A DNA stretch of 64,000 bases from Glutamicibacter uratoxydans (GTDB lineage: Bacteria > Actinomycetota > Actinomycetes > Actinomycetales > Micrococcaceae): contig NZ_BJNY01000009.1 in NCBI RefSeq assembly GCF_006539925.1, forward strand, positions 62,001 through 126,000. The letters are read 5' to 3'. Position numbers and translations under genes: made by a program. A model generated the notes under the pieces. That model did not search any database, was not told the DNA's origin, and was given only the letters and a program-made list of their open reading frames with translations. Positions 1 to 64,000 of the stretch are shown here, in pieces. Within the stretch, counting starts at the first letter, position 1; each line of letters opens with the position of its first letter.

Positions 1-162
1 CAGCGGCAGCGGATGCGCGGTATGGACGTCTTGGGCAAGATAGAGCCCGTGCAGGTGGGCGAAGCCGCCGGCCAGGTCATGGGCCTCGGGCTCGAATGCC
101 GTGATCGCCGAAAGGATCCAATCGCGCTGTTCTTCGTAGCTGCGCAAGATGCTAGCTGCCAT
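1..162 (-). CDS. moeA: MoeA-like molybdopterin molybdenumtransferase, N-terminal fragment (cut by window edge)
   Basis: Only the first 54 codons are inside the window. The segment ending DVHTAHPLPL at the left edge matches the place where MoeA proteins have 'edv.a..plP.fdnSAMDGYA'. MoeA inserts molybdate into adenylylated molybdopterin. The ATG at 162 lies 8 bases before the modC stop, an 11-base overlap that suggests translational coupling in a modABC-moeA operon. A second, complete MoeA is at 11236-12477, so this would be a paralogue. The family call rests on a short N-terminus and on context. Confidence 0.6.
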   Translation of the reverse strand, partial: MAASILRSYEEQRDWILSAITAFEPEAHDLAGGFAHLHGLYLAQDVHTAHPLPL

Positions 163-910
163 CAATGGCCTCCTTGATGCTGGTGGGATGCTGCGCGGGA
201 AGAGTGGCTACCACCGCGCGCACGAATCGGCTGGCCGGCTGCGCAAACACCTGTTCCACTTCGCCATAGGCGATGACCTTGCCGCGCTCGATGACCATCA
301 GGTCGTCGGCGAGCGCCTGGGTGTCTGCCGCGCTGTGCGAGACGACGATGGCTCCGGTGCCGCTGCGTTCAAGTTCCTCGCGCACCAGCTGGCGCATGTC
401 CACTGCCGCTTCCACGTCCAGCGAGGCGAAGGGTTCGTCGATGAGCAGGAACTTCGGCTTGGCCGCCAGTGCCCGGGCCAGGGCGATGCGCTGGCGCTGG
501 CCCCCGGAGAGGGCCGCAGGCTTGTGGTTCGCCACCTCGCCCAGGCCCAGCCGTTCAAGCCAGCGGCTGGCTGCCTGTTGGGCGTCCTGCTTGCTCATGC
601 CGCCAGCGCGGGCGCCGAAGGCGATGTTGCGGGCGGCGTCTAGGTGCGGGAACAGGTGCGCTTCCTGGCCCAGCAGTCCCACCTGGCGGCGGTGCGGCGG
701 CAGGTGGTGCCTGCCGGCGGCGAGCAGTGCGCCGTCCAGTTCGATGCGTCCCGCGTCCAGCTTTTCGATGCCGGCGATGACCTGCACGATAGTTGATTTG
801 CCTGCGCCGCTGGGCCCCATAATGGCAAGGGTCCGCCCTGCCGGCACGGTGAACTTGGCCTGGACGGCAAAGGCGGAGCGGGCCACGCTCAGCTCGACGT
901 CAAGACTCAT
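152..910 (-). CDS. modC: Molybdate ABC transporter ATP-binding protein ModC
   Basis: The 252-residue ATPase energises molybdate import with ModB and ModA. Walker A GPSGAGKST is at residues 32-40. The signature LSGGQRQRIALARALA, Walker B FLLIDEPF and the switch histidine (VVSHS) follow in order. The protein is shorter than Escherichia coli ModC and appears to lack the C-terminal molybdate-binding (TOBE/MOP) domain, as in many actinobacterial versions. I chose the ATG at 910 because it overlaps the modB stop as ATGA. The same frame stays open far upstream across modB, but that extension is a shadow of modB. Confidence 0.9.
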   Translation of the reverse strand: MSLDVELSVARSAFAVQAKFTVPAGRTLAIMGPSGAGKSTIVQVIAGIEKLDAGRIELDGALLAAGRHHLPPHRRQVGLLGQEAHLFPHLDAARNIAFGARAGGMSKQDAQQAASRWLERLGLGEVANHKPAALSGGQRQRIALARALAAKPKFLLIDEPFASLDVEAAVDMRQLVREELERSGTGAIVVSHSAADTQALADDLMVIERGKVIAYGEVEQVFAQPASRFVRAVVATLPAQHPTSIKEAIDGS

Positions 911-1713
911 TTCAGCGCTCCCGGCCGCCAGGCGCGGACGCAGACGAGGATGAGCACTGCGGTGCCCAGCAGCAGCAGCGACAGCGCAACTGCTGCATCC
1001 CGTCCTTCGCCCGCCCCGTTGAATGCCGTATAGATTGCCAGCGGCATGGTCTGGGTGATCCCCGGGGCATTGCCGGCGAAGAGCGCGGTGGCCCCGAATT
1101 CTCCAATGGCGCGGGCAAAGCACAGGATCACTCCGGCTGCCAGCCCTGGGGCCGCCATAGGCAGGGTGATGCGGGTGAGCACCGTCCAGCGTCCGGCGCC
1201 CAGGGTCGCCGCGGCCTGCTCGTACCCGAGCCCGGTGGAGCGCAGGGACCCTTCGACCGAGAGCACCAAGAAGGGCAGCGCCACGAAGCTCTGGGCAATG
1301 ACCACCGCGGTGGTGGAGAAGGGCAGCGTGTAGCCGATCAGCGACTCGACCGCTTGTCCTACGGCGCTGGTGCGCCCAAAGAGGAAGAGCAGCGCGACGC
1401 CGCCGACCATGGGCGGCAGCACCAGCGGCACCGCGACGAGCACCCGCAGCAGCTGGGCCAGGCGCGGTCCGCTTCTCGCCATAAGCACCGCCAGCGGCAC
1501 GCCGAGCACCACGCAGACCAGGCAGGCGGCAGCTCCCGTGCGCAGCGAAAGCCACAGCGCATCCAGTGCTTCCTTGCTGGTGACGTCCTGCCAGAAGGTG
1601 CCCCAGCTGGCGCGGGCCACCAGGGCGATCAGCGGGAAGATCAGCAGCGCAATTCCCAGGACTGCCGGGGCGATGGTGAATCCTGGGGCGCGGACGCCGG
1701 TGTCGCTAGCCAT
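907..1713 (-). CDS. modB: Molybdate ABC transporter permease ModB
   Basis: This 268-residue inner-membrane permease has several hydrophobic segments. It carries the EAA-type loop of ModB/CysTW permeases, readable as 'EQAAATLGAGRWTVLTRITLP' just before a conserved AAPGLAAG stretch. It forms the channel of the molybdate importer. Its start overlaps the end of modA by 8 bases and its stop overlaps modC by 4, so the three genes form one transcription unit. Sulfate or thiosulfate permeases share this fold, but the Moco neighbourhood argues for molybdate. Confidence 0.9.
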   Translation of the reverse strand: MASDTGVRAPGFTIAPAVLGIALLIFPLIALVARASWGTFWQDVTSKEALDALWLSLRTGAAACLVCVVLGVPLAVLMARSGPRLAQLLRVLVAVPLVLPPMVGGVALLFLFGRTSAVGQAVESLIGYTLPFSTTAVVIAQSFVALPFLVLSVEGSLRSTGLGYEQAAATLGAGRWTVLTRITLPMAAPGLAAGVILCFARAIGEFGATALFAGNAPGITQTMPLAIYTAFNGAGEGRDAAVALSLLLLGTAVLILVCVRAWRPGALK

Positions 1714-2500
1714 GTGCAGAACTCGAAGCGGCGCCGAAGCCGTGGTCTTTCAGGATCTTCTGTCCTTCGTCGGAGAGGACGAAGTCGACAAATTCCTGGG
1801 CGCCTGGATTGTCGGTCAAAGCGGTGATGGGATAGGAGTTGACTACCTGGCCCGCCCCTTCGGGGACGATGGATTTCACCTTGTCTTCGCCGATCACGTC
1901 GGTGGCATAGACCAGGCCGGCGTCTGCTTCACCGGCGGCGACCTTCTGCAGCACCGCCGTGACATTCTGCTCCTGGCTGGCAGGCGTGACCTTGACGCCC
2001 TGGTTGTCCAAAAGTGTGGTGGATGCGGCCCCGCAGGGAACCTTTGGCGCGCACAGCACCGTGGTCGCCTTTGACAGGTCTGCCAGCGACTTCACATTGC
2101 CGGGATTGTTGGCGGGCACCGCGATCACCAGGGTATTGGTGGCGAAGACCTGCGGGTTCTTTCCCAGCCCCGCCGCGGTGACGGTAGCCATGTTCTTCTC
2201 ATCGGCGGAGGCGAAGACGTCCACCTTGGCGCCTTCAACGATCTGGGTGGCCAAGGTAGAAGAACCGTCATAGGAAATGGTGGAGATTTTCGTCTCCGGG
2301 TGTTCGGCCTGGAACTTCTTGCCGATCTCGTCAAAGGATCGCTGCAGCGAGGCAGCTGCGGAGATGGTGATAGTATCCGCCGGCTGGGACTTCCCCGTGG
2401 AAGCTGTGTCCGAGGCAGTGCCAGCGCAGCCTGCAAGTGTCAGAGCAGCAGCAGCCACAACGGCGCAGGACCGCACAAGGTGCGAAGGGCGAATGCGCAT
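1706..2500 (-). CDS. modA: Molybdate-binding lipoprotein ModA
   Basis: The 264-residue periplasmic-type solute-binding protein delivers molybdate to ModBC. The N-terminus has arginines, a hydrophobic stretch and a lipobox LAGC, with the modified cysteine at residue 25. The mature part begins with 'ITISAAASLQRSFDEIGKKF', the typical ModA opening, and contains the oxyanion-binding serines in SAAAS and YDGSST. It is first in modABC-moeA and is transcribed away from moaA across a 112-base intergenic region. Confidence 0.92.
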   Translation of the reverse strand: MRIRPSHLVRSCAVVAAAALTLAGCAGTASDTASTGKSQPADTITISAAASLQRSFDEIGKKFQAEHPETKISTISYDGSSTLATQIVEGAKVDVFASADEKNMATVTAAGLGKNPQVFATNTLVIAVPANNPGNVKSLADLSKATTVLCAPKVPCGAASTTLLDNQGVKVTPASQEQNVTAVLQKVAAGEADAGLVYATDVIGEDKVKSIVPEGAGQVVNSYPITALTDNPGAQEFVDFVLSDEGQKILKDHGFGAASSSAHG

Positions 2501-2612
2501 TGAATCTCCTAGTGGGTTGCTTCACTTGCCATGCTACAGGCGCGTTTAGCTGGGACTGCCGATATGACCCGCTAATATATTACTTTCTGGGATGACGCGT
2601 TACTGTTAAAGC
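2501..2612. promoter_or_regulatory. Divergent modA/moaA control region; moaA probably leaderless
   Basis: This 112-base region must hold both promoters. A TACTGT hexamer at 2601-2606 lies 6 bases before the moaA ATG, and no Shine-Dalgarno sequence precedes that ATG. Both facts fit leaderless transcription starting at the initiation codon. A 10-base palindrome TAATATATTA is at 2573-2582 in an AT-rich patch. It could be a regulator site, but I see no good match to the long ModE palindrome. The promoter reading is inference. Confidence 0.4.
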
Positions 2613-3653
2613 ATGAACACGCAAAATGTGTCAGCCATCACCGATGCTCGACGCAGGCCATTGCACGACCTGCGCATTTCGGTCACGGACCGGTGCAACT
2701 TCCGCTGTGTGTACTGCATGCCCAAAGAAATCTTCGGGCGCGACTTCCAGTTCCGCGAGCGGTCCGAGCTGCTGACCTTTGAAGAGATTGAACGCCTGGC
2801 GCGCGTCTCCGTATCCCTTGGCGTGCACAAGCTGCGCATTACCGGCGGCGAGCCGCTGCTGCGCCGCGGCATCGTTGACCTCGTAGGCATGCTTTCTCAA
2901 CTGAAAACCCCCGAGGGGCGCCCAGTTGACCTGGCCATGACCACCAATGGTTCGGCGCTGCCGCACCTTGCCCAGGATTTGATAGACGCCGGTCTTAAGC
3001 GCGTGACGATCTCCCTCGATTCGTTGGATGACGAACGCTTCAAGGCGATCAATGATGTGAACTTCCCGGTGTCCCGCGTGCTGAAGGCCATCGAGGTTGC
3101 CAGCGAAGTGGGCCTTGGCCCGGTCAAGATCAACACCGTGGTCAAGAAGGGCGTCAACGATGACGAGATCCTGACCCTTGCCGAGCATTTCCGCGGCACC
3201 GGACAGATCCTGCGCTTCATCGAGTACATGGATGTGGGCACGACCAACGGGTGGAAGCTCGACGAGGTGTTGCCTTCCACCGAGGTAGTTTCCATGATCA
3301 ACGCGAAGTGGGAACTTGAACCGGTCACCAAGACTGAGCCCGGCGAAACTGCCAACCGCTGGCGGTACAAGGACGGCGGCGGCGAGATCGGCGTGATTTC
3401 CAGCGTCACCAACGCCTTCTGCGGCAACTGCTCGCGGGCCCGCGTCTCTGCCGAAGGACAGTTGTTCACCTGCCTCTTCGCCGGATCCGGTTTGGATCTG
3501 CGCGCCCTGATGCGCGACGGAGCCGACGACGAGAAGTTGGCCGAGGTACTTTCCGGGCACTGGCGCAAGCGCGATGACAACTACTCGGAGCTGCGTGCGG
3601 CGCTGACTCCAGGCAATCGCAAACGCATCGAGATGTCGTACATCGGCGGCTGA
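2613..3653 (+). CDS. moaA: GTP 3',8-cyclase MoaA (radical SAM)
   Basis: This 346-residue enzyme catalyses the first step of molybdenum cofactor synthesis, turning GTP into 3',8-cyclo-7,8-dihydro-GTP. The radical-SAM cluster cysteines are C28, C32 and C35 in the CxxxCxxC motif. The SAM-binding ITGGEPLLR segment follows. The second 4Fe-4S cluster is held by the C-terminal CGNC...C cysteines (AFCGNCSRAR, then TCLF). The protein ends in the GG doublet needed for MoaA activity. It faces away from modA, and its partners moaE/D/C lie 6 kb downstream beyond an accessory stretch. Confidence 0.96.
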   Translation: MNTQNVSAITDARRRPLHDLRISVTDRCNFRCVYCMPKEIFGRDFQFRERSELLTFEEIERLARVSVSLGVHKLRITGGEPLLRRGIVDLVGMLSQLKTPEGRPVDLAMTTNGSALPHLAQDLIDAGLKRVTISLDSLDDERFKAINDVNFPVSRVLKAIEVASEVGLGPVKINTVVKKGVNDDEILTLAEHFRGTGQILRFIEYMDVGTTNGWKLDEVLPSTEVVSMINAKWELEPVTKTEPGETANRWRYKDGGGEIGVISSVTNAFCGNCSRARVSAEGQLFTCLFAGSGLDLRALMRDGADDEKLAEVLSGHWRKRDDNYSELRAALTPGNRKRIEMSYIGG

Positions 3654-3662
3654 CCGCGTCAT

Positions 3663-4532
3663 TTATTCCTGATCGTCCTCAAACCAGCATTCTTCCGAGC
3701 CGGGCAGGCTTGGATGGTAGGGAACCTTGAACCATTGCGCCCAATTCTCTGGACGGTGCGGCCATTGTTCCACCAGCCACTTCGGAGGCTTGTTCGTGAA
3801 ACCGAGGATCACGCTGCGTGCTTTCAGATCCCAGAATGAAGTCCCCACATCGAATAGCCGCACCCCGGTCAAATATAGGAGGTTGAAGGGCTGAATCTGC
3901 GACGCCTGCACGAGGCCCTTCACCGAGCTTGCCCAACGGATGCTGACATGTGGCGGCCAACCTCCGGCAGGCGCGTCGACGTGGAGGGTTCCCGCTTGGT
4001 CGATGTTCAGCTCATCCAGCCCTGAAACCTTGTCCCAAGCTTTCGGACAGATACATTTTTTCGTTCGGAAAAGGGTCAGCTGCTCAAGGTTGGCACGAAT
4101 GTTGAGCAGTGTGTCCAGTGGCGAACTTTCAATGAACAGATCATTGAGTTTTGGAGCGCTGACCAAAACGTCGCTCACTTTTGGGTAATAGCCGACGATT
4201 AGCCGTCTCAGATCGAGCAATGAGGCATCTATCGGGCGGGACGCAAAGAGCTTCCCTTGAAGGTGCGCGAAAAGAAGTTTCAAATTGGTCAATGTTTCTA
4301 GGCCTGCCAAGTCAGCTGTGGCAAGCGTGCAGTCGTCGTACTCGTTGAGATCCAGGCTCAGCGCTCCAACGTCCGGGTGTGCGGCCCTGATTTCATCGAT
4401 GAAGCTGCCGTTCTCCGGGACGCGCCGGATGCGGACATGGAGCACTTTCTCCTTGAGGCCGTCGCCAAGTGGCAGCGTCTCCTTTTGGACGTTCCAGATC
4501 AGGCCGGAAGCCGATTCGTTCCTGGTCGACAT
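3663..4532 (-). CDS. Hypothetical protein with leucine-rich-repeat-like segments
   Basis: I do not recognise this 289-residue protein. Residues roughly 70-190 contain spaced leucine/isoleucine units (LETLTNLKLL, LLDLRRLIVGYY, APKLNDLFIE, NLEQLTLFRT, LDELNID). They resemble irregular leucine-rich repeats of the kind found in single-gene accessory or immunity proteins. There is no signal peptide or membrane segment. The C-terminus is rich in tryptophan and acidic residues. The ATG at 4532 is preceded by a G-rich GTGGGG. The gene converges on moaA with a 9-base gap and opens the accessory stretch that interrupts the Moco genes. Confidence 0.6.
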   Translation of the reverse strand: MSTRNESASGLIWNVQKETLPLGDGLKEKVLHVRIRRVPENGSFIDEIRAAHPDVGALSLDLNEYDDCTLATADLAGLETLTNLKLLFAHLQGKLFASRPIDASLLDLRRLIVGYYPKVSDVLVSAPKLNDLFIESSPLDTLLNIRANLEQLTLFRTKKCICPKAWDKVSGLDELNIDQAGTLHVDAPAGGWPPHVSIRWASSVKGLVQASQIQPFNLLYLTGVRLFDVGTSFWDLKARSVILGFTNKPPKWLVEQWPHRPENWAQWFKVPYHPSLPGSEECWFEDDQE

Positions 4533-4620
4533 TGAAACCCCACATCTAATCGCACGCCAGCCGGACGAGGCAGTGACTTTGAATTATCACCTAATCCCCG
4601 CCCGGCGTGAAGAACATGAC

Positions 4621-5169
4621 TTAGCCCATGGACTTGGCGCCATCCAGCGATTCACGGATGATGTCTGCGTGGCCCGCGTGCTGGGTGGTTTCGGCAATGA
4701 TGTGAAGCAGGGTGCGGCGGTTGCTCCATTCGGTGTCGACGAACCATGGCGCCTTCGGCAGGTCGTGGCGTTCATCAAGATCGATCTCGGCCAGCATGGA
4801 ATCCGTGAGGGCTGCGATGCGCTCATACTCAGCAAGCAGGCCTTCGAGGGTTTCTTCTGGTCCCATACGGAAAGCGTTGGCGAAGGCCTCAAGTGCTTCA
4901 GGTGGCATGTTGAAGAAGTCGACGCCGTCCCAGGACATGGCGCTGCGGCCCTGGATGATGAAGTCCTGCCACTGCTTCTCAACCTCGGACACATGCTTGA
5001 TCAGGCCGCCAAGGGTCAGTTCGCTGTCGGTGGTGCGGATGCGGCCCTGGTCGTCGTTCAGGTCCCGGACGGTGAAGCGCAGGAAGTGGCGGGCGTTGGT
5101 CAATGCCTGGAACAGGTCGAAGCGTTCGCCGGTCAGTTCGGTGGTGGTTGGTGCCATCGTGGTGCTCAT
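4621..5169 (-). CDS. DinB/DUF664 family putative metal-dependent protein
   Basis: This 182-residue four-helix-bundle protein fits the DinB superfamily, which includes mycothiol- and bacillithiol-dependent transferases. It has a first-helix LIKHVSEVEKQW histidine (H59) and a later LLHIIAETTQHAGHADI segment (H156, H164, H167) that would bind the metal. The biochemical substrate is unknown. I chose the ATG at 5169, which has a strong AGAGGAG Shine-Dalgarno, over the longer in-frame start at 5268. It is divergent from the WYL regulator at 5254, which probably controls it. Confidence 0.8.
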   Translation of the reverse strand: MSTTMAPTTTELTGERFDLFQALTNARHFLRFTVRDLNDDQGRIRTTDSELTLGGLIKHVSEVEKQWQDFIIQGRSAMSWDGVDFFNMPPEALEAFANAFRMGPEETLEGLLAEYERIAALTDSMLAEIDLDERHDLPKAPWFVDTEWSNRRTLLHIIAETTQHAGHADIIRESLDGAKSMG

Positions 5170-5212
5170 CGTTCTCTCCTCTGTTGAGCTGATGGAACAA
5201 GAGTAAAGTTCA

Positions 5213-5233
5213 TAGGTGACAGTTTTTGTCCTA
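5213..5233. promoter_or_regulatory. Candidate operator between DinB and WYL genes
   Basis: An imperfect inverted repeat, TAGGTGACA then TGTCCTA across a GTTTT centre, sits midway in the 84-base divergent region. Its GACA/TGTC core is the likely binding site for the WYL regulator encoded at 5254. The function is inferred from position and symmetry only. Confidence 0.35.
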
Positions 5234-5253
5234 AATCGGAGAAGAATATTCTC

Positions 5254-6210
5254 ATGAGCACGAGCCAACGATTCATACGGTTATTGTCGCTTCTGCAGAC
5301 CCACCGGTATTGGGCCGGAGAGGAGCTGGCGCAGCGCTTGGACATCTCGCTGCGCACCCTGCGCCGCGATGGGGACCGCCTGCGGGACTTGGGCTATCCA
5401 GTCCAGGCCGAGCGCGGGGTGGGAGGCGGCTACCAGCTTGCCGCAGGCGCCGCACTGCCTCCGCTGGTGCTCGATGACCAGGAGGCAGTGGCTTTGGTGG
5501 TCGGGCTGCAGTCTGCAGTCAACCAGTCGGACAGCGTTCTGGCGGAGGCCAGCCTGCGGGCGCTGTCAAAGGTTATTCCGGTGCTACCGGGGAACCTGCG
5601 CAAGCAGGCCCAGGCGCTGGCAAGCTCAACGGTCGGCCTGGGGCCAGAAAGAACTTCTGAGCAGCTGGTCGATCCGCAGGTCCTAGTTGTTTTTGCCCAG
5701 GGGTGCAGGGACTTAGAACGCGTTGCCTTCGACTATGTTGACGCCCGCGGCAATGAAACCAGCAGGCGGGTGGAACCGGCCAAGCTGGTGCGTGTAGGGC
5801 AGCGCTACTATCTGGTGGCCTATGACCTGGACCGGCAGGACTGGCGCAGCTTCCGCGTCGACCGCGCAGCGAACGCCTCCGCGCGAGGCCTGCGCTTTGC
5901 AGCCCGGAGCATTCCCGGCAATGACGCAGCGGCATTTGTCCGCGCAGGCCTGCAGGGTGAACGAACCTATGAATTCAGCGCGCTCGTGCACGCCCCAGCG
6001 CAGCAGGTTGATGCGGCGGTGGGACGCTGGTTCAAGGTACAGGCGAATGACGGCGAAACCTGCACGGTATATGGAACCTCTGACGACCTGCGATGGGCGG
6101 CGTTTGCACTTGCACTGTGCGAAGCAAAAGTCAGCGACACGCATCCTTCTGAATTGCGAAATCTAGTCACGGCTTGGTCTTCGAACTTATCTCCAAGCTC
6201 CAAAAACTAA
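5254..6210 (+). CDS. WYL-domain transcriptional regulator (YafY type)
   Basis: The 318-residue regulator begins with a winged helix (HTH_11/DeoR type, residues about 1-60: RLLSLLQTHRYWAGEELAQRL, then ISLRTLRRDGDRLRDLGYPV). A WYL ligand-sensing domain follows (about 140-225, with VGQRYYLVAYD and FRVDRA) and then a C-terminal extension domain. Such proteins sense ligands such as nucleic acids or small molecules and often sit divergent from a DinB-like gene, as here. The ATG is preceded by GGAG about 12 bases upstream. It marks the right end of normal-GC sequence before the AT-rich gene at 6487. Confidence 0.87.
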   Translation: MSTSQRFIRLLSLLQTHRYWAGEELAQRLDISLRTLRRDGDRLRDLGYPVQAERGVGGGYQLAAGAALPPLVLDDQEAVALVVGLQSAVNQSDSVLAEASLRALSKVIPVLPGNLRKQAQALASSTVGLGPERTSEQLVDPQVLVVFAQGCRDLERVAFDYVDARGNETSRRVEPAKLVRVGQRYYLVAYDLDRQDWRSFRVDRAANASARGLRFAARSIPGNDAAAFVRAGLQGERTYEFSALVHAPAQQVDAAVGRWFKVQANDGETCTVYGTSDDLRWAAFALALCEAKVSDTHPSELRNLVTAWSSNLSPSSKN

Positions 6211-6486
6211 AGCGATTCCTGTTCTAGCTGTAATAGCAAACAAAATGCGGGCTCATATTGCCCAGCCACCATCCGTGGCAGATGGACCTACCCCGGTTTC
6301 AACCATAGTTTCGGCGATTCAAATCACCTAACCTAGACCCAGCATAGTTCACCAAAATTGAACTGCCATGACGATCCCCGAGACTCAGACACAAAAATAC
6401 CTTGAGAATCAGAGATTTTTGATATAACCGGCTAAACTTATCGTATTTAAGATTAGTCAACCTAAAACGACTGCAGGGAAAAAATA

Positions 6487-8916
6487 ATGACAAAATTTAA
6501 TCGACCTACACTTCGAGTTGTGCAGAACAGCGATGAAGCCTTCAACGCATTTCAGACAAATTACAACAATATCGCAGAAGGTATGATTCCGACCGATTCA
6601 TGGAATGATTTACGTTTACAAGTACCTCAAATTATTGAACAGAGTGTTCATGCAATTCAGCGGGAGTTAGACACAGGCGTTGATTTATGGGATGTTATCG
6701 AAGTCCTGCGGAGAATGATAGCACCAGCAGATCTAGGGGAACACAAGGAAAGCATCAATACAACCCTTCCCGCTATAGTTGAAGTTGTAGCCTTAATAGG
6801 TATTTCAATCGATCCGAAGGAAATCAATTTACCGCAGGAACAGATCGATGCAGGTCCATCGATACCAACCATCATCGATGCCGCAACACGAATTGTGACA
6901 ACCGCGCAGTGGGTTGCCATAGCCTCTGTAAACGATAATCATCTTGGTCAAGCAGCCGAATTAACAGGACTTCTCCGGACTTTTGAAGTGTCCGTACGAG
7001 GACGGAACTATCTTTCAATTTCACGGAAAGTTCTTGATGAAATTTTCTCATCAGAAGCAATTGAGCAACTGGTCCGATCCAACGTGGGCTATACGCCATC
7101 AGATATTTCGCAGCTTTGGGAGGCGATCCAGAAGGAGCGTATTGAAACTCAAACACTCCTAGAAGAACGTATTGGTGAATTTATACAAATATCTTCTACG
7201 GGAGAACCTTTATCTGACGCGCAAATAACAGAAGCAAGAGAAGTTGTAGGCAAGCTTCTACTGGAACCCGGACAAGGAATTTCATTCAGTATTGATGAGA
7301 TACTTTCTCATACCAATTTATCCACCTCTGTCATCACGTCAATACTGGAATCGTTTTCTATCGAAACAACTGGCTTGCGCGCGGTTGAAGCTTGCCAAAA
7401 ATTTGTTCAAGGGGAAAATTTACTGGCAGGAAAAGGCATGCTGCGTCGGCAGGATCGCTACTTGCCGATTGGCGATCCGCTCCCGCACGACTTTATCCGC
7501 CCTCTTATTGAATCACGGTTGAAAACATCAAATAAGCCTTGGAACCGATACAGAAAACATCGTGACTCTTGGACTGAAAAAACTGCTGGTCAGTTACTCT
7601 CTAAATTACTTGGTATAAACAATCCAACCTACGAGTCTTTGGAGTACAGATTTCCTGAGTCAGATTCCCTGCCTTACGATCTTTCAAAAAATTCGACCAA
7701 TTCACGAACAAACACTAAAGATACGGAAGCCGATGCTCTATTTATTATCGATGACATCGCTATTTGTGTTGAGGTGAAGGCTGGATCAATCACAGAAAAA
7801 GCTCGTGCAGGTAATGTTCAACGAGTTGAAGCTGATCTTCGAAAGACAATCGGCGAAGCTGCCAGTCAGGCAGAACGTCTAGAAGATCTTATATTGAAAC
7901 ATCAGGGTCTATGGACACCGGCCAACTGTTGGATTGATTTATCCGGAATTCGTGAAATCCATACCATAATTGTATGCCTTGACGATTGGGGACCGTTAGC
8001 AATTGCAACAGACGCTTTAGTTAGAGCCAATATCATTACGTCCCAGTCAATCCCGTGGCTCGTGTCAATTCATGATCTCTTCACGATCGCTACTTTCATG
8101 GATAGTCCCTCCGATTTCCTGACCTATCTACGGCGTCGCACTGACCCAGCGGCCTCTCGACTTTTACTTGCTGGCGATGAACTAGATCTAGTCATGTGGT
8201 TCATGGGTGGCGGACTATATTTTGTGCCCGATCCTTTTGAAGTACGCAAGAAGAACCCAACGATCCCGCGGCCGAGACAAGCACAAAGAGATGAATTCAA
8301 GAACAGCAATGTCCCGACTCAAGTATCGACGCATACAGATGCCCTCGACGCATGGATGTACTTTATCGAAGGTCAGACATCTATTGAAGCTGATCGTCCC
8401 AGACGCGATCATCAAAGGCACGTAGCCATGCTAATTCAGCATCTGGAAGACTCGAAAGAACGTGGGTGGCTCAGAACGGGTGCTGATCTCGCTGGCCTTG
8501 CGCACGAGGCTGAGCTCACTATCAGTGATTATATGATCCAACTAATGCATTCCACTCTGAAAGATGGCTGCTTTCACACTTCATTCATGAATTTTCCCGA
8601 TTTAAGCGGAAATTTTGGCTTGTTTCTTGGAACTCTTCCTATTGGTGAAAGCATGGAGAAAGTCAAAATCGATATAAGGAAGTATGCGCAGCTCAAAAAG
8701 CACCAGCTTCACCTCGGCCGTTCCCTAGCAATTATCATCAATGTCAGCGGCCATATAGTCTGGAGCGAATATGACAACTCACTAAACGTGGATGCCCCTG
8801 AGCTGGACCGTGAGATCATCGAACGAAGACTCCTTAGTGCAAATCAAATGCAGGCACTAAATTCTATTGCTCCTAAGAATAAGAAACGCAAGAAGCGTCA
8901 AAAACGCAAACGCTAA
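6487..8916 (+). CDS. AT-rich 809-residue protein with a PD-(D/E)XK-like nuclease core; function unknown
   Basis: I do not recognise this protein as a named family. Residues 1-400 are largely helical. Residues 412-432 read TEADALFIIDDIAICVEVKAG, giving E414-x-D416 followed 13 residues later by E429-x-K431. This is the beta-hairpin acidic/ExK signature of PD-(D/E)XK nucleases. A helix rich in Q, E and R follows (about 440-465). The last 13 residues are almost all K/R, possibly for nucleic-acid binding. Start choice: the ATG follows AGGGAA at 7 bases. Base composition is very different from its neighbours (20 G/C in the 60 bases 6601-6660), so it was probably acquired horizontally. It stands alone with no methylase or helicase partner. 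A defence or restriction role is inference. Confidence 0.75.
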   Translation: MTKFNRPTLRVVQNSDEAFNAFQTNYNNIAEGMIPTDSWNDLRLQVPQIIEQSVHAIQRELDTGVDLWDVIEVLRRMIAPADLGEHKESINTTLPAIVEVVALIGISIDPKEINLPQEQIDAGPSIPTIIDAATRIVTTAQWVAIASVNDNHLGQAAELTGLLRTFEVSVRGRNYLSISRKVLDEIFSSEAIEQLVRSNVGYTPSDISQLWEAIQKERIETQTLLEERIGEFIQISSTGEPLSDAQITEAREVVGKLLLEPGQGISFSIDEILSHTNLSTSVITSILESFSIETTGLRAVEACQKFVQGENLLAGKGMLRRQDRYLPIGDPLPHDFIRPLIESRLKTSNKPWNRYRKHRDSWTEKTAGQLLSKLLGINNPTYESLEYRFPESDSLPYDLSKNSTNSRTNTKDTEADALFIIDDIAICVEVKAGSITEKARAGNVQRVEADLRKTIGEAASQAERLEDLILKHQGLWTPANCWIDLSGIREIHTIIVCLDDWGPLAIATDALVRANIITSQSIPWLVSIHDLFTIATFMDSPSDFLTYLRRRTDPAASRLLLAGDELDLVMWFMGGGLYFVPDPFEVRKKNPTIPRPRQAQRDEFKNSNVPTQVSTHTDALDAWMYFIEGQTSIEADRPRRDHQRHVAMLIQHLEDSKERGWLRTGADLAGLAHEAELTISDYMIQLMHSTLKDGCFHTSFMNFPDLSGNFGLFLGTLPIGESMEKVKIDIRKYAQLKKHQLHLGRSLAIIINVSGHIVWSEYDNSLNVDAPELDREIIERRLLSANQMQALNSIAPKNKKRKKRQKRKR

Positions 8917-9361
8917 TAAATCGGTATAGATTTGCCCACTATATATTCTGTCCACGACTTAGGCCCTGTCGATGAAAATCACCGCCTCGGGCGAATGTGC
9001 TCCAAACGCATGCTTAATTGGAATCAATTTTCCGATCAGATTACTGGAAATAAAATCATAGAAGTCTTGGAAACACGCGTCACATTCTGATGCGAAGGTT
9101 CGAACGATCGGCCTATGTGCAAATTGTCCTTCTTCAGACAATTTAAATCTTCGCGGTTGAATAGCGACAATGCTCTTTGCGATATTAAAACCAATAAACG
9201 GCCTCATTATAAGATAGTGCGACCGGATCATTTCGATTCGATTCAAAGAATTGTCATCTTTTGAGATTGGCCGTGTTCTCGATGATGTGACTATAGCCAA
9301 CGATCAAAGGGTTTAATCATCACATTCTTTTTGCAGACATGCACGGACAACCCCGACGTTA
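8917..9361. other. AT-rich spacer after the nuclease-like gene
   Basis: Between the nuclease-like gene and moaE lie 445 bases that remain AT-rich up to about 9330 and then return to the GC-rich local composition. The only candidate coding content is the small reverse ORF at 8959-9300. I see no transposase, tRNA, direct repeat or clear terminator that would mark how the insertion arose. Confidence 0.5.
8959..9300 (-). CDS. Doubtful small hypothetical protein
   Basis: A 113-residue reverse ORF with AT-rich composition like the preceding gene. It would start at a TTG directly after an in-frame stop, with no Shine-Dalgarno; the ATG that opens MIRSHYLIM is an alternative start. Its composition (aromatic and charged residues, ASECDACFQDFYDFI near the middle) is protein-like, but there is no motif I recognise. 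It could be a real gene convergent with 6487-8916, a remnant, or chance. Similarity searching would decide. Confidence 0.3.
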   Translation of the reverse strand: MAIVTSSRTRPISKDDNSLNRIEMIRSHYLIMRPFIGFNIAKSIVAIQPRRFKLSEEGQFAHRPIVRTFASECDACFQDFYDFISSNLIGKLIPIKHAFGAHSPEAVIFIDRA

Positions 9362-9769
9362 CTAGAGCCCCACCCATTCGGAGCTGCCAGAGGTGAAGTG
9401 CTGGCGCTTCCAGATCGGCACCTCGGCTTTGATGCGCTCAACCAGGTTCTCAATCGCGTCGAAAGCTTCCTTGCGGTGCGCCGCAGCGCTGGCGGCTACC
9501 AATGCGGCATCGCCGATCGCCAGCGGGCCGACGCGGTGGACGGCCGAAAGCTTAAGCCCGGTGCGGGCTTCTTCCTCCGCAATGATGTTCTCCAGGAACT
9601 TCTGCGCCTCGGGATGGTGCGAATAGTCGAGGGCATCCACCGACTGTCCGCCATCGTGATTGCGGATGATCCCGTGGAACATCACTACCGCGCCAGCGGT
9701 GTCGCTCTGCACGGCGGCGCGGACCGCCTCCTCATCGATCGGCTGGTCGGTGATCAGTGCGTAGCTCAA
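9362..9769 (-). CDS. moaE: Molybdopterin synthase catalytic subunit MoaE
   Basis: The 135-residue MoaE pairs with MoaD thiocarboxylate to put the dithiolene sulfurs into precursor Z. Family landmarks are visible: GAVVMFHGIIRNHDGG near residue 30, LDYSHHPEA, VHRVGPLAIGDAALVAASAAAHRKEAFDA, and the catalytic-lysine region IKAEVPIWKRQ. The start overlaps the stop of the MoeB-rhodanese gene (ATGA at 9766-9769), so the two are co-translated. Confidence 0.96.
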   Translation of the reverse strand: MSYALITDQPIDEEAVRAAVQSDTAGAVVMFHGIIRNHDGGQSVDALDYSHHPEAQKFLENIIAEEEARTGLKLSAVHRVGPLAIGDAALVAASAAAHRKEAFDAIENLVERIKAEVPIWKRQHFTSGSSEWVGL

Positions 9770-10932
9770 TTCATTCCTCTTTTCGAGATGGTCAGTTCAG
9801 GGGCAAGCGCCGCAACAGCGGGCACTCCCCCGGGCACATAGGTGGTTTTGACGCCGCGGCGGGCCAAGAGCTGTGCGGCGCGGATGGCCCGCGGACCCTT
9901 GGCGCAGTAGATCGTCAGGGTTTGCGGCAGCTGCGGCAGGTCTTGGCCTGCATCGATGGCGGCCTCCAGTTGCGGCAGCGGCAGGAAGATGGAGCCCGGG
10001 ATGCTCAGTTCATCTCGTTCGTCCTGGTTGCGCACGTCCAAAAGCACCGGAGGATCATCCGAGCGCAGGGCGGCCACGAGGTCTTCGGGGACCAGCTGTT
10101 CCGGTTCCGGGAGAGAACCGGCGCAGAACAACTCGTAATCGATCAATTCGGTAATCGGCTCGGCACTGGGGTCGCGGGAGAATTCGAGTGTGCGGGTGCT
10201 GGCGGCCAGCGCGTCATAGACCAGGACCTTGCCCACCAGCGGGGTGCCGATGCCGGTGATCAGCTTCATCGCCTCGGTGGCAAGCAGCGAGCCAATGGTG
10301 CCGCACAACCCCGGAAGCACACCTCCGGCGGCGCAGTCCGGGATGGTGCCCGGAGCCGGGGGCACAGGGAACAGGTCGCGGTAGCCAGGGCCGTGTTCAT
10401 GCCATGCCACCGATACCTGGCCATGGTGTTGCAAGATGGAGCCCCAGATCAGCGGAATGCCGGTCAGCTGGGCCGCGTCGTTGCTCAGGTAGCGGGTGGG
10501 GAAGTTGTCGCTGCCGTCGATCACCAGATCGTACTGGCTGAAGATCTGAAGTGCATTGCTCGAATCCACGCGCAGGGTGTGCTCGATGATGTTCACGCCG
10601 GGATCCAGAGCCCGCGCGGCGGCCGCGAGAGACGCGGTCTTTGCCATGCCGATGCGTTCGGTGGTGTGGGTGACCTGGCGGTGCAGGTTGGACAATTCCA
10701 CCACGTCGTCGTCGATGATGCCGATCGTGCCGACCCCGGAGCCTACAAGGTAGGGAATGCTGGCACTGCCCAGTCCGCCGGCGCCGAGAACCAGCACCCG
10801 CGCGGCGGCCAAGCGGCGCTGCGACTCAAGCCCGAATCCGGGCAGCGCAAGCTGGCGCTGGGCCCTGGCCAGCTGCTGGTCGCTGAGCGCCTCCGCCGGC
10901 GCAACCAGCGGCTCGAAAACGCGTTCACTCAT
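9766..10932 (-). CDS. moeB: MoeB/ThiF adenylyltransferase fused to a rhodanese domain (MoeBR)
   Basis: This 388-residue protein would adenylylate the MoaD C-terminus and then transfer sulfur to it. Residues 1-250 form the E1-like domain: GAGGLG at 50-55, the DDDVVELSNLHRQ segment around 75-85, and a candidate catalytic C200 in IPDCAAGG. Residues about 275-388 are a rhodanese domain with active-site C343 in IYCAKGPRA. The layout matches MOCS3-type proteins, and the paired CxxC zinc motif of E. coli MoeB is not seen. I prefer the ATG at 10932 over the TTG at 10953. It is divergent from moaD. A dual role in thiamine or cysteine sulfur transfer is possible. Confidence 0.9.
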   Translation of the reverse strand: MSERVFEPLVAPAEALSDQQLARAQRQLALPGFGLESQRRLAAARVLVLGAGGLGSASIPYLVGSGVGTIGIIDDDVVELSNLHRQVTHTTERIGMAKTASLAAAARALDPGVNIIEHTLRVDSSNALQIFSQYDLVIDGSDNFPTRYLSNDAAQLTGIPLIWGSILQHHGQVSVAWHEHGPGYRDLFPVPPAPGTIPDCAAGGVLPGLCGTIGSLLATEAMKLITGIGTPLVGKVLVYDALAASTRTLEFSRDPSAEPITELIDYELFCAGSLPEPEQLVPEDLVAALRSDDPPVLLDVRNQDERDELSIPGSIFLPLPQLEAAIDAGQDLPQLPQTLTIYCAKGPRAIRAAQLLARRGVKTTYVPGGVPAVAALAPELTISKRGMN

Positions 10933-10979
10933 AGTCTGAATCCTACGCGTCAAGCCTTCGAAGGCGATAGCATGAAGCC

Positions 10980-11231
10980 ATGTCGCAGATTACACTACGC
11001 TACTTCGCTGCCGCGGCGGCCGCAGCAGGAACCGAAGAGGAATCCTGGCCGCGCCCCGAAACGCTGGCCCAGCTGCGTACTTCACTGGCCGATGCCTATG
11101 GCCCAGACATGGCGGCAGTATTACGCGCCGGAAGCTTCCTGATCAACGGCGTCGTCCGCAAAGACGACGGAGCCCTGGGCAGCGACGACTCGCTGACCGT
11201 CGACGTCCTGCCGCCTTTCGCCGGAGGATAA
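10980..11231 (+). CDS. moaD: Molybdopterin synthase sulfur carrier subunit MoaD
   Basis: An 83-residue ubiquitin-fold protein starting ITLRYFAAAAAAAG and ending in FAGG. The terminal GG is the site of thiocarboxylation by the MoeB-rhodanese encoded divergently at 10932. With MoaE it forms molybdopterin synthase. It is first in the operon moaD-moeA-moaC-mog, with only 4 bases to moeA. Confidence 0.93.
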   Translation: MSQITLRYFAAAAAAAGTEEESWPRPETLAQLRTSLADAYGPDMAAVLRAGSFLINGVVRKDDGALGSDDSLTVDVLPPFAGG

Positions 11232-11235
11232 GCAC

Positions 11236-12477
11236 GTGGCCTGCACCCTGGAAAACCACCGCCGCGAGGTCAGCGGCCTGCTGGCGGAGAAGTTCGCGTC
11301 GCTGCCTGCACAGGTGCTGCCGGTGGCTTCCGCACAGCTGCTAGGCAGGATCACCGCAGCGGATCTTTCTGCCGCGCTGCCCATTCCCGCGTTCACCAAT
11401 TCCCAGATGGACGGCTATGCCGCGCGCTCGGCAGACCTGGCCCAGGCCAGCGAACAGCATCCGGTGAGCCTGCCCCTGGGGCTGACCGCCGCCGCTGGCG
11501 ACCCGCAGATCACCCTTGAACCCGGCACCGTCAGCCCGGTGATGACCGGGGCCATGATTCCGCTCGGCGCCGATACGGTGATTCCGGTGGAGCACAGCGT
11601 CGAGGGCGCCTTCGGCACCCTGGTCCGCGCCGGCGAAGGAACACCGTCCGGCAAGGCAACGTTTACCGCGCCAGGACCAGTAGGACGCTTCATCCGCCCT
11701 GCAGGCCAAGACCTCGCCGCCGGGGCGTTGGTGGCAGCCGCGGGCACTCGCCTGACCCCGACGATGATCGGTGCGATGGCAGCCAGCGGCATCACCGACG
11801 TTCCTGTAGTGTCCCAGCCGCGGGTGCTGGTGTGCACCACGGGCAATGAGCTGGGAGATTCGGAGCGCTCGGGCTTGGGCGCCGGGCAGATACCCGATGC
11901 CAATTCCCCCATGCTCGCAGCCGTGCTGCGCGGATATGGGGCGCTGGTAGACACCGAACGCTTCCCCGACGATGTTTCCGCCTTGCATGATGCGCTGCTG
12001 AAGACTGCTGCAGATTTTGACCTGATCATCACCGTGGGCGGGATCAGCGCCGGCGCCTACGAAGTAGTCAAGGACACCTTGGCTCCGATGGGCGCAGACT
12101 TCCATTCGGTGGCAATGCAGCCCGGAGGCCCCCAGGGCCTCGGCTCCATCGGATCCACCCCGGTGCTCTGCTTCCCCGGAAATCCGGTCAGCTCGTTCCT
12201 GTCCCTTGAATTGTTCCTTGCGCCGGTGCTGCGTGCAGTAGCTGGAATGCCGGAGCCCCTGCCCGAGCGTGCAGAACTTGCCCAGAGCGTAGCTTCACCG
12301 GCAAACAAGCATCAGGTGCGCCGTGCCATGCTGCAGGACGGAAAAATCCACGTTCTGGATCCCGGTTCGCATATGGTGCATGACTTGGCCCGGGCCGATG
12401 CCCTGGTCCACATTCCGGTGGGCACGGAAGAACTTGCCGCCGGATCAATGATCGAATTTTGGAGAATGCATGTCTGA
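11236..12477 (+). CDS. moeA: Molybdopterin molybdenumtransferase MoeA
   Basis: This 413-residue enzyme inserts molybdate into AMP-molybdopterin. Landmarks in order: PIPAFTNSQMDGYAARS near residue 55, GAMIPLGADTVIPVEHS, RPAGQDLAAGALVAAAGTRLTP, TTGNELG, GQIPDANSPML, TVGGISAGAYEVVKD and CFPGNPVSSFLS. The GTG start follows GGAGGATAAGCAC, which begins inside the end of moaD. It overlaps moaC by 8 bases. A second MoeA-like gene lies at the left edge of the window. Confidence 0.95.
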   Translation: MACTLENHRREVSGLLAEKFASLPAQVLPVASAQLLGRITAADLSAALPIPAFTNSQMDGYAARSADLAQASEQHPVSLPLGLTAAAGDPQITLEPGTVSPVMTGAMIPLGADTVIPVEHSVEGAFGTLVRAGEGTPSGKATFTAPGPVGRFIRPAGQDLAAGALVAAAGTRLTPTMIGAMAASGITDVPVVSQPRVLVCTTGNELGDSERSGLGAGQIPDANSPMLAAVLRGYGALVDTERFPDDVSALHDALLKTAADFDLIITVGGISAGAYEVVKDTLAPMGADFHSVAMQPGGPQGLGSIGSTPVLCFPGNPVSSFLSLELFLAPVLRAVAGMPEPLPERAELAQSVASPANKHQVRRAMLQDGKIHVLDPGSHMVHDLARADALVHIPVGTEELAAGSMIEFWRMHV

Positions 12478-12946
12478 GAAGCTCACCCACCTGCGTGAAG
12501 ACGGCAGCGCCCACATGGTCGACGTCAGCGACAAGGCGGTGACCAAGCGAGTTGCCACAGCACAGGCGGTATTCAACACCCGTGAAGATGTTGTGCCAAT
12601 GCTCATGACCGGCAATCTGCCCAAGGGCGAAGCACTGGGCACCGCGCGCATTGCCGGCATCATGGCCGCCAAGCGCACCTGGGAACTGGTTCCGCTGTGC
12701 CACCCTCTGCCGATTTCAAAAGTGTCGGTGGACTTCACTGCCCAACAATCCTCGGTCATCGTCACCGCCCAGGTCACGACCAAAGGAGTGACAGGTGTAG
12801 AGATGGAAGCCCTGACCGCGGCCAGCGTTGCCGCGCTGACCCTCTACGACATGGTCAAGGCCGTAGACAAGAGCGCTACCGTCACCGATATCCAGGTACT
12901 GGCGAAGTCAGGCGGCAAAAGCGGGGATTGGGAACGTGGCCAGTAG
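12470..12946 (+). CDS. moaC: Cyclic pyranopterin monophosphate synthase MoaC
   Basis: The 158-residue enzyme converts MoaA's cyclised product into cyclic pyranopterin monophosphate. Typical motifs are visible: MVDVSDKAVTKRVATAQA at the N-terminus, KGEALGTARIAGIMAAKRTWELVPLCHPLPIS in the middle, and GVEMEALTAASVAALTLYDMVKAVD, with the catalytic lysine near the conserved IQVLAKSGGKSG end. It overlaps moeA upstream and mog downstream. Confidence 0.96.
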   Translation: MSEKLTHLREDGSAHMVDVSDKAVTKRVATAQAVFNTREDVVPMLMTGNLPKGEALGTARIAGIMAAKRTWELVPLCHPLPISKVSVDFTAQQSSVIVTAQVTTKGVTGVEMEALTAASVAALTLYDMVKAVDKSATVTDIQVLAKSGGKSGDWERGQ

Positions 12947-13427
12947 GAGCGCCTGCGTCATCGTCGCTTCCACCAGCGCAGCCGCTGGAACGGCACAGGA
13001 CACCACCGGTCCGCGGATTGCCGCGTGGCTGGCCGAGCGCGGTTTTACCGTGACCGGTCCGGTGGTCGTGGCCGACGGGCAGCCGGTGCGCCGAGCCGTC
13101 GAGGCTGCCCTAGCCGCAGGGGCCGACCTCATCTTGAGCACGGGGGGCACAGGAGTCTCCCCCGATGACCAAACCCCGGAAATGATCCAGCCGCTGTTGG
13201 AGGTTGAGCTGCCTGGCATCATCGAGGCGATCCGCCGACGCGGCGAGGCAGCGACCGCAATGTCGATCATTACCCGCGGGGTGGCCGGCTTTGCCGGAAA
13301 CACTTTGCTCGCAACCCTCCCCGGGTCCACCGGCGGAGTCAAGGACGGGCTGGCTGTCCTAGACCCGATCTGGGAGCATCTGCTCAATCAGCGCACCGGG
13401 CAGCAGGGACACGGCAAGCGCAGCTAG
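12936..13427 (+). CDS. mog: Molybdopterin adenylyltransferase, MogA/MoaB family
   Basis: A 163-residue protein that adenylylates molybdopterin ahead of MoeA. It shows LILSTGGTGVSPDDQTPE, the family's GGTG substrate loop, and the LPGSTGGVKDGL segment near the C-terminus. The GTG start at 12936 overlaps moaC by 11 bases. It ends the operon. MoaB and MogA cannot be separated by eye; the actinobacterial context supports the same function for either. Confidence 0.92.
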   Translation: MASRSACVIVASTSAAAGTAQDTTGPRIAAWLAERGFTVTGPVVVADGQPVRRAVEAALAAGADLILSTGGTGVSPDDQTPEMIQPLLEVELPGIIEAIRRRGEAATAMSIITRGVAGFAGNTLLATLPGSTGGVKDGLAVLDPIWEHLLNQRTGQQGHGKRS

Positions 13428-13502
13428 CTTCTCGGGAGCGGCGACACCCGCCCAATCTCATCCATACAGGCTGAAGCACTTCTTGCCTTCGGCTATTCCT
13501 TA

Positions 13503-13547
13503 TTTCGCCATACAAAGAATGGATGACAATCGGGCGAAAGTTTCGCC
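13503..13547. promoter_or_regulatory. Repeated TTTCGCC element upstream of the lipoprotein gene
   Basis: GGCGAAA-G-TTTCGCC at 13533-13547 is a perfect inverted repeat with a single central base, and an extra TTTCGCC copy is at 13503-13509. The arrangement is typical of an operator for the gene starting at 13656. The regulator is unknown. Confidence 0.3.
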
Positions 13548-13655
13548 AGAGCTCCCAACTGAATATATGGTTTCATCAAGTCACAGCCGATTTTCGCATT
13601 GAGAATCCCACGATCTTGGCGACCGCGTGTAATTCATTATTCAAGGAGCATCCTG

Positions 13656-14255
13656 GTGAAGAAAACTATTCTGGCAACCGTTGGGGTCGCCCTTGCCGCC
13701 GGGCTTGTTTCCTGCACGAATTCCGGGATCGGAGATAATCCCGCACCGAAGTTGAAGCAAGATCCTCAGTCCCAGCAAGCTTCCGCGTCCTGCGACCAGC
13801 CTCGTGCGGCACTCAAGAACAGCGCCACGGAATCTCCGAAGATTCTCAGAGTCGACAGGTTCCAAGACCCCCATAATTTCGACATTATTTTCGCGCAAGA
13901 AGCTAATTCTTCGCTGCGGTGGAGCCCGTCCCCCAACTGGGACAATATGAAAGAAGTCATGCGTGCGGTGAACGAAGTTTCACCTCAGAGTCTCGACGAG
14001 AGCGAGCATAGAGTCCCTGACTCAAGCACTCTCACGATTGAAAGCGGCAAGCAGTCGATTAATTATCTGAGCTATTTTGCTTCGACCCCGGCGACCTATG
14101 AATTCAGCGTCAGCTGTCTGAACGGTCCCGAAACCGAGTACAAGTTCACATACTCGACGTGGGGCCTAGATGAATCGGGACTTCTCGACTGTGACGTGAA
14201 ATTGGAATTAGACGCTCCCAAAATCGCTGATGAGGTCATCAAAAAATACTGCTGA
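13656..14255 (+). CDS. Secreted lipoprotein of unknown function
   Basis: A 199-residue exported protein. The N-terminus VKKTILATVGVALAAGLVSC is a lipoprotein signal with the lipobox cysteine at residue 20. The mature part has two further cysteine pairs in reach of disulfides (SCDQP, SCLNG, LLDCD and the final KKYC) and no known domain I can name. I chose the GTG at 13656 because AAGGAG lies 9 bases upstream and the signal peptide begins there; the longer frame to 13599 lacks both. It stands alone between Moco genes and a converging gntP. Confidence 0.75.
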   Translation: MKKTILATVGVALAAGLVSCTNSGIGDNPAPKLKQDPQSQQASASCDQPRAALKNSATESPKILRVDRFQDPHNFDIIFAQEANSSLRWSPSPNWDNMKEVMRAVNEVSPQSLDESEHRVPDSSTLTIESGKQSINYLSYFASTPATYEFSVSCLNGPETEYKFTYSTWGLDESGLLDCDVKLELDAPKIADEVIKKYC

Positions 14256-14385
14256 CCAAATTTCTGTTCCACACTTACCGCAGCAGAAACAAGAGCCATC
14301 CAGTGCCCCTGTGCAAGATCAAATGTTGCTCCAGGCCGAGCTAGGCGCTCAAGCTAGCTAAGCAGACAGGTGTTCCCGACAGTCA

Positions 14386-14417
14386 AAAGCGGCGTGGCAC
14401 CAGTGCCACGCCGCTTT
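14386..14417. terminator. Bidirectional hairpin between lipoprotein gene and gntP
   Basis: A perfect 15-base-pair stem with 14386-14400 pairing to 14403-14417, GC-rich and flanked by A/T on both sides. It lies between two converging genes. On the minus strand the stem is followed by TTTT, so it most clearly ends the gntP operon. Confidence 0.8.
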
Positions 14418-14440
14418 GATATTTTCTGGTCGTTCTTAGG

Positions 14441-15835
14441 TCAAGAGATGATTGCGAACAACGTTGCAGCCACGCCGAAGCCAACGACCGACAGGACAGT
14501 CTCCAGCACAGTCCATGTCTTCAGGGTGTCTTTCACCGACATATTGAAGTACTTGGCGATGATCCAGAATCCGCCGTCATTGACGTGGCTGGCAATGATC
14601 GAACCGGAAGAAATTGCGATCACGATCAACGCCAACTGCGGCTGGCTGAAGTTTCCGGCCGCCAGCGTAGGGGCAAGAATTCCTGAGGTGGTCACAATAG
14701 CCACGGTGGCCGAGCCCTGGGCAATTCGCATACCGCAGGAAATGACATAGGCAGAAAGGATCAAAGGCAGGCCTGCCTGCGACAGAGAATCAGCCACTGC
14801 CTTGCCCACGCCGGTAGCTGCCAAGACTGCACCAAAGAATGCACCGGCGCCAACCACCAGAAGGATCATGCCTACAGGACGCAATGATTCGCTGGTGACA
14901 GTCGACAACTCCGCGGTAGTAATTCCGCGGCGTGTGCCCAGCAGCCACATGGCCAGCAATACAGCCAAGGTCAGTGCAATCGCCGGGTTGCCGGTGAAGA
15001 CCAGCAGATTCTTGAGCCAGCCTTCCGGCAGCCACAAGTTGCCGAATGTCGCGCCGAGAATCAGCAGCATGGGCAGGCCGATGCTGACGAGCACAGTCCC
15101 CAAGGCAGGTGCTGGAAGTTCGCTGCCTTCCTTAGTATTGCGGCGGTGTTCACCGGGTACTTCGACCTGGACGCGGGCGCCAATCCAACGGCCCCAAAGA
15201 ATGCCCGAGGCGAACCATGCAGGAATACCGCACGCGAGGCCCATGACGATAATCCAGCCCAGTGAAACGCCGAAGAATCCGGCGGCGGCTACTGGTCCGG
15301 GGTGCGGCGGAAGGAATGCGTGGGTCACTGAAAGACCTGCCAAGAGCGGCAGCGCATACAGCGCCAATGAACGGCCGCCGCGGATGGCGGCGACGTAGAC
15401 CAGCGGGGCCAAAACGAAGATGCCGATATCGAAGAAGATCGGGATGCCCAGCAGGAAGCCGGTGACGCCCATGGCGATCGGAGTGCCCTTTTCGCCGAAG
15501 ATCTTGATCAGTTTTTCCAGCAGCACCTGGGCGCCGCCGGAATGTTCGAGGATGGCACCGAGCACCGTGCCGAGGCCGATGATCAGCGTGATGTGCCCGA
15601 GAATTCCGGCAAAGCCCTTTTCTATCAGGGCATCGGAGGTTTTCACTGGTGTTCCCACCAAGTCGGTCAGTGAAACACCGCCGACCAACGCGACAAGAAC
15701 GCCGGAAATGACCAACGCGATAAACGGCTCGATCTTGGACTTGATGATCAATGTCAGCAGCAGAGCAATGCCCACAGCGGCCAGCAAAAGCAGGCCGAGT
15801 GTATCGTGTCTGAGCCATTCGAGGAATGTGGCCAC
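14441..15835 (-). CDS. GntP-family gluconate/aldonate permease
   Basis: This 464-residue transporter of the gluconate:H+ symporter family has about 12-14 hydrophobic segments. Family-typical stretches are visible (GLGTVLGAILEHSGGAQVL, FFDIGIFVLAPLVY, LPPHPGPVAAAGFFG, GSATVAIVTTSG, ISSGSIIASHVNDGGFWII). The GTG start at 15835 follows AGAGGTGG. It is last in an operon with eda, a deacylase and a PLP deaminase. The substrate is therefore more likely a 2-amino or 2-keto sugar acid than plain gluconate; that is inference. Confidence 0.9.
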   Translation of the reverse strand: MATFLEWLRHDTLGLLLLAAVGIALLLTLIIKSKIEPFIALVISGVLVALVGGVSLTDLVGTPVKTSDALIEKGFAGILGHITLIIGLGTVLGAILEHSGGAQVLLEKLIKIFGEKGTPIAMGVTGFLLGIPIFFDIGIFVLAPLVYVAAIRGGRSLALYALPLLAGLSVTHAFLPPHPGPVAAAGFFGVSLGWIIVMGLACGIPAWFASGILWGRWIGARVQVEVPGEHRRNTKEGSELPAPALGTVLVSIGLPMLLILGATFGNLWLPEGWLKNLLVFTGNPAIALTLAVLLAMWLLGTRRGITTAELSTVTSESLRPVGMILLVVGAGAFFGAVLAATGVGKAVADSLSQAGLPLILSAYVISCGMRIAQGSATVAIVTTSGILAPTLAAGNFSQPQLALIVIAISSGSIIASHVNDGGFWIIAKYFNMSVKDTLKTWTVLETVLSVVGFGVAATLFAIIS

Positions 15836-15862
15836 GGTGCCACCTCTTTTCTTAGCTGAGGA

Positions 15863-16495
15863 TTATGAGAGTGATGCGGTGAATTTCTTGGCGCGTTCGG
15901 TGATTTCGTCCCAGCCGCCTTCAGCGACCAGTGCCGGCGGGACGACGGAGGTGCCGCAGCAGACTGCCAAGGCGCCTGCCTTGAGGAACTCGGCGGCGTT
16001 CTGCTCGTTAATGCCCCCCGAAGGCAGCAGCTTGAGCTCCGGGAACGGGCCCAGCAGGTCCTTGAGGTAGCCCGGCCCCACATGGCGTGCTGGGAAGATC
16101 TTGACGATCTCGCTGCCGAGGTCCACCGCCTGAGCCACTTCGGTGGGAGTCAACGCGCCGAGGCTGAAGGGGACGCCGCGCTCGCGCGCCACCTTGGCCA
16201 CTTCCGGACGCAGTCCAGGGGTCACGAGAAACTGGGCGCCGGCATCCAGCGCGGATTCGGCTTGAGCCGCGGTGAGCACGGTGCCGACGCCGACCATCAC
16301 CCCGTGGTCCTGAGAAGTCTCGACGACCCGGCGGATGTGCTCCAGCACATTGGGGGTGGTGAAGGTCAGTTCCAGGGTGCGAATGCCTCCGCGGCCGAGG
16401 GCCGAGGCCAGTTGAGCAGCGTCGGAAATGCTCTCGGCACGCACCACTGCAAGGGTTCGGTCGGCTGCAAGCAGCTGGTTCAGGTTCATGGTCAT
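15863..16495 (-). CDS. eda: 2-dehydro-3-deoxy-phosphogluconate (KDPG) aldolase
   Basis: The 210-residue class I aldolase cleaves KDPG to pyruvate and glyceraldehyde 3-phosphate. FVTPGLRPEVAKVARERGVP and IVKIFPARHVGPGYLKDLLGPFP (Schiff-base lysine in VKIFPA) mark the family. LLPSGGINEQNAAEFLKAGA is the phosphate-binding end. Its ATG overlaps the deacylase stop (ATGA). Together with the KDG kinase at 19609 it makes the lower half of a KDG pathway. Confidence 0.93.
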   Translation of the reverse strand: MTMNLNQLLAADRTLAVVRAESISDAAQLASALGRGGIRTLELTFTTPNVLEHIRRVVETSQDHGVMVGVGTVLTAAQAESALDAGAQFLVTPGLRPEVAKVARERGVPFSLGALTPTEVAQAVDLGSEIVKIFPARHVGPGYLKDLLGPFPELKLLPSGGINEQNAAEFLKAGALAVCCGTSVVPPALVAEGGWDEITERAKKFTASLS

Positions 16496-18123
16496 TGAGC
16501 TTGGGTTCCTTCGTTTGTGCGGCGCAGGGCGCGTCCGGCCCGCGCACCGGTGGGTTGGCCGTCGCGCAGCGCCGCGACTCCGTTGACATATACGGCATGG
16601 ATGCCGAGGGCTGGCTGCTTGGGGTTCTCGAACGTGGCTGCTGCCGCCACAGTGTTCGGATCGAAGAGCACCAGATCTGCTGCATAGCCTTCGCGGATCT
16701 CTCCGCGCGCCACCAGCTTCAACCGCTTGGCGGGCCTGCCCGTCAGATGGTGGATTGTTTCCTCTAGGCTCATCACCCCGAGTTCCCGGCTGTAGCGTCC
16801 GAGATACTGCGGGAAGGTTCCCCAGGCGCGAGGGTGCGGTTTGGCGCCGTGCAGGAGCCCGTCCGAGCCTCCCGTATGGGCACGGTGCACCATGATGGCC
16901 TGCACATTTTCTTCATGCCCCACATGCTGGAGGATGCCGGTGCCCAAGCGGTCGGCGATCAGAATTGAGCAGAACAGCTCAAAGGGGTCTCGGCCTTCCG
17001 TGCGTGCAATCTCCTCGATGGTTCGCCCGATGTAGTTCTCCAGTTCTGGATTCTGCACCGATGAAATCTCAAGGGTTTCCCATTCTGCGGTGACGCCGTG
17101 GCAGCCGTCCGAACCGGTGACCTCCAGTGCGTAGCGGATCTTCTCGCGCTGTTCGGGGTCGGCCAGGCGGGCCAGGGTCTCATCCACCGAACCGGCCGAG
17201 GACCAGCTGGGCAGGACGGCGGAGAGCGTGGTCGAGCCGGGCAGGTAGGGGTAGGTGTCAAGGGTGATGTCCACGCCTTCGGCCAGCGCTTGGTCGATTA
17301 GTTCAAGCAGCTCAGGGGCCCTGCCCTTGTTCTCGGCGAAGTTCATGGTGGCATGTGCCAGGTGCAGCGCGCAGCCGGAGCTGCGCGAAAGCTCAATCAT
17401 TTCTGCATAGGCCTGCAGCGCACCCTTGCCATAGGAGCGGTGGTGCGGGTCGTAGAAGCCGCCGTGTACACCGACTTCGGCGCATAGTTCGCCTAATTCG
17501 GCGGTGCTGGCGTACATCCCCGGGGTGTAGGTCAGCCCGCTGGACATGCCCACGGCTCCCTGTTCCATGCCTTCGGCGATGACCTGGCGCATTGCCTGGA
17601 TCTGTTCGGCGCTGGCCTCATCTTGCCCAAAGCCCATGACCAGAGCGCGGACGGTGCCCTGCGGGATCAGGTAGGCGGCGTTGGTGGCAATGCGCTGGCC
17701 GTCCGCGTCGGGCGCGTCGAGCCGGTCGAGGTATTCGCCCACGGTGCGCCAGGAGAAGTCGAAGTCCTGCGGGTTGCCGTTCCAGCCGGCGATCTTTTCC
17801 CTGATCTGCGGCAGAATCTCGTCGTTGATCGGAGCGTAGGAGATGCCGTCCTGACCCAGAAGTTCGGTGGTGACGCCCTGGGTGATCTTGGGCAGGTGCG
17901 CCGGGGAGGTCAGCAGGTAGAGGTCCGAATGCGCGTGCATGTCGATGAACCCGGGGCTCAGGACCAGGGAGCTGGCGTCGATCTGTTCGCCGTCGGTGCT
18001 CAGCGTGCCGGCCGGCGCGATCTTCTGGATCTTCCCGCCACTGACCAGCACGTCGCCGGCGTAGCGCTCTGCCCCGGTGCCGTCGATGATGGTGGCATTG
18101 CTGAAAAGGGTTGCGCCGCTCAT
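16492..18123 (-). CDS. N-acyl-D-amino-acid deacylase family amidohydrolase
   Basis: The 543-residue amidohydrolase has a metal-binding SPGFIDMHAHSDLYL near residue 60 and TELLGQDGISYAP. It also has GMSSGLTYTPGMYAS, HLAHATMN, and the C-terminal DGLLHGAKPHPRAWGTFPQYL with HLTGRPAKRLKL, all typical of D-aminoacylases. It would remove an acyl group from a D-configured alpha-amino acid. In this operon the likely substrate is N-acetyl-D-glucosaminate, which is D-configured at C2. That is inference from the neighbours. The ATG at 18123 shares one base with the upstream stop (TAATG). Confidence 0.87.
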   Translation of the reverse strand: MSGATLFSNATIIDGTGAERYAGDVLVSGGKIQKIAPAGTLSTDGEQIDASSLVLSPGFIDMHAHSDLYLLTSPAHLPKITQGVTTELLGQDGISYAPINDEILPQIREKIAGWNGNPQDFDFSWRTVGEYLDRLDAPDADGQRIATNAAYLIPQGTVRALVMGFGQDEASAEQIQAMRQVIAEGMEQGAVGMSSGLTYTPGMYASTAELGELCAEVGVHGGFYDPHHRSYGKGALQAYAEMIELSRSSGCALHLAHATMNFAENKGRAPELLELIDQALAEGVDITLDTYPYLPGSTTLSAVLPSWSSAGSVDETLARLADPEQREKIRYALEVTGSDGCHGVTAEWETLEISSVQNPELENYIGRTIEEIARTEGRDPFELFCSILIADRLGTGILQHVGHEENVQAIMVHRAHTGGSDGLLHGAKPHPRAWGTFPQYLGRYSRELGVMSLEETIHHLTGRPAKRLKLVARGEIREGYAADLVLFDPNTVAAAATFENPKQPALGIHAVYVNGVAALRDGQPTGARAGRALRRTNEGTQAQ

Positions 18124-19445
18124 TAGAAGAACGTCCGAACGACGTTGACCAGGCGGGGGTTGCTCTGGCTGCAGGATTCGACCACCGGGATCATGACCCA
18201 TTTATCCAGCGCGGTGCACGGGTGCGAGAGCCCCAGGCGGATGACGTCTCCCGGGTTCAGGCTCAGTTCCGGATCGAAGCGCAGGAACGCATGCTGGTCG
18301 TTGACGGCGGTGATGCTGGCGCCGGGCAGGTCCTTGAGCTCATCGCCGAGCTGGTGGGCGTAGCCCTGCGGCACCGGCATGCCCTCGTCGAATGGGAGGT
18401 CGCGCTTGCCTGCATCCAGCAGCGCCAGTCCGGGTTCCGGCTGGGAGACCACGCGGACCCAGGCGTGCATGCCTGCGCGCAGCGCCTGTTCTGAGTCCGG
18501 GTTACTGCGGCCCAACGGAGAAATGACGCGGTAGAAGCCGTCGTCGTGGATGATGTAGGCGCCCGAACGCAGCACTACCTGCACCTGCGGGTCTTCTGCG
18601 GTGGCTTCGCTACGCAGCTGGGCGAGCACCGAGGCGACCTCGTCGAAGTAGGCGCTGCCTCCGGCGGTGATGATGACCTCGTCCAGGCCGTAGAGCTTTT
18701 CCTCCAGAGCAGCGCGGTGCAGTTCGCCTACGCGGCGCAGGTACTGGCGAACGGTGTCAAGAGCCTGTTCATCGGTGGTGTGCGCCAGTGCGCCCTCGTA
18801 GCCGCCGACGCCGGCCAGCGCGAGCTGCGGCGCGGCGGCAACGGCGCGGGCTACTTCAAGGCCTTCGGCATCGGTGCGCGCGCCGGTGCGGCCACCCGGT
18901 GCTCCGAGCTCCGCAATCACCGGCAGGGTCACCGACGGGGTGGCGGCGAGGACCTCGGAGAGCAGCTGGACGGTGCGGACCGAGTCGACCCACGAGTAGA
19001 TTTCGGCGCCCTTGGCGGTTTCGGCCGCGGCGAAGGCGATGGCCTGCGGGTCGGTCAAAGAATTGGCGATCATCACACGCTGCACCCCGAAGGCCCGCGC
19101 GGTGCGCAGCTGGTGGGCGTTGGCCAGGGTGATGCCCCAGGCGCCCAGGTCAAGCTGGCGCTTCCACAACTCGGGTGACATGGTTGTCTTTCCGTGCGGC
19201 GCCAGCGCTACGCCGTGCTTGCGGCACCAGCTGTCCAGCAGCTGCAGGTTGTGCTCCATGGCCGACTCGTCGAGGGTCAGCACGGGGGTCTGCAGGTTGT
19301 TCAGCCGTGGTTCCGAGGCAATGAATTCACGCACGCTGCGGCCGTGGTAGGACGCCGGGATGGCCTGATGCTGCCAGTCCAGGATCTGCCCGGACAGCTG
19401 CTCGACGCTGTGCACGTCAATCCGCTCGTTGCTCGTTGAACCCAT
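18123..19445 (-). CDS. Fold-III PLP amino acid deaminase/dehydratase (D-threonine aldolase-like)
   Basis: This 440-residue protein belongs to the alanine-racemase-fold D-threonine aldolase / D-serine dehydratase-like family. The PLP lysine is in LAPHGKTTMSPEL. The C-terminal metal-binding pair is in GLSHPCTALDKW (His and Cys). Members include D-serine/D-threonine deaminases and D-glucosaminate dehydratase. Next to KDG kinase and KDPG aldolase, an ammonia-lyase reaction on D-glucosaminate giving 2-keto-3-deoxygluconate is the best fit (inference). The ATG at 19445 has AAGGGG 8 bases upstream. Confidence 0.82.
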   Translation of the reverse strand: MGSTSNERIDVHSVEQLSGQILDWQHQAIPASYHGRSVREFIASEPRLNNLQTPVLTLDESAMEHNLQLLDSWCRKHGVALAPHGKTTMSPELWKRQLDLGAWGITLANAHQLRTARAFGVQRVMIANSLTDPQAIAFAAAETAKGAEIYSWVDSVRTVQLLSEVLAATPSVTLPVIAELGAPGGRTGARTDAEGLEVARAVAAAPQLALAGVGGYEGALAHTTDEQALDTVRQYLRRVGELHRAALEEKLYGLDEVIITAGGSAYFDEVASVLAQLRSEATAEDPQVQVVLRSGAYIIHDDGFYRVISPLGRSNPDSEQALRAGMHAWVRVVSQPEPGLALLDAGKRDLPFDEGMPVPQGYAHQLGDELKDLPGASITAVNDQHAFLRFDPELSLNPGDVIRLGLSHPCTALDKWVMIPVVESCSQSNPRLVNVVRTFF

Positions 19446-19461
19446 TACCAAAACCCCTTCG

Positions 19462-19476
19462 TTGCGTATAACGCAA
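19462..19476. promoter_or_regulatory. Palindromic operator in the kdgK/deaminase divergent region
   Basis: TTGCGT-ATA-ACGCAA is a perfect inverted repeat 17 bases upstream of the deaminase ATG, on the divergent side of kdgK (start 19609). Size and symmetry fit an IclR-family site, and an IclR gene lies in the divergent operon at 20619. It would control the minus-strand operon most directly. Confidence 0.55.
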
Positions 19477-19608
19477 TGATGATTGCAAATGTTGCTTCGT
19501 TATGTTTAGCATTGATCCAGCGATTCCGTCAACGCCTCTTCGAGACGTAGCTCACGGGTCGCGCAACGGTTTGTATCCAAGACTCCAACTCACGCAAGGA
19601 CGTACCCG

Positions 19609-20622
19609 ATGAGCGAGGTAATTTGCCTGGGCGAGACCATGGCCATGGTCACCCCTGCCAATGGTGCTCCCCTGCACCACGCCGAGCAGATGACCCTTGC
19701 TATGGGCGGCGCAGAGTCGAATGTTGCCCTTGGATTAGCTGCCATGGGCGTCACCACCTCCTGGGTGTCCCGGGTGGGCGCGGACGACTTTGGAACGCGC
19801 ATCATCACCGAGTTGAAGGACTCGGGAGTCGATACCTCCCTGGTTGCCATTGACCCTAACCGCCCTACAGGCCTCTACGTCAAGGCCCCTGCGCATGATC
19901 AAAGCCCTGCCAAGGTGCTGTACTACCGCGCCGGCTCGGCGGCCAGCGCAATGAACCCCGAATTCATCCACACCGAACCGTTGGCCAGCGCCCTGCAGCA
20001 GGCGAAACTGATCCACCTATCCGGAATCACCGCCGCGCTTTCCGACAGCTGCGCCCGGATGATGCTCGAACTGACCACTGCGCCTTACGGCGGCACCGTG
20101 TGCTTCGATGTGAACTGGCGCGCTTCACTATGGAAGGACCGCGATCCAGCCCTGCTGCAGCAGCTTGCCAACCGTGCCGATGCCGTCATGGTCGGGATTG
20201 ACGAGGCCGAGCTTGCCTTCGGAACCAGCGATGAGCAGCAGATCCGCAATCTGCTTCCAGATCCTTCGGTGCTGGTGTTGAAAAACGAATCCACCAGCGC
20301 CATTGCGTTGACCGAAGACGGCCGCTTCGAGGTTCCGTCGCTGAACGTCGACGTGGTGGAACCGGTGGGCGCCGGCGACTCATTTGCCGCAGGTTTCCTC
20401 TCCGGACTGCTGGAGGGGCTGAGCGTTCCACAAGCGCTGCGCCGCGGCCACCTGGCGGCAGCCTGCACCCTGACTGTCCGCGCTGACCGCGGGGATCTGC
20501 CTCCCAAGCACGTGATCGATCAGCTTCTGGATCTGGATGACCACCAGTGGTCGAATGTAGCCGTAGACGCCTCCGGCATTACTGTTCTAGGTGAACAGAT
20601 CTACAGAAAAGGGGAATCGTGA
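19609..20622 (+). CDS. kdgK: 2-keto-3-deoxygluconate kinase (PfkB family)
   Basis: A 337-residue ribokinase-fold sugar kinase. The N-terminus has CLGETMAMVTPANGAPL and GGAESNVALGLAAMG. The anion hole and catalytic base are in EPVGAGDSFAAGFLSG. The early EtMamvtP pattern and the eda/deaminase neighbours support KDG as substrate, giving KDPG for the aldolase encoded at 15863. AAGGA precedes the ATG. It overlaps the IclR gene as GTGA. Confidence 0.87.
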   Translation: MSEVICLGETMAMVTPANGAPLHHAEQMTLAMGGAESNVALGLAAMGVTTSWVSRVGADDFGTRIITELKDSGVDTSLVAIDPNRPTGLYVKAPAHDQSPAKVLYYRAGSAASAMNPEFIHTEPLASALQQAKLIHLSGITAALSDSCARMMLELTTAPYGGTVCFDVNWRASLWKDRDPALLQQLANRADAVMVGIDEAELAFGTSDEQQIRNLLPDPSVLVLKNESTSAIALTEDGRFEVPSLNVDVVEPVGAGDSFAAGFLSGLLEGLSVPQALRRGHLAAACTLTVRADRGDLPPKHVIDQLLDLDDHQWSNVAVDASGITVLGEQIYRKGES

Positions 20623-21380
20623 GCGCAACGCTGAAGCGCGCTCTCGGGTTGCTCGACCTCGTCGCCATTGAACCTAAGAGCCTTGACGAACTTGCAGCAG
20701 ACAGCCAAGTTCATAAAACCACTATCATGCGCCAACTGCACACACTGGAAGAATGCCGCTTTGTTGTACGCAACGACCAGGGCAAATACCAGCTGGGCTC
20801 CAAGCTCTTCGAGCTGTCCTCGCTGGCTTTGGAACAGCGCAATATCGTGCATGTGGCCCGCCCGCACCTCACGGCGCTGAACCGCTCCACTGGGCACACC
20901 GTGCACCTTGCGGCCTTCGAAGGCCCCGAGGTCGTCTACATCGACAAGCTTGAATCGCGCCATGCGGTGCGCATGTACTCGCGCATCGGCCTGACCGCCT
21001 CGCTGCACGCCACGGCGGTAGCCAAGGTGCTGCTCTGCGACCTGCCGATCGAACGGCAGGAGCACATTGCACAGTCGCTGAACTACCACCGGTACACGCA
21101 GAACACCCTGAGCAATGCGGATGACTTCCTCACCTCGCTGGACACCGTGCGCCGCCAGGGCTTCGCCTACGACGACCGCGAACACGAAGAATTCGTGCAT
21201 TGCGTGGCGGCGCCCATCCGCGACGCTACCGGCCACGTGGTTGCGGCAGTATCCTGTTCCGTACCGGTGGTTCTGCTGAACAAAGAAGAGTTGCTGGCCC
21301 TGGTGCCAGACATCAAATCCGCCGCCGAGGCAATCTCCTCTGACCTCGGTTACGTATCCATTGAAAGGAACACCTTATGA
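20619..21380 (+). CDS. IclR-family transcriptional regulator of the aminoaldonate cluster
   Basis: The 253-residue regulator has an N-terminal winged helix (SLDELAADSQVHKTTIMRQLHTLEECRFV, about residues 20-50) and a C-terminal IclR effector domain (about 80-250, with VHLAAFEGPEVVYIDKLES and LHATAVAKVLL). The GTG start at 20619 overlaps the kinase stop and its own end overlaps ridA. Position inside the operon and the palindrome at 19462 suggest it controls both divergent operons in response to a sugar-acid intermediate. Confidence 0.88.
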   Translation: MSATLKRALGLLDLVAIEPKSLDELAADSQVHKTTIMRQLHTLEECRFVVRNDQGKYQLGSKLFELSSLALEQRNIVHVARPHLTALNRSTGHTVHLAAFEGPEVVYIDKLESRHAVRMYSRIGLTASLHATAVAKVLLCDLPIERQEHIAQSLNYHRYTQNTLSNADDFLTSLDTVRRQGFAYDDREHEEFVHCVAAPIRDATGHVVAAVSCSVPVVLLNKEELLALVPDIKSAAEAISSDLGYVSIERNTL

Positions 21381-21778
21381 GCAAGGAAATCGTACGTACC
21401 GACAACGCACCTGCCCCGGCACACACCTTTAGCCAGGGCGTCAAGAAGGGCGGCCTGTTCCAGGTTTCGGGCCAGGGCCCGATGGATCCAGCCACCAACC
21501 AGTACATCGGCGAGGGCGACGTGAAGGTTCAGACCCTGCGCACCCTGGAAAACATCAAGGCAATTCTGGAGGCCGGCGGCTCGTCGGTTGAGGATGTCAT
21601 GATGTTCCGTGTCTACCTGACCAAGCGCGAACACTTCTCGGAAATGAACGACGCCTACGCCGAGTTCATCGAGGCCAACGTCCCCAGCGGCCAGCTTCCA
21701 AGCCGCACCACCGTCTTCGTCGACCTGCCGCACGAAGTGATGCTGGTCGAGATCGACGCACTGGCAGTGACCGCCTAA
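21377..21778 (+). CDS. RidA-family enamine/imine deaminase
   Basis: A 133-residue RidA/YjgF protein with TFSQGVKKGGLFQVSGQGPMDP, an internal 'DVMMFRVYLTKREHFSEMNDAY' and the active-site arginine in LPSRTTVFVDLP. RidA proteins hydrolyse the 2-iminoacids released by PLP ammonia-lyases. Its place beside a PLP deaminase supports that job here: finishing the conversion of the imine to 2-keto-3-deoxygluconate and protecting other PLP enzymes. The start overlaps the iclR stop (ATGA). Confidence 0.92.
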   Translation: MSKEIVRTDNAPAPAHTFSQGVKKGGLFQVSGQGPMDPATNQYIGEGDVKVQTLRTLENIKAILEAGGSSVEDVMMFRVYLTKREHFSEMNDAYAEFIEANVPSGQLPSRTTVFVDLPHEVMLVEIDALAVTA

Positions 21779-21794
21779 GTCTCGATACTTAGCT

Positions 21795-22163
21795 TCAAGG
21801 CAGCTTTCCACTACGGGAAGCTGCCTTGTTGGCTTTTGACGTCGCAACAAGCATCAAGCTGATGAGCAGCACATAGCCAAGACCGGTTAATCCCATGGCC
21901 CACGGCCACAGCCTGAAAATACAGAGCACCGCCACGCCGAGAAGTACCGCCCAGCCTGCCAGGCCCGCGCTCTTCACTGTTGCAGCGGCTGCTTCGTGGC
22001 CGGCAAGCCAGGCCTCGTCGCTGGCTTGGGTGTGCTTCGTTTTAATGCCTACCGCGTTATTCCGCGGCAACTTACCGCTAGCCATCGAGGTGGCCAGAAA
22101 GCTGCATACTGCGCTCAGAATCAGCAGTCCGCCGGCAAGGCTGAAAACCGAGATCGGATCCAT
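21795..22163 (-). CDS. SdpI-family membrane protein
   Basis: A 122-residue protein with about three hydrophobic helices (residues about 6-26, 66-86, 88-107). A loop reads NNAVGIKTKHTQASDEAWLAGHEAAA, which matches the SdpI/YhfL family signature (iGIRt..t..sd..W...h). Bacillus SdpI gives immunity to a toxin, but most actinobacterial members have no known role. Its C-terminal codons lie inside the hairpin that ends the ridA operon. It is 6 bases from the convergently ordered IclR gene's stop and reads the same way. Confidence 0.7.
   Translation of the reverse strand: MDPISVFSLAGGLLILSAVCSFLATSMASGKLPRNNAVGIKTKHTQASDEAWLAGHEAAAATVKSAGLAGWAVLLGVAVLCIFRLWPWAMGLTGLGYVLLISLMLVATSKANKAASRSGKLP
21796..21828 (+). 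terminator. Terminator hairpin of the kdgK-iclR-ridA operon
   Basis: A 14-base-pair stem pairs 21796-21809 with 21815-21828 (one G-U pair), followed by TTGGCTTTT on the plus strand. It starts 17 bases after the ridA stop. It also encodes the last codons and near-stop of the SdpI-like gene on the other strand, so one sequence serves as both coding sequence and terminator. Confidence 0.7.
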
Positions 22164-22169
22164 CGGAAA

Positions 22170-22952
22170 CTACTTGCGAGCCGCCAGCGCCTGCTCGACC
22201 TGTGCGGCCGCGGCGCGCAATTGGTCCAGAACCTGCTGAGCTGCTTCTAGCGGATCGGCCGGAGAGTTCGGCCCCACGCTCATCGACACGTTCATGGCTG
22301 CCACTACCGTGCCGTCGGGTGCATGCACCGGAACCGCTACTGAACGCAGTCCCACCGAAAGCTCCTGGTCGACCAGGGCGAAACCCTGCTGCGCTACCCG
22401 GGCCAGTTCCTCGCGAAGCTGCTGCGGATCAGTCATCGTGTTCGGCGCCAGCGGACCGTCAACTACCGCCAAGGAGCGCTGGACCAGTTCCTCATCTTGT
22501 CCCGCCAACAGCACGCGGCCCATTGACGTGTGGATGGCGGGGAATCTGGTGCCCACCGAGATGCCCACCCGCATGATCGAGCGGGTGTGCACTCGGGCGA
22601 CATACATAATGTCGGTGCCTTCCAGCACCGCGGCGGAGGCTGATTCGTTCACCGTCGCAGACAGGCTCTCAAGCACCGGTTCGATCAGCTGAGGCAGGGT
22701 GGCGCTGGACAGATAGGCATAGCCCAACTGCAGCACCTTGCTGGTCAACTCGAAGTACTTGCCATCGGAGCGCACGTAGCCGAGCTCCTGCAAGGTGAGC
22801 AGGAATCGGCGTGCTGTGGCGCGGGAAAGGCTAGTGCGGGCTGCAACCTCGGAGAGCGTCATTGATGAGTTCTCAGCATCGAAGCTGCTGATCACCTGCA
22901 GGCCACGCGCCAGGGACTGAACCGAGGCAGTGCCGCTGCTTTGCTCGCTCAT
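22170..22952 (-). CDS. pcaR: IclR-family regulator of the 3-oxoadipate pathway (PcaR-like)
   Basis: A 260-residue IclR protein of the PcaR/PcaU/PobR subgroup. The N-terminus SVQSLARGLQVISSFDAE, the helix-turn-helix LSEVAARTSLSRATARRFLLTLQELGYV and ARVHTRSIMRVGISVGTRFPAIHTSMGRVLLA are characteristic of that subgroup. Related regulators use 3-oxoadipate or protocatechuate as effectors. It lies directly downstream of pcaFIJ behind a terminator. I chose the ATG at 22952, which has GAAGGAAG upstream, over the TTG at 22955. Confidence 0.85.
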   Translation of the reverse strand: MSEQSSGTASVQSLARGLQVISSFDAENSSMTLSEVAARTSLSRATARRFLLTLQELGYVRSDGKYFELTSKVLQLGYAYLSSATLPQLIEPVLESLSATVNESASAAVLEGTDIMYVARVHTRSIMRVGISVGTRFPAIHTSMGRVLLAGQDEELVQRSLAVVDGPLAPNTMTDPQQLREELARVAQQGFALVDQELSVGLRSVAVPVHAPDGTVVAAMNVSMSVGPNSPADPLEAAQQVLDQLRAAAAQVEQALAARK

Positions 22953-22981
22953 CAAACTTCCTTCACTTCACTGCAATAACA

Positions 22982-23013
22982 AGAGTCAGCGCCCTGCTAG
23001 GGGCGCTGACTCT
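22982..23013 (-). terminator. Terminator after pcaFIJ
   Basis: A perfect 13-base-pair stem with 22982-22994 pairing to 23001-23013 and a 6-base loop. It sits 4 bases past the pcaJ stop on the minus strand and is followed by a T-containing stretch. It would insulate pcaFIJ from the regulator gene. Confidence 0.75.
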
Positions 23014-23016
23014 AAT

Positions 23017-23670
23017 CTACTTGACCTCGGTCAACTCAACGGGCACCTTGGCCGCCAGGTCGGCAAAACTGATGCCATGGGTCGAGCGGACGTAGACCTT
23101 TGCATCGCGCAGCTCGAAGACCGCCACTTCCGTGTAGATCCGCGAGACGCAGCCCAGGCCTGTCACCGGGTAGCTCAGGGTTTCAACCAGCTTCGATTCC
23201 CCGCCCTTGGTGAACAGGCTCATCATGACCCACGTCTGCTTGGCGCCGATGGCAAGATCCATCGCCCCGCCCACGGCAGGGATGGCGCCCTCCGCTCCGG
23301 TATGCCAGTTGGCAAGGTCGCCGGCCGCCGACACTTGGAAGGCGCCCAGCACGCACACGTCAAGGTGCCCGCCGCGCATCATGGCGAAGGAGTCTGCGTG
23401 GTGGAAGAAGGAAGCGCCGGGCAGTTCGGTTACCGGAATCTTGCCTGCATTGATCAGATCCTCGTCGACCTGGTCGCCTACTGCCACCGGGCCCATGCCG
23501 AGCATGCCGTTTTCGGTGTGCAGGGTGACCCCCTGCTCTGCGGTGAGGAAGTTTGACACATTGGTCGGCTGTCCGATGCCCAGATTGACGAAAGCGCCTG
23601 CTGGGATATCCGCCGCCACCAGCTGCGCCATTTCGTCGCGGGTCAGCTTCTGTTCGGTGTATGCGCTCAT
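23017..23670 (-). CDS. pcaJ: 3-oxoadipate CoA-transferase subunit B
   Basis: The 217-residue beta subunit transfers CoA from succinyl-CoA to 3-oxoadipate. The catalytic glutamate is E53 in TENGMLGMG. The GIGQPTNVSN nucleotide loop precedes it, and GGAMDLAIGAKQTWVMM is the C-terminal family segment. The ATG shares one base with the pcaI stop (TAATG), typical for the paired subunits. Confidence 0.94.
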   Translation of the reverse strand: MSAYTEQKLTRDEMAQLVAADIPAGAFVNLGIGQPTNVSNFLTAEQGVTLHTENGMLGMGPVAVGDQVDEDLINAGKIPVTELPGASFFHHADSFAMMRGGHLDVCVLGAFQVSAAGDLANWHTGAEGAIPAVGGAMDLAIGAKQTWVMMSLFTKGGESKLVETLSYPVTGLGCVSRIYTEVAVFELRDAKVYVRSTHGISFADLAAKVPVELTEVK

Positions 23671-24341
23671 TACTGTGCACCTCCCAGTGCCACGAGGGTG
23701 TTGACGTAGATGCCAGGGGTGATGACATTTTCCGGGTCGATGCTGCCGACGGGAACAATGTCATCAACCTGGACGATTGCCTGCTTTGCCGCGGTGGCCA
23801 TGATGGGCCCAAAGTTGCGGGCAGTCTTGCGGTACACCAGGTTGCCGTGGGCGTCCGCGCGCAGGGCCTTGATCAGTGCGAAGTCCGCATGGATCGGGCT
23901 TTCCAGCACATAGCCCCTGCCGTCGATGATGCGGGTTTCCTTGCCTTCAGCCAGCAGCGTGCCGTAGCCGGTGGGCGTGAAGAACCCGCCGATGCCGGCT
24001 CCTGCAGCGCGGATTCGCTCTGCCAGGTTGCCCTGCGGCACCAGTTCGAGCTCAATTTCTCCGGCGCGGTAGGCCTCGTCGAAATGCCAGGAATCCGACT
24101 GGCGGGGGAAGGAGCAGATGATCTTTGCGACCCGGCGCTCCTTGATCAGCAGCGCCAGGCCCGCATCAGCCTGGCCGGCGTTGTTGTTCACCACCGTCAG
24201 GTCGCTCGCCCCGCCCTCAAGCAGCGCGTCGATCAGCTCCATCGGCTGTCCGGCGTTGCCGAACCCGCCGATCAGAACCGTCGATCCATCGGTGATATTT
24301 GCTACGGCCTGCGCGGCCGAGGCGGCAATACGAGGTGCCAT
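23670..24341 (-). CDS. pcaI: 3-oxoadipate CoA-transferase subunit A
   Basis: The 223-residue alpha subunit. The TVLIGGFGNAGQPMELIDALLE CoA-binding motif is near residue 20, and GGFFTPTGYGTLLAEGKETR in the middle is typical of SCOT-type alpha subunits. I chose the ATG at 24341 (MAPRIAASAAQ). The frame is open upstream to 24629 only as a shadow of the thiolase gene. It overlaps pcaJ by one base. Confidence 0.94.
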   Translation of the reverse strand: MAPRIAASAAQAVANITDGSTVLIGGFGNAGQPMELIDALLEGGASDLTVVNNNAGQADAGLALLIKERRVAKIICSFPRQSDSWHFDEAYRAGEIELELVPQGNLAERIRAAGAGIGGFFTPTGYGTLLAEGKETRIIDGRGYVLESPIHADFALIKALRADAHGNLVYRKTARNFGPIMATAAKQAIVQVDDIVPVGSIDPENVITPGIYVNTLVALGGAQ

Positions 24342-24355
24342 GATGAGGGCCTCTC

Positions 24356-25567
24356 CTACTTGGTCGAGTTGACGTTTTCCAGTACTACGGCGAGCCCCTG
24401 GCCCACGCCGATGCAGATCGCGGCGACGCCGAAGCGCTCGCCGGATTCCTGCAGGCGGCGGGCGAGGGTGCCCAGGATGCGCAGGCCCGAAGCGCCCAGC
24501 GGGTGGCCGATGGCGATCGCACCGCCCCAGGCGTTGACGATGGATTCGTCGATGTCCCAGGCCCGGATGCAGGCCAGCGACTGGGCGGCGAAGGCCTCGT
24601 TCAGCTCCACCGCGGCAATGTCGCTCCACTGCAGCCCTGCCTTGGCCAGCGCCTTGTTGGCGGCGTCCACCGGGGCAAAGCCGAAGAACTGGGGGTCGAG
24701 GGCGAAGGCGCCGTTGGAGACAATGCGGGCGATCGGGGCTGCGCCGAGCAGCTCGCCGCCGCGTTCGGAGCCGATGAAGGCCGCCGAGGCGCCGTCGTTC
24801 ATCGGCGAAGCATTGCCTGCGGTGACCGTCGCGTTCTCTCCGATGCGGAAGACTGTGCGCAGCTTGCCCAGCACCTCTGGGGTGGAATCGGGGCGGATAG
24901 TTTCATCCCGGGTCACTTCCACTGCCCGCTTGGAGGCCGGCGGCACCGAAACCACGAGGTTCTCATACTTGCCGGCGTCCCAGGCGGCGGCCGCCTGCTG
25001 GTGCGAGCGGGCGGAGAAGGCATCCTGGTCTTCCCGGCTGATCTCGTAGCGTTCGCGCAGCTGTTCGGTGGCCTCGCCCAGGGAGACCGTCCATTCGCCC
25101 GGCATGGCCGGGTTGACCAGGCGCCAGCCCAGGGTGGTGTTGGCAAGTTCCAGGTTGCTCATCGGGAAGGCGCGCTCGGTCTTGGGCAGCACCCATGGAG
25201 CGCGGCTCATCGATTCGACGCCGCCGACCAGCACCAGGTCCGAATCCCCCACTGCCACCTGGCGCGAAGCCGCGATGGCGGCGTCCAGGGAGGAGCCGCA
25301 GAGGCGGTTCATGGTGGTGCCGGGCAGCGAGGTCGGCAGGCCTGCCAACAGGGTGGCCATGCGGGCGACGTTGCGGTTTTCCTCGCCTGCGCCGTTGGCG
25401 TTGCCGAAGATCGATTCATCAATCGAGTTCACGTCCAGCGCATCGTGGCGGGCCACCAGTTCGCGGACCACATGTGCGGCCAGGTCGTCGGGACGGTGCC
25501 CCGACAGCGAGCCGCCGATCTTTCCGAAAGGTGTGCGGATTGCGTCGTAGAGAAAAGCCTGCTGCAT
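24356..25567 (-). CDS. pcaF: 3-oxoadipyl-CoA thiolase
   Basis: A 403-residue thiolase that would split 3-oxoadipyl-CoA into succinyl-CoA and acetyl-CoA. The nucleophile is C90 in NRLCGSSLDAA. The second half carries GGAIAIGHPLGASGLRI and the second cysteine in AAICIGVGQG. The early AIRTPFGKIGGSLS and SIFGNANGAGEENRN segments fit the PcaF subgroup. It is first of pcaFIJ, and its promoter region carries strong palindromes shared with the divergent permease. Confidence 0.92.
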   Translation of the reverse strand: MQQAFLYDAIRTPFGKIGGSLSGHRPDDLAAHVVRELVARHDALDVNSIDESIFGNANGAGEENRNVARMATLLAGLPTSLPGTTMNRLCGSSLDAAIAASRQVAVGDSDLVLVGGVESMSRAPWVLPKTERAFPMSNLELANTTLGWRLVNPAMPGEWTVSLGEATEQLRERYEISREDQDAFSARSHQQAAAAWDAGKYENLVVSVPPASKRAVEVTRDETIRPDSTPEVLGKLRTVFRIGENATVTAGNASPMNDGASAAFIGSERGGELLGAAPIARIVSNGAFALDPQFFGFAPVDAANKALAKAGLQWSDIAAVELNEAFAAQSLACIRAWDIDESIVNAWGGAIAIGHPLGASGLRILGTLARRLQESGERFGVAAICIGVGQGLAVVLENVNSTK

Positions 25568-25591
25568 GTTTCACTGCTCCATCACTGCTAA

Positions 25592-25610
25592 AAGTTCACA
25601 CTGTGAACTT
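25592..25610. promoter_or_regulatory. Operator 1 upstream of pcaF
   Basis: AAGTTCACA-C-TGTGAACTT is a perfect palindrome with 9-base arms and a single central base, centred 34 bases upstream of the pcaF start. It is the strongest of three TTCA-type palindromes in this divergent region and a good candidate for the PcaR-like IclR regulator. Confidence 0.7.
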
Positions 25611-25612
25611 AA

Positions 25613-25627
25613 GTTCATAAAATGAAC
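25613..25627. promoter_or_regulatory. Operator 2 in the pcaF/permease divergent region
   Basis: GTTCAT-AAA-ATGAAC is a perfect inverted repeat with 6-base arms, starting 2 bases after operator 1. It shares the GTTCA half-site with its neighbour. Two sites on one DNA face (centres 25601 and 25620, 19 bases apart) would allow cooperative binding. Confidence 0.6.
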
Positions 25628-25692
25628 AATACAGCCGAAGCCTGCTCCGTTCAAGACCTCCACGTCAATCAGCAAAAGATTTGTTCGCATCT

Positions 25693-25729
25693 TGAACAGT
25701 TGTTCATTAAGTGAATCTCGAGATAGTAT
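25693..25729 (+). promoter_or_regulatory. Permease promoter with operator 3 over the -35 box
   Basis: TTGTTC at 25700-25705 and TAGTAT at 25724-25729, with an 18-base spacer, form a plausible promoter. TGAACA-GT-TGTTCA at 25693-25706 is a palindrome lying over the -35 element. The ATG at 25740 is 10 bases after the -10 box with no Shine-Dalgarno, so the message may be leaderless or nearly so. Confidence 0.5.
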
Positions 25730-25739
25730 CTCACATCAC

Positions 25740-26984
25740 ATGACTTGCATCACCGCAGAAGCGGCGGCCTCAGCGAAGGGACCAACGGCATTGAGCACAG
25801 CAGCCAGTGAATCAACAAAGTTCAAGATCGGAGGGTGGATCGCCACCCTGTGCTTCTTGATCGTCGTCTTCGAGGGCTATGACATCGTCGCCCTCGGCGC
25901 AACCATTCCGGTACTCACCGCGCCGGACGTCGGCGGCTTCTCGGTCGCCGAAATGAACTGGGTCAACACGTTTTCGCTGATCGGCGTCGGCGTGGGCGCA
26001 GCGGTCATGGGCCGGCTGGCAGACCGCTATGGACGCCGCCGACCGCTGCTGCTCGCAGTCCTGGTCTTCTCGATCTTCACCCTTGCCTTCCCACTGATGC
26101 CCAATGCCTTCCTGATGAGCCTGGTGCGCTTCATTGCCGGACTTGGCCTAGGCGGCTGCATGCCCGTAGCGCTGGCGCTGATGCAGGAGAACGCCCCTGT
26201 TGGCCGCCGCGCACTTGCCAACAACCTGCCGATGGTCGGCTACCACCTCGGCGCGGTGCTCGCTTCGCTGGCCGGCAAGGCCGCCGGCATCCACTGGTGG
26301 TCGCTGTACTACCTCGGCGGCGGCATGGGCTTGGCGCTGCTGGTGGTCCTGTGGTTCAAGCTGCCCGACAGCGAAGTCACCCCGGCGGCGGAGCGCAGCT
26401 CCATCGCCGACGTCCTCAAGTCGAAGTACCTGCGCAGCTCCATCGGCCTGTGGATCGCTGCCTTCATGGGGCTGGTGCTGGTCTACGGCCTGAATGCCTG
26501 GCTGCCAAAGATCATGAGCGCCGCCGGATACCCTGTGGCCGACTCCTTGACCATGCTGTTCGTCCTGAACCTGGGCGCCATTGCAGGCCTGTTCATCAGC
26601 GCCTACGCCGCGGATTCCAAGGGCATCAAGCTGGTGTCGATCCTCTGGTTCGCAGCCTCGGCGGCCTTCCTGCTGCTGCTTGCGGTTCCCTTCGGAAGCC
26701 AGGTGCTGCTCACCGCGGTCCTGTTCGTCACCGGCGTCTTCGTCTTCAGCGCTCAGTGCCTCATGTACGTCTACGCGGGCCACGTCTACCCCCGCGACAT
26801 GGTGGCCACCGGCATTGGACTGGCCTCCGGCGTTGGACGCTTCGGCGCGATCATCGGCCCGTACCTGACCGGCCTGATGGTTGCCGCCGGCACCGCGTAC
26901 CCGGGAGCCTTCTTCTTCTATGCGGGCGCCGCCCTGATCGCCGTTGTGGTCATCGCCCAGATTCCGAAGCCGAAAGCCGCCTAG
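25740..26984 (+). CDS. MFS aromatic acid:H+ symporter (PcaK/BenK-like)
   Basis: A permease of about 414 residues in the AAHS family. CFLIVVFEGYDIVALGATIPVL carries the family's intramembrane aspartate in TM1, and GRLADRYGRRRPLLLA is the MFS loop 2-3 motif. About 12 hydrophobic segments follow. It likely imports 4-hydroxybenzoate or protocatechuate, given the divergent pcaFIJ and nearby pobA. Start choice is uncertain: the ATG at 25740 lacks a Shine-Dalgarno, and the TTG at 25791, with AAGGGA upstream, is an alternative. Confidence 0.85.
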   Translation: MTCITAEAAASAKGPTALSTAASESTKFKIGGWIATLCFLIVVFEGYDIVALGATIPVLTAPDVGGFSVAEMNWVNTFSLIGVGVGAAVMGRLADRYGRRRPLLLAVLVFSIFTLAFPLMPNAFLMSLVRFIAGLGLGGCMPVALALMQENAPVGRRALANNLPMVGYHLGAVLASLAGKAAGIHWWSLYYLGGGMGLALLVVLWFKLPDSEVTPAAERSSIADVLKSKYLRSSIGLWIAAFMGLVLVYGLNAWLPKIMSAAGYPVADSLTMLFVLNLGAIAGLFISAYAADSKGIKLVSILWFAASAAFLLLLAVPFGSQVLLTAVLFVTGVFVFSAQCLMYVYAGHVYPRDMVATGIGLASGVGRFGAIIGPYLTGLMVAAGTAYPGAFFFYAGAALIAVVVIAQIPKPKAA

Positions 26985-27003
26985 CCGTTCTTGGTTTGCT
27001 GCT

Positions 27004-27037
27004 CCTCCGCCCTGCACCTGCCGGTGCAGGGCGGAGG
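27004..27037 (+). terminator. Terminator after the aromatic acid permease
   Basis: A perfect 15-base-pair GC-rich stem pairs 27004-27018 with 27023-27037 around a TGCC loop, 20 bases after the permease stop. It is followed by ACATTTAAGC, a weak T tract. Confidence 0.65.
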
Positions 27038-27079
27038 ACATTTAAGCTTCGCATCGCACCGTGGAATAGAGTTTGATTC

Positions 27080-27829
27080 ATGGCTAATTCGCCCAGTGGG
27101 GACTCGATGCTGGATCGCCTGGTGCGGATCCTCGACTCCTTCGATGCGCAGACCCCGTCGCTCAGCGTCAGTTCCCTCGCCCGGCGGGCCCAGATTCCCA
27201 AGGCGAGCATGTATAGGCTGCTCGACGATCTGGAAGGCCACGGGCTGCTGGCCAAAGACAAGAACGGCCAAGTATCGCTCGGCCTGCGCCTCTGGGAACT
27301 GGCCAACCGCAGCGCCGCCACCGTGGGCCTGCGCAAAGTAGCGCTGCCGTTCATGGAAGACATCAACCAGCTGCTGGGACAGAATACCCAGCTGTCCATG
27401 CTGCATGAGGATGAAGTCCTGATCATCGAGCGGCTTTCGCGCCCCGGCGCGGTGGTAAACCAGGCCAGTGTTGCCGGGCGCATGCCGGTGCACCGCACCT
27501 CCATGGGCATGGCGCTGCTGGCTTTCTCCCGCCCAGAGGTCATCCATGGGTTCTTGGAACGGCATCGCGATCTGATGAATGCGACGCATCCGCATTTCAG
27601 GGCTGAAATGGCTGAGATCCGGCGCAACGGCTTCGCCTCGATGGACGGCTATATCGATGTGGAATCGACCGGCGCAGCCGCGCCGATCCTTGACGACTCC
27701 GGCTACCAGCTGGCGGTGCTGTCGGTGGTTGTTCCCAGGGATTCAGGACTATTGCAGCCAGCCGCGATGGCATTACGCACCGCCTCGCGCGGCATCTCAC
27801 GCGCATTGGGGTACTACCGCGAACGGTAG
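27080..27829 (+). CDS. IclR-family transcriptional regulator
   Basis: A 249-residue IclR protein: winged helix at about residues 10-60 (LSVSSLARRAQIPKASMYRLLDDLEGHGLL) and effector domain from about 75 (NTQLSMLHEDEVLIIERLSRPGAVVNQA, VHRTSMGMALLAF). It differs from the PcaR-like protein. It lies between the permease and the convergent phd-like cluster, so it may act on either. It is the third IclR gene within 8.5 kb. Confidence 0.85.
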   Translation: MANSPSGDSMLDRLVRILDSFDAQTPSLSVSSLARRAQIPKASMYRLLDDLEGHGLLAKDKNGQVSLGLRLWELANRSAATVGLRKVALPFMEDINQLLGQNTQLSMLHEDEVLIIERLSRPGAVVNQASVAGRMPVHRTSMGMALLAFSRPEVIHGFLERHRDLMNATHPHFRAEMAEIRRNGFASMDGYIDVESTGAAAPILDDSGYQLAVLSVVVPRDSGLLQPAAMALRTASRGISRALGYYRER

Positions 27830-27839
27830 CACCCCAATG
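27804..27839. terminator. Convergent hairpin spanning the IclR stop codon
   Basis: 16-base arms at 27804-27819 and 27824-27839 pair with one mismatch around a CGAA loop. The TAG stop of the IclR gene (27827-27829) is inside the right arm. The hairpin also lies just beyond the CoA-ligase stop on the other strand, so it can serve both converging units. Confidence 0.6.
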
Positions 27840-27847
27840 ACATGCAG

Positions 27848-29365
27848 TTATCCGTACTGCTTGCGCAGGTCGGGCTTCCTGATTTTGCCGCTGGCAGTAC
27901 GCGGGAACTCATCAACGAGGACCAGCGAACGCGGGATCTTATAGCGGGCGATCTTGCCGTCGAGGAATTCCATCAGCTGCTCTGCACTGAGCGTTGTCCC
28001 CTCTTTGAGGATCACGACAGCACGCGGCACTTCTCCCCACTTCTCATCCGGGATGCCGATCACGGCGACGGAGTCGACATTGGGAAGCTCCATGATCTTC
28101 TGTTCAACTTCGGCGGGGTAGATGTTTTCTCCGCCGGAGATGATCATGTCCTTGAGGCGGTCGGAGATGAACAAGAAGCCCTGCTCATCCACGAATCCCA
28201 TATCCCCCGACCGAAGCCAGATCTCATCGAAGTAGGAGGAGGCTGTGGCCTCGGGCCGATGCCAGTATTCCTTGATCACGTTCGGTCCGCTGATCAAGAT
28301 TTCCCCCACGCTTCCTACCGGCAGGTCTGCGCCTCGTTCATCGACAATGCGGATGTCAGTGAAGAAGTGTGGCAGCCCCGCAGAGCCCATCTTTTCCCGG
28401 CTCTGGTCCGCGAGCAGCACAGTTGCTCCGGGTGCTGTTTCTGTCATGCCGTAGCCGCCGCTGAAGCCCAGCCCGCGAGCTTCATAGGCTTCAAGCACCC
28501 GGCTGGGCACCGCCGAGCCGCCGCAGGTCAGCATCTGCAGCGAGCTGAGGTCGGTACCCTCCCACAGCTCATGCTCCGACAAAAGCTGGAAGGTCGTCGG
28601 GACGCCGGACAATGATGTGACGCCGTATTCTTCCACTGCGCGTAGCACTGCCGAAGGCTCGAACTTCTCCTGCAGGATCAGGGTTCCGCCCTTGAGCAGC
28701 ATGGGCAGCGCCCCCATTCCCAGCGCCGAGGCGTGGAATAGCGGAGAGATCATCAAGCCGACTGACTTGCCGGTGATGTCGTAGTCGACAATAACGTTGT
28801 AGGAATTCCAGGTCATGTTCCCATGGGTCAAAACCGCGCCCTTGGGCTTTCCGGTAGTCCCCGAGGTGTAGAGGATGATCGCTGGATCATCCATCTCCAC
28901 GGCTTCATCGCAATGCTCGGCGCTTGCCGCGGACAGGGTCCGCTCATAGCTTGAATCCGCTCCGCTGAGAGATGCAACCACCAGCAGCTCGCGCACCGGG
29001 GACTCCTGCAATGCCATGCGTGCGGGCTTCTCCAAATCTTCCACTGCAATGAGAAGCTCGGTGCCGGAATCGACCAAGGCGAAGTTCAGTTCCTGCGGAG
29101 CCAACCGGATGTTCAACGGGACGAAGATCGCACCCACCTGGCCGCAGGCAAAGAGGGTTTCCAGGAACGCAATGTGGTTGGCTCCAAGAAAAGCCACCCT
29201 CTGGCCCTTGCCGATCTTCTTCTCGCGAAGAACATTTGCCAGCCGGTCGATCCTTTCGGCCAGCTGCGCATAGGTCAGTGATGCCGATGAGTGGATGACG
29301 GCGCAGTGCTCGGCAGACTTGATGCGGCGGCGGTAAACCCAATCGCCGATTCCCTTATTGAGCAT
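27848..29365 (-). CDS. phdA: Acyl/aryl-CoA ligase of a phd-like phenylpropanoid cluster
   Basis: A 505-residue AMP-forming ligase. The P-loop IILYTSGTTGKPKGAVLTHGN is near residue 165, with GGYGMTETAPG, WLRSGDMGFVDEQGFLFISDRLKDMIISGGENIYPAEVE, and the catalytic lysine in RTASGKIRKPDL. It would activate a cinnamate-type acid to its CoA ester. The gene set around it (MaoC hydratase, acyl-CoA dehydrogenase, amidohydrolase, SDR, MarR) matches the phd cluster of Corynebacterium glutamicum, which underlies the symbol. The substrate is inference. AAGGAAC precedes the ATG. Confidence 0.8.
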   Translation of the reverse strand: MLNKGIGDWVYRRRIKSAEHCAVIHSSASLTYAQLAERIDRLANVLREKKIGKGQRVAFLGANHIAFLETLFACGQVGAIFVPLNIRLAPQELNFALVDSGTELLIAVEDLEKPARMALQESPVRELLVVASLSGADSSYERTLSAASAEHCDEAVEMDDPAIILYTSGTTGKPKGAVLTHGNMTWNSYNVIVDYDITGKSVGLMISPLFHASALGMGALPMLLKGGTLILQEKFEPSAVLRAVEEYGVTSLSGVPTTFQLLSEHELWEGTDLSSLQMLTCGGSAVPSRVLEAYEARGLGFSGGYGMTETAPGATVLLADQSREKMGSAGLPHFFTDIRIVDERGADLPVGSVGEILISGPNVIKEYWHRPEATASSYFDEIWLRSGDMGFVDEQGFLFISDRLKDMIISGGENIYPAEVEQKIMELPNVDSVAVIGIPDEKWGEVPRAVVILKEGTTLSAEQLMEFLDGKIARYKIPRSLVLVDEFPRTASGKIRKPDLRKQYG

Positions 29366-29409
29366 GGATTGTTCCTTAGCTTAGAAACTGAATTCTGGAT
29401 CCAACGCGT

Positions 29410-29865
29410 TTAGGCGTAGAAGCGGTACAGGCCGCGGGAAACGACGGCAGGCTTCGGAGCGTTCTCCACCTCGATGACCTGGTCGGCGGCAATCTGGTAG
29501 CCGCCTGGCACCTCGGTGACCTCCGCGATGACCGCGCTCATGCGGATGCGGGAGCCTACCGGAACAGGAGCCGGGAAGCGGACCTTCTCCAGGCCGTAGT
29601 TGACCTTGGTGCGCACGCCTTCCACTTCGAAGAGCTCGGTCCAGAAGGCGATCTGCAGGCTTAAGGTCAGGTAGCCGTGGGCAATCGGCCCGCCGAAGGG
29701 GCCTTCCTTGGCCTTTTCAGGATCGGTGTGGATCCACTGGTGGTCGTCGGTGGCGTCCGCGAAGGTGTTGACCTGCTCCTGGGTGACGACCCGGTAGTCG
29801 CTGAAGCCCAGATCGGTGCCGGCGGCGGTAGCGAGGTCTGCGTAGTTGATGACGGTCTGTCCCAT
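29410..29865 (-). CDS. phdE: MaoC-family enoyl-CoA hydratase
   Basis: A 151-residue single hot-dog hydratase. The hydratase-2 motif reads FADATDDHQWIHTDPEKA, with the catalytic pair D41 and H46, then GPFGGPIAHGYLTLSL. In the proposed pathway it adds water to the cinnamoyl-CoA double bond to give the 3-hydroxyacyl-CoA oxidised by the SDR at 31993. It is spaced 44 bases from the ligase and 35 from the dehydrogenase gene, all on the minus strand. Confidence 0.85.
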   Translation of the reverse strand: MGQTVINYADLATAAGTDLGFSDYRVVTQEQVNTFADATDDHQWIHTDPEKAKEGPFGGPIAHGYLTLSLQIAFWTELFEVEGVRTKVNYGLEKVRFPAPVPVGSRIRMSAVIAEVTEVPGGYQIAADQVIEVENAPKPAVVSRGLYRFYA

Positions 29866-29900
29866 GGTGTGTTCCTTGAGTTAGTAGTGAATGAAAGTGT

Positions 29901-31088
29901 TTATTTGAAGGCGCTGATGCCGGTGGCAGCCCTGGCAACGATCAGGGCGTTGATTTCGTGGGTGCCCTCGTAGGAGTAGATGGCTTCGGCGTCCGCGTGG
30001 AAGCGGGCAACATCGTTCTCCAGAACAATGCCGTTGCCGCCGCAGACCTCGCGGGCCAGGGCGGCAGTTTCGCGCAGCATCCGTGCGGTGAACATCTTTG
30101 CCAGTGCCGAATTCTCGTCCTTGTAGATGCCCGACTCCTGCTGCTGGGTCAGTCGGGTCACCAGCGCCAATGATGCGGTGACATTGCCCAGCATGCGGGC
30201 CAGCTTCTCCTGGACCAGCTGGAAGCCGGCCAAGGGCTTGCCGAACTGGGTCCGCTGTGTGGTGTAGCGCAGCGCCGCTTCATAGGCACCAGCCATGGCG
30301 CCGGCGGCAATCCAGGCGACATCCGAACGCATAGTGCGCAGGCAGGCCGCCACATCTGCAAAGGAGTTGATCCGCTGCAGCCGGGCAGACTCGGGAACCC
30401 AGACATCCACGAGCTCAATGTCAGCGTTCTGCATGATCCGCAGGCTTGTTTTCCCGGTGATCTTGGTGATTTTCACACCCTGCGCGTCGGTGGGAACCAG
30501 GAAGCACTTGACCTGCTGGTCGGCCTGGTCCCGGGCAAAGAGCGCCAGCACATCAGCCTGCGATGCACCGCCGATCCAGCGCTTGGCCCCGTTGATCCTC
30601 CAGCCGGAAACTCCGCCTACTGATTCAGCCACAGCAGAAGCGGCAAGTCCGCCAGCGATATCCGAGCCGTGCTCGGGTTCGGTCAGCGCAAAGACTCCCT
30701 TGAGGCTGAAATCCGCGATCTTCGGATCCAGTTCACGGTGCTGTTCTTCGCTGCCGCCGAGCTTAACCACCGTCCGAAACAGCCCGGATTGGGCGTTGTA
30801 GAAGGTGGCCACCGAGGCGTCGAGCCGGGCGAGTTCGAAGTTCCGCAGTCCCTCGTAGAGACCTGTTGGCTTGATGCCTGCCTCTTTGAGCTCCGGCGGA
30901 TCCATCAGCCGGGCTTCAATGAGCGGCGCGAGGATCTGTTCCGGGAATTCCCCGGCTTCCCAGGCGCCGTTCACATGAGGCTTGACTTGTGTCTGCAGCA
31001 GCTCGCGCAGCCCGCCGAGCACCTGCTGCTCGGACGGGGTGAGCAGGTTGAACGTTCCGTAGAGGTCGCTGGGCACTGGATGGCTCAT
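29901..31088 (-). CDS. phdD: Acyl-CoA dehydrogenase
   Basis: A 395-residue FAD acyl-CoA dehydrogenase. It shows the central FALTEPEHGSDIAGG and INGAKRWIGGASQADVLALFARD flavin/substrate segments and the C-terminal REVCGGNGIVLENDVARFHADAEAIYSYEGTHEIN with a glutamate at the catalytic-base position (YEGTHEIN). It could desaturate saturated phenylpropanoyl-CoA such as phloretate-CoA. The ATG at 31088 overlaps the amidohydrolase stop (ATGA). The longer open frame upstream lies over that gene. Confidence 0.88.
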   Translation of the reverse strand: MSHPVPSDLYGTFNLLTPSEQQVLGGLRELLQTQVKPHVNGAWEAGEFPEQILAPLIEARLMDPPELKEAGIKPTGLYEGLRNFELARLDASVATFYNAQSGLFRTVVKLGGSEEQHRELDPKIADFSLKGVFALTEPEHGSDIAGGLAASAVAESVGGVSGWRINGAKRWIGGASQADVLALFARDQADQQVKCFLVPTDAQGVKITKITGKTSLRIMQNADIELVDVWVPESARLQRINSFADVAACLRTMRSDVAWIAAGAMAGAYEAALRYTTQRTQFGKPLAGFQLVQEKLARMLGNVTASLALVTRLTQQQESGIYKDENSALAKMFTARMLRETAALAREVCGGNGIVLENDVARFHADAEAIYSYEGTHEINALIVARAATGISAFK

Positions 31089-31978
31089 GACCCGCGAACG
31101 CCCAGCACCCGCAGCGCATTGTCCTTCAGGATCTTGGGCCGCACCTCGTCCTTCAGTTCGAGCTGCTCGAAGGCGCCCAGCCACTTCTCTGGGGTGATCA
31201 GCGGAAAATCGGTGCCGAAGAGCAGCTTTGAGGACAGCACGTTGTTGCCCAGCTTCACCAGCGAGGCAGGGAAGTACTTGGGGCTCCACCCGGACAGGTC
31301 GATGAAGACGTTCGCCTTGTGGGTGGCGATCGAGTTCGCCTCTTCCTGCCAGGGCACCGAGGGGTGCGCCATGATGATTTTCAGCTGCGGGAAGTCCGCG
31401 GCCACGTCATCAAGCAGCAACGGGTTGGAGTAGCGCAGCTTGATGCCGCGCCCGCCGGGAAGCCCGGCTCCCATGCCGTTTTGCCCGGTGTGGAAGATAC
31501 AGGGAAGCCACAACTCTTCCAGCGCCTTCCACAGCGGGTAGTACTGTTCATCGCTGGGGTCGAAGCCCTGCAGCGATGGATGGAATTTAAAGCCGCGCAC
31601 CCCGAGCTCGGTGGCCTGGTAGACCGCATCATCGATGGCGGCCTGGCCGCGGCGCGGGTCTACCGAGCCGAAGGGAATGAGCACGTCGTTGTTCCGGGCG
31701 CAGCCGGCCACCAGGTCTTCGATGGAGTTCGGCTCGTGGTCCAGCGCGGTGCGCGCGTCCACGGTGAAGACCACCGCAGCCATGTTCCGCTCGCGGTACA
31801 CCTGTGCGATGCGGTCGATGGACGGGGTGCGCTCCTGGGACTTGAAGTACGCCGCGGAAGCGTCGAACAGGTCCTGGGGCATGGCCTTGTGGCCGCATTC
31901 GTCCACTTCTAAGTGCACGTGCATGTCAATGGCCGCCACGGCGTCGAAGTCTACGCCCAGTTCATAACGGGTACTCAT
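31085..31978 (-). CDS. phdC: Metal-dependent amidohydrolase (ACMSD-like) of the phd-like cluster
   Basis: A 297-residue amidohydrolase-2 family protein. The HxH metal pair is H20/H22 in AIDMHVHLEVDE. Further metal histidines are in GFKFHPSL, CIFHTGQNG and IMAHPSV, and the catalytic aspartate is in LFGTDFPL. In Corynebacterium the homologous gene is needed for phenylpropanoid use and is thought to cleave the 3-oxoacyl-CoA chain. That is an unusual job for a family that mostly decarboxylates, and it is carried over here by context. It is coupled to the acyl-CoA dehydrogenase gene by a 4-base overlap. Confidence 0.82.
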   Translation of the reverse strand: MSTRYELGVDFDAVAAIDMHVHLEVDECGHKAMPQDLFDASAAYFKSQERTPSIDRIAQVYRERNMAAVVFTVDARTALDHEPNSIEDLVAGCARNNDVLIPFGSVDPRRGQAAIDDAVYQATELGVRGFKFHPSLQGFDPSDEQYYPLWKALEELWLPCIFHTGQNGMGAGLPGGRGIKLRYSNPLLLDDVAADFPQLKIIMAHPSVPWQEEANSIATHKANVFIDLSGWSPKYFPASLVKLGNNVLSSKLLFGTDFPLITPEKWLGAFEQLELKDEVRPKILKDNALRVLGVRGS

Positions 31979-31992
31979 GGTGATTCCTTGGC

Positions 31993-32922
31993 CTAGCGGG
32001 CGATCTGGGCTTCGAGCTCGGCAGGCATCGGCGGGAACTTCTCTCCCACGCTCTGCTGGCTTGCGCCGAAGCGGTCTGCGAACTCCGCCTGCAGGGTGGC
32101 GAAATCCCAGCCGCCCTCATGGAATTCGGTGACCGCGGCTTCCGGGTGGGTCCAGATCTGCAGGCGGTCGCCACCCACGCCAATGGCCTGGCCGTTGACG
32201 GTGCCCGCCTCGTCGGTGGCCAGGTAGGCGATGATGCCTGCCACGTCATCCGCGGTGCCGAAGCCCAGGTCCTTGCGGTAGTAGTCGGGCATGGTCTCGC
32301 CCTTTTCCTCCGCGGCGACTGCTGGGCCGAAGAATGGCACGGTTTTGGTCATTTCGGTGGCGGCTACCGGGATGACGGCGTTGACGGTGACGCCTGCGCG
32401 CTTCATCTCCAGAGCCCAGGTGCGCACCATGCCCACGATGCCTGCCTTGGCGGCGGCGTAGTTGGTCTGGCCGAAGTTGCCGCGCTGGCCGGTGGGCGAG
32501 CCGATGGTGATGATGCGGCCTGCAACGCCGTTGTCCTTGAAGTAGGCGTAGGCTTCGCGCACGCAGGTGAAGGTGCCGCGCAGGTGGACGTTGATGACCA
32601 GGTCGAAGTCTTCGTCGGTCATCTTCAGCAGCGACTTGTCGCGCAGGATGCCGGCGTTGGTGACGAGGATGTCCAGGCGGCCGAAGTTTTCAATGGCGGC
32701 CGCAACCAGCGCCTTGGCGGTTTCGGTGCTTCCCACTGCCGCGGCGACGCCTGCCGCCTTGCCGCCCCGGGCGGTGATGCTGGCAACTGCCTCGTCCACG
32801 ATGTTCTGGTCGATGTCATTGATGATTACGGCTGCGCCCCGCTTGGCCAGCTCCTGGGCGTAGCTCAGGCCGAGGCCGCGGCCGCTGCCGGTGACAATTG
32901 CAACTTTTGATGACAGTGACAT
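31993..32922 (-). CDS. phdB: SDR 3-hydroxyacyl-CoA dehydrogenase
   Basis: A 309-residue short-chain dehydrogenase. The NAD(P) motif TGSGRGLG is at residues 11-18, NAG is near 90, and the catalytic Ser and Tyr-x-x-x-Lys are in TIGSPTGQRGNFGQTNYAAAKAG. It has a C-terminal extension of about 60 residues beyond the usual 250. It likely oxidises the 3-hydroxyacyl-CoA made by the MaoC hydratase. It is first of the minus-strand cluster, with AAGGAGTCCCAC before the ATG, and is divergent from the MarR gene. Confidence 0.85.
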   Translation of the reverse strand: MSLSSKVAIVTGSGRGLGLSYAQELAKRGAAVIINDIDQNIVDEAVASITARGGKAAGVAAAVGSTETAKALVAAAIENFGRLDILVTNAGILRDKSLLKMTDEDFDLVINVHLRGTFTCVREAYAYFKDNGVAGRIITIGSPTGQRGNFGQTNYAAAKAGIVGMVRTWALEMKRAGVTVNAVIPVAATEMTKTVPFFGPAVAAEEKGETMPDYYRKDLGFGTADDVAGIIAYLATDEAGTVNGQAIGVGGDRLQIWTHPEAAVTEFHEGGWDFATLQAEFADRFGASQQSVGEKFPPMPAELEAQIAR

Positions 32923-33061
32923 GTGGGACTCCTTGAGCGTTTCTTGGCGTTCCCCGTTGATCGAGAATCTTGATCGTGGGAACCTTACCTATATACATAA
33001 AAACTTTAATACTTGAAAAAGTCAACGATTAAATTTCTTATCGATAGCGAAGGCTTCAATA
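32923..33061. promoter_or_regulatory. Divergent phd-like/MarR control region
   Basis: A 139-base region that turns AT-rich between about 32985 and 33060. It contains ATATAC and AATACTTG stretches usable as -10 boxes and a small dyad, ACTT-GAAA-AAGT (33012-33023). The MarR protein encoded at 33062 is the obvious candidate repressor. I cannot fix a precise operator by eye. Confidence 0.4.
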
Positions 33062-33526
33062 ATGGACCCCAAAAACTCAGCCTCAGACTCGGTGCAGCGC
33101 CTCGCCCAGGGTGAACTTGCCGGCGAGATAGACTTCCTCACCGCCCGCATCCGGTCCCAGGGAAGCTCCCGCGCCAACAGCCTGCTGGCGCCATTGGATC
33201 TCAAGGTGCGCTCCTACTCGGTACTCTCGCTGGCCTGCAGCGATCTTGCTCCTACCCAGCGCGAGGTGGCCGAGTTCCTTTCGCTGGACCCAAGCCAGAT
33301 CGTCCCATTGGTAGACCAGCTTGAATCCCGCGGACTGGTTGAGCGCGTCACCGCACCACACGACCGCCGCACCAAGGTCATCGCCGGGACCAAAGAAGGC
33401 AAAAAGCTCTACCTCCAGGCGCGCAAGGCCACCGCCGAAGGCGAAGAAGCCTCGCTGGAAGCTTTGAGCTCCGAAGAACGCACCACGCTGCGCGAGCTGC
33501 TCACCCGCATCGCTTTTGGCGCGTAA
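33062..33526 (+). CDS. phdR: MarR-family regulator (PhdR-like)
   Basis: A 154-residue MarR protein. The winged helix reads LAPTQREVAEFLSLDPSQIVPLVDQLESRGLVERVTAPHDRRTKVIAGTKEGKKLYL, ending in the DxRxK wing typical of MarR. It is divergent from the SDR gene of the phd-like cluster. In Corynebacterium a MarR protein represses the phd genes and is released by phenylpropanoid-CoA compounds; the same is inferred here. Confidence 0.85.
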   Translation: MDPKNSASDSVQRLAQGELAGEIDFLTARIRSQGSSRANSLLAPLDLKVRSYSVLSLACSDLAPTQREVAEFLSLDPSQIVPLVDQLESRGLVERVTAPHDRRTKVIAGTKEGKKLYLQARKATAEGEEASLEALSSEERTTLRELLTRIAFGA

Positions 33527-33536
33527 TTCTCCGGAC

Positions 33537-33995
33537 TCAGCGCGGCAAGAGCACCTCGTACACGTCAACGCAGATCAGCCCGTCGAATTCTTGGGCGCGG
33601 CCCACGAAAACCGAGCGGTTCAGCCAGTCGTATTCCGCGGCAACCGTGCGGAAGACCGGAGTGGTTGCGAAGTACTCCCGCCCATCAGGGCGCGACTCAT
33701 CAAAAACCCCAACGTTGTGCACATCGATGTAGCCGCCACCGTCAAGTGCGATGCCGTAGCGGGCTTCCACGCGCCAGGTTCCGTCTCCGCGGTCCACGCA
33801 CCAGTCGCCGCCCACAGAAAGTTTTCCCTGCACGGCACCGGAAACACTGCCTCCGGTGATCGGGATAAAGTCCAGGGCCCCAGGAGCACGCCGGTCAATC
33901 GAAATTCCCGGCGCAACCTGCGCTTCGATGCGGAACCTGAACTCCAGCACGGGCGAAGCTGAAGCGTTGTTGTCAACATCGTTGATTTCACTCAT
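33537..33995 (-). CDS. DUF3237 family protein
   Basis: A 152-residue cytosolic beta-rich protein. FIPITGGSVSGAVQGKLSVGGDWCVDRGDGTWRVEARYGIALDGGGYIDVHNVG followed by YFATTPVFRTVAAEYDWLNRSVFVGRAQ is the DUF3237 pattern. Members often neighbour aromatic or CoA-ester catabolic genes, but no reaction is established. It converges on the MarR gene with a 10-base gap. Confidence 0.8.
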   Translation of the reverse strand: MSEINDVDNNASASPVLEFRFRIEAQVAPGISIDRRAPGALDFIPITGGSVSGAVQGKLSVGGDWCVDRGDGTWRVEARYGIALDGGGYIDVHNVGVFDESRPDGREYFATTPVFRTVAAEYDWLNRSVFVGRAQEFDGLICVDVYEVLLPR

Positions 33996-34072
33996 GCAGA
34001 CATCATAGGCCAGCGCCAGCGCGCGTCAACAGGAGGCAGCAGCAACCCTCAAAACTTCGGACGCATGAATAT

Positions 34073-34087
34073 TCTCATTGAATGAGA
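34073..34087. promoter_or_regulatory. Candidate operator upstream of pobA
   Basis: TCTCATT-G-AATGAGA is a perfect palindrome with 7-base arms about 130 bases before the pobA start. It lies in the 222-base gap between the DUF3237 gene and pobA. It may control the pobA-pcaHGBDC operon. It does not share the GTTCA half-site seen upstream of pcaF, so a different regulator may bind. Confidence 0.45.
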
Positions 34088-34217
34088 CTGGGACTGATTT
34101 GTGAGCCGCGCCACCGGCATGCTGTAGGAGATCAATAAGACCTCGTCCATGTTGACTGCCCGGCGCCTAGCCCGGCGATCTCCCACAACACATGGCGGCA
34201 AGCATTCAAGGAGTCCC

Positions 34218-35414
34218 ATGGCGCAGGCACCTCGCATTCTCAAAACCAAGGTAGGCATCATCGGCGGCGGACCGGCCGGCCTGATGCTCTCCCACCTGCT
34301 CTCCAAGGTAGGAATCGAAAACATCGTGGTGGAGAAGAACGACCACGAAACCATCCGCAACACCCACCGCGCAGGAATCCTCGAAGCCCAGGCGGTCACA
34401 ATGCTCACCGAATCAGGCGTCGACGGCCGGGTGCTGACCCACGGCGACGAGCACGCAGGCATCGACCTGCGCTTCAACGGCGAATCCCACCCGCTGGATT
34501 TCCGCGAGCTGGTGGACGCCACCGTCACCCTCTACGCACAGAACGAGGTATTCGTCGACCTGGCCGCGGCCCGCTCCCGCGACGGCGGCGATGTGCGCTT
34601 CAATTGCGAAGTCAACGAAATCCTGGACGTCGAAACCAGCACCCCGAAGTTCCGCTTCACCAACGCCGAAGGCGAACTCTTTGAAGTGCAGGCAGATGTG
34701 ATCGTCGGCGCCGACGGCTCGCGCTCCTTCGCCCGCCGCCAGATGCCGGATGCCGTCAAGCAGGACTTCAAGGTCACCTACCCCTTCGCCTGGTTCGGCA
34801 TCCTCACCGAAGCGCCCAAGTCAGCCCCCGAGCTGATCTACGCGAACTCACCGCACGGCTTCGCGCTGATCTCCCAGCGCAGCGAGACCGTGCAGCGCAT
34901 GTACTTCCAGTGCGACCCGAACGAGAATGTGGATAACTGGAGCGAAGACCGCATCTGGAGCGAGCTGCAGAAGCGCGTAGACGGCCCCGATGGATTTGAG
35001 CTGAAGACCGGCCCGATCTTCGACAAGACGGTGCTCGGCTTCCGCTCCTTCGTGCGCCAGCCGCTGTCCCATGGGCGGATGTTCCTGATCGGCGACGCCG
35101 GCCATACCGTCCCGCCCACCGGCGCCAAGGGCCTGAACCTCGCCTTCGCCGAAGTCAAGGTGCTCTTCGAGGCACTCGATTCCTACTTCTCCACCGGCAG
35201 CGACAAGCTGCTCGGCGGCTATTCGGATCTGGCGCTCAAGCGGGTCTGGAAGGCGCAGAACTTCTTCTACTGGATGACCTCCATGCTGCACACCCCGGTG
35301 AACGCCGATCCGTTCATGGCCCAGCGCGCACTCGGAGAGCTGGATACCGTCACCTCATCGAGGTACGGCCAGCAGTACCTGGCCGAGTCCTACACCGGCT
35401 GGCCCCACGCCTAA
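34218..35414 (+). CDS. pobA: 4-hydroxybenzoate 3-monooxygenase
   Basis: This 398-residue FAD monooxygenase makes protocatechuate from 4-hydroxybenzoate. KVGIIGGGPAGLMLSHLL is the FAD dinucleotide site and RNTHRAGILEAQ follows. VIVGADGSRSFARR is the DG motif and LIGDAGHTVPPTGAKGLNLAFAEVKVL the second FAD motif. I chose the ATG at 34218 (AAGGAG 7 bases upstream) over the in-frame start at 34149. It leads the operon pobA-pcaHGBDC. Confidence 0.95.
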   Translation: MAQAPRILKTKVGIIGGGPAGLMLSHLLSKVGIENIVVEKNDHETIRNTHRAGILEAQAVTMLTESGVDGRVLTHGDEHAGIDLRFNGESHPLDFRELVDATVTLYAQNEVFVDLAAARSRDGGDVRFNCEVNEILDVETSTPKFRFTNAEGELFEVQADVIVGADGSRSFARRQMPDAVKQDFKVTYPFAWFGILTEAPKSAPELIYANSPHGFALISQRSETVQRMYFQCDPNENVDNWSEDRIWSELQKRVDGPDGFELKTGPIFDKTVLGFRSFVRQPLSHGRMFLIGDAGHTVPPTGAKGLNLAFAEVKVLFEALDSYFSTGSDKLLGGYSDLALKRVWKAQNFFYWMTSMLHTPVNADPFMAQRALGELDTVTSSRYGQQYLAESYTGWPHA

Positions 35415-35438
35415 CAACTTGTGAAAGGAGCACCACCC

Positions 35439-36257
35439 ATGAGCAACGAAGCATTCAACAACGCGCATGTTCTGGATCCGGCGGCATCTCAAGCCACCCA
35501 GGAGCAGATCACCGGTGAAATCACCGATATCCACGAGGCCTACCGCCAAGAGGTGCTGGCAGGCAAGAAAGCCGAAACCCAGCCGCGGGTGGACTTCGCC
35601 CCCTACCGTTCATCGCTGCTGCGCCACCCCACCAAGGACCTGCACCACACCGACCCGGAGACCATCGAGCTGCATTCCCCAGCCTTTGGCCAGAGGGACG
35701 TGCACGTACTCGAATCGGACCTGACCATCCAGCACAACGGCGAACCGATCGGCGAGCGCATCGTCGTGGCAGGCCGCGTGCTGGACGGCGACGGACGCCC
35801 GGTAGCCAACCAGCTGATCGAAATCTGGCAGGCTAACGCCGCCGGACGCTATGTGCACAAGCGCGACCAGCACCCGGCCCCGATCGACCCGAACTTCACC
35901 GGCGTGGGACGCGCCATCACCGGCCCGAACGGCGAATACTCCTTCACCACGATCAAGCCGGCCCCCTACCCGTGGAAGAACCACCACAACGCCTGGCGCC
36001 CGGCGCACATCCACTTCTCGCTGTTCGGCACCGACTTCACCCAGCGCATGATCACCCAGATGTACTTCCCGGGAGATCCGCTGTTTGCGCTGGACCCGAT
36101 CTACCAGGCGATCACCGACCAAAAGGCGCGCGACGCTCTGGTCGCCACCTATGACCACAACCTGACAAGCCATGAATGGGCCACCGGCTACAACTGGGAC
36201 ATCGTGCTCACCGGGTCCAACCGCACCTGGATGGAGAACGAAGAGGAGGAGCACTAA
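35439..36257 (+). CDS. pcaH: Protocatechuate 3,4-dioxygenase beta subunit
   Basis: This 272-residue iron(III)-binding subunit is part of the ring-cleaving dioxygenase. The metal ligands are in AWRPAHIHFSLFG (two histidines) and in tyrosines of APYPWKNHH and AAGRYVHKR. GERIVVAGRVLDGDGRPVANQLIEIWQANAAGRY is the intradiol-dioxygenase signature. I chose the ATG at 35439, with AAAGGAG upstream. The stop directly abuts the pcaG start. Confidence 0.95.
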   Translation: MSNEAFNNAHVLDPAASQATQEQITGEITDIHEAYRQEVLAGKKAETQPRVDFAPYRSSLLRHPTKDLHHTDPETIELHSPAFGQRDVHVLESDLTIQHNGEPIGERIVVAGRVLDGDGRPVANQLIEIWQANAAGRYVHKRDQHPAPIDPNFTGVGRAITGPNGEYSFTTIKPAPYPWKNHHNAWRPAHIHFSLFGTDFTQRMITQMYFPGDPLFALDPIYQAITDQKARDALVATYDHNLTSHEWATGYNWDIVLTGSNRTWMENEEEEH

Positions 36258-36836
36258 ATGAAGCAGGCACCTGAACTGAAGCTCACCCCTACCCCGGGGC
36301 AGACCATCGGCCCCTTCTACGGCTACGCGCTGCCCTTCGAGAAGGGCGGGGAGCTGGTTAACCAGGCCCACCCAGCGGCGGTGCGCCTTCACGGGGTGGT
36401 CTATGACGGCAACGGGGATGTCATCCCTGATTCGCTGCTTGAAATCTGGCAGGCCGACGAACACGGCAATGTGGTCTCGCGCGACGGCTCGCTGGTGCGC
36501 GACGGCTACACCTTCACCGGCTTCGGCCGCGTGCCGGTGGACAACGTCGGGCACTACACCTTCACCACTGTGAACCCCGGGCCCACTGAGGCGGGCAAGG
36601 CCCCGTTCATCATGCTGACCATCTTCGCCCGCGGCCTGCTCAACCGGCTGTTCACCCGCATCTACCTGCCGGAGGACACCGAGGCGCTGGCCAACGACCC
36701 GCTGCTGGCTTCCCTTCCGGAAGAGCGCAGGAAGACCCTGATCGCCACCCGTGAGGAAGACGGTTCGCTGCGCTTTGACGTGCACCTGCAGGGCGAGAAG
36801 GAAACCGTGTTCCTCTCCTACCCGCGCGAAAGCTAG
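36258..36836 (+). CDS. pcaG: Protocatechuate 3,4-dioxygenase alpha subunit
   Basis: The 192-residue alpha subunit, homologous to PcaH but without the iron ligands. TPGQTIGPFYGYALP is at the start, VRLHGVVYDGNGDVIPDSLLEIWQADEHG in the intradiol core, and LLNRLFTRIYLPED near the end. There is no intergenic base after pcaH and a 9-base gap to pcaB. Confidence 0.95.
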   Translation: MKQAPELKLTPTPGQTIGPFYGYALPFEKGGELVNQAHPAAVRLHGVVYDGNGDVIPDSLLEIWQADEHGNVVSRDGSLVRDGYTFTGFGRVPVDNVGHYTFTTVNPGPTEAGKAPFIMLTIFARGLLNRLFTRIYLPEDTEALANDPLLASLPEERRKTLIATREEDGSLRFDVHLQGEKETVFLSYPRES

Positions 36837-36845
36837 GGTGAAGGC

Positions 36846-38252
36846 ATGAGCGGTGTTGACTACGGGTTCCTGTCCCCCGTCTGGGCTGGCGGCACGTCGG
36901 CGCAGCTGGCCGGCGACGCGCAGTTTATCGAGGCGATGCTCGCCGTGGAGTTGGCATGGGTCCAGGTTCAGGCGGAGAACGGGCTGTGCTCCACGGAGGA
37001 CTTCGGCGCGGTGCAGGCAGTGTGCGATATCCAACGCTATGACCTGAGCCAGCTTGCCGCCAAGACCCCCGACGGAGCCAACGCGCTGATCCCGCTGCTG
37101 GGCATGATGCGCTCCCTGCTGGCGGCCGACGGTGCCCCGGCGAGCGCCGGCACTGCCCTGCACCGCGGGGCTACCAGCCAGGACATCATCGACACCGCTC
37201 TCATGCTTTTGGCCACACGCAGCATGGATGCCATCTCCGCGCTGCTGCAGACCACTGCCCAGGGGCTGGCCCGGGTGGCCGCGGAGCACCGGGACACCGT
37301 GTGCATCGCCCGCTCGCTGACCCAGCATGCGCTGCCCACCACCTTCGGGTACAAGGCCGCCTGCTGGCTCACGGCCATCATGGCTGCGGCGAAACACCTT
37401 GACCAGGTCCGCGGCCAGCTGCCGCTGCAGTTCGGCGGAGCGGTAGGAACGCTGGCTTCCTTGGAGCAGCACCTTGCCTCACGCACCGAAACCGGCGCAA
37501 CCACTGCCCAGCTCGCCAAGGAGCTTGCCGGACTGCTGAATCTGAAGAACCCATCCACCCCATGGCACAGCAACCGCCTGCCCATCCTCCAGGCAGGCTC
37601 CGCGCTGGGCTCAGCCATCGCCGCGCTGGGAACCTTCGGCGCCGATGTGCTCACCGCCTCCCGGCCGGAAATCGGGGAAATCACCGAACCCCGCGAGGCT
37701 GGCAAGGGCGGCAGCTCCGCCATGCCGCAGAAGCAGAACCCGGTGCACTCGGTGCTGCTGCGCAGCGCCGCGCTCAACGCCCCGGGGCACGTGGCAACCC
37801 TGTTCACCGCCGCCGGCACCGCGGTGGACGAACGCCCCGACGGCGCCTGGCACGCCGAATGGCCTGCCCTGCGCGAGCTGCTGCGCCTAGGCCTGGGCTC
37901 CAGCGAACACGCAGCCGTCCTGGCCACGGGAATGACCATCAATACCGAAGCGCTGACGCGCAACCTCAAGCTCGGCGGGGATGCAGTGCTCTCCGAACGT
38001 CTGGCCACGGTGCTGGCTCCAGTGATCGACGGCGGCAAGCCAGCCATCCAGAAGCTCGTGCTTGAATCCATCACCGAAGGCACCAGCCTGCGCCAATTGC
38101 TGCGCGCACAGCTCGATTCGCAGCAGGTCAGCGACGAACAGCTCACCGAGCTGCTGGATCCTGCCGGCTACCTTGGCTCGGCCCAGCGCTTCACCGACAA
38201 CGTACTTGCCGAGTTCTCGGCGTGGAAGGAATCATGGCAGTCCCTGCGCTAA
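36846..38252 (+). CDS. pcaB: 3-carboxy-cis,cis-muconate cycloisomerase
   Basis: A 468-residue fumarase/aspartase-superfamily enzyme that lactonises the ring-cleavage product. The signature GKGGSSAMPQKQNPVHSVLLRSAALNAPG is in the middle, and LHRGATSQDIIDTALMLLA is the first conserved region. The C-terminus overlaps the start of pcaD by 19 bases, so the two are coupled. Confidence 0.94.
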   Translation: MSGVDYGFLSPVWAGGTSAQLAGDAQFIEAMLAVELAWVQVQAENGLCSTEDFGAVQAVCDIQRYDLSQLAAKTPDGANALIPLLGMMRSLLAADGAPASAGTALHRGATSQDIIDTALMLLATRSMDAISALLQTTAQGLARVAAEHRDTVCIARSLTQHALPTTFGYKAACWLTAIMAAAKHLDQVRGQLPLQFGGAVGTLASLEQHLASRTETGATTAQLAKELAGLLNLKNPSTPWHSNRLPILQAGSALGSAIAALGTFGADVLTASRPEIGEITEPREAGKGGSSAMPQKQNPVHSVLLRSAALNAPGHVATLFTAAGTAVDERPDGAWHAEWPALRELLRLGLGSSEHAAVLATGMTINTEALTRNLKLGGDAVLSERLATVLAPVIDGGKPAIQKLVLESITEGTSLRQLLRAQLDSQQVSDEQLTELLDPAGYLGSAQRFTDNVLAEFSAWKESWQSLR

Positions 38253-39031
38253 CCCCATCCCTGCTGCACACCGATGCAGAGCTTCCAACACTGGTCCTCG
38301 GCCCCTCGCTGGGCACCGCTTCCTTGCAGCTATGGGGGCCCGCAGTCCCCTACCTCAAGGAGCACTTCCAGCTCATCGCCTGGGACCTTCCAGGACACGG
38401 AGAAAGCAAGGCCTCCACCGAAGAATTCAGCATGGGCGAGCTCGCCGACGGCGTGGTCGCCATGGTCGAGGCGCTGCAAACAGACGGCGTCATCAACGCC
38501 GCGCAGAAGCTCTACTACGCAGGCGTTTCCATCGGCGGAGCCACCGCCCTGCAGCTGGCCCACGACCACACTGGCACCTTCGCCGCACTGGCTCCCATCT
38601 GCACCGCCGCGAAAATCGGCACCCCCGAAGGCTGGATGGAACGCGCTGAACTGGTCGCCAAGGCCGGCACTCCCACCATGGTGGTCGGCTCCGCCCAGCG
38701 CTGGTTCGCCCCGGGATTCATCGAAAAGAACCCGGTCGTCTCCACCAACCTGCTGCATAACCTGCAGGATGCAGACCGATTCTCCTACGCCCATGCCTGC
38801 GGTGCGCTCGCCGGCTACGACCTGCGTGAAGACCTAGGCAGCATCAACGTCCCGCTGCTGGCCATCAACGGCGCGCAGGACCAGGTCTGCCCGCCGGCAG
38901 ATGCACAGTTCGTTGCCGAGCATGCGCCGAATGCGCAGGCCGCCGTCATCGATACCGTGGCGCACCTTGCCCCGGCCGAAGACCCCACCGCCACCGCAGC
39001 ACTTCTAGTAGATTTCTTCACCGCCCACTAG
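38234..39031 (+). CDS. pcaD: 3-oxoadipate enol-lactone hydrolase
   Basis: A 265-residue alpha/beta hydrolase. The nucleophile serine is in YAGVSIGGATALQLA, the acid is in NGAQDQVCPP, and the histidine is in TVAHLAPAEDP. It produces 3-oxoadipate for PcaIJ. I chose the ATG at 38234, with GGAAGGA upstream inside pcaB, over the GTG at 38222. It is separate from pcaC, whereas Rhodococcus-type actinomycetes fuse the two as pcaL. Confidence 0.92.
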   Translation: MAVPALTPSLLHTDAELPTLVLGPSLGTASLQLWGPAVPYLKEHFQLIAWDLPGHGESKASTEEFSMGELADGVVAMVEALQTDGVINAAQKLYYAGVSIGGATALQLAHDHTGTFAALAPICTAAKIGTPEGWMERAELVAKAGTPTMVVGSAQRWFAPGFIEKNPVVSTNLLHNLQDADRFSYAHACGALAGYDLREDLGSINVPLLAINGAQDQVCPPADAQFVAEHAPNAQAAVIDTVAHLAPAEDPTATAALLVDFFTAH

Positions 39032-39048
39032 CAAAGGACTTTTGGACA

Positions 39049-39450
39049 ATGACTGATTCCCAGCGCCATCCCGGAGATACCTATGATGCGGGCATGGAAG
39101 TACGCCGCGAGGTCCTTGGCAGCGAGCATGTAGACCGCGCCACCAGCACGTCGAATGACTTCACCGACGAGTTCCAGGAAATGATCACCCGCTATGCCTG
39201 GGGCACCATCTGGACCCGCGAAGGCCTGCCCCGCACCACCCGCAGCGCCATCACCCTTACCGCCATGATTGCCGGCGGCTACTGGGAAGAGCTTGAAATG
39301 CATGTGCACGCCGCTTTGCGCAATGGCATGACCCCCGATGAAATCAAAGAGGTCTTCCTGCAGAGCGCCATCTACTGCTCCGTACCTGCCGCCAATGTCG
39401 CCTTCAAGATCGGCAAGAAGGTGCTGGCCGAATACGAGGAACAGGCTTAG
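39049..39450 (+). CDS. pcaC: 4-carboxymuconolactone decarboxylase
   Basis: A 133-residue CMD-family enzyme that decarboxylates 4-carboxymuconolactone to the enol-lactone. GMEVRREVLGSEHVDRA at the start and WEELEMHVHAALRNGMTPDEIKEVFLQSAIYCSVPAANVAF at the end are typical. It is last in the operon and overlaps the convergent NadX-like gene by 4 bases (both stops fall inside TTAG). Confidence 0.94.
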   Translation: MTDSQRHPGDTYDAGMEVRREVLGSEHVDRATSTSNDFTDEFQEMITRYAWGTIWTREGLPRTTRSAITLTAMIAGGYWEELEMHVHAALRNGMTPDEIKEVFLQSAIYCSVPAANVAFKIGKKVLAEYEEQA

Positions 39451-40244
39451 AGCCCGGACGAACGCACAGCTTGCCGCAGTGAGTGCAGCAAGGCCCAGGG
39501 AACGATACCGCTGGTGCGTGGATTGTTTTCCGAAGGATAGTTCTTGATGGTGAAGCTGTATTCACCGCTGGCGCCTCGGGCCCGGATCTGATGCTCGGTC
39601 AACACAGCTTGCGGGTCGCCCAGCAAGCGGACCGAGACAACGTCCCAGTCTTCCACTGCCAAGGCTACGGCCGCCGCAACATTCAGGGATTTGGGGAATT
39701 TCTGCGCAGCCTCGGCTGCGGTGCCTGCAAAAACTTCCATCGGTGCTTCAGCTGTTTCCAACTCGCGTCGTTGCACCTCATTCATCCATGGCTGGATGAG
39801 GGTTTGAGGAAGCTTCCGAGTGGTCACCTGGATTTCTTCGAATCCGCTGCCCATTTTCGCCCCGGCGCCGAGCAGGTCCAGGCCGCCAATGGCACCGGCG
39901 GTGAAAAGCAGCCGTCCTGGTCCTGCCTGGCGCAGCTTTGCTTCGAAGACTCGATCAGCCAAGGCACCCATCGAGCTGACCAGCAGGTCTACACCTGATT
40001 CGAGAACCTTCACCGCGTGCTCGCGCAATGCTTCCTGCCCAGCGCATTCAACAATGAGATCACAATGCTCGATCGCTTCATCGATGCTCAATTGCCGGTA
40101 TGGAATGTCCGCGCGCTGATGCCTCACGACCACGCCGGCAAGCTCGGCTCCTGGGATTTTTCCCGCAGCGATCTGCTGCGCAACGACGGAACCAATGGCT
40201 CCACAGCCCAGGACGCCTACACGAAATTCGCTTCCGGAAGCCAT
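39447..40244 (-). CDS. nadX: Aspartate dehydrogenase-like oxidoreductase
   Basis: A 265-residue NAD(P)-dependent protein. The Rossmann motif GVLGCGAIGSVVA is near residue 9, followed by VECAGQEALREHAVKVLESGVDLLVSSMGALAD and an aspartate-dehydrogenase C-terminal domain (FPKSLNVAAAVALA). NadX feeds iminoaspartate to NAD synthesis, but stand-alone members can have other roles. The ATG at 40244 follows GAGGAGGGG; the TTG at 40250 is less likely. It is not in an evident nad operon. Confidence 0.75.
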   Translation of the reverse strand: MASGSEFRVGVLGCGAIGSVVAQQIAAGKIPGAELAGVVVRHQRADIPYRQLSIDEAIEHCDLIVECAGQEALREHAVKVLESGVDLLVSSMGALADRVFEAKLRQAGPGRLLFTAGAIGGLDLLGAGAKMGSGFEEIQVTTRKLPQTLIQPWMNEVQRRELETAEAPMEVFAGTAAEAAQKFPKSLNVAAAVALAVEDWDVVSVRLLGDPQAVLTEHQIRARGASGEYSFTIKNYPSENNPRTSGIVPWALLHSLRQAVRSSGL

Positions 40245-40316
40245 GCCCAATCCCCTCCTCGAAGCTGCTGAACCACTACGCCAAGCTTAGGTGAATCACG
40301 AGGTATTCCGAAGCGA

Positions 40317-41210
40317 CTAGGGTTTTTGAGCCTGCGCCTGTTCCAAGATGGTTTCCATCAGCACTTGTTCTGCCGCGGTGGCTGTGCGCATGGTCGAGCG
40401 AGCCAGCTGGATCTTCCATTGAAGCGGCACGGGAATACTCCAGATGCCTTCAGCCGAGCTCTGTTCCACTGTGGATGCTGGCAGGAACGCAACGCCTAAT
40501 CCCTGCTGCACCAATTCCAAAGCAAAACCCAAAGAGGACACTTCTGTGCGCACACTGCGCTGCAGGCCAAGCGATGTGAAGGCGGCGTCAACGGTAGTGC
40601 GATTGCCCCAGCCCACAGGGAAGTCAATGTACTGCTCGTTTGCAAGCTCTTCCAGAGACACCCGCTTGCGCCCCCTGAGCCTATGCGCCTCGGGAATGAC
40701 AAAAAGCATGGGCTCCGCATGTATCTGATGCAATTCAACGCCCGGAATCGTGGTTTCGTTGACTGAAAGCAGGGCCAGGTCCAAGGAACCGTCGAGCACC
40801 GCCGCCATCGAACTGCGCGTGCCCTGGACCGTCTGCCTCAGCTTGATGACGACTTCCGGGTATTCGCGGTGGATCTGTAGCAAGACCTGCGCCATATCCA
40901 AGGTGCCCAGATGAGATAAGGTTCCAAGTTCTACGGTTCCCCGGACCACTCCACGCACTGCGTCGACAGCGTCTCTCGCACTCTGAGTCCGGGCAATGAT
41001 GGCCTGGGCGTGCGGCAGCAGCGCTTCCCCTGCAGGGGCAAGCCTGATCGTTCTCCCTTGCCGAATGAACAGCTCCGCCCCCAGGTCATGTTCCAGCTGT
41101 TTGATTCCAGCGGAGACGGCGGACTGCACCACGTGCAGGGACTGGGCGCCACGGGTAAAACTGAGCTCTTGAGCTACTGCAAGAAAATACTCAAGCTGGG
41201 TGAACTGCAT
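40317..41210 (-). CDS. LysR-family transcriptional regulator
   Basis: A 297-residue LysR protein. The N-terminal helix-turn-helix reads MQFTQLEYFLAVAQELSFTRGAQSLHVVQSAVSAGIKQLEHDLG, and the substrate-binding domain runs from about residue 90. I chose the ATG at 41210 over the earlier in-frame ATG at 41246 because the LysR fold begins there. It is divergent from the MFS exporter at 41292 and probably controls it. Confidence 0.88.
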   Translation of the reverse strand: MQFTQLEYFLAVAQELSFTRGAQSLHVVQSAVSAGIKQLEHDLGAELFIRQGRTIRLAPAGEALLPHAQAIIARTQSARDAVDAVRGVVRGTVELGTLSHLGTLDMAQVLLQIHREYPEVVIKLRQTVQGTRSSMAAVLDGSLDLALLSVNETTIPGVELHQIHAEPMLFVIPEAHRLRGRKRVSLEELANEQYIDFPVGWGNRTTVDAAFTSLGLQRSVRTEVSSLGFALELVQQGLGVAFLPASTVEQSSAEGIWSIPVPLQWKIQLARSTMRTATAAEQVLMETILEQAQAQKP

Positions 41211-41221
41211 AGAACAAGTAT

Positions 41222-41235
41222 CATCAAAAGTGATG
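41222..41235. promoter_or_regulatory. Dyad in the LysR/MFS divergent region
   Basis: CATCA-AAAG-TGATG is a perfect 5-base-arm inverted repeat within an AT-rich 81-base region, with further ATCAAA copies nearby. It is a plausible LysR site, but the assignment is only positional. Confidence 0.3.
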
Positions 41236-41291
41236 CTTTCTATCAAAAATCATCGTTGGATTTGATCATTTGATTCTCCGATACTGAATCC

Positions 41292-42509
41292 ATGACCATC
41301 ACTTCCGCACCATCGGCCCAGCAGGCCGATACCGCCCGTTTTACGCGCAGCTTCTGGATCGTTGCTTTTTCGTTCCTGACTTCCATGGCGTTCGCTACAG
41401 CGCCCGCCCCGCTCTATGTGATCTACCAAGAGCGCTCAAATTTCAGCGCATTCACCATCACTTTGATTTTTGCGGCTTATGCCTTGGGAGTGGTCGCCAC
41501 GCTGTTCACAGTCGGGCACCTGTCTGACCGGGTGGGACGACGCAAGCTCATGCTTCCCTCAGTGGCATTGGTACTGGTTTCTGCTTTGATCTTCCTCTTC
41601 ATTCCTACGCTGGCAGGCTTGCTGACCGCACGCTTCATTTCGGGGCTGGGCGTCGGAATGCTCACCGCGACGGCCACCGCCTATTTGATGGAACTGCATG
41701 TCAAAGCCAACCCGGGAACCGGCCTGCGCAAGGCAGAAATTACTGCGACGGCGGCGAATATTGGCGGCCTCGGAGTTGGGCCGCTGGTGTCCGGACTACT
41801 CGCCGAATATGCTCCTGCACCGTTGCAGCTTTCCTACGCGATCTTCACAATCCTGCTCCTGCTGGCATTGATGTTGCTCTTGAGCACCCCTGAAACCGTA
41901 GCTCCCGCGACCACCTGGAAGTACCGTCCGCAACGCGTCTCAGTGCCCCACCACGAGCGCGGAAGCATTGCCGCCGCCGCCATGATGGCCTTCGTTGCCT
42001 TTGCAATGTTTGGCCTGTTCACTTCGCTGGCGCCGGCGTTGATTCGCGGAACCTTGGGCATCAGCTCCCTGGCGGTTTCAGGCGCAGTTGCATTCCTTGT
42101 CTTCGCTTCGGCCGCACTGATGCAGGTCTTTTCTTCACGGTGGGCTTTGGCTACCCAGACACGTTGGGGTCTTTCGGCCCTAGCCATCGGATTAGTTCTT
42201 GTCACCGCCAGCATGCTACTTGCCTCGCTGCCGCTGCTGATCGTCGGCGGGCTCGTCGCAGGCTCCGGTTCGGGCATTGCGTTCAAGGCTGGCTTGGGAA
42301 CTGCCATCCGCATCGCGCCGGCGGAACAGCGCGGAGAAGTCATTGCGGGTGTTTTCCTCGCAGGCTACTTGGGCATGTCAGTACCCGTCCTGTTGCTCGG
42401 TGCGCTGATGCTTTACATTTCCCTTGCGCCGGCAGTCCTGGCCTTCGGTTCGCTCATGCTCATCCTCTTGGCAGTAACAGCTGTCTTGGCGGCCCACAGC
42501 AGGCACTAG
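41292..42509 (+). CDS. MFS transporter, likely drug or small-molecule exporter
   Basis: A 405-residue major facilitator with about 12 hydrophobic segments. VGHLSDRVGRRKLMLPS is the loop 2-3 motif, and FISGLGVGMLTATATAYLMELH lies in TM4-5. Nothing shows the substrate. It is divergent from a LysR gene, a common layout for inducible exporters. Confidence 0.8.
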   Translation: MTITSAPSAQQADTARFTRSFWIVAFSFLTSMAFATAPAPLYVIYQERSNFSAFTITLIFAAYALGVVATLFTVGHLSDRVGRRKLMLPSVALVLVSALIFLFIPTLAGLLTARFISGLGVGMLTATATAYLMELHVKANPGTGLRKAEITATAANIGGLGVGPLVSGLLAEYAPAPLQLSYAIFTILLLLALMLLLSTPETVAPATTWKYRPQRVSVPHHERGSIAAAAMMAFVAFAMFGLFTSLAPALIRGTLGISSLAVSGAVAFLVFASAALMQVFSSRWALATQTRWGLSALAIGLVLVTASMLLASLPLLIVGGLVAGSGSGIAFKAGLGTAIRIAPAEQRGEVIAGVFLAGYLGMSVPVLLLGALMLYISLAPAVLAFGSLMLILLAVTAVLAAHSRH

Positions 42510-42605
42510 TTGCGCGGCCGGCTAAAACAGATACGTGAGGAGGTCTCGCATTCCTAGGCAACATCTGCGGATGATGTGGACTTTATGAAACGTGTGAAAA
42601 GTTGC

Positions 42606-43736
42606 TTACTCGCTAGCGGACGACTTCACCCACCTGTCGCAGCTTCCAGAGTCTTCGAGTTTCCAAGTTTGAAAATCGCCATGGCGTTTCACATCATCGG
42701 TAAACCAATAGGTTTCGTCTGGATTCCACCCGGCGATGAGGCTCGCAGCTTCATCGCTGACCTCCAGCAGTTCACCGGCAGCGGCTAAATACGCTGTCAG
42801 GCTCAAGTGCACCCCGTCGTAGTCTTCAGCCACCGCCTGCCAGTCAGGCTGGACCCAGCGCCCGTCGCGGCCCGTCGTCTCAAACCATGTTCCGCGGCGG
42901 CTGGCGCTGACTTCCGCCGGATACCGCAAGCAGAGATCGACCCAGTCTTCCGGCGCTTCAATGTGGAACACCGGCTTCACCAGCATTGGCTCAACACGCT
43001 GAACAGCCGCTTCCCGCCACCCGAATCCGTCTTCGACGCAGTAAAGCCCCACAGGTGCTTGATCATCAAAGGTTCCAAAACTGCGGAAAAGTCCTCCGGG
43101 AGGATTGGACCACCATTCGCCGCTCACCGCGTTTTTGACCGGCCCACGCAGATCTTCCTGGCTGCGGACTTCTGCTTCGTTGAGATCATGATTCCACTGG
43201 GAAAACTGTTCAGCCGCTGACACAAGTCCGGGATGCCATGTGTGTTCCGCACCCTCGCCGCGCCATTCGATCAGCCACTGGTTTTCCACCGCGGAGCGGT
43301 TCATCCACTCTTGCACAATTCCCGAATCTGAAACGTGGCGAGCAGCGGGCTCCAGCGCCTTGGTCAAAATTGGATCTGAGAAGAGCGTATCTTCGCCGTC
43401 TGGCGGCTGCCAGTACATGGCGTTGCCTACCGATTCATCGAGCGCTTCACGCAGTATGTGACTGGTCAGTTTAGGCAGCTCGACCTGGCCAACCAGCGCT
43501 GCAATGTTTTCCGGCTGCAATTCACTGGGCGGTTGCTCTGCGCTAACCCACGCCTCGTCCTCGGCTGATGAGCCAAACCGGGCAATACCATCGCCGCGGC
43601 GCTTCGCCACGCGGTACGCCGCGTCGAAAACCACCTGTCTCAGTTTCCAGATTTGTTCGCTCTCACCGGCCAGCAGCACATGCAGCAGAAACCTGCGTCC
43701 CCTGCGTCCAGAGATCAATGCTGTCGCTAAATCCAT
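42606..43736 (-). CDS. Hypothetical protein, 376 residues
   Basis: I do not recognise the family. The protein is soluble, acidic and rich in tryptophan, with repeated short W-containing segments (WSNPPGGLFRSFG, WFETTGRDGRWVQPDW, WNPDETYWFTDD) in the second half. The start MDLATALISGRRGRRFLLHVLLAGE is amphipathic rather than a signal peptide. I chose the ATG at 43736, which follows GGGGGTT. The frame stays open to 43886, but the added residues are arginine-rich and shadow-like. Confidence 0.6.
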   Translation of the reverse strand: MDLATALISGRRGRRFLLHVLLAGESEQIWKLRQVVFDAAYRVAKRRGDGIARFGSSAEDEAWVSAEQPPSELQPENIAALVGQVELPKLTSHILREALDESVGNAMYWQPPDGEDTLFSDPILTKALEPAARHVSDSGIVQEWMNRSAVENQWLIEWRGEGAEHTWHPGLVSAAEQFSQWNHDLNEAEVRSQEDLRGPVKNAVSGEWWSNPPGGLFRSFGTFDDQAPVGLYCVEDGFGWREAAVQRVEPMLVKPVFHIEAPEDWVDLCLRYPAEVSASRRGTWFETTGRDGRWVQPDWQAVAEDYDGVHLSLTAYLAAAGELLEVSDEAASLIAGWNPDETYWFTDDVKRHGDFQTWKLEDSGSCDRWVKSSASE

Positions 43737-43873
43737 GGCAACCCCCATCTGTACAGTTCGAACGATCATACTTGTCCGGGCCCGGCTATACACTGTTTGC
43801 ATGTCCAACTTCGAAGCTTCCCGAAGCCGACCCTGCCCACCCGGGCGGGGCGAGATTCGGGAAGGAATTAACA

Positions 43874-44026
43874 TTGGCTCATTCACCTCATCGCAGGTTC
43901 AAGGGATGCACCCTCTGTAAGCCGCATCAGTGGCGCGGCCAGGGCAAAGCCCGCAGGGTCCCATTTCGCGTGAACCGCAGCATCGGCCGCAAGCGCCGCT
44001 GGACCAGGCGCGTAGAAGAAGACTAG
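43874..44026 (+). CDS. Small basic CxxC protein, 50 residues
   Basis: A short gene with a TTG start after AAGGAATTAACA. The peptide has KGCTLCKPHQWRGQGKARR, then VPFRVNRSIGRKRRWTRR, and ends EED. A CxxC followed by KPH, together with many arginines, suggests a small zinc- or RNA/DNA-binding protein. I recall short actinobacterial proteins with the same 'FKGC.LCKPHK' start, but no known function. It is followed at once by a strong hairpin, which supports a real transcription unit. Confidence 0.6.
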   Translation: MAHSPHRRFKGCTLCKPHQWRGQGKARRVPFRVNRSIGRKRRWTRRVEED

Positions 44027-44033
44027 AAAGATT

Positions 44034-44074
44034 GCTGGCGGCACCCAAAGCAACATGCTTTGGGTGCCGCCAGC
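44034..44074 (+). terminator. Strong hairpin after the small CxxC gene
   Basis: A perfect 18-base-pair stem pairs 44034-44051 with 44057-44074 around AACAT, 7 bases past the stop. No T run follows, so termination may depend on the stem alone or on Rho. Confidence 0.65.
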
Positions 44075-44093
44075 TGCATGCCTAGGATGAACT

Positions 44094-45068
44094 ATGCGCA
44101 TTGCTCTGCTTGATGATTACCATGACATCGCCCGCTCGCTGGCCGACTTCGAGACCCTGGTTGAAGACCTCGACGCCGAACTGACGGTTTTCACCGACTA
44201 CTTAGGCAGCGACGACGCAGCAGTGATCGATGCGCTGCAGCCTTTCGACGTCATCATTGCCATGCGCGAACGCACCCCGTTCCCCCGCCAGCGCCTTGAA
44301 GCCCTGCCCCAGCTGAAGCTGCTGGTCACCACCGGGCGGCGCAACGGATCCATCGATCTGGAGGCGGCCAAGGACCATGGCATCATCGTGAGCCACACCG
44401 GCTATCAGGCCGCCGATGCCGCCGAACATACCTGGGCGCTGATCCTCGCGGCGGCCCGCCGGCTGGACGTCGAGCTGTTCTCAGCCGCACGTCCGCTGGC
44501 CGATGAAAACCACTGGCAGAGCACCCTGGGCATGGGCCTGTCCGGCAAGACGCTGGGCATCTACGGGCTGGGAAACTTGGGATCCCGCGTAGCCAAGGTG
44601 GGCCTGGCCTTCGGAATGCGGGTCATCGCCTACAGCCAGAACCTCACCGCGGAGCGCGCCAAGGAAGTCGGCGTGGACAAGGTTTCCGAGCAGGAGCTCT
44701 TTGCCAGCAGCGACGTGCTGACTATCCACCTCAAGCTCTCCGAGCGCAGCACCGGCGTGGTGGGCGCCAAGCAGCTGTCGTGGATGAAGCCGGATGCCAT
44801 CTTGGTCAATACCTCGCGCAGCAAGATCGTCCAGACCGATGCGCTGGTTAGCGCCCTGGAGAATGAACGCCTCTATCTTGCGGCCTTGGATGTCTTCGAT
44901 GTGGAGCCGCTGCCTGCCTCAGACCGCATTGCACAGACCCGCGGCGTCATCGCCACCCCGCACATCGGCTATGTGACCGTGGAGCAGTTCCAGATCTTCT
45001 TCAACGATGCCGTGGCCGACATCCGCGCCTGGGCCAAGGGCAAGCCGGTGCGCGTGCTCAACCCATAG
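44094..45068 (+). CDS. D-2-hydroxyacid dehydrogenase family protein
   Basis: A 324-residue NAD-dependent dehydrogenase. The nucleotide motif is GKTLGIYGLGNLGSRVAKVGLAFGMRV. The catalytic arginine is in LVNTSRSKIVQTDAL, the acid in ALDVFDVEPL and the histidine in IATPHIGYVT. The substrate (glyoxylate, hydroxypyruvate, phosphoglycerate-like) cannot be told. It ends 11 bases inside the convergent PAP2 gene. Confidence 0.88.
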   Translation: MRIALLDDYHDIARSLADFETLVEDLDAELTVFTDYLGSDDAAVIDALQPFDVIIAMRERTPFPRQRLEALPQLKLLVTTGRRNGSIDLEAAKDHGIIVSHTGYQAADAAEHTWALILAAARRLDVELFSAARPLADENHWQSTLGMGLSGKTLGIYGLGNLGSRVAKVGLAFGMRVIAYSQNLTAERAKEVGVDKVSEQELFASSDVLTIHLKLSERSTGVVGAKQLSWMKPDAILVNTSRSKIVQTDALVSALENERLYLAALDVFDVEPLPASDRIAQTRGVIATPHIGYVTVEQFQIFFNDAVADIRAWAKGKPVRVLNP

Positions 45069-45783
45069 CAGTTGGCGGCACCTGCACGCCGCGCGGCCGG
45101 CGCCGCAGCGGTCTCGGGGCAAAGTAGTAGTGGGCGATCGCGACAATTGCCGCCCAGCCGGCGCCGATCAGCAGGCCCACGACAACGTCGGATACCCAGT
45201 GGTGCGCCATGTAGATGCGCGAGGCTCCCATCGCCAGCACAAAGAGCGCAGCCAGGCTGCCCAAAAGATAGGCATAGCGGCGAAGCCCGTAGACCACTGC
45301 GAGGTAGACGGCAATGCCGATCAGCGCGGCGGCATTCATGGTGTGGCCGCTGGGGAAGGAATACGAGCCCGGCGGCGCTGGGCCGCCGGGGACGCCAATG
45401 GGGCGCACCACATGCAGCGATGCCTTGAGCGTGATGGTGAGCAGCACGGATCCCGCGGCAGTCACCGCCACGGTGAGTAGCGGCCACAGGCTGCCTGCCA
45501 CCCAGCAGAGCAGCGCACTGATGATCAGCATGGTGATCGTCATTCCAGGCGTGGATCCCCACCAGTAAAACGCTTGGGACACGCCCTGCCAAAAAGGATC
45601 CTGATGGGCAAGCACCCACCGGTTCACCGGCTGGTCGACGTCTTTGACCCAGCCTCCGATATGCAGCGACACCAGCATTCGACGGGTGAAGTAGAACAAA
45701 GCCACTATCAAGCCGAAAACAACCCACAGGGCCTGTTTGCCGCCCGTGGGCCTGTCGGGTCCAAAATACCAAGCAGATCGCAT
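45058..45783 (-). CDS. PAP2-family membrane phosphatase
   Basis: A 241-residue integral membrane phosphatase with about six hydrophobic segments. The three PAP2 motifs are present: KASLHVVRP, YSFPSGHTMNAAA and SRIYMAHHWVSDVVVG. It probably dephosphorylates a lipid phosphate such as undecaprenyl pyrophosphate or phosphatidic acid. I chose the ATG at 45783 for its GGAGAAC; the ATG at 45792 is also possible. Confidence 0.88.
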   Translation of the reverse strand: MRSAWYFGPDRPTGGKQALWVVFGLIVALFYFTRRMLVSLHIGGWVKDVDQPVNRWVLAHQDPFWQGVSQAFYWWGSTPGMTITMLIISALLCWVAGSLWPLLTVAVTAAGSVLLTITLKASLHVVRPIGVPGGPAPPGSYSFPSGHTMNAAALIGIAVYLAVVYGLRRYAYLLGSLAALFVLAMGASRIYMAHHWVSDVVVGLLIGAGWAAIVAIAHYYFAPRPLRRRPRGVQVPPTAMG

Positions 45784-45848
45784 GTTCTCCATCGTAGTTC
45801 GCAGGCCGGGGAGTTATCTGCGCAAAAGCTATGCGGGAGAATAGGAAC

Positions 45849-46307
45849 ATGACGATCAAGGTACTGGCAGTTGGCAAGAAGCACGAGTCATGGGTAGACG
45901 AGGGAATCTCCCGCTACGAGAAGCGCCTGAAGAAGCCTTTCGACCTCTCCTGGCAGCTTCTTTCCCACTCTTCCAGGGAAAACGACGCCGCCCGCACCGA
46001 GGAATCTGCACGCATCCTCGGCAAGATCGACGACCGCGATTTCGTGGTACTGCTTGACGAACGGGGCAAGAACGTCGATTCGCCGACGCTTGCCAACACC
46101 TTGCGCACACCCATTGATTCTTCGCGCAATGTGGTGATCATCATCGGCGGAGCCTACGGCGTCGACCCGACGGTCCATGCCCGCGCCAACTTCACCTGGT
46201 CCCTGTCCAAGCTTGTTTTTCCGCACCAGCTGGTCCGGCTGATCCTCACCGAACAGCTCTACCGGGCCCAGGACATCCTCGCCGGCGGCAAGTACCACCA
46301 CGTTTAA
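45849..46307 (+). CDS. rlmH: 23S rRNA (pseudouridine1915-N3)-methyltransferase RlmH
   Basis: This 152-residue SPOUT methyltransferase acts on helix 69 of 23S rRNA. The SAM-binding knot reads NVVIIIGGAYGVDPTVHARANFTWSLSKLVFPHQLVRLILTEQLYRAQDILAGGKYHH, essentially the family signature. The first residues IKVLAVGKKHESWVDEGISRYEKRLKK are typical. The ATG at 45849 is preferred. Confidence 0.96.
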   Translation: MTIKVLAVGKKHESWVDEGISRYEKRLKKPFDLSWQLLSHSSRENDAARTEESARILGKIDDRDFVVLLDERGKNVDSPTLANTLRTPIDSSRNVVIIIGGAYGVDPTVHARANFTWSLSKLVFPHQLVRLILTEQLYRAQDILAGGKYHHV

Positions 46308-46313
46308 GCACCC

Positions 46314-46366
46314 TTGACTTTCCATTATGGAAAGACAAGACTTTCCGTAACGGAAAGTGAGGGAGA
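46314..46366 (+). promoter_or_regulatory. Promoter with twin palindromic operators
   Basis: CTTTCCAT-T-ATGGAAAG (46318-46334) and ACTTTCCGT-A-ACGGAAAGT (46340-46358) are perfect palindromes with single-base centres, 23 bases apart. A TTGACT -35 box at 46314-46319 runs into the first, and AAGACT near 46337-46342, at the start of the second, is a possible -10 box. Any protein bound there would block transcription of the two genes that follow, the second of which encodes a winged-helix regulator. Confidence 0.65.
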
Positions 46367-46834
46367 ATGAGCCAGCAAGAACCAACGACCCCGACTAAGC
46401 ACGATGCCGCTCAGATGCTTGCCGAAGCGCAGACTGCCTCCGAGAAGATGATTCGAAGCAGCGACTCTCCACGCGGTTTCACCACGTGCGCGGTGCTTCT
46501 GATCAGCGCACTGACAAGCATCAACGGCCTCGTTCAAGATCAGCTTCTGTATTCGCTGTTCGCATTGTTCATTCCGCTGCTTATTTGGCTTGCCTTCTTT
46601 CTGCGCAAACGCGCCAAGCAGCGGCCGATGCCAGGCAACTCCACAGCTTTTGGCTGCTATCTGCTAGTCATCATTCTTGCCACCATGTTCCTGCGGATGT
46701 GGGAGGCATCCACCTGGCTCGAAGCCGCTGGAAAGATGGTTGTCTGCTGCGCAGTCCTCGGATTCCTGGCCCATAAGATGCGCACTTCGATAACGCTGGA
46801 ACGCGTTGAGGATGGCAATGGACAAACCCGCTGA
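46367..46834 (+). CDS. Small membrane protein paired with a winged-helix regulator
   Basis: A 155-residue protein with a soluble N-terminus (about 1-35) and four hydrophobic segments (about 38-55, 60-78, 94-110, 120-137). It resembles the unnamed membrane partners of small winged-helix repressors in actinobacteria. Its function is unknown. GGGAG precedes the ATG. The stop lies 17 bases inside the next gene. Confidence 0.7.
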   Translation: MSQQEPTTPTKHDAAQMLAEAQTASEKMIRSSDSPRGFTTCAVLLISALTSINGLVQDQLLYSLFALFIPLLIWLAFFLRKRAKQRPMPGNSTAFGCYLLVIILATMFLRMWEASTWLEAAGKMVVCCAVLGFLAHKMRTSITLERVEDGNGQTR

Positions 46835-47117
46835 ACCTCGCTTTGACGCACTGATCCATGCTCCGCTGCGGCTGCGGATCTGTGCCAGCTTGGCGCCGGT
46901 CCAATGGGCAGAGTTCGCACACCTCAAAGAGAACTTGGATGTCGCCGATTCGGTGTTGAGCAAGCACCTGAAGCAGCTCACTGACGCCGGATACGTGGAG
47001 ATAGAACGCTTCGCCAAGTTGGGCCGCAGCCATGTTCGCGTGTCATTGACCGCGAACGGGCGCACTGCCTACGTGCAGCATGTTGCAGCGCTGCGCGAAA
47101 TCACGGGAGCCAGGTAG
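46818..47117 (+). CDS. Small winged-helix transcriptional regulator
   Basis: A 99-residue DNA-binding protein: ALIHAPLRLRICASLAPVQWAEFAHLKENLDVADSVLSKHLKQLTDAGYVEIERF is a winged helix of the MarR/ArsR-like HTH_27 type, with wing RSHVRVSLTANGRTAY. It lacks metal-binding cysteines. Its start overlaps the membrane protein gene. I chose the ATG at 46818 with GAGG 6 bases upstream. It probably binds the twin operators at 46318-46358 and so regulates itself. Confidence 0.82.
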   Translation: MDKPAEPRFDALIHAPLRLRICASLAPVQWAEFAHLKENLDVADSVLSKHLKQLTDAGYVEIERFAKLGRSHVRVSLTANGRTAYVQHVAALREITGAR

Positions 47118-47153
47118 CAACCACTGTCGGATCAAGAACGTAGGATCAGATCT

Positions 47154-50100
47154 ATGAGCGATGTCCTATCCCGGTTCGGTGCAGCCACCCGCAAGTGGTT
47201 CACTGATGTCTTCACCGAACCGACCACCGCTCAGATCGGTGCATGGACCTCCATTTCCGAAGGCAACCACACGCTGGTCATTGCCCCCACCGGTTCCGGC
47301 AAGACCCTCGCCTCCTTCCTCTGGGCACTTGACCGCCTGCACCACGCTGAACTCGACGCTCCCGCTCTGCCCGGTCTGGAAGAAGACAGCGACCACCCTG
47401 CAGGAAGCGGTACCAAGGTGCTCTACATTTCGCCGCTTAAAGCTTTGGGCGTGGACGTTGAACGCAACCTGCGCTCACCCTTGGCAGGCATCCGCTCCAC
47501 CGCACATGAAATGGGGCTCTCCCAGCCCTCGGTCACAGTCGGGGTCCGTTCCGGAGACACGCCAGCGGCCGAACGCCGCCAGATCCTGAAGAACCCTCCG
47601 GACATCCTGATCACCACCCCGGAATCCCTGTACCTGATGCTCACCAGCCAGGCCCGCAAAACTTTGTCCCAGGTGCACACGGTGATCATCGACGAGGTCC
47701 ATGCCATTGCCAACACCAAGCGCGGAACCCACCTTGCCCTGTCCCTGGAGCGGCTCGACGCGCTGCTGCCACAGCCCGCCCAGCGCATCGGCCTGTCCGC
47801 GACGGTGGAGCCGCCCGAAGAGGTAGCCCGCTTCCTGGCAGGCGCTGCACCGGTGAATATCGTGTGCCCGCAGTCCACCAAGCAATGGGAACTGCAGGTG
47901 CGAGTCCCGGTGGAAGACATGACGGACCTGCCCTCCGCCGCGGCCGCCCATGACTTAGGCCCGGGCTCCTCGCCTGCCGCCTCGGCGAGCATCTGGCCGC
48001 ATGTTGAAAACCAGCTGGTGGATCTGGTGCTCGCCAACCACTCCACCATTATCTTCGCCAACTCCCGCCGGCTGGCCGAACGCCTGACCGGCAGGCTGAA
48101 TGAAATCCACGCCGAGCGCGAGGGCTTCAGCGTAGAGAACCAGCTGAGCACCTCCCCCGCGGTGATGATGGCCCAAGCCGGCTCCACGGCTCCCGCCCAT
48201 CCCGAAGCTCCGCTGCTGGCCCGAGCCCACCACGGCTCGGTGTCCAAGGACGCCCGCGCCCAGATTGAGGAAGACCTGAAGCTGGGCAAGCTGCGTGCGG
48301 TGGTGGCCACCAGCTCGCTGGAACTGGGCATCGACATGGGCCTGGTGGATCTGGTGATCCAGGTTGAGTCTCCCAACTCGGTCTCTTCGGGCTTGCAGCG
48401 TGTGGGCCGCGCTGGGCACCAGGTGGGTTCGGTCTCCCAGGGCATCTTCTTCCCCAAGCACCGCGCCGACCTGCTCTCCACCGCGCTGGTGGTCACCCGC
48501 ATGCGCGAGGGCAAGATCGAGAAGATGGTCATCCCCTCCAACCCGCTGGATGTCTTGGCGCAGCAGACCCTGGCGGCGGTGGCCATGGAGGATCTTGAAG
48601 TCGAGGCCTGGTATGACACGGTGCGCCGGGCTGCCCCTTACCAGCAGTTGCCGCGCAGCGTGTACCTGGCAACCCTTGACATGATGGCGGGCAAATACCC
48701 TTCGGACGAGTTCGCCACCCTCAAGCCCCGGCTGATCTGGGACCGTGATGCGGGAGTGCTCAGCGCCCGCCCCGGCGCCCAGCGCCTGGCCGTCATCTCC
48801 GGCGGCACCATCCCGGACCGCGGGCTGTTCGGCGTCTTCCTCGCAGGATCGGAGGATGACAAGGCCCCCAAGCGCGTGGGCGAACTGGACGAAGAGATGG
48901 TCTACGAATCCCGCGTGGGCGACGTGTTCGCCCTGGGCGCCACCAGTTGGCGCATCGAAGACATCACCCACGACAGGGTGCTGGTCACCCCGGCCTTCGG
49001 CCAGCCCGGAAAGCTTCCCTTCTGGCATGGCGACGGGCTGGGCCGCCCCGTAGAGCTCGGTGCGGCGCTGGGCGAATTCACCACAGAGCTGCTGGCCGGC
49101 GAGCGCAGCGACTCCGCCGCTGCGCTGCGCGAGCACGGGCTGGACCCCTTCGCCGCCGAGAACCTGCTGAACTATTTGGGCGAGCAGCGCCAGGCCACCG
49201 GCCAGGTGCCCAACCACCAGAATTTCGTGGTGGAGCGCTTCCACGACGAACTGGGCGACTGGCGGGTGATCCTGCATTCGCCCTTCGGCCTGGCGGTGCA
49301 TGCCCCGTGGGCGCTGGCCATCGGCGCGCGGGTGCGCGAACGCTGGGGCCTGGATGCCTCCGCCATGGCAGCTGACGACGGCATTGTGCTGCGAATTCCC
49401 GCCATGGACGACGAGCCACCGGGGGCAGAGCTCTTCGCCTTCGAAGCCGACGAGATCGTGGATCTAGTCACCGGACAGGTGGCCAACTCGGCGCTGTTCG
49501 CCGCACGCTTCCGCGAATGCGCGGCCCGCGCCCTGCTGCTGCCGCGGATCAACCCGACCAAGCGCACCCCGCTGTGGCAGCAGCGCCAGCGCGCCAGCCA
49601 GCTGCTGGACGTGGCCCGCAACTACCCGGATTTCCCGATCATCCTGGAGACCGTGCGCGAGTGCCTGAACGACGTGTACGACCTGCCGGCGCTGACCGAA
49701 ATCCTGGGCAAGGTTTCCTCCCGGGCCATCCGGCTGGTGGAGGTCACCACCGAGCTGCCCTCGCCCTTCGCGCAGTCGCTGCTCTTCGGCTACGTGGCCC
49801 AGTTCCTCTATGAGACCGATGCCCCTCTGGCAGAACGCCGGGCCGCCGCGCTGAGCCTTGACCCGGTGCTGCTGGGCGAACTGCTGGGCCGCAACGACGT
49901 ACGCGAGATCCTGGACCCACAGGTCATTACCACGCTTGAACAGCAGCTGCAGCACCTGGCGCCGAATCGCCGGCTTGCCGGAATGGAGGGCGCCGCGGAC
50001 CTGCTGCGCCTGCTCGGCCCGCTGAACGCAGAACAATTGGCGCAGCGCCTGCGCGATCCTTCAGATGAGCTGGCGGCGCTGGATCCCGAGACCGCCCGAT

Positions 50101-51821
50101 CGCATGCAGAATCGCTGGTGGCCACCCGCCGCGCCTTCACCCTGCGGGTCGCAGGTCAGCTGTCCTATGCCGCCATTGAGGACGCCGGCAAGCTGCGCGA
50201 TGCCCTGGGCACGCCGCTGCCTACCGGCATCCCCACCGCATTCCTTGAACCTGCAGCTCGGCCGATTGAAGATCTGGTCTCCCGCTTTGCCCGCACCCAT
50301 GCGCCGTTCACGCTCTCCGAACTGGCCGCCGCACTGGGCCTGGGCGTCGCGGTGCTGCGGCCGGTGCTCGACCAGCTGGTGGCTGCCGGGCGCCTGTCGC
50401 TGGGCGCCTTCCGACCGGTGGAGCTGATTCCTGCCGGAGTCAGCGGGGACGAGTACTGCGAAGTCTCGGTGCTGCGCACCATTCGCACCCGCTCGTTGGC
50501 TGCCCTGCGCGCCGAGGTGGAACCGGTGGACCAGGCGACCTTCGGCCGCTTTCTGCCGGCCTGGCAGCAGGTGGGCTCCCGGCTGGAGGGCGGCGACGGG
50601 CTCTACGAGGTCATCACCCAGCTGGCAGGAGTAGAGGTCCCAGCCTCTGCCCTTGAATCTTTCATCCTGCCTGCCAGGCTGAATGGCTACCAGACCTCCT
50701 GGCTTGATGAGCTGACCAGCAGCGGGGACGTGCTGATCTGCGGCGCGGGCGCGGCCGGCGGCAAGGACGGGTGGCTCTCGCTGCACACCGCCGAGTTCGC
50801 CTCGCTGAGCCTTCCCGCACCTGACATGTCCCAGCTGGATTCGCTGGCACGCCGGGTACTGGACTCCTTCGACGCCACCGGCGCCTATTTTGTGCAGGAA
50901 CTCGCGGCCCGGCTGCATCCTGAAGAGGGCCTGCCGCCGACCGAGCAGGACATCACCGACGCCTGCTGGCAGCTGTTCTGGGCCGGATTCATCTCCCCCG
51001 ATACCCTTGCCCCGGTGCGCAGCTACCTGGCAGGCGGCACCACCGCGCACAAGATCGCCAAGCCCGCGCCGCGGGCCCGCGCCGCCCGGCTGAACCGGCT
51101 CTCCGGGCTCACCCGACTAGCCCGGGAACAGGCGGCCGGCCCGACCGCGCGCTGCACCCGCGGATCGGCCCGCTGGTCGCTGCTGCCCACTGGGACGCTC
51201 GATGCGACCATCGCCTCCCACGCCACCGCCGAGATCATGCTCGAACGCTATGGGGTGCTCACCCGCGGATCGGTGGCCGCCGAGTCGGTGCCCGGCGGCT
51301 TCGGCCAGCTCTACCGGGTGCTGTCCAAGCTGGAGGAGGCAGGACATGCCCGCCGCGGATACTTCATCGAGAAGCTCGGGGCCGCGCAATTCTCCACCGC
51401 GAACACCATCGACCGGCTGCGCACCTTTGCCCTGCCAGATGACCCGCAGCGCCAGCCGCAGGCAGTGGTGCTTGCCTCCACCGATCCGGCGAACCCCTAT
51501 GGCGCCGCGCTGCCCTGGCCTGCAACGCTGACCGGCCACCGGCCAGGCCGCAAGGCCGGGGCGATCGTCGGCCTGCTCGACGGAGCGCTGTGCCTGTACC
51601 TTGAACGCGGCGGCCGTACCGTGCTGACCTTTGGAGAGCCCAGCGACCAGGCCTGGTGGCTGCTGGCTGAAAAGCTTGTGGCAGCCCTGCGCACCGCCAC
51701 GGTGGACAAGCTGGCCATCGCCACGGTCAATGGCGAACCGGTACTTGAGCACCCGCTCGCCCAGGCGCTGCTGGCCGCAGGGTTCTATTCCACGCCGCAG
51801 GGCATCCGCTTCAGGCGGTAG
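47154..51821 (+). CDS. lhr: Lhr-type DNA repair helicase
   Basis: A 1555-residue superfamily 2 helicase, the long form usual in actinobacteria. Walker A APTGSGKT is at 44-51 and the DEVH box at 180-183. [16 protein letters not shown] is motif III, and [36 protein letters not shown] holds motifs V-VI. The Lhr core winged helix and beta-barrel run to about 850, followed by a long C-terminal region. The C-terminal part of E. coli Lhr has been reported to act as a uracil-DNA glycosylase. Its position just before a Nei-type glycosylase supports a repair function. Confidence 0.95.
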   Translation: [1555 protein letters not shown]

Positions 51822-51851
51822 CAGTGCGCCCACAGATCCAAGGAGGACACA

Positions 51852-52670
51852 GTGCCAGAAGGTGATTCCGTCTACCAAGCCACCGCCCGCCTGCACCAGG
51901 CGCTGGCCGGGCAGGTGCTGCTGCGCTCCGATTTCAGGGTTCCCGCGCTGTCCACCACCGATCTAAGCGGATACCTGGTGAAGGAGGTCCGCCCGCGCGG
52001 CAAGCACCTGCTGATGCGCTTTACTCCGCCAGAGGACCATGACCCCGCCTTCAAGAAGCCGCCGCTGACCCTGCATTCGCACCTGCTGATGGAGGGCCGC
52101 TGGGATATTTACGCCCCTGCAGAGCGCTGGAAGCGTCCGGCCCACACAGCCCGCGTGGTGCTCGGCGTCGAGTCCGCTACCGCTGTCGGGTTCGACATCG
52201 CCCAGGTCAAGCTCGTGCCCACCGAGAATGAGGATGAGCTGATCGGCCATTTGGGGCCGGATCTGCTGGGCGCCGACTGGGATCCCCAGCTGGCGGCCCG
52301 GAATTTGCGCTCCCAGCCCGAACGAAGCATCGGCGATGCCCTGCTTGACCAGCGGATCATGGCAGGGGTGGGAAATATCTACCGCAGCGAAGTCCTGTTC
52401 CTCGCCCGGCTGAATCCGCTGACTCTCATCGGGCAGGTGGTGAATCTGGAGAAGGTCGTACAGACATCCCAGCGCCTGCTGGAAATCAACAAGAACCGTC
52501 CGCGCCGGGTGACCACCGGGCTTGCACGCACCCGCGAACCCTATTGGGTCTATGGGCGCACCGGCAAACCCTGCCTGCGCTGCGGGACGCGGATCCAACA
52601 GTTCACATTGGAAAGCCAGTCTTCGGGCCAAGACCGGGACTGCTACTTCTGCCCGTCCTGCCAGTCCTAG
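51852..52670 (+). CDS. nei: Fpg/Nei-family DNA glycosylase (endonuclease VIII-like)
   Basis: A 272-residue base-excision glycosylase/AP lyase. The catalytic Pro-Glu follow the initiator Met (MPEGDSVYQATARLH). The helix-two-turn-helix is in DALLDQRIMAGVGNIYRSEVLFLARLNP, and the C-terminal zinc finger is in CLRCGTRIQQF...CYFCPSC. The GTG start follows AAGGAGGACACA. Its stop shares CTAG (52667-52670) with the convergent peroxiredoxin stop. Confidence 0.93.
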   Translation: MPEGDSVYQATARLHQALAGQVLLRSDFRVPALSTTDLSGYLVKEVRPRGKHLLMRFTPPEDHDPAFKKPPLTLHSHLLMEGRWDIYAPAERWKRPAHTARVVLGVESATAVGFDIAQVKLVPTENEDELIGHLGPDLLGADWDPQLAARNLRSQPERSIGDALLDQRIMAGVGNIYRSEVLFLARLNPLTLIGQVVNLEKVVQTSQRLLEINKNRPRRVTTGLARTREPYWVYGRTGKPCLRCGTRIQQFTLESQSSGQDRDCYFCPSCQS

Positions 52671-53155
52671 GACTCACGGTATTTTTGAGCGATCACTTGC
52701 AGCACCTGATTTGGATGTGCCGCCGGGTCGCCGATCTCCGTAAAACGCTCTAGCACCATGCCGTCTTCAATCAGAAAAGTCGCACGCCGGTACAGCCTCT
52801 GGCCCTCGAAGTCGAATGTTTCCAGGCCCAGCTGCTCCTTGAGCTGCAGCCGGGCGTCGGACAGCAGCGGGTATGACAGGTGCAGCCGCTTCGCAGCTTC
52901 CTGCTGGTAGCCGGTGTCCTGGGTAGATACTCCGAAGACCCGAGTCTGCAGCTGCAGGAAATCTTCGTGGAGATCGCGGAAAGAGCATGACTCCGCTGTG
53001 CACCCCTTGGCTCCGGGAATCATTTCCCATCCTTCGGGCGCTCCTCCTAGCGGGCTGGTGCGCGGATACACGAAAACCACGCTTCGGCCTTCCACCGTCG
53101 ACAGGTCGATTTTCCCGCCCTGAGTTGAGAACAGTTCCAGGTTGTCCAGCCGCAT
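52667..53155 (-). CDS. Peroxiredoxin, PrxQ/BCP-like
   Basis: A 162-residue thiol peroxidase. The peroxidatic cysteine is C52, with C57 five residues on (KGCTAESCSFRD), the PrxQ/BCP spacing. YPRTSP precedes the catalytic region with an insertion (GGAPEGWEMIPGA) longer than in standard BCP. GGTAAAA with GGAGG upstream places the ATG at 53155. Confidence 0.87.
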   Translation of the reverse strand: MRLDNLELFSTQGGKIDLSTVEGRSVVFVYPRTSPLGGAPEGWEMIPGAKGCTAESCSFRDLHEDFLQLQTRVFGVSTQDTGYQQEAAKRLHLSYPLLSDARLQLKEQLGLETFDFEGQRLYRRATFLIEDGMVLERFTEIGDPAAHPNQVLQVIAQKYRES

Positions 53156-53271
53156 TTTTACCTCCGCTCCAACCCTAGCCAGGCACCTGGTCTGTCCGTC
53201 ACAGTGTTACTGCGCATCGTCGTTTTCGCTGCTTCGCACCGTAGAATTGACGGTGGGCTAAAGATGGAACA

Positions 53272-54300
53272 ATGGGAACTATGGCAATGGCTTCCCCGCT
53301 CCCGGTCCGCAATGGCGTCAACGCAACACGTTTGCACCTTCCAAAGAGCGGTTCGTGGACCACTGTTGCCGATTACCTGCTCGAACGCTTCGGGCATGTG
53401 GACCCTGAGGGAATTCTGCGCCGCTTCGACGACGGAGAAATTGTAGGGCTCGGCGGAGTGAAGCTGAACCGCCTGACCCCCATGGGCGAGCACGAATTCA
53501 TCTGGTACTATCGCACGCTGCCGGTCGAAACCCCGATCCCCTTTGAAACGCAGATCCTGCACCAGGACGAGCACCTGCTGGTGGTGGACAAGCCGCATTT
53601 CCTGCCGACCACCCCCGGAGGCAAGTTCATCCAGGAATCTGCGCTGGTGCGCCTGCGCAACCAGACCGGCATCGACGACCTGGTGCCAATGCACCGGCTG
53701 GACCGCGCCACCGCCGGCGTCATCCTCTTTGCCGTCAATCCTGAAACCCGCGGCGCCTACCAGATGCTCTTTGAACGCAGGGAAATCGCCAAACGCTACA
53801 AGGCGGTAGTCGCCTTGTCGCCGGGCGGCGGCCTTGAAACCGGCGTTGTGCTACAGGCCAACGGCGGGCACAGCGATACGCGTTCCCCTCAGCAGCTGCG
53901 CGAGCTGCTGGAAAGCATGCCGCTGACCTATGAGAACCGCATGTCAAAGGTCAAGGGACAGCTTCGCTCCATCGTCGATGAGGGCGAGCCCAACGCGCAG
54001 ACCCTGATCAAGGTGGAATCCACCGGCGTCAGCGCCGGCTTCCACGCAGGTGTCAAGGTGGCGCTGATGGATCTTGAACCGCATTCGGGCAAGACCCACC
54101 AGCTGCGCATCCATCTGGCATCCCTGGGGCTCGGCATCATCAATGACGCGTTCTACCCGAGGCTGTGGGACCTGGCGCCGGATGACTATGAGCGTCCTCT
54201 GCAGCTGCTGGCCCACACCATTTCCTTCACCGACCCGCTGACCGGGCAGGAACGCAGCTTCAGCTCCAAGCAGCGGCTGTGTGAAGCTCCCGCCGCCTAG
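53272..54300 (+). CDS. RluA-family pseudouridine synthase
   Basis: A 342-residue RNA pseudouridine synthase. The catalytic aspartate is in VPMHRLDRATAGVILFA, HLLVVDKPHFLPTTPGG is motif I, and HSGKTHQLRIHLASLGLGIINDAFYP is motif III. The N-terminal part carries an S4-like segment. The target (23S rRNA or tRNA) is not clear. The ATG at 53281 is an alternative start. Confidence 0.88.
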   Translation: MGTMAMASPLPVRNGVNATRLHLPKSGSWTTVADYLLERFGHVDPEGILRRFDDGEIVGLGGVKLNRLTPMGEHEFIWYYRTLPVETPIPFETQILHQDEHLLVVDKPHFLPTTPGGKFIQESALVRLRNQTGIDDLVPMHRLDRATAGVILFAVNPETRGAYQMLFERREIAKRYKAVVALSPGGGLETGVVLQANGGHSDTRSPQQLRELLESMPLTYENRMSKVKGQLRSIVDEGEPNAQTLIKVESTGVSAGFHAGVKVALMDLEPHSGKTHQLRIHLASLGLGIINDAFYPRLWDLAPDDYERPLQLLAHTISFTDPLTGQERSFSSKQRLCEAPAA

Positions 54301-54377
54301 CAGCTCTTCTCAACGCCGCGTATTTCTCCTAGGCTGTAGCTCACCATCGCTCTTTGGCCTGGAAGGACAGCGGCACC

Positions 54378-55277
54378 ATGGCGAATTCGCAGCAATCACC
54401 GCAGCTTGGGTCTCTTGTGGCTTCCGCGCAGCGGGCCATCGCCGAAGCTTCCTATCGGCGGACCTTCGATCTTCCCTATGCAGCCCCGGACCGCAGGCCC
54501 AACCCGGAAGTGGAGCTGGGCGACAAGATCCGGGCTTCGCTGTTTGCTGCGGCCGCCGCGCTGCTGCTGGTGACCTCGCTTGCCTTCAGCACCAGCGGGA
54601 CTGGGCGCATCGGCTCAAGCCTGCTGGATGTGGGCGTGGTGCATTGGATCATCTGGCCGCTGATTGCGTTTGCCCTGCTGCTCAGCGCCGGCTATAGCGC
54701 GCTGGGCCACCAGCTTTCTTCACGCAGGCAGCGGGCGGTCTCCGTCTACACGCTTTCCGCCACGGCACTGATGGCCTGCGCCTTGACGCTTGCCTCCGGA
54801 TTCCTGGGCTGGGCGGCCGCGGCGGTGTCCACCGGTGCATTGCTGTTGGCGCTGCTTGGGGTGCGTACGCTGAACCGCTTTACCGCACGCAATCATATTG
54901 AGCGCGTCGCCACGGATATGCCGCTGAGCTTCTTCGCCGGATTCTGCCTGGTCTACACGCTGCAGCTGTGGTTTGCCGCCGCAGGGTGGATCGGTGCAGA
55001 GCACGCGCTGCCGGTCATCCTCCTGACGCTTGCAGTCTCGGTGATCGCCGCGGTGCTGGCCCACTCCGAGCGTGGCCGCCACGCATTTGCCAGCGGCTTC
55101 GGCGCGGCCATGATCACCGCCGCAGTGCAGGGCTGGCGCACCGAGTCCACCCCGCTGTGGATCTGCAGCATCTGGGGCTTCCTGGCGGTGGTGGTGTTCA
55201 TCTGCGCTGAGAACCGGCGCTTCCAGATTTCCCACGCCGAACACCGTGCCCTGGCTGGCAGGGAGCTGGACTTCTAG
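54378..55277 (+). CDS. Hypothetical membrane protein
   Basis: A 299-residue protein with a soluble N-terminal part (about 1-55) followed by about eight hydrophobic helices and short loops, ending in a charged tail (ENRRFQISHAEHRALAGRELDF). I recognise no family. I chose the ATG at 54378 because GGAAGGACAG precedes it. It is convergent with the SDR gene at 55306. Confidence 0.65.
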   Translation: MANSQQSPQLGSLVASAQRAIAEASYRRTFDLPYAAPDRRPNPEVELGDKIRASLFAAAAALLLVTSLAFSTSGTGRIGSSLLDVGVVHWIIWPLIAFALLLSAGYSALGHQLSSRRQRAVSVYTLSATALMACALTLASGFLGWAAAAVSTGALLLALLGVRTLNRFTARNHIERVATDMPLSFFAGFCLVYTLQLWFAAAGWIGAEHALPVILLTLAVSVIAAVLAHSERGRHAFASGFGAAMITAAVQGWRTESTPLWICSIWGFLAVVVFICAENRRFQISHAEHRALAGRELDF

Positions 55278-55305
55278 CTCCCTGCCGGTCCTGGCAGTCG
55301 AATTT

Positions 55306-56082
55306 CTAGCGCGGGGCCATGCGGATCGCGCCGTCCAGGCGGATGGTCTCCCCATTGAGCATCGGGTTTGCGACGATGTGCTCCACCAGCGCCGCGTATT
55401 CGTCCGGCCGGCCCAACCGCGAAGGGTGCGGCACCTGGGCGCCCAGCGAGTCCTGCGCGGCCTGCGGCAGGCCTGCCATCATCGGGGTCTGGAAGATGCC
55501 CGGGGCGATGGTCATGACGCGGATCTGGTGCTGGGCCAGCTCGCGGGCCAGCGGCAGGGTCATGGCGGCCACCGCGCCCTTGGAGGCGGCATAGGCCGGC
55601 TGGCCGATCTGTCCATCGAAGGCTGCCACCGATGCGGTGTTCACGATGACTCCGCGTTCGGCGGTGCCATGCTCGTCCACCAGGGATTCACTGTGGGCCA
55701 TGACCTTGGCGGCCAAGCGCACCACGTTGAAGGTGCCGTTCACATTGATCTCAAGGACCTTGGCGAACTTCTCCAGGGGCAGCACGCCCTCGCGCCCTAG
55801 TACCTTGCCGGGGGTTGCCACGCCGGCGCAGTTCACCACCACGCGCAGCTGCCCCAGTTCGCGCACCCGGTCCATGGCGGCCGCCACGTCGTCGGACTTG
55901 GTGACGTCTGCCGGGATGTAGCGGACGTTCGCCCCGATCTGCGCGGCGATCTGGTCGCCGTCCTCGCGCGGAAGATCCAGTACCAGTACATGTTTGGCCT
56001 GTGCCGCCAATTTTTCGGCGGTGGCACGGCCCAACCCCGACAGCCCTCCGGTCACGAGAGCCAGCGAATCCTGCAGATGCAT
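55306..56082 (-). CDS. SDR-family 3-hydroxyacyl-CoA dehydrogenase-like protein
   Basis: A 258-residue short-chain dehydrogenase. TGGLSGLG is at residues 11-18, NCAG is near 85, and the catalytic set is in [25 protein letters not shown]. The pattern ([30 protein letters not shown]) resembles type II 3-hydroxyacyl-CoA dehydrogenases. The ATG at 56082 gives better spacing from AAGGGG than the ATG at 56085. Confidence 0.85.
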
Positions 56083-56168
56083 CATTACCCCTTCGTAGTT
56101 TGCAATTCTCCGGTCAGCCTATCGCCCACTTGAGCAAACGTGAAGAACTTGCCAGGGGAAAACACCAA

Positions 56169-56209
56169 CGCCGCGGCGGGGAACCAAGTACTGGTTCCCC
56201 GCCGCGGCG
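56169..56209 (-). terminator. Terminator after the DHA2 exporter gene
   Basis: A perfect 18-base-pair stem pairs 56169-56186 with 56192-56209 around AGTAC, 34 bases downstream of the exporter stop on the minus strand. Confidence 0.7.
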
Positions 56210-56242
56210 CTGGAAAGAGGCAGGTTTGCCGCTTGTGCGGAG

Positions 56243-57694
56243 CTAGTTCGCGGCCGCCGGAGCATCGACCGCGGTGCCCGGCGCCTGGATCTCCTTCTTC
56301 CCGCCAAGCAGCAAACCGATGACCAGGATACCGACGCTGCAGGCGGCACCCACCAGGAAGCCCGGCTTGAAGCCTTCGACGGTGGCTGTCACTACGTCGG
56401 TGCCGGCGGCGGTCTTCGCCGCGGTGGAGGCCGCCACCACGCCGACGATCAGCGCGGTGCCCATCGCTCCCGCCAGCTGCTGCAGGGTGGACAGCAGTGC
56501 CGAGCCGTGCGAGTGCAAGTGGTGCGGCAGCGGGTTCAGCGCGGTGGTGAACGCCGGGGTGAAGATGAACGCGAGGCCCAGGCTCATGACCAGGTGCATT
56601 ACCACCAGCAGCCAGATCGGGGTCTGCGCATCCAGGATGACCGCGTAGCCCAGCAGCGCCGCCAGCAGCACGATGGCGCCGGGGACGATCAGCGGGCGCG
56701 GGCCCACCTTGTCGTAGAGCTTGCCGACCATCGGCGCCAGCAGGCCCATTAGCAGGCCGCCGGGAAGCATGATCAAGCCGGTGGTCAGGGTTTCGATGCC
56801 CAGCACATTGGTGAAGAACAGCGGCAGCAGGATGATCACGCCGAACAGCGAGATCATGGAGCACATCATCAGCACCAGGGACAGGGTGAAGTCCCTGAAG
56901 TTCAGCGAGCGTAGGTCCAGCAGGGCCTTGTCGTCATGCTGCAGGCGCAGCTGCAGCAGCACGAAGCCCACCAAGCAGAGCACTGCCACCGCAAGGATGC
57001 CAAGACCCATCGGGGTGACCCCTGCGGACAGTCCGCTCAGGCCGTAGACCAGGCCGCCGAAGCCTGGGATCGCCAGCAGCAGCGAGGGCACCGACAGCGG
57101 CGCCGCATCGTCCCCGACCTCGTTGGACAGGCGCGGGGTGCCGATAACTAGGGCCGCCAGCGCGATCGGGATGATCACGATGAACATGAACCGCCAGGAA
57201 AGGTACTGCAGGATCAGCCCGGACAGGGTCGGACCAATGGCAGGCGCCACCGAGATCACGATCGAGACATTGCCCATCAGCACGCCGCGGCGCTCGGCGG
57301 GCACCAGGTCAAGGATGGTAGTCATCAGCAGCGGCATCATGATCGCGGTGCCGCAGGCTTGGATGACGCGCGCCACCAGCAGGATGCCAAGCCCCGGGGA
57401 CAGCGCCGCCAGCGTGGTGCCCAAGGTGAACAAGCCGATGGCCAGCACAAAGACCTTGCGGGTGCTGAAGCGCTGCAGCAGGAAGCCTGTCATCGGGATG
57501 ACCACAGCCATGGTCAGCATGAAGATCGTCGACAGCCACTGGATGGCGTCGGGGGTGACGCGGAATTCTTCCATCAGGACCGGCAGCGCCACATTCATGA
57601 TGGTTTCATTGAGGATCACAACAAAGCTGGACACGATCAAGACTGCGATGGTCGTGAAGCTTTGTTTGCTCAAGCGTTCGACGGTGTTGGACAC
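56243..57694 (-). CDS. MFS multidrug exporter, DHA2 family
   Basis: A 483-residue transporter with about 14 hydrophobic segments, the DHA2 (EmrB/QacA) topology. Segments such as LNETIMNVALPVLMEEF, the motif-A-like loop FLLQRFSTRKVFVLAIGLFTLGT, and NVSIVISVAPAIGPTLSGLILQYLSWRFMF in TM5 are characteristic. The GTG at 57694 (VSNTVERLSKQS) is preferred; the frame is open to 57775. The substrate is unknown. Confidence 0.85.
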   Translation of the reverse strand: MSNTVERLSKQSFTTIAVLIVSSFVVILNETIMNVALPVLMEEFRVTPDAIQWLSTIFMLTMAVVIPMTGFLLQRFSTRKVFVLAIGLFTLGTTLAALSPGLGILLVARVIQACGTAIMMPLLMTTILDLVPAERRGVLMGNVSIVISVAPAIGPTLSGLILQYLSWRFMFIVIIPIALAALVIGTPRLSNEVGDDAAPLSVPSLLLAIPGFGGLVYGLSGLSAGVTPMGLGILAVAVLCLVGFVLLQLRLQHDDKALLDLRSLNFRDFTLSLVLMMCSMISLFGVIILLPLFFTNVLGIETLTTGLIMLPGGLLMGLLAPMVGKLYDKVGPRPLIVPGAIVLLAALLGYAVILDAQTPIWLLVVMHLVMSLGLAFIFTPAFTTALNPLPHHLHSHGSALLSTLQQLAGAMGTALIVGVVAASTAAKTAAGTDVVTATVEGFKPGFLVGAACSVGILVIGLLLGGKKEIQAPGTAVDAPAAAN

Positions 57695-57892
57695 AACAAG
57701 TTCCGCTTCTAGGAGGTGCGTTCGGTGATGACGCTGGGAGTAGCAATCAGAAAATATCCGATTGGGATAGCCCAATCAATTTTACCCGCGGGCGATTGCC
57801 TGAACCAGAGCTGCACCAACCCGAATTCGTGAGTTACGCAACACGGCATCCGTTTCATGGCATCACGGGGCATTGTGTACCAAGATGGAAAC

Positions 57893-58432
57893 ATGAACGT
57901 GCGTACGCCTGATCCGTATCCTGGCTGGCTCTCCGAGGAAGACCTCTATGAGGCCCGCCAGCGCTTGCCCATGCTGTATGTCGAGGCCATCCCGGTGCGC
58001 CTAGACCCCCTGGGCTATGTCAATGAAGTGGGGCTCCTGCTCACCGCCGACGCCGACGGCCGCATGCTGCGCACCTTCGTCTCCGGCCGCGTCATGTACC
58101 GCGAGACCATCCGGGCCGCGCTGATCCGGCACATCGAGAAGGACCTTGGAACCATGGTCCTTCCGCAGCTGCCCGCCTCTCCGGTGCCGTTCACCGTCGC
58201 CGAGTACTTCCCGGCGCCCAGCGAGACAGGGCTGACCGACGACCGCCAGCATGCGGTCTCTATGTGCTACATCGTGCCGGTGCGCGGCGAATCCACGCCG
58301 CGCCAGGACGCACTGGAGCTGACCTGGCTCACCCCGGCAGAAGCACTGAGCGCCGATATCCAGGGCGAGTTCGCCGGAGGCCGCGAAAATATTCTCCGAC
58401 AGGCATTAGCCCATGTCGGAGTGAATATCTAG
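57893..58432 (+). CDS. Nudix-like protein (DUF4916) with a degenerate Nudix box
   Basis: A 179-residue protein of the Nudix fold. The Nudix box lies at residues 65-86 (G65, E71, then RHIEKD at 79-84 where active enzymes have REUxEE). At least one metal-binding glutamate is thus replaced, and hydrolase activity is doubtful. VEAIPVRLDPLGYVNEVGLLL and LTWLTPAEALS are typical of the actinobacterial DUF4916 group. The stop shares CTAG with the convergent FUSC gene. Confidence 0.8.
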   Translation: MNVRTPDPYPGWLSEEDLYEARQRLPMLYVEAIPVRLDPLGYVNEVGLLLTADADGRMLRTFVSGRVMYRETIRAALIRHIEKDLGTMVLPQLPASPVPFTVAEYFPAPSETGLTDDRQHAVSMCYIVPVRGESTPRQDALELTWLTPAEALSADIQGEFAGGRENILRQALAHVGVNI

Positions 58433-59529
58433 GTTCCGCTTGCAGGGTTTGGCGGCTCGCTGCGCACGCGCTTGCGCATGATGCCGCCAAACCAGCTTCC
58501 CAGTAGCACGCCGAAGATGCCGACCAGCGAACCGATCACGGTTTCGACCATGCGGTCGTACATCACCGCGGTGGACAGTCCCGAAGCCAGGGAAACGCCC
58601 ACCAACGCCAGCGGGGTAATGAAGATCTGCGCCATGAAATAGTTGCGCATCACCAGCATCTCCGCCATGAACTGGAAGAAGCCGATCAGCGCCAGCAGCA
58701 TCCACAGCGGAGGGTTGGCCAGGATCACCAGCACCATCAGGATCAGGCCCACCAACGTGCCGAGCACACGGTGGATGCCGCGGTGCAGGCGCAGCTTCGT
58801 GGTGTGGCCGACCAGCGGCACCACCGCCGCGACCATGGCCCAGTAGTTGTGGCCCGCCGACAAGCTGCTGCCCAGGCTGTTGGCCAGTGCGCCGGCCGCG
58901 CCGGCGGTCAGGATGTAGAACAGCCCCTCCCACCAGATCGCCGTACGCACATTGTCCGACAGCGGCGGCAGGCTGGTGCGCTGCCACAAATTCGTCCACT
59001 GCCCGATAGCCCCGGCCGCCCCGATGCCTATGGCCAACGCGATGGTCAGCACCGCCACCAGCAGCCCCTGCCAGGCAGGCGCAGGATTGGGAATCGAGGC
59101 CACGGCAGCAAAGGCGAAGATGTGGAAGAGGGAACCGGTAGGGCGCAGCCGCATGAACCCTGCCGCCACGGAGCAGATGCCAGCCACCAAAGTGGTCGCG
59201 CCGACGATCTGCCACTGCTTCACCGCGGGGTCAGCATGATCGATCCAGAAGTTGGAGGCGGCCAGCGCGGCGGCGATGACTGCGAAGAACAGCGCTCCGG
59301 AGCGCACCTGCATGCGCAGCCTGTTCCAATACCCGTCGACGCGGCCGTAGACTCCGGTGAAGGCGCCGAACACCGCGAAAATCACCAGATCCATGCGGTT
59401 GATGGCCAGCAGGATGATCATCGGGGCAAAAATGCCCACCGCGGTGCGCAGGCCGATCCAATGGTCCTTGCGGGCAGGGCCCAGCGTGATCAGTGACTTG
59501 GCGGAGTCTTTTACATGCTCGAAGGCCAC
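58429..59529 (-). CDS. FUSC-family membrane protein
   Basis: A 366-residue membrane protein with two blocks of hydrophobic helices. GLRTAVGIFAPMIILLAINRMDLVIFAVFGAFTGVYG near the start and GHTTKLRLHRGIHRVLGTLVGLILMVLVI in the second half are typical of FUSC/aromatic acid exporter-type proteins. The GTG at 59529 has GGAAGGAA just upstream, making it better than the ATG at 59571. The transported substrate is unknown. Confidence 0.75.
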   Translation of the reverse strand: MAFEHVKDSAKSLITLGPARKDHWIGLRTAVGIFAPMIILLAINRMDLVIFAVFGAFTGVYGRVDGYWNRLRMQVRSGALFFAVIAAALAASNFWIDHADPAVKQWQIVGATTLVAGICSVAAGFMRLRPTGSLFHIFAFAAVASIPNPAPAWQGLLVAVLTIALAIGIGAAGAIGQWTNLWQRTSLPPLSDNVRTAIWWEGLFYILTAGAAGALANSLGSSLSAGHNYWAMVAAVVPLVGHTTKLRLHRGIHRVLGTLVGLILMVLVILANPPLWMLLALIGFFQFMAEMLVMRNYFMAQIFITPLALVGVSLASGLSTAVMYDRMVETVIGSLVGIFGVLLGSWFGGIMRKRVRSEPPNPASGT

Positions 59530-59600
59530 AGCTTCCTTCCGTCGCGTTGCACACAATGCGTTGGCACCCATTATTCGCCCTGCCCCATGTGAAAGCCTAG

Positions 59601-60959
<1,359 letters not shown>

Positions 60960-60974
60960 CAGCACGCAACTACC

Positions 60975-61002
60975 ATGCGGGTCCACTGAAGTGGGCCCGC
61001 AT
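60975..61002. terminator. Convergent hairpin after tgt
   Basis: A 12-base-pair stem with one G-U pair (60975-60986 with 60991-61002, TGAA loop), placed between the tgt stop and the stop of the convergent permease gene. Confidence 0.6.
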
Positions 61003-61019
61003 TGCTGCGTTCAGGGCGG

Positions 61020-62582
61020 CTATCTAAAGAACTTGCTGATCGCGGGGGCTGCGCACAACGCGGCAATCGCCCAGATGCCCCATGGCACCGGCAGCGCGGG
61101 GGCCAGCAGCACGTAGTACAGCACCGCCCCGGAGGCCAGCGCCCGGATCAGCGTCATGAATTCCTGCAGCAGGAACGCAGACATGTTCATTTCCGTACTT
61201 GCATTGCTGAACAGCTGCGCCCAGTCGCGTTCCCCGCGCTGAGCATGAGCCAGTGCAGAAGATGCCAGTGCGGCGGCGCACAGCAGTGCGCCAAGCAGCC
61301 AGTTGAACCAGGCGGCGGCCTCCAGGAAGCCAAGCATTCCCAGCCCCGCGCACCACAGCAGCAGGGCTGCCCCGGCCACCACTGCGCTGAATGCCAAGGC
61401 CGTGCGGTGGATCTGAAACGACGTGCGCCCCAGCAGCTCTCCCAGTTCCTTCTGGGTCGCCACCGGCCTGACTGCCTCAGCCAGGCTGGAATTCAGCACT
61501 CCCAGCAGCACCGCCAGCAGCAGGCAGGCGGCCAGCGGGTTGGCCACATCGCGGACCAGCAGTACGGCGGCCAGTGCGGCAGCCGATATCGACGCGGCAG
61601 GTTTCCATAGGCCCGAACGGAGCCAGCGCAGCGCCAGCACACGCTGCGCGGCGGGAAGCCTGCCGGTCAACCGGGCGCTGAAGGCACGCCAGGCCGGTGC
61701 CGCAGGCTTCATCGTGGCAACTGCCCGGACATCGCCCTGCATCAGTAGGCCGGCTAATTGCTGCTGATGTATTCCGCCTTCGCGCAGCGCGGCTCCCGGG
61801 GTGCCCGCAATGCCCCTGAGCACCCACACGGTCCCGGCACAGCAGAAGACTGCGGACAGCACCGCCAGCACCTGCCACAACCCTGCACTCCCCAACAGGC
61901 TGGCCGCGCTGTCCGAGGAGCCGAAGGCGGCCAGCGCGGCGGCCGTCGCCGCCAAACCCGCCGCTACAGCACTGCTGATCCTGCGCGCCACGACCTGGCG
62001 CCCGCGGATCTGCACCCCGGCCGCGGTCGCCGCCAGCCCGAGTCCCATCAGGATAAAGAACACCATGCCCAGGCCGAAGACCGCGGGCATGAATTCGCGA
62101 CCCACGCCGAAGAAGGCAAGGAACCATAGGAGGCCAAGAAAAACCGAGCTGCTGGCCCCGAGTCCCAGCGCCTTGAGCCATGCGGGGCGCAGCAGAACCT
62201 GCCGGTCGATTGGCAGCGGCAGCCACCAGTCGGCTTTTTCCTGCGCCAGGCCCAGCGGGCCGGTGAAAAGCATGCATCGGAAGACTGCCGCCAGCATCAC
62301 CGGCAGGAGGAACACCGACAGCGCATCCACATCCCAGATCGCGGTGGGCAGCAGCAGATGCGGCACCCCCTGGCCGATCATGACAAAAATCGCCCCATAG
62401 AGGGCGCTTGTCAGGTAGGTCAGGGCAACTACCGCGGCCAAAGCCCACACGTACATGTCCGAGAAGGCGTCAAAGCGTTCGGCGAACGTCCTTCCGGTGC
62501 GGACCCTGCGCAGCACCTGCGAGGGGTCGTAGGCGATGCTCTCCCGTGGTGTTGTTTCAGCGCTCAAGCCACTGCGCTCCAT
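61020..62582 (-). CDS. DUF6297-type ABC permease-like membrane protein
   Basis: A 520-residue protein with about 12 hydrophobic segments and no recognised binding motif. It is coupled to an ABC ATPase gene (overlap 26 bases), so it is most likely the membrane half of that transporter. Its layout (soluble N-terminus of about 40 residues, then paired helices, then LPAAQRVLALRWLRSG in a central loop) resembles actinobacterial DUF6297 proteins. The substrate is unknown. Confidence 0.7.
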   Translation of the reverse strand: MERSGLSAETTPRESIAYDPSQVLRRVRTGRTFAERFDAFSDMYVWALAAVVALTYLTSALYGAIFVMIGQGVPHLLLPTAIWDVDALSVFLLPVMLAAVFRCMLFTGPLGLAQEKADWWLPLPIDRQVLLRPAWLKALGLGASSSVFLGLLWFLAFFGVGREFMPAVFGLGMVFFILMGLGLAATAAGVQIRGRQVVARRISSAVAAGLAATAAALAAFGSSDSAASLLGSAGLWQVLAVLSAVFCCAGTVWVLRGIAGTPGAALREGGIHQQQLAGLLMQGDVRAVATMKPAAPAWRAFSARLTGRLPAAQRVLALRWLRSGLWKPAASISAAALAAVLLVRDVANPLAACLLLAVLLGVLNSSLAEAVRPVATQKELGELLGRTSFQIHRTALAFSAVVAGAALLLWCAGLGMLGFLEAAAWFNWLLGALLCAAALASSALAHAQRGERDWAQLFSNASTEMNMSAFLLQEFMTLIRALASGAVLYYVLLAPALPVPWGIWAIAALCAAPAISKFFR

Positions 62583-63252
62583 GGGCCGCAGCCATCAGCT
62601 GACCCTGGTCTGAGTCCATGAGGAATGCCTCGTCGAGGCAGCTGCGAAGCATCATCGGGTCATGGGTGACTGCCAGTATCGCCACCGAGTCCCTGCGGTA
62701 TTCGCCCAGCCTGTCATAGAGGCGCTGCCTGATTTTCACATCGAGGCGCTGCTCCGGCTCGTCCAGGATCAAGATCTGCGCAGGGCGGATCAGGGTTGCC
62801 GCGAGCAGCAGCTTGCGGCGCTGGCCGGAAGATAGTTCCGAGGGCAGGTTCTGCGCCTGGTCCTGCAGGTCGAAGAATTCCAGCTCCCGGCCCACCTTGG
62901 ATTTCCATGATGCGAGGCCGTGTCCGCGAGCTGTCATTTCCAGGTGCTCAGCCACGGTGAGCTCTTCGAAAAATGCGCCGTCGCTGGCCTGGACCGCCAC
63001 GTTCTGCCGAAATTCTAAAGAATTCTCATTCAGCTCGCGTCCCTTGTAGGCGACGGTTCCGCCAAGGCTTGGCAGTGCGCCGAGGATGGTCTGAACCAGC
63101 GTGGATTTCCCGCTGCCGTTGACCCCGATGACTCCCAGGCCTGCTCCGGCGCCTATTTCCAGGCTGATCGGACCGCAGATGACCCGGCCCGGATAGCCGA
63201 TGGTCAGGTCGCTGGCTTGGATCAAGATGTGCTGGTTTTGACCTGTATCCAT
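62557..63252 (-). CDS. ABC transporter ATP-binding protein
   Basis: A 231-residue ATPase. Walker A is VIGVNGSGKSTLVQTIL, the signature is ELSSGQRRKLLLAATLI, Walker B is ILILDEPEQRLDVK, and the switch is AVTHD. It overlaps the permease gene at 62582. Together they form a two-gene exporter-like unit placed between tgt and the YhhQ gene. Confidence 0.9.
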   Translation of the reverse strand: MDTGQNQHILIQASDLTIGYPGRVICGPISLEIGAGAGLGVIGVNGSGKSTLVQTILGALPSLGGTVAYKGRELNENSLEFRQNVAVQASDGAFFEELTVAEHLEMTARGHGLASWKSKVGRELEFFDLQDQAQNLPSELSSGQRRKLLLAATLIRPAQILILDEPEQRLDVKIRQRLYDRLGEYRRDSVAILAVTHDPMMLRSCLDEAFLMDSDQGQLMAAAHGAQWLER

Positions 63253-63311
63253 GGTTTCAGCCTAGCGAGCCACCCTCCGGCGCCGGATCGGCCCAAGTGA
63301 TGATTCTTCAG

Positions 63312-64000
63312 CTAGTTCGCAGGGACTAGATTCTGCGCATAGTCCGGTTCATGTTTTTTGAACCAGCGGATCACCAGCGACGTCACCGGGACGAAGAGAA
63401 TCTCCACCGCCGTCTTGTAGACAAAGCCGACCAGGACGTAGTTGATGAAGTTTCCGCTGTCGGTAATTCCGATCACCGGGGCAGCAATAGCGCAGAAGAT
63501 CAGGGTGTCGAGAAACTCTCCCACGCCGCTGGACCCGATCAAACGGGCAATGAGCCCGCGCTCTCCGGTGCGTTCCTTGAGCTTGACCAAGACCCAGGAA
63601 TTCGCGAGCTGGCCTACTAGGAAGCCAGCCGCCGAGGCAATGACGATCTGCCAGATCGGCCCCAAGGTACGTTCCAGCGCCTCTTGTCCGTCATAGAAAT
63701 CTGCGGCTGGCAGCTGGATCATGACCCAGAAACTGGCAACAGCAAAGAAGGCGAGTGCGAAGGTGGTGATGATCGAGCGGCGGGCAGCCTTCAATCCGTA
63801 GACCTCAGAGATGACGTCTCCGAGGATGTAGGCCAGCGGGAAGAGGAAGAACCCGCCGTCGGTAATCAACGGGCCGAGGGTTACGCCCTTGGAAGCGCCG
63901 ATATTCGAGAGGATGACTACCGCGCTCATCAATGCGAGAACTGTCGAAAAGTATGGTGAGCCTGCTGAAGCAAAGACTGCTTTGTTAACGCGGGATGCCG
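63312..64000 (-). CDS. yhhQ: Queuosine precursor transporter YhhQ (5' end beyond the window)
   Basis: The gene runs off the right edge. The frame is open across the last bases (reading ...SPYFSTVLALMSAVVILSN), so the ATG at 63929 is internal. At least 229 residues with about six helices are visible. LITDGGFFLFPLAYILGDVISEVYG is the VUT/YhhQ family signature, and SSGVGEFLDTLIFCAIA is the second. It imports a 7-deazaguanine precursor such as preQ0, preQ1 or queuine. With tgt nearby, this suggests salvage of queuosine precursors. Confidence 0.9.
   Translation of the reverse strand, partial: ASRVNKAVFASAGSPYFSTVLALMSAVVILSNIGASKGVTLGPLITDGGFFLFPLAYILGDVISEVYGLKAARRSIITTFALAFFAVASFWVMIQLPAADFYDGQEALERTLGPIWQIVIASAAGFLVGQLANSWVLVKLKERTGERGLIARLIGSSGVGEFLDTLIFCAIAAPVIGITDSGNFINYVLVGFVYKTAVEILFVPVTSLVIRWFKKHEPDYAQNLVPAN

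Follow-up and report, generated by a model that had tools for sequence, protein, structure and literature searches.

A gene at 6487-8916 (forward strand) of the 64,000-nucleotide stretch of Glutamicibacter uratoxydans DNA analysed here (the window; contig NZ_BJNY01000009.1, positions 62,001 to 126,000) probably encodes a stand-alone defence nuclease of an undescribed family, the middle of which (residues ~123-557) is likely to be distantly homologous to the C-terminal part of Upx. On the best reading its targets are phages or mobile DNA, defence being a candidate activity. The features computed for this analysis are the gene itself, a fold prediction, a set of invariant residues, a patchy distribution, mobile and defence-gene neighbourhoods, and a statistical link to Upx.

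The open reading frame begins with ATG, is intact and specifies a protein of 809 residues, P0001. Its G+C content is 44.8% (39.6% at the third codon position), compared with 62.8% in the window outside 6211-9361, and an equal or lower G+C content is found in 4 of 616 sliding segments of gene length across the window. An earlier note on this DNA had pointed to this unusual composition, and the 20 G/C that it counted within 6601-6660 were found exactly. AlphaFold2 modelled the full chain with high confidence scores (pLDDT 90.1, pTM 0.90). In the model, residues 1-237 (6487-7197) form a mostly helical N-terminal region, a proposed sensor or scaffold, and residues 244-290 (7216-7356) form a helix-turn-helix-like stretch (helices 244-259, 261-265, 269-273 and 280-289) that may contact nucleic acid and falls within the part of P0001 aligned to Upx. 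The PD-(D/E)XK core spans residues 349-531 (7531-8079) and is followed by a C-terminal alpha/beta extension at residues 560-793 (8164-8865), outside the Upx-aligned stretch. The helical part joined to a nuclease domain that the earlier note had inferred is seen in the model, where a sensor role for the helices is a putative one. By sequence composition, residues 795-809 (8869-8913) make up the lysine/arginine-rich tail that the note had also remarked on: 11 of the last 15 residues are lysine or arginine, and at least 7 such residues occur within the last 20 in 48 of the 55 homologues. All of these parts are encoded on the forward strand.

The predicted core consists of helix 349-375, strands 382-390, 410-421 and 424-431, helix 444-472 and strand 490-497. 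This alpha-beta-beta-beta-alpha-beta order is that of PD-(D/E)XK nucleases; the second strand carries D416 and the third E429-x-K431, and the nuclease domain modelled alone gave the same core (pLDDT 90.7); structure prediction thus places such a core around E429 and K431, as the earlier note had expected. Conservation was evaluated in alignment A3, which contains P0001 and 55 of the 57 homologues with a frame of at least 650 aa (L078 and L087 were omitted as near copies); starts of homologues were picked by length, and the scripted gene calls are crude. E364 (7576-7578), D416 (7732-7734), E429 (7771-7773), K431 (7777-7779) and Q461 (7867-7869) are unchanged in all 56 aligned sequences, and the 26 invariant columns include E364, E414, D416, E429, K431, Q461 and R464. 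The E414-x-D416 and E429-x-K431 motifs first noticed in the single sequence are accordingly identical throughout an alignment whose mean column identity is 36%. That P0001 is a decayed or inactive nuclease-fold protein retained for binding has a near-negligible probability, given that its five putative catalytic residues persist in 56 of 56 sequences; this alignment excludes seven of the 64 loci, in which the frame is split or short.

Structural comparisons point in the same direction. With the domain alone, the top Foldseek rows were R2 retrotransposon proteins (E 0.0029), the small subunit of R.BspD6I (0.0055) and VC1899 (0.018), and the search also returned Nt.BspD6I, bunyavirus endonucleases, Cdn1, Cap4, McrBC and Can2. 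We take the named top rows to be, or to contain, PD-(D/E)XK nucleases; the best E value of 0.0029 is weak, and TMq is at most 0.39 in the top rows. The full-chain search placed Cas4, Can2, VC1899 and splicing endonucleases near E 0.1, amid unrelated rows such as ABC transporters. None of the three Foldseek searches gave a match at E ≤ 0.001. The assignment of the nuclease fold thus follows mainly from the confident model and the invariant site, with which the weak fold matches are consistent.

By sequence comparison, the protein family appears to have no description in the libraries searched (PADLOC-DB 2.0.0, Pfam and NCBIfam). The one Pfam match of P0001 was NERD (PF08378; E 0.046, 14.7 bits, below the gathering cut-off of 22.1) at residues 406-469, the strands that bear D416 and E429-x-K431, and NERD was matched at E up to 0.1 by 3 of the 56 family members. 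The NCBIfam search of P0001 gave no match, the PADLOC scan up to E 10 gave only Csx20 (E 0.011), and neither the PADLOC nor the Pfam scan matched PDC-S02 or YhcG. A sequence search of P0001 for solved relatives found none at E ≤ 1, and searches from alignments A3 and A4 (54 rows, near copies L050 and L076 removed) gave weak and implausible rows only. No description of the family was recognised in the open-access literature, subscription papers and preprints being mostly outside its scope. The earlier note could not match the protein to a named family; this stands insofar as no library family scored above its cut-off, but a remote link to Upx did emerge (see below). Two Streptomyces homologues (L016:11491-13956 and L019:11623-14124) carry the annotation 'preprotein translocase subunit SecA', which is most likely a misnomer.

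The family is patchily distributed. Homologues were found in 4 of 18 genomes of the genus, 11 of 295 of the taxonomic family, 10 of 394 of the class and 9 of 396 of the phylum, counts that take in the window's own genome and some partial matches. The scan of named records yielded 64 loci, all with actinobacterial record titles, and the nearest named relative, from Glutamicibacter ardleyensis, is 56% identical. Matches also occur in 15 plasmid records, including those of Streptomyces, Rhodococcus, Gordonia and Arthrobacter, the Bacillota Salimicrobium and Exiguobacterium, and haloarchaea, the haloarchaeal matches being short and weak. The gene is lower in G+C than its flanks in 52 of 55 homologues. 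In a quick tree, the eight Micrococcaceae rows are scattered and need six label changes, at least five of them forced by starred branches, and all 16 families taken together require 29 changes, against a minimum of 15; such counts, as the tool itself cautions, are not proof of transfer. Homologues from Kocuria (a metagenome bin) and Microbacterium are 90.6% identical, about as alike as MoaE proteins within Glutamicibacter, which are 70-91% identical to that of the window. Composition together with the patchy and scattered distribution supports the horizontal acquisition suggested in the earlier note. A phage origin was considered and rejected, as no match was found in 50,697 phage records at E ≤ 0.1; relatives on viral contigs were likewise sought with one peptide pattern, and none were present among its 142 matches.

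The gene lies between two genes that we take, from inspection by eye, to encode a WYL/YafY-type regulator (5254-6210, forward strand) and MoaE (moaE, 9362-9769, reverse strand), each matched in all 18 genomes of the genus. The intervening segment (6211-9361) is AT-rich cargo of 44.2% G+C. In 14 Glutamicibacter genomes, the window's included, a single stretch contains both flanks, 251 to 8,754 bp apart; the gap is ~34 kb in G075, the flanks are far apart in G157, and they are on different contigs in G112 and G238. Ten hand-picked proteins were scanned as hotspot cargo, and two were clear. In G220 the gap holds, at L174:3327-9076, an intact-looking 1,398-aa Avs2 (913.6 bits) and an adjoining gene with a weak SIR2-like match (36.9 bits); in G023 it holds a PDC-S02/YhcG nuclease (366.5 bits) that is perhaps truncated, because the match begins at profile position 76. 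Weaker hints were an SMC/LmuB-like ATPase in G075 and an HNH protein in G246. The G095 gap, read by eye, contains moved molybdenum-cofactor genes, and in G220 degraded extra copies of parts of moaE and of the end of the regulator gene lie beside the Avs2 and SIR2-like genes. The gap between moaE and the regulator gene (window 6211-9361, L172-L186) is a variable site of the genus, and in several Glutamicibacter species its cargo apparently includes defence genes. Repeats framing the insert were only short and chance-like, no duplicated ends were seen by eye in the gap sequences listed, and no RNA families were found in window positions 1-14000. Adjacency to molybdenum-cofactor genes was rejected as a functional hint, because those genes are the flanks of a variable gap.

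These data bear on whether P0001 could be a housekeeping or DNA-repair nuclease, for which the nuclease fold and the adjoining molybdenum-cofactor genes could be cited. We judge this very improbable: the gene is missing in 14 of the 18 genus genomes and in 284 of the 295 family genomes, whereas its flanking genes are in 18 of 18, and it is AT-rich here, as its homologues are relative to their own flanks. Homologues are accessory genes and do not belong to housekeeping operons, a placement that would have counted against the earlier note.

When neighbours were clustered across 80 loci, a set with some duplicates of one genome, no partner recurred, in line with the solitary gene described in the earlier note; apart from the family itself, a tyrosine integrase forms the commonest cluster (14 of 80 loci), and a resolvase occurs at 6 of 80. 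The next open reading frame after the nuclease gene, an AT-rich frame of 113 aa (8959-9300, reverse strand), was considered as a partner and rejected, its tblastn matches among the fetched loci being only copies of the same locus. Several homologues adjoin known or candidate defence genes. On the Gordonia plasmid pGKT2 (L015:8384-20559), the homologue lies between HmaA (1297.6 bits) and HmaB (996.8 bits), followed by HmaC (861.6 bits). The paper on PADLOC (PMC8565338) put Hma forward as a candidate system, and the pGKT2 homologue is a candidate extra nuclease gene of this operon. In Arthrobacter hankyongi, a type IIG restriction enzyme gene (2267.9 bits) overlaps the homologue from upstream and ends where the homologue begins. 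A Tmn-like gene (161.5 bits) lies downstream of a homologue, and AriA-like (121.3 bits), DitA (107.2 bits) and PifA-like (184.8 bits) genes are neighbours elsewhere.

The enrichment was evaluated at 44 of the 64 loci, where removal of 6 genes over 1,000 aa (4 of them scanned separately) and of 12 at random reduced 167 neighbour genes to 149. At E ≤ 1e-15 these 149 matched 69 PADLOC models, compared with 7 models for 131 control genes (from 340 genes in 20 stretches at round-number positions in 14 carrier genomes), the control not being matched genome by genome; the tally is not a gene count, because one protein can match many overlapping models. Among the 25 neighbour-matched models listed are GajA, GajB, AriA, ThsB, PifA, REase_II, PDC-M02A, PDC-M36A and PDC-S66. 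A separate scan of 10 hand-picked neighbours gave matches for five, two of these to mad3 only; mad3 was discounted as a sign of defence, since it matches three test and two control proteins. With an unmatched control and overlapping models, the 69 versus 7 models, the Hma operon and the hotspot cargo together mark a neighbourhood rich in defence genes, which lends indirect support to the candidate defence gene of the earlier note.

Two other roles were weighed against this context. P0001 may be an orphan or type IV-like restriction enzyme whose cutting depends on DNA sequence or modification, so that it would respond to marks on the DNA and not to a signal of infection. R.BspD6I, Nt.BspD6I and McrBC entries are among the nearest folds of its nuclease domain, one homologue overlaps the type IIG gene, and another sits within the Hma operon, adjacent to the methylase; yet no methylase recurs among the neighbours, and Pfam found no SRA, EVE or other reader domain among the 56 members, so we regard such an enzyme as unlikely. 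The gene may instead serve the mobile elements that carry it, in upkeep of plasmids or integrative elements, DNA processing or exclusion of competing elements. The 15 plasmid records, the integrase and resolvase neighbours, and Arthrobacter p2MP, where the homologue comes after mobC and a relaxase gene, would fit this role. It is distinctly unlikely in our view, since there is no constant plasmid partner and the gene here is alone in a chromosomal gap that lacks an integrase or transfer gene; exclusion of competitors would, moreover, overlap with a defence function.

Evidence for the relationship to Upx came from structure and from profiles. PMC10855318 includes Upx among nuclease-type antiphage systems, citing Gao et al. 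2020; another literature match to the name, PMC12691588, deals with the unrelated UpxY capsule loci and was set aside. The first-ranked Foldseek row for the full chain was 9wuf, 'Cryo-EM structure of Upx' (E 1.3e-3, probability 0.99, 616 columns), with a poor superposition (TMq 0.24, rmsd 12.4), and 9wuf was absent from the best 50 rows listed for the nuclease-only search. A 1,243-aa Upx-like protein found via PADLOC model PDLC02221 matches 9wuf at E 2.7e-23, and it was aligned with three relatives (A7) or with these and a fourth, shorter one (A8). With match columns taken from the first sequence, comparison of A3 with A7 gave probability 83.0, E 9e-6 and score 59.3, in a colinear alignment of P0001 residues 123-557 with residues 823-1232 of Upx-like L194. 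D416, E429 and K431 align on Upx D1103, E1118 and K1120, none of which varies among the 5 Upx-like rows; for E364, Upx has no strictly conserved equivalent. One hundred column shuffles scored at most 28.6 with A3 and 20 unrelated profiles at most 22.4, and a 66-row extended family profile gave probabilities of 95.0, 89.2 and 77.0 (scores 78.9, 64.5 and 56.8) with three Upx profiles.

This link depends on the profile, because single sequences, the tool default and one leave-one-out comparison fail to support it. By the tool default, the probability was 11.9, with an overlapping region in the same order; A7 anchored on other rows scored 35.8-39.2; and leave-one-out scores were 25.4-50.4, the lowest without L196. 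Scored singly against the family, Upx sequences did no better than unrelated controls, cross-HMM searches gave borderline results (best E 0.002 and 0.12), and the nuclease domain alone gave no credible match to Upx. Homology of the P0001 core to the Upx core is likely, and we hold it with good confidence. P0001 itself is not an Upx, because model PDLC02221 has no match in P0001 (up to E 10) or the window's genome (E ≤ 10) and the N-terminal region is lacking; no upstream gene able to supply that region recurs in the homologue loci. A shorter Upx-like protein of 787 aa, P0002, is encoded on a Sinorhizobium plasmid (L197:3417-5780); over 98% of its length it shares ~30% identity with a protein encoded in small Salmonella plasmid records. 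In genome G1110 (L200), the nuclease end of a 997-aa frame matches Upx (E 1.1e-9); this is perhaps a further branch of Upx-like nucleases.

Taken together, these results suggest how a defence nuclease of this kind may act; its catalysis, substrate, trigger and protective effect are what we infer from them. P0001 has a short helical start in place of the Upx N-terminal region, plus a C-terminal alpha/beta domain and basic tail of its own. The helical and C-terminal parts would detect some feature of phage or mobile DNA entering the cell, or of the products of its replication or transcription; the helix-turn-helix and basic tail would hold nucleic acid; and a metal-dependent site of E364, D416, E429 and K431, assisted by Q461, would cut it. 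A broader and rather doubtful extension is that the Upx nuclease core exists free-standing as a single-protein defence system across Actinomycetota, with matches reaching Bacillota and haloarchaea. The Upx N-terminal part would then be an exchangeable add-on, and the P0001 family would be a second and compact arrangement, in which a C-terminal domain and basic tail peculiar to the family trigger that nuclease. If the assignment is correct, it adds to Actinomycetota a defence family unnamed by PADLOC-DB 2.0.0, Pfam and NCBIfam, provides a shorter natural relative for studying the Upx nuclease, and marks the Glutamicibacter gap as a place to seek further defence genes.

Among known systems, Upx is a single gene like that of P0001 and probably shares with it a helical part, a helix-turn-helix-like stretch and a PD-(D/E)XK nuclease. 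Upx proteins are ~1,240-1,270 aa long, in contrast to 809 aa for P0001, which has no counterpart of the Upx N-terminal region and whose C-terminal alpha/beta domain is its own; a basic tail is present in P0001 and in Upx-like L194, unlike the other Upx-like rows shown. The Can2/Card1-type, VC1899 and Cap4 nucleases, found among the rows of the fold searches, have the PD-(D/E)XK core in common with P0001. These nucleases carry cyclic-nucleotide sensor (CARF/SAVED) parts, named for Cap4 in its structure title, whereas none was detected in P0001. YhcG (PDC-S02 in PADLOC) is likewise a solitary PD-(D/E)XK protein and occupies the same hotspot in genome G023.
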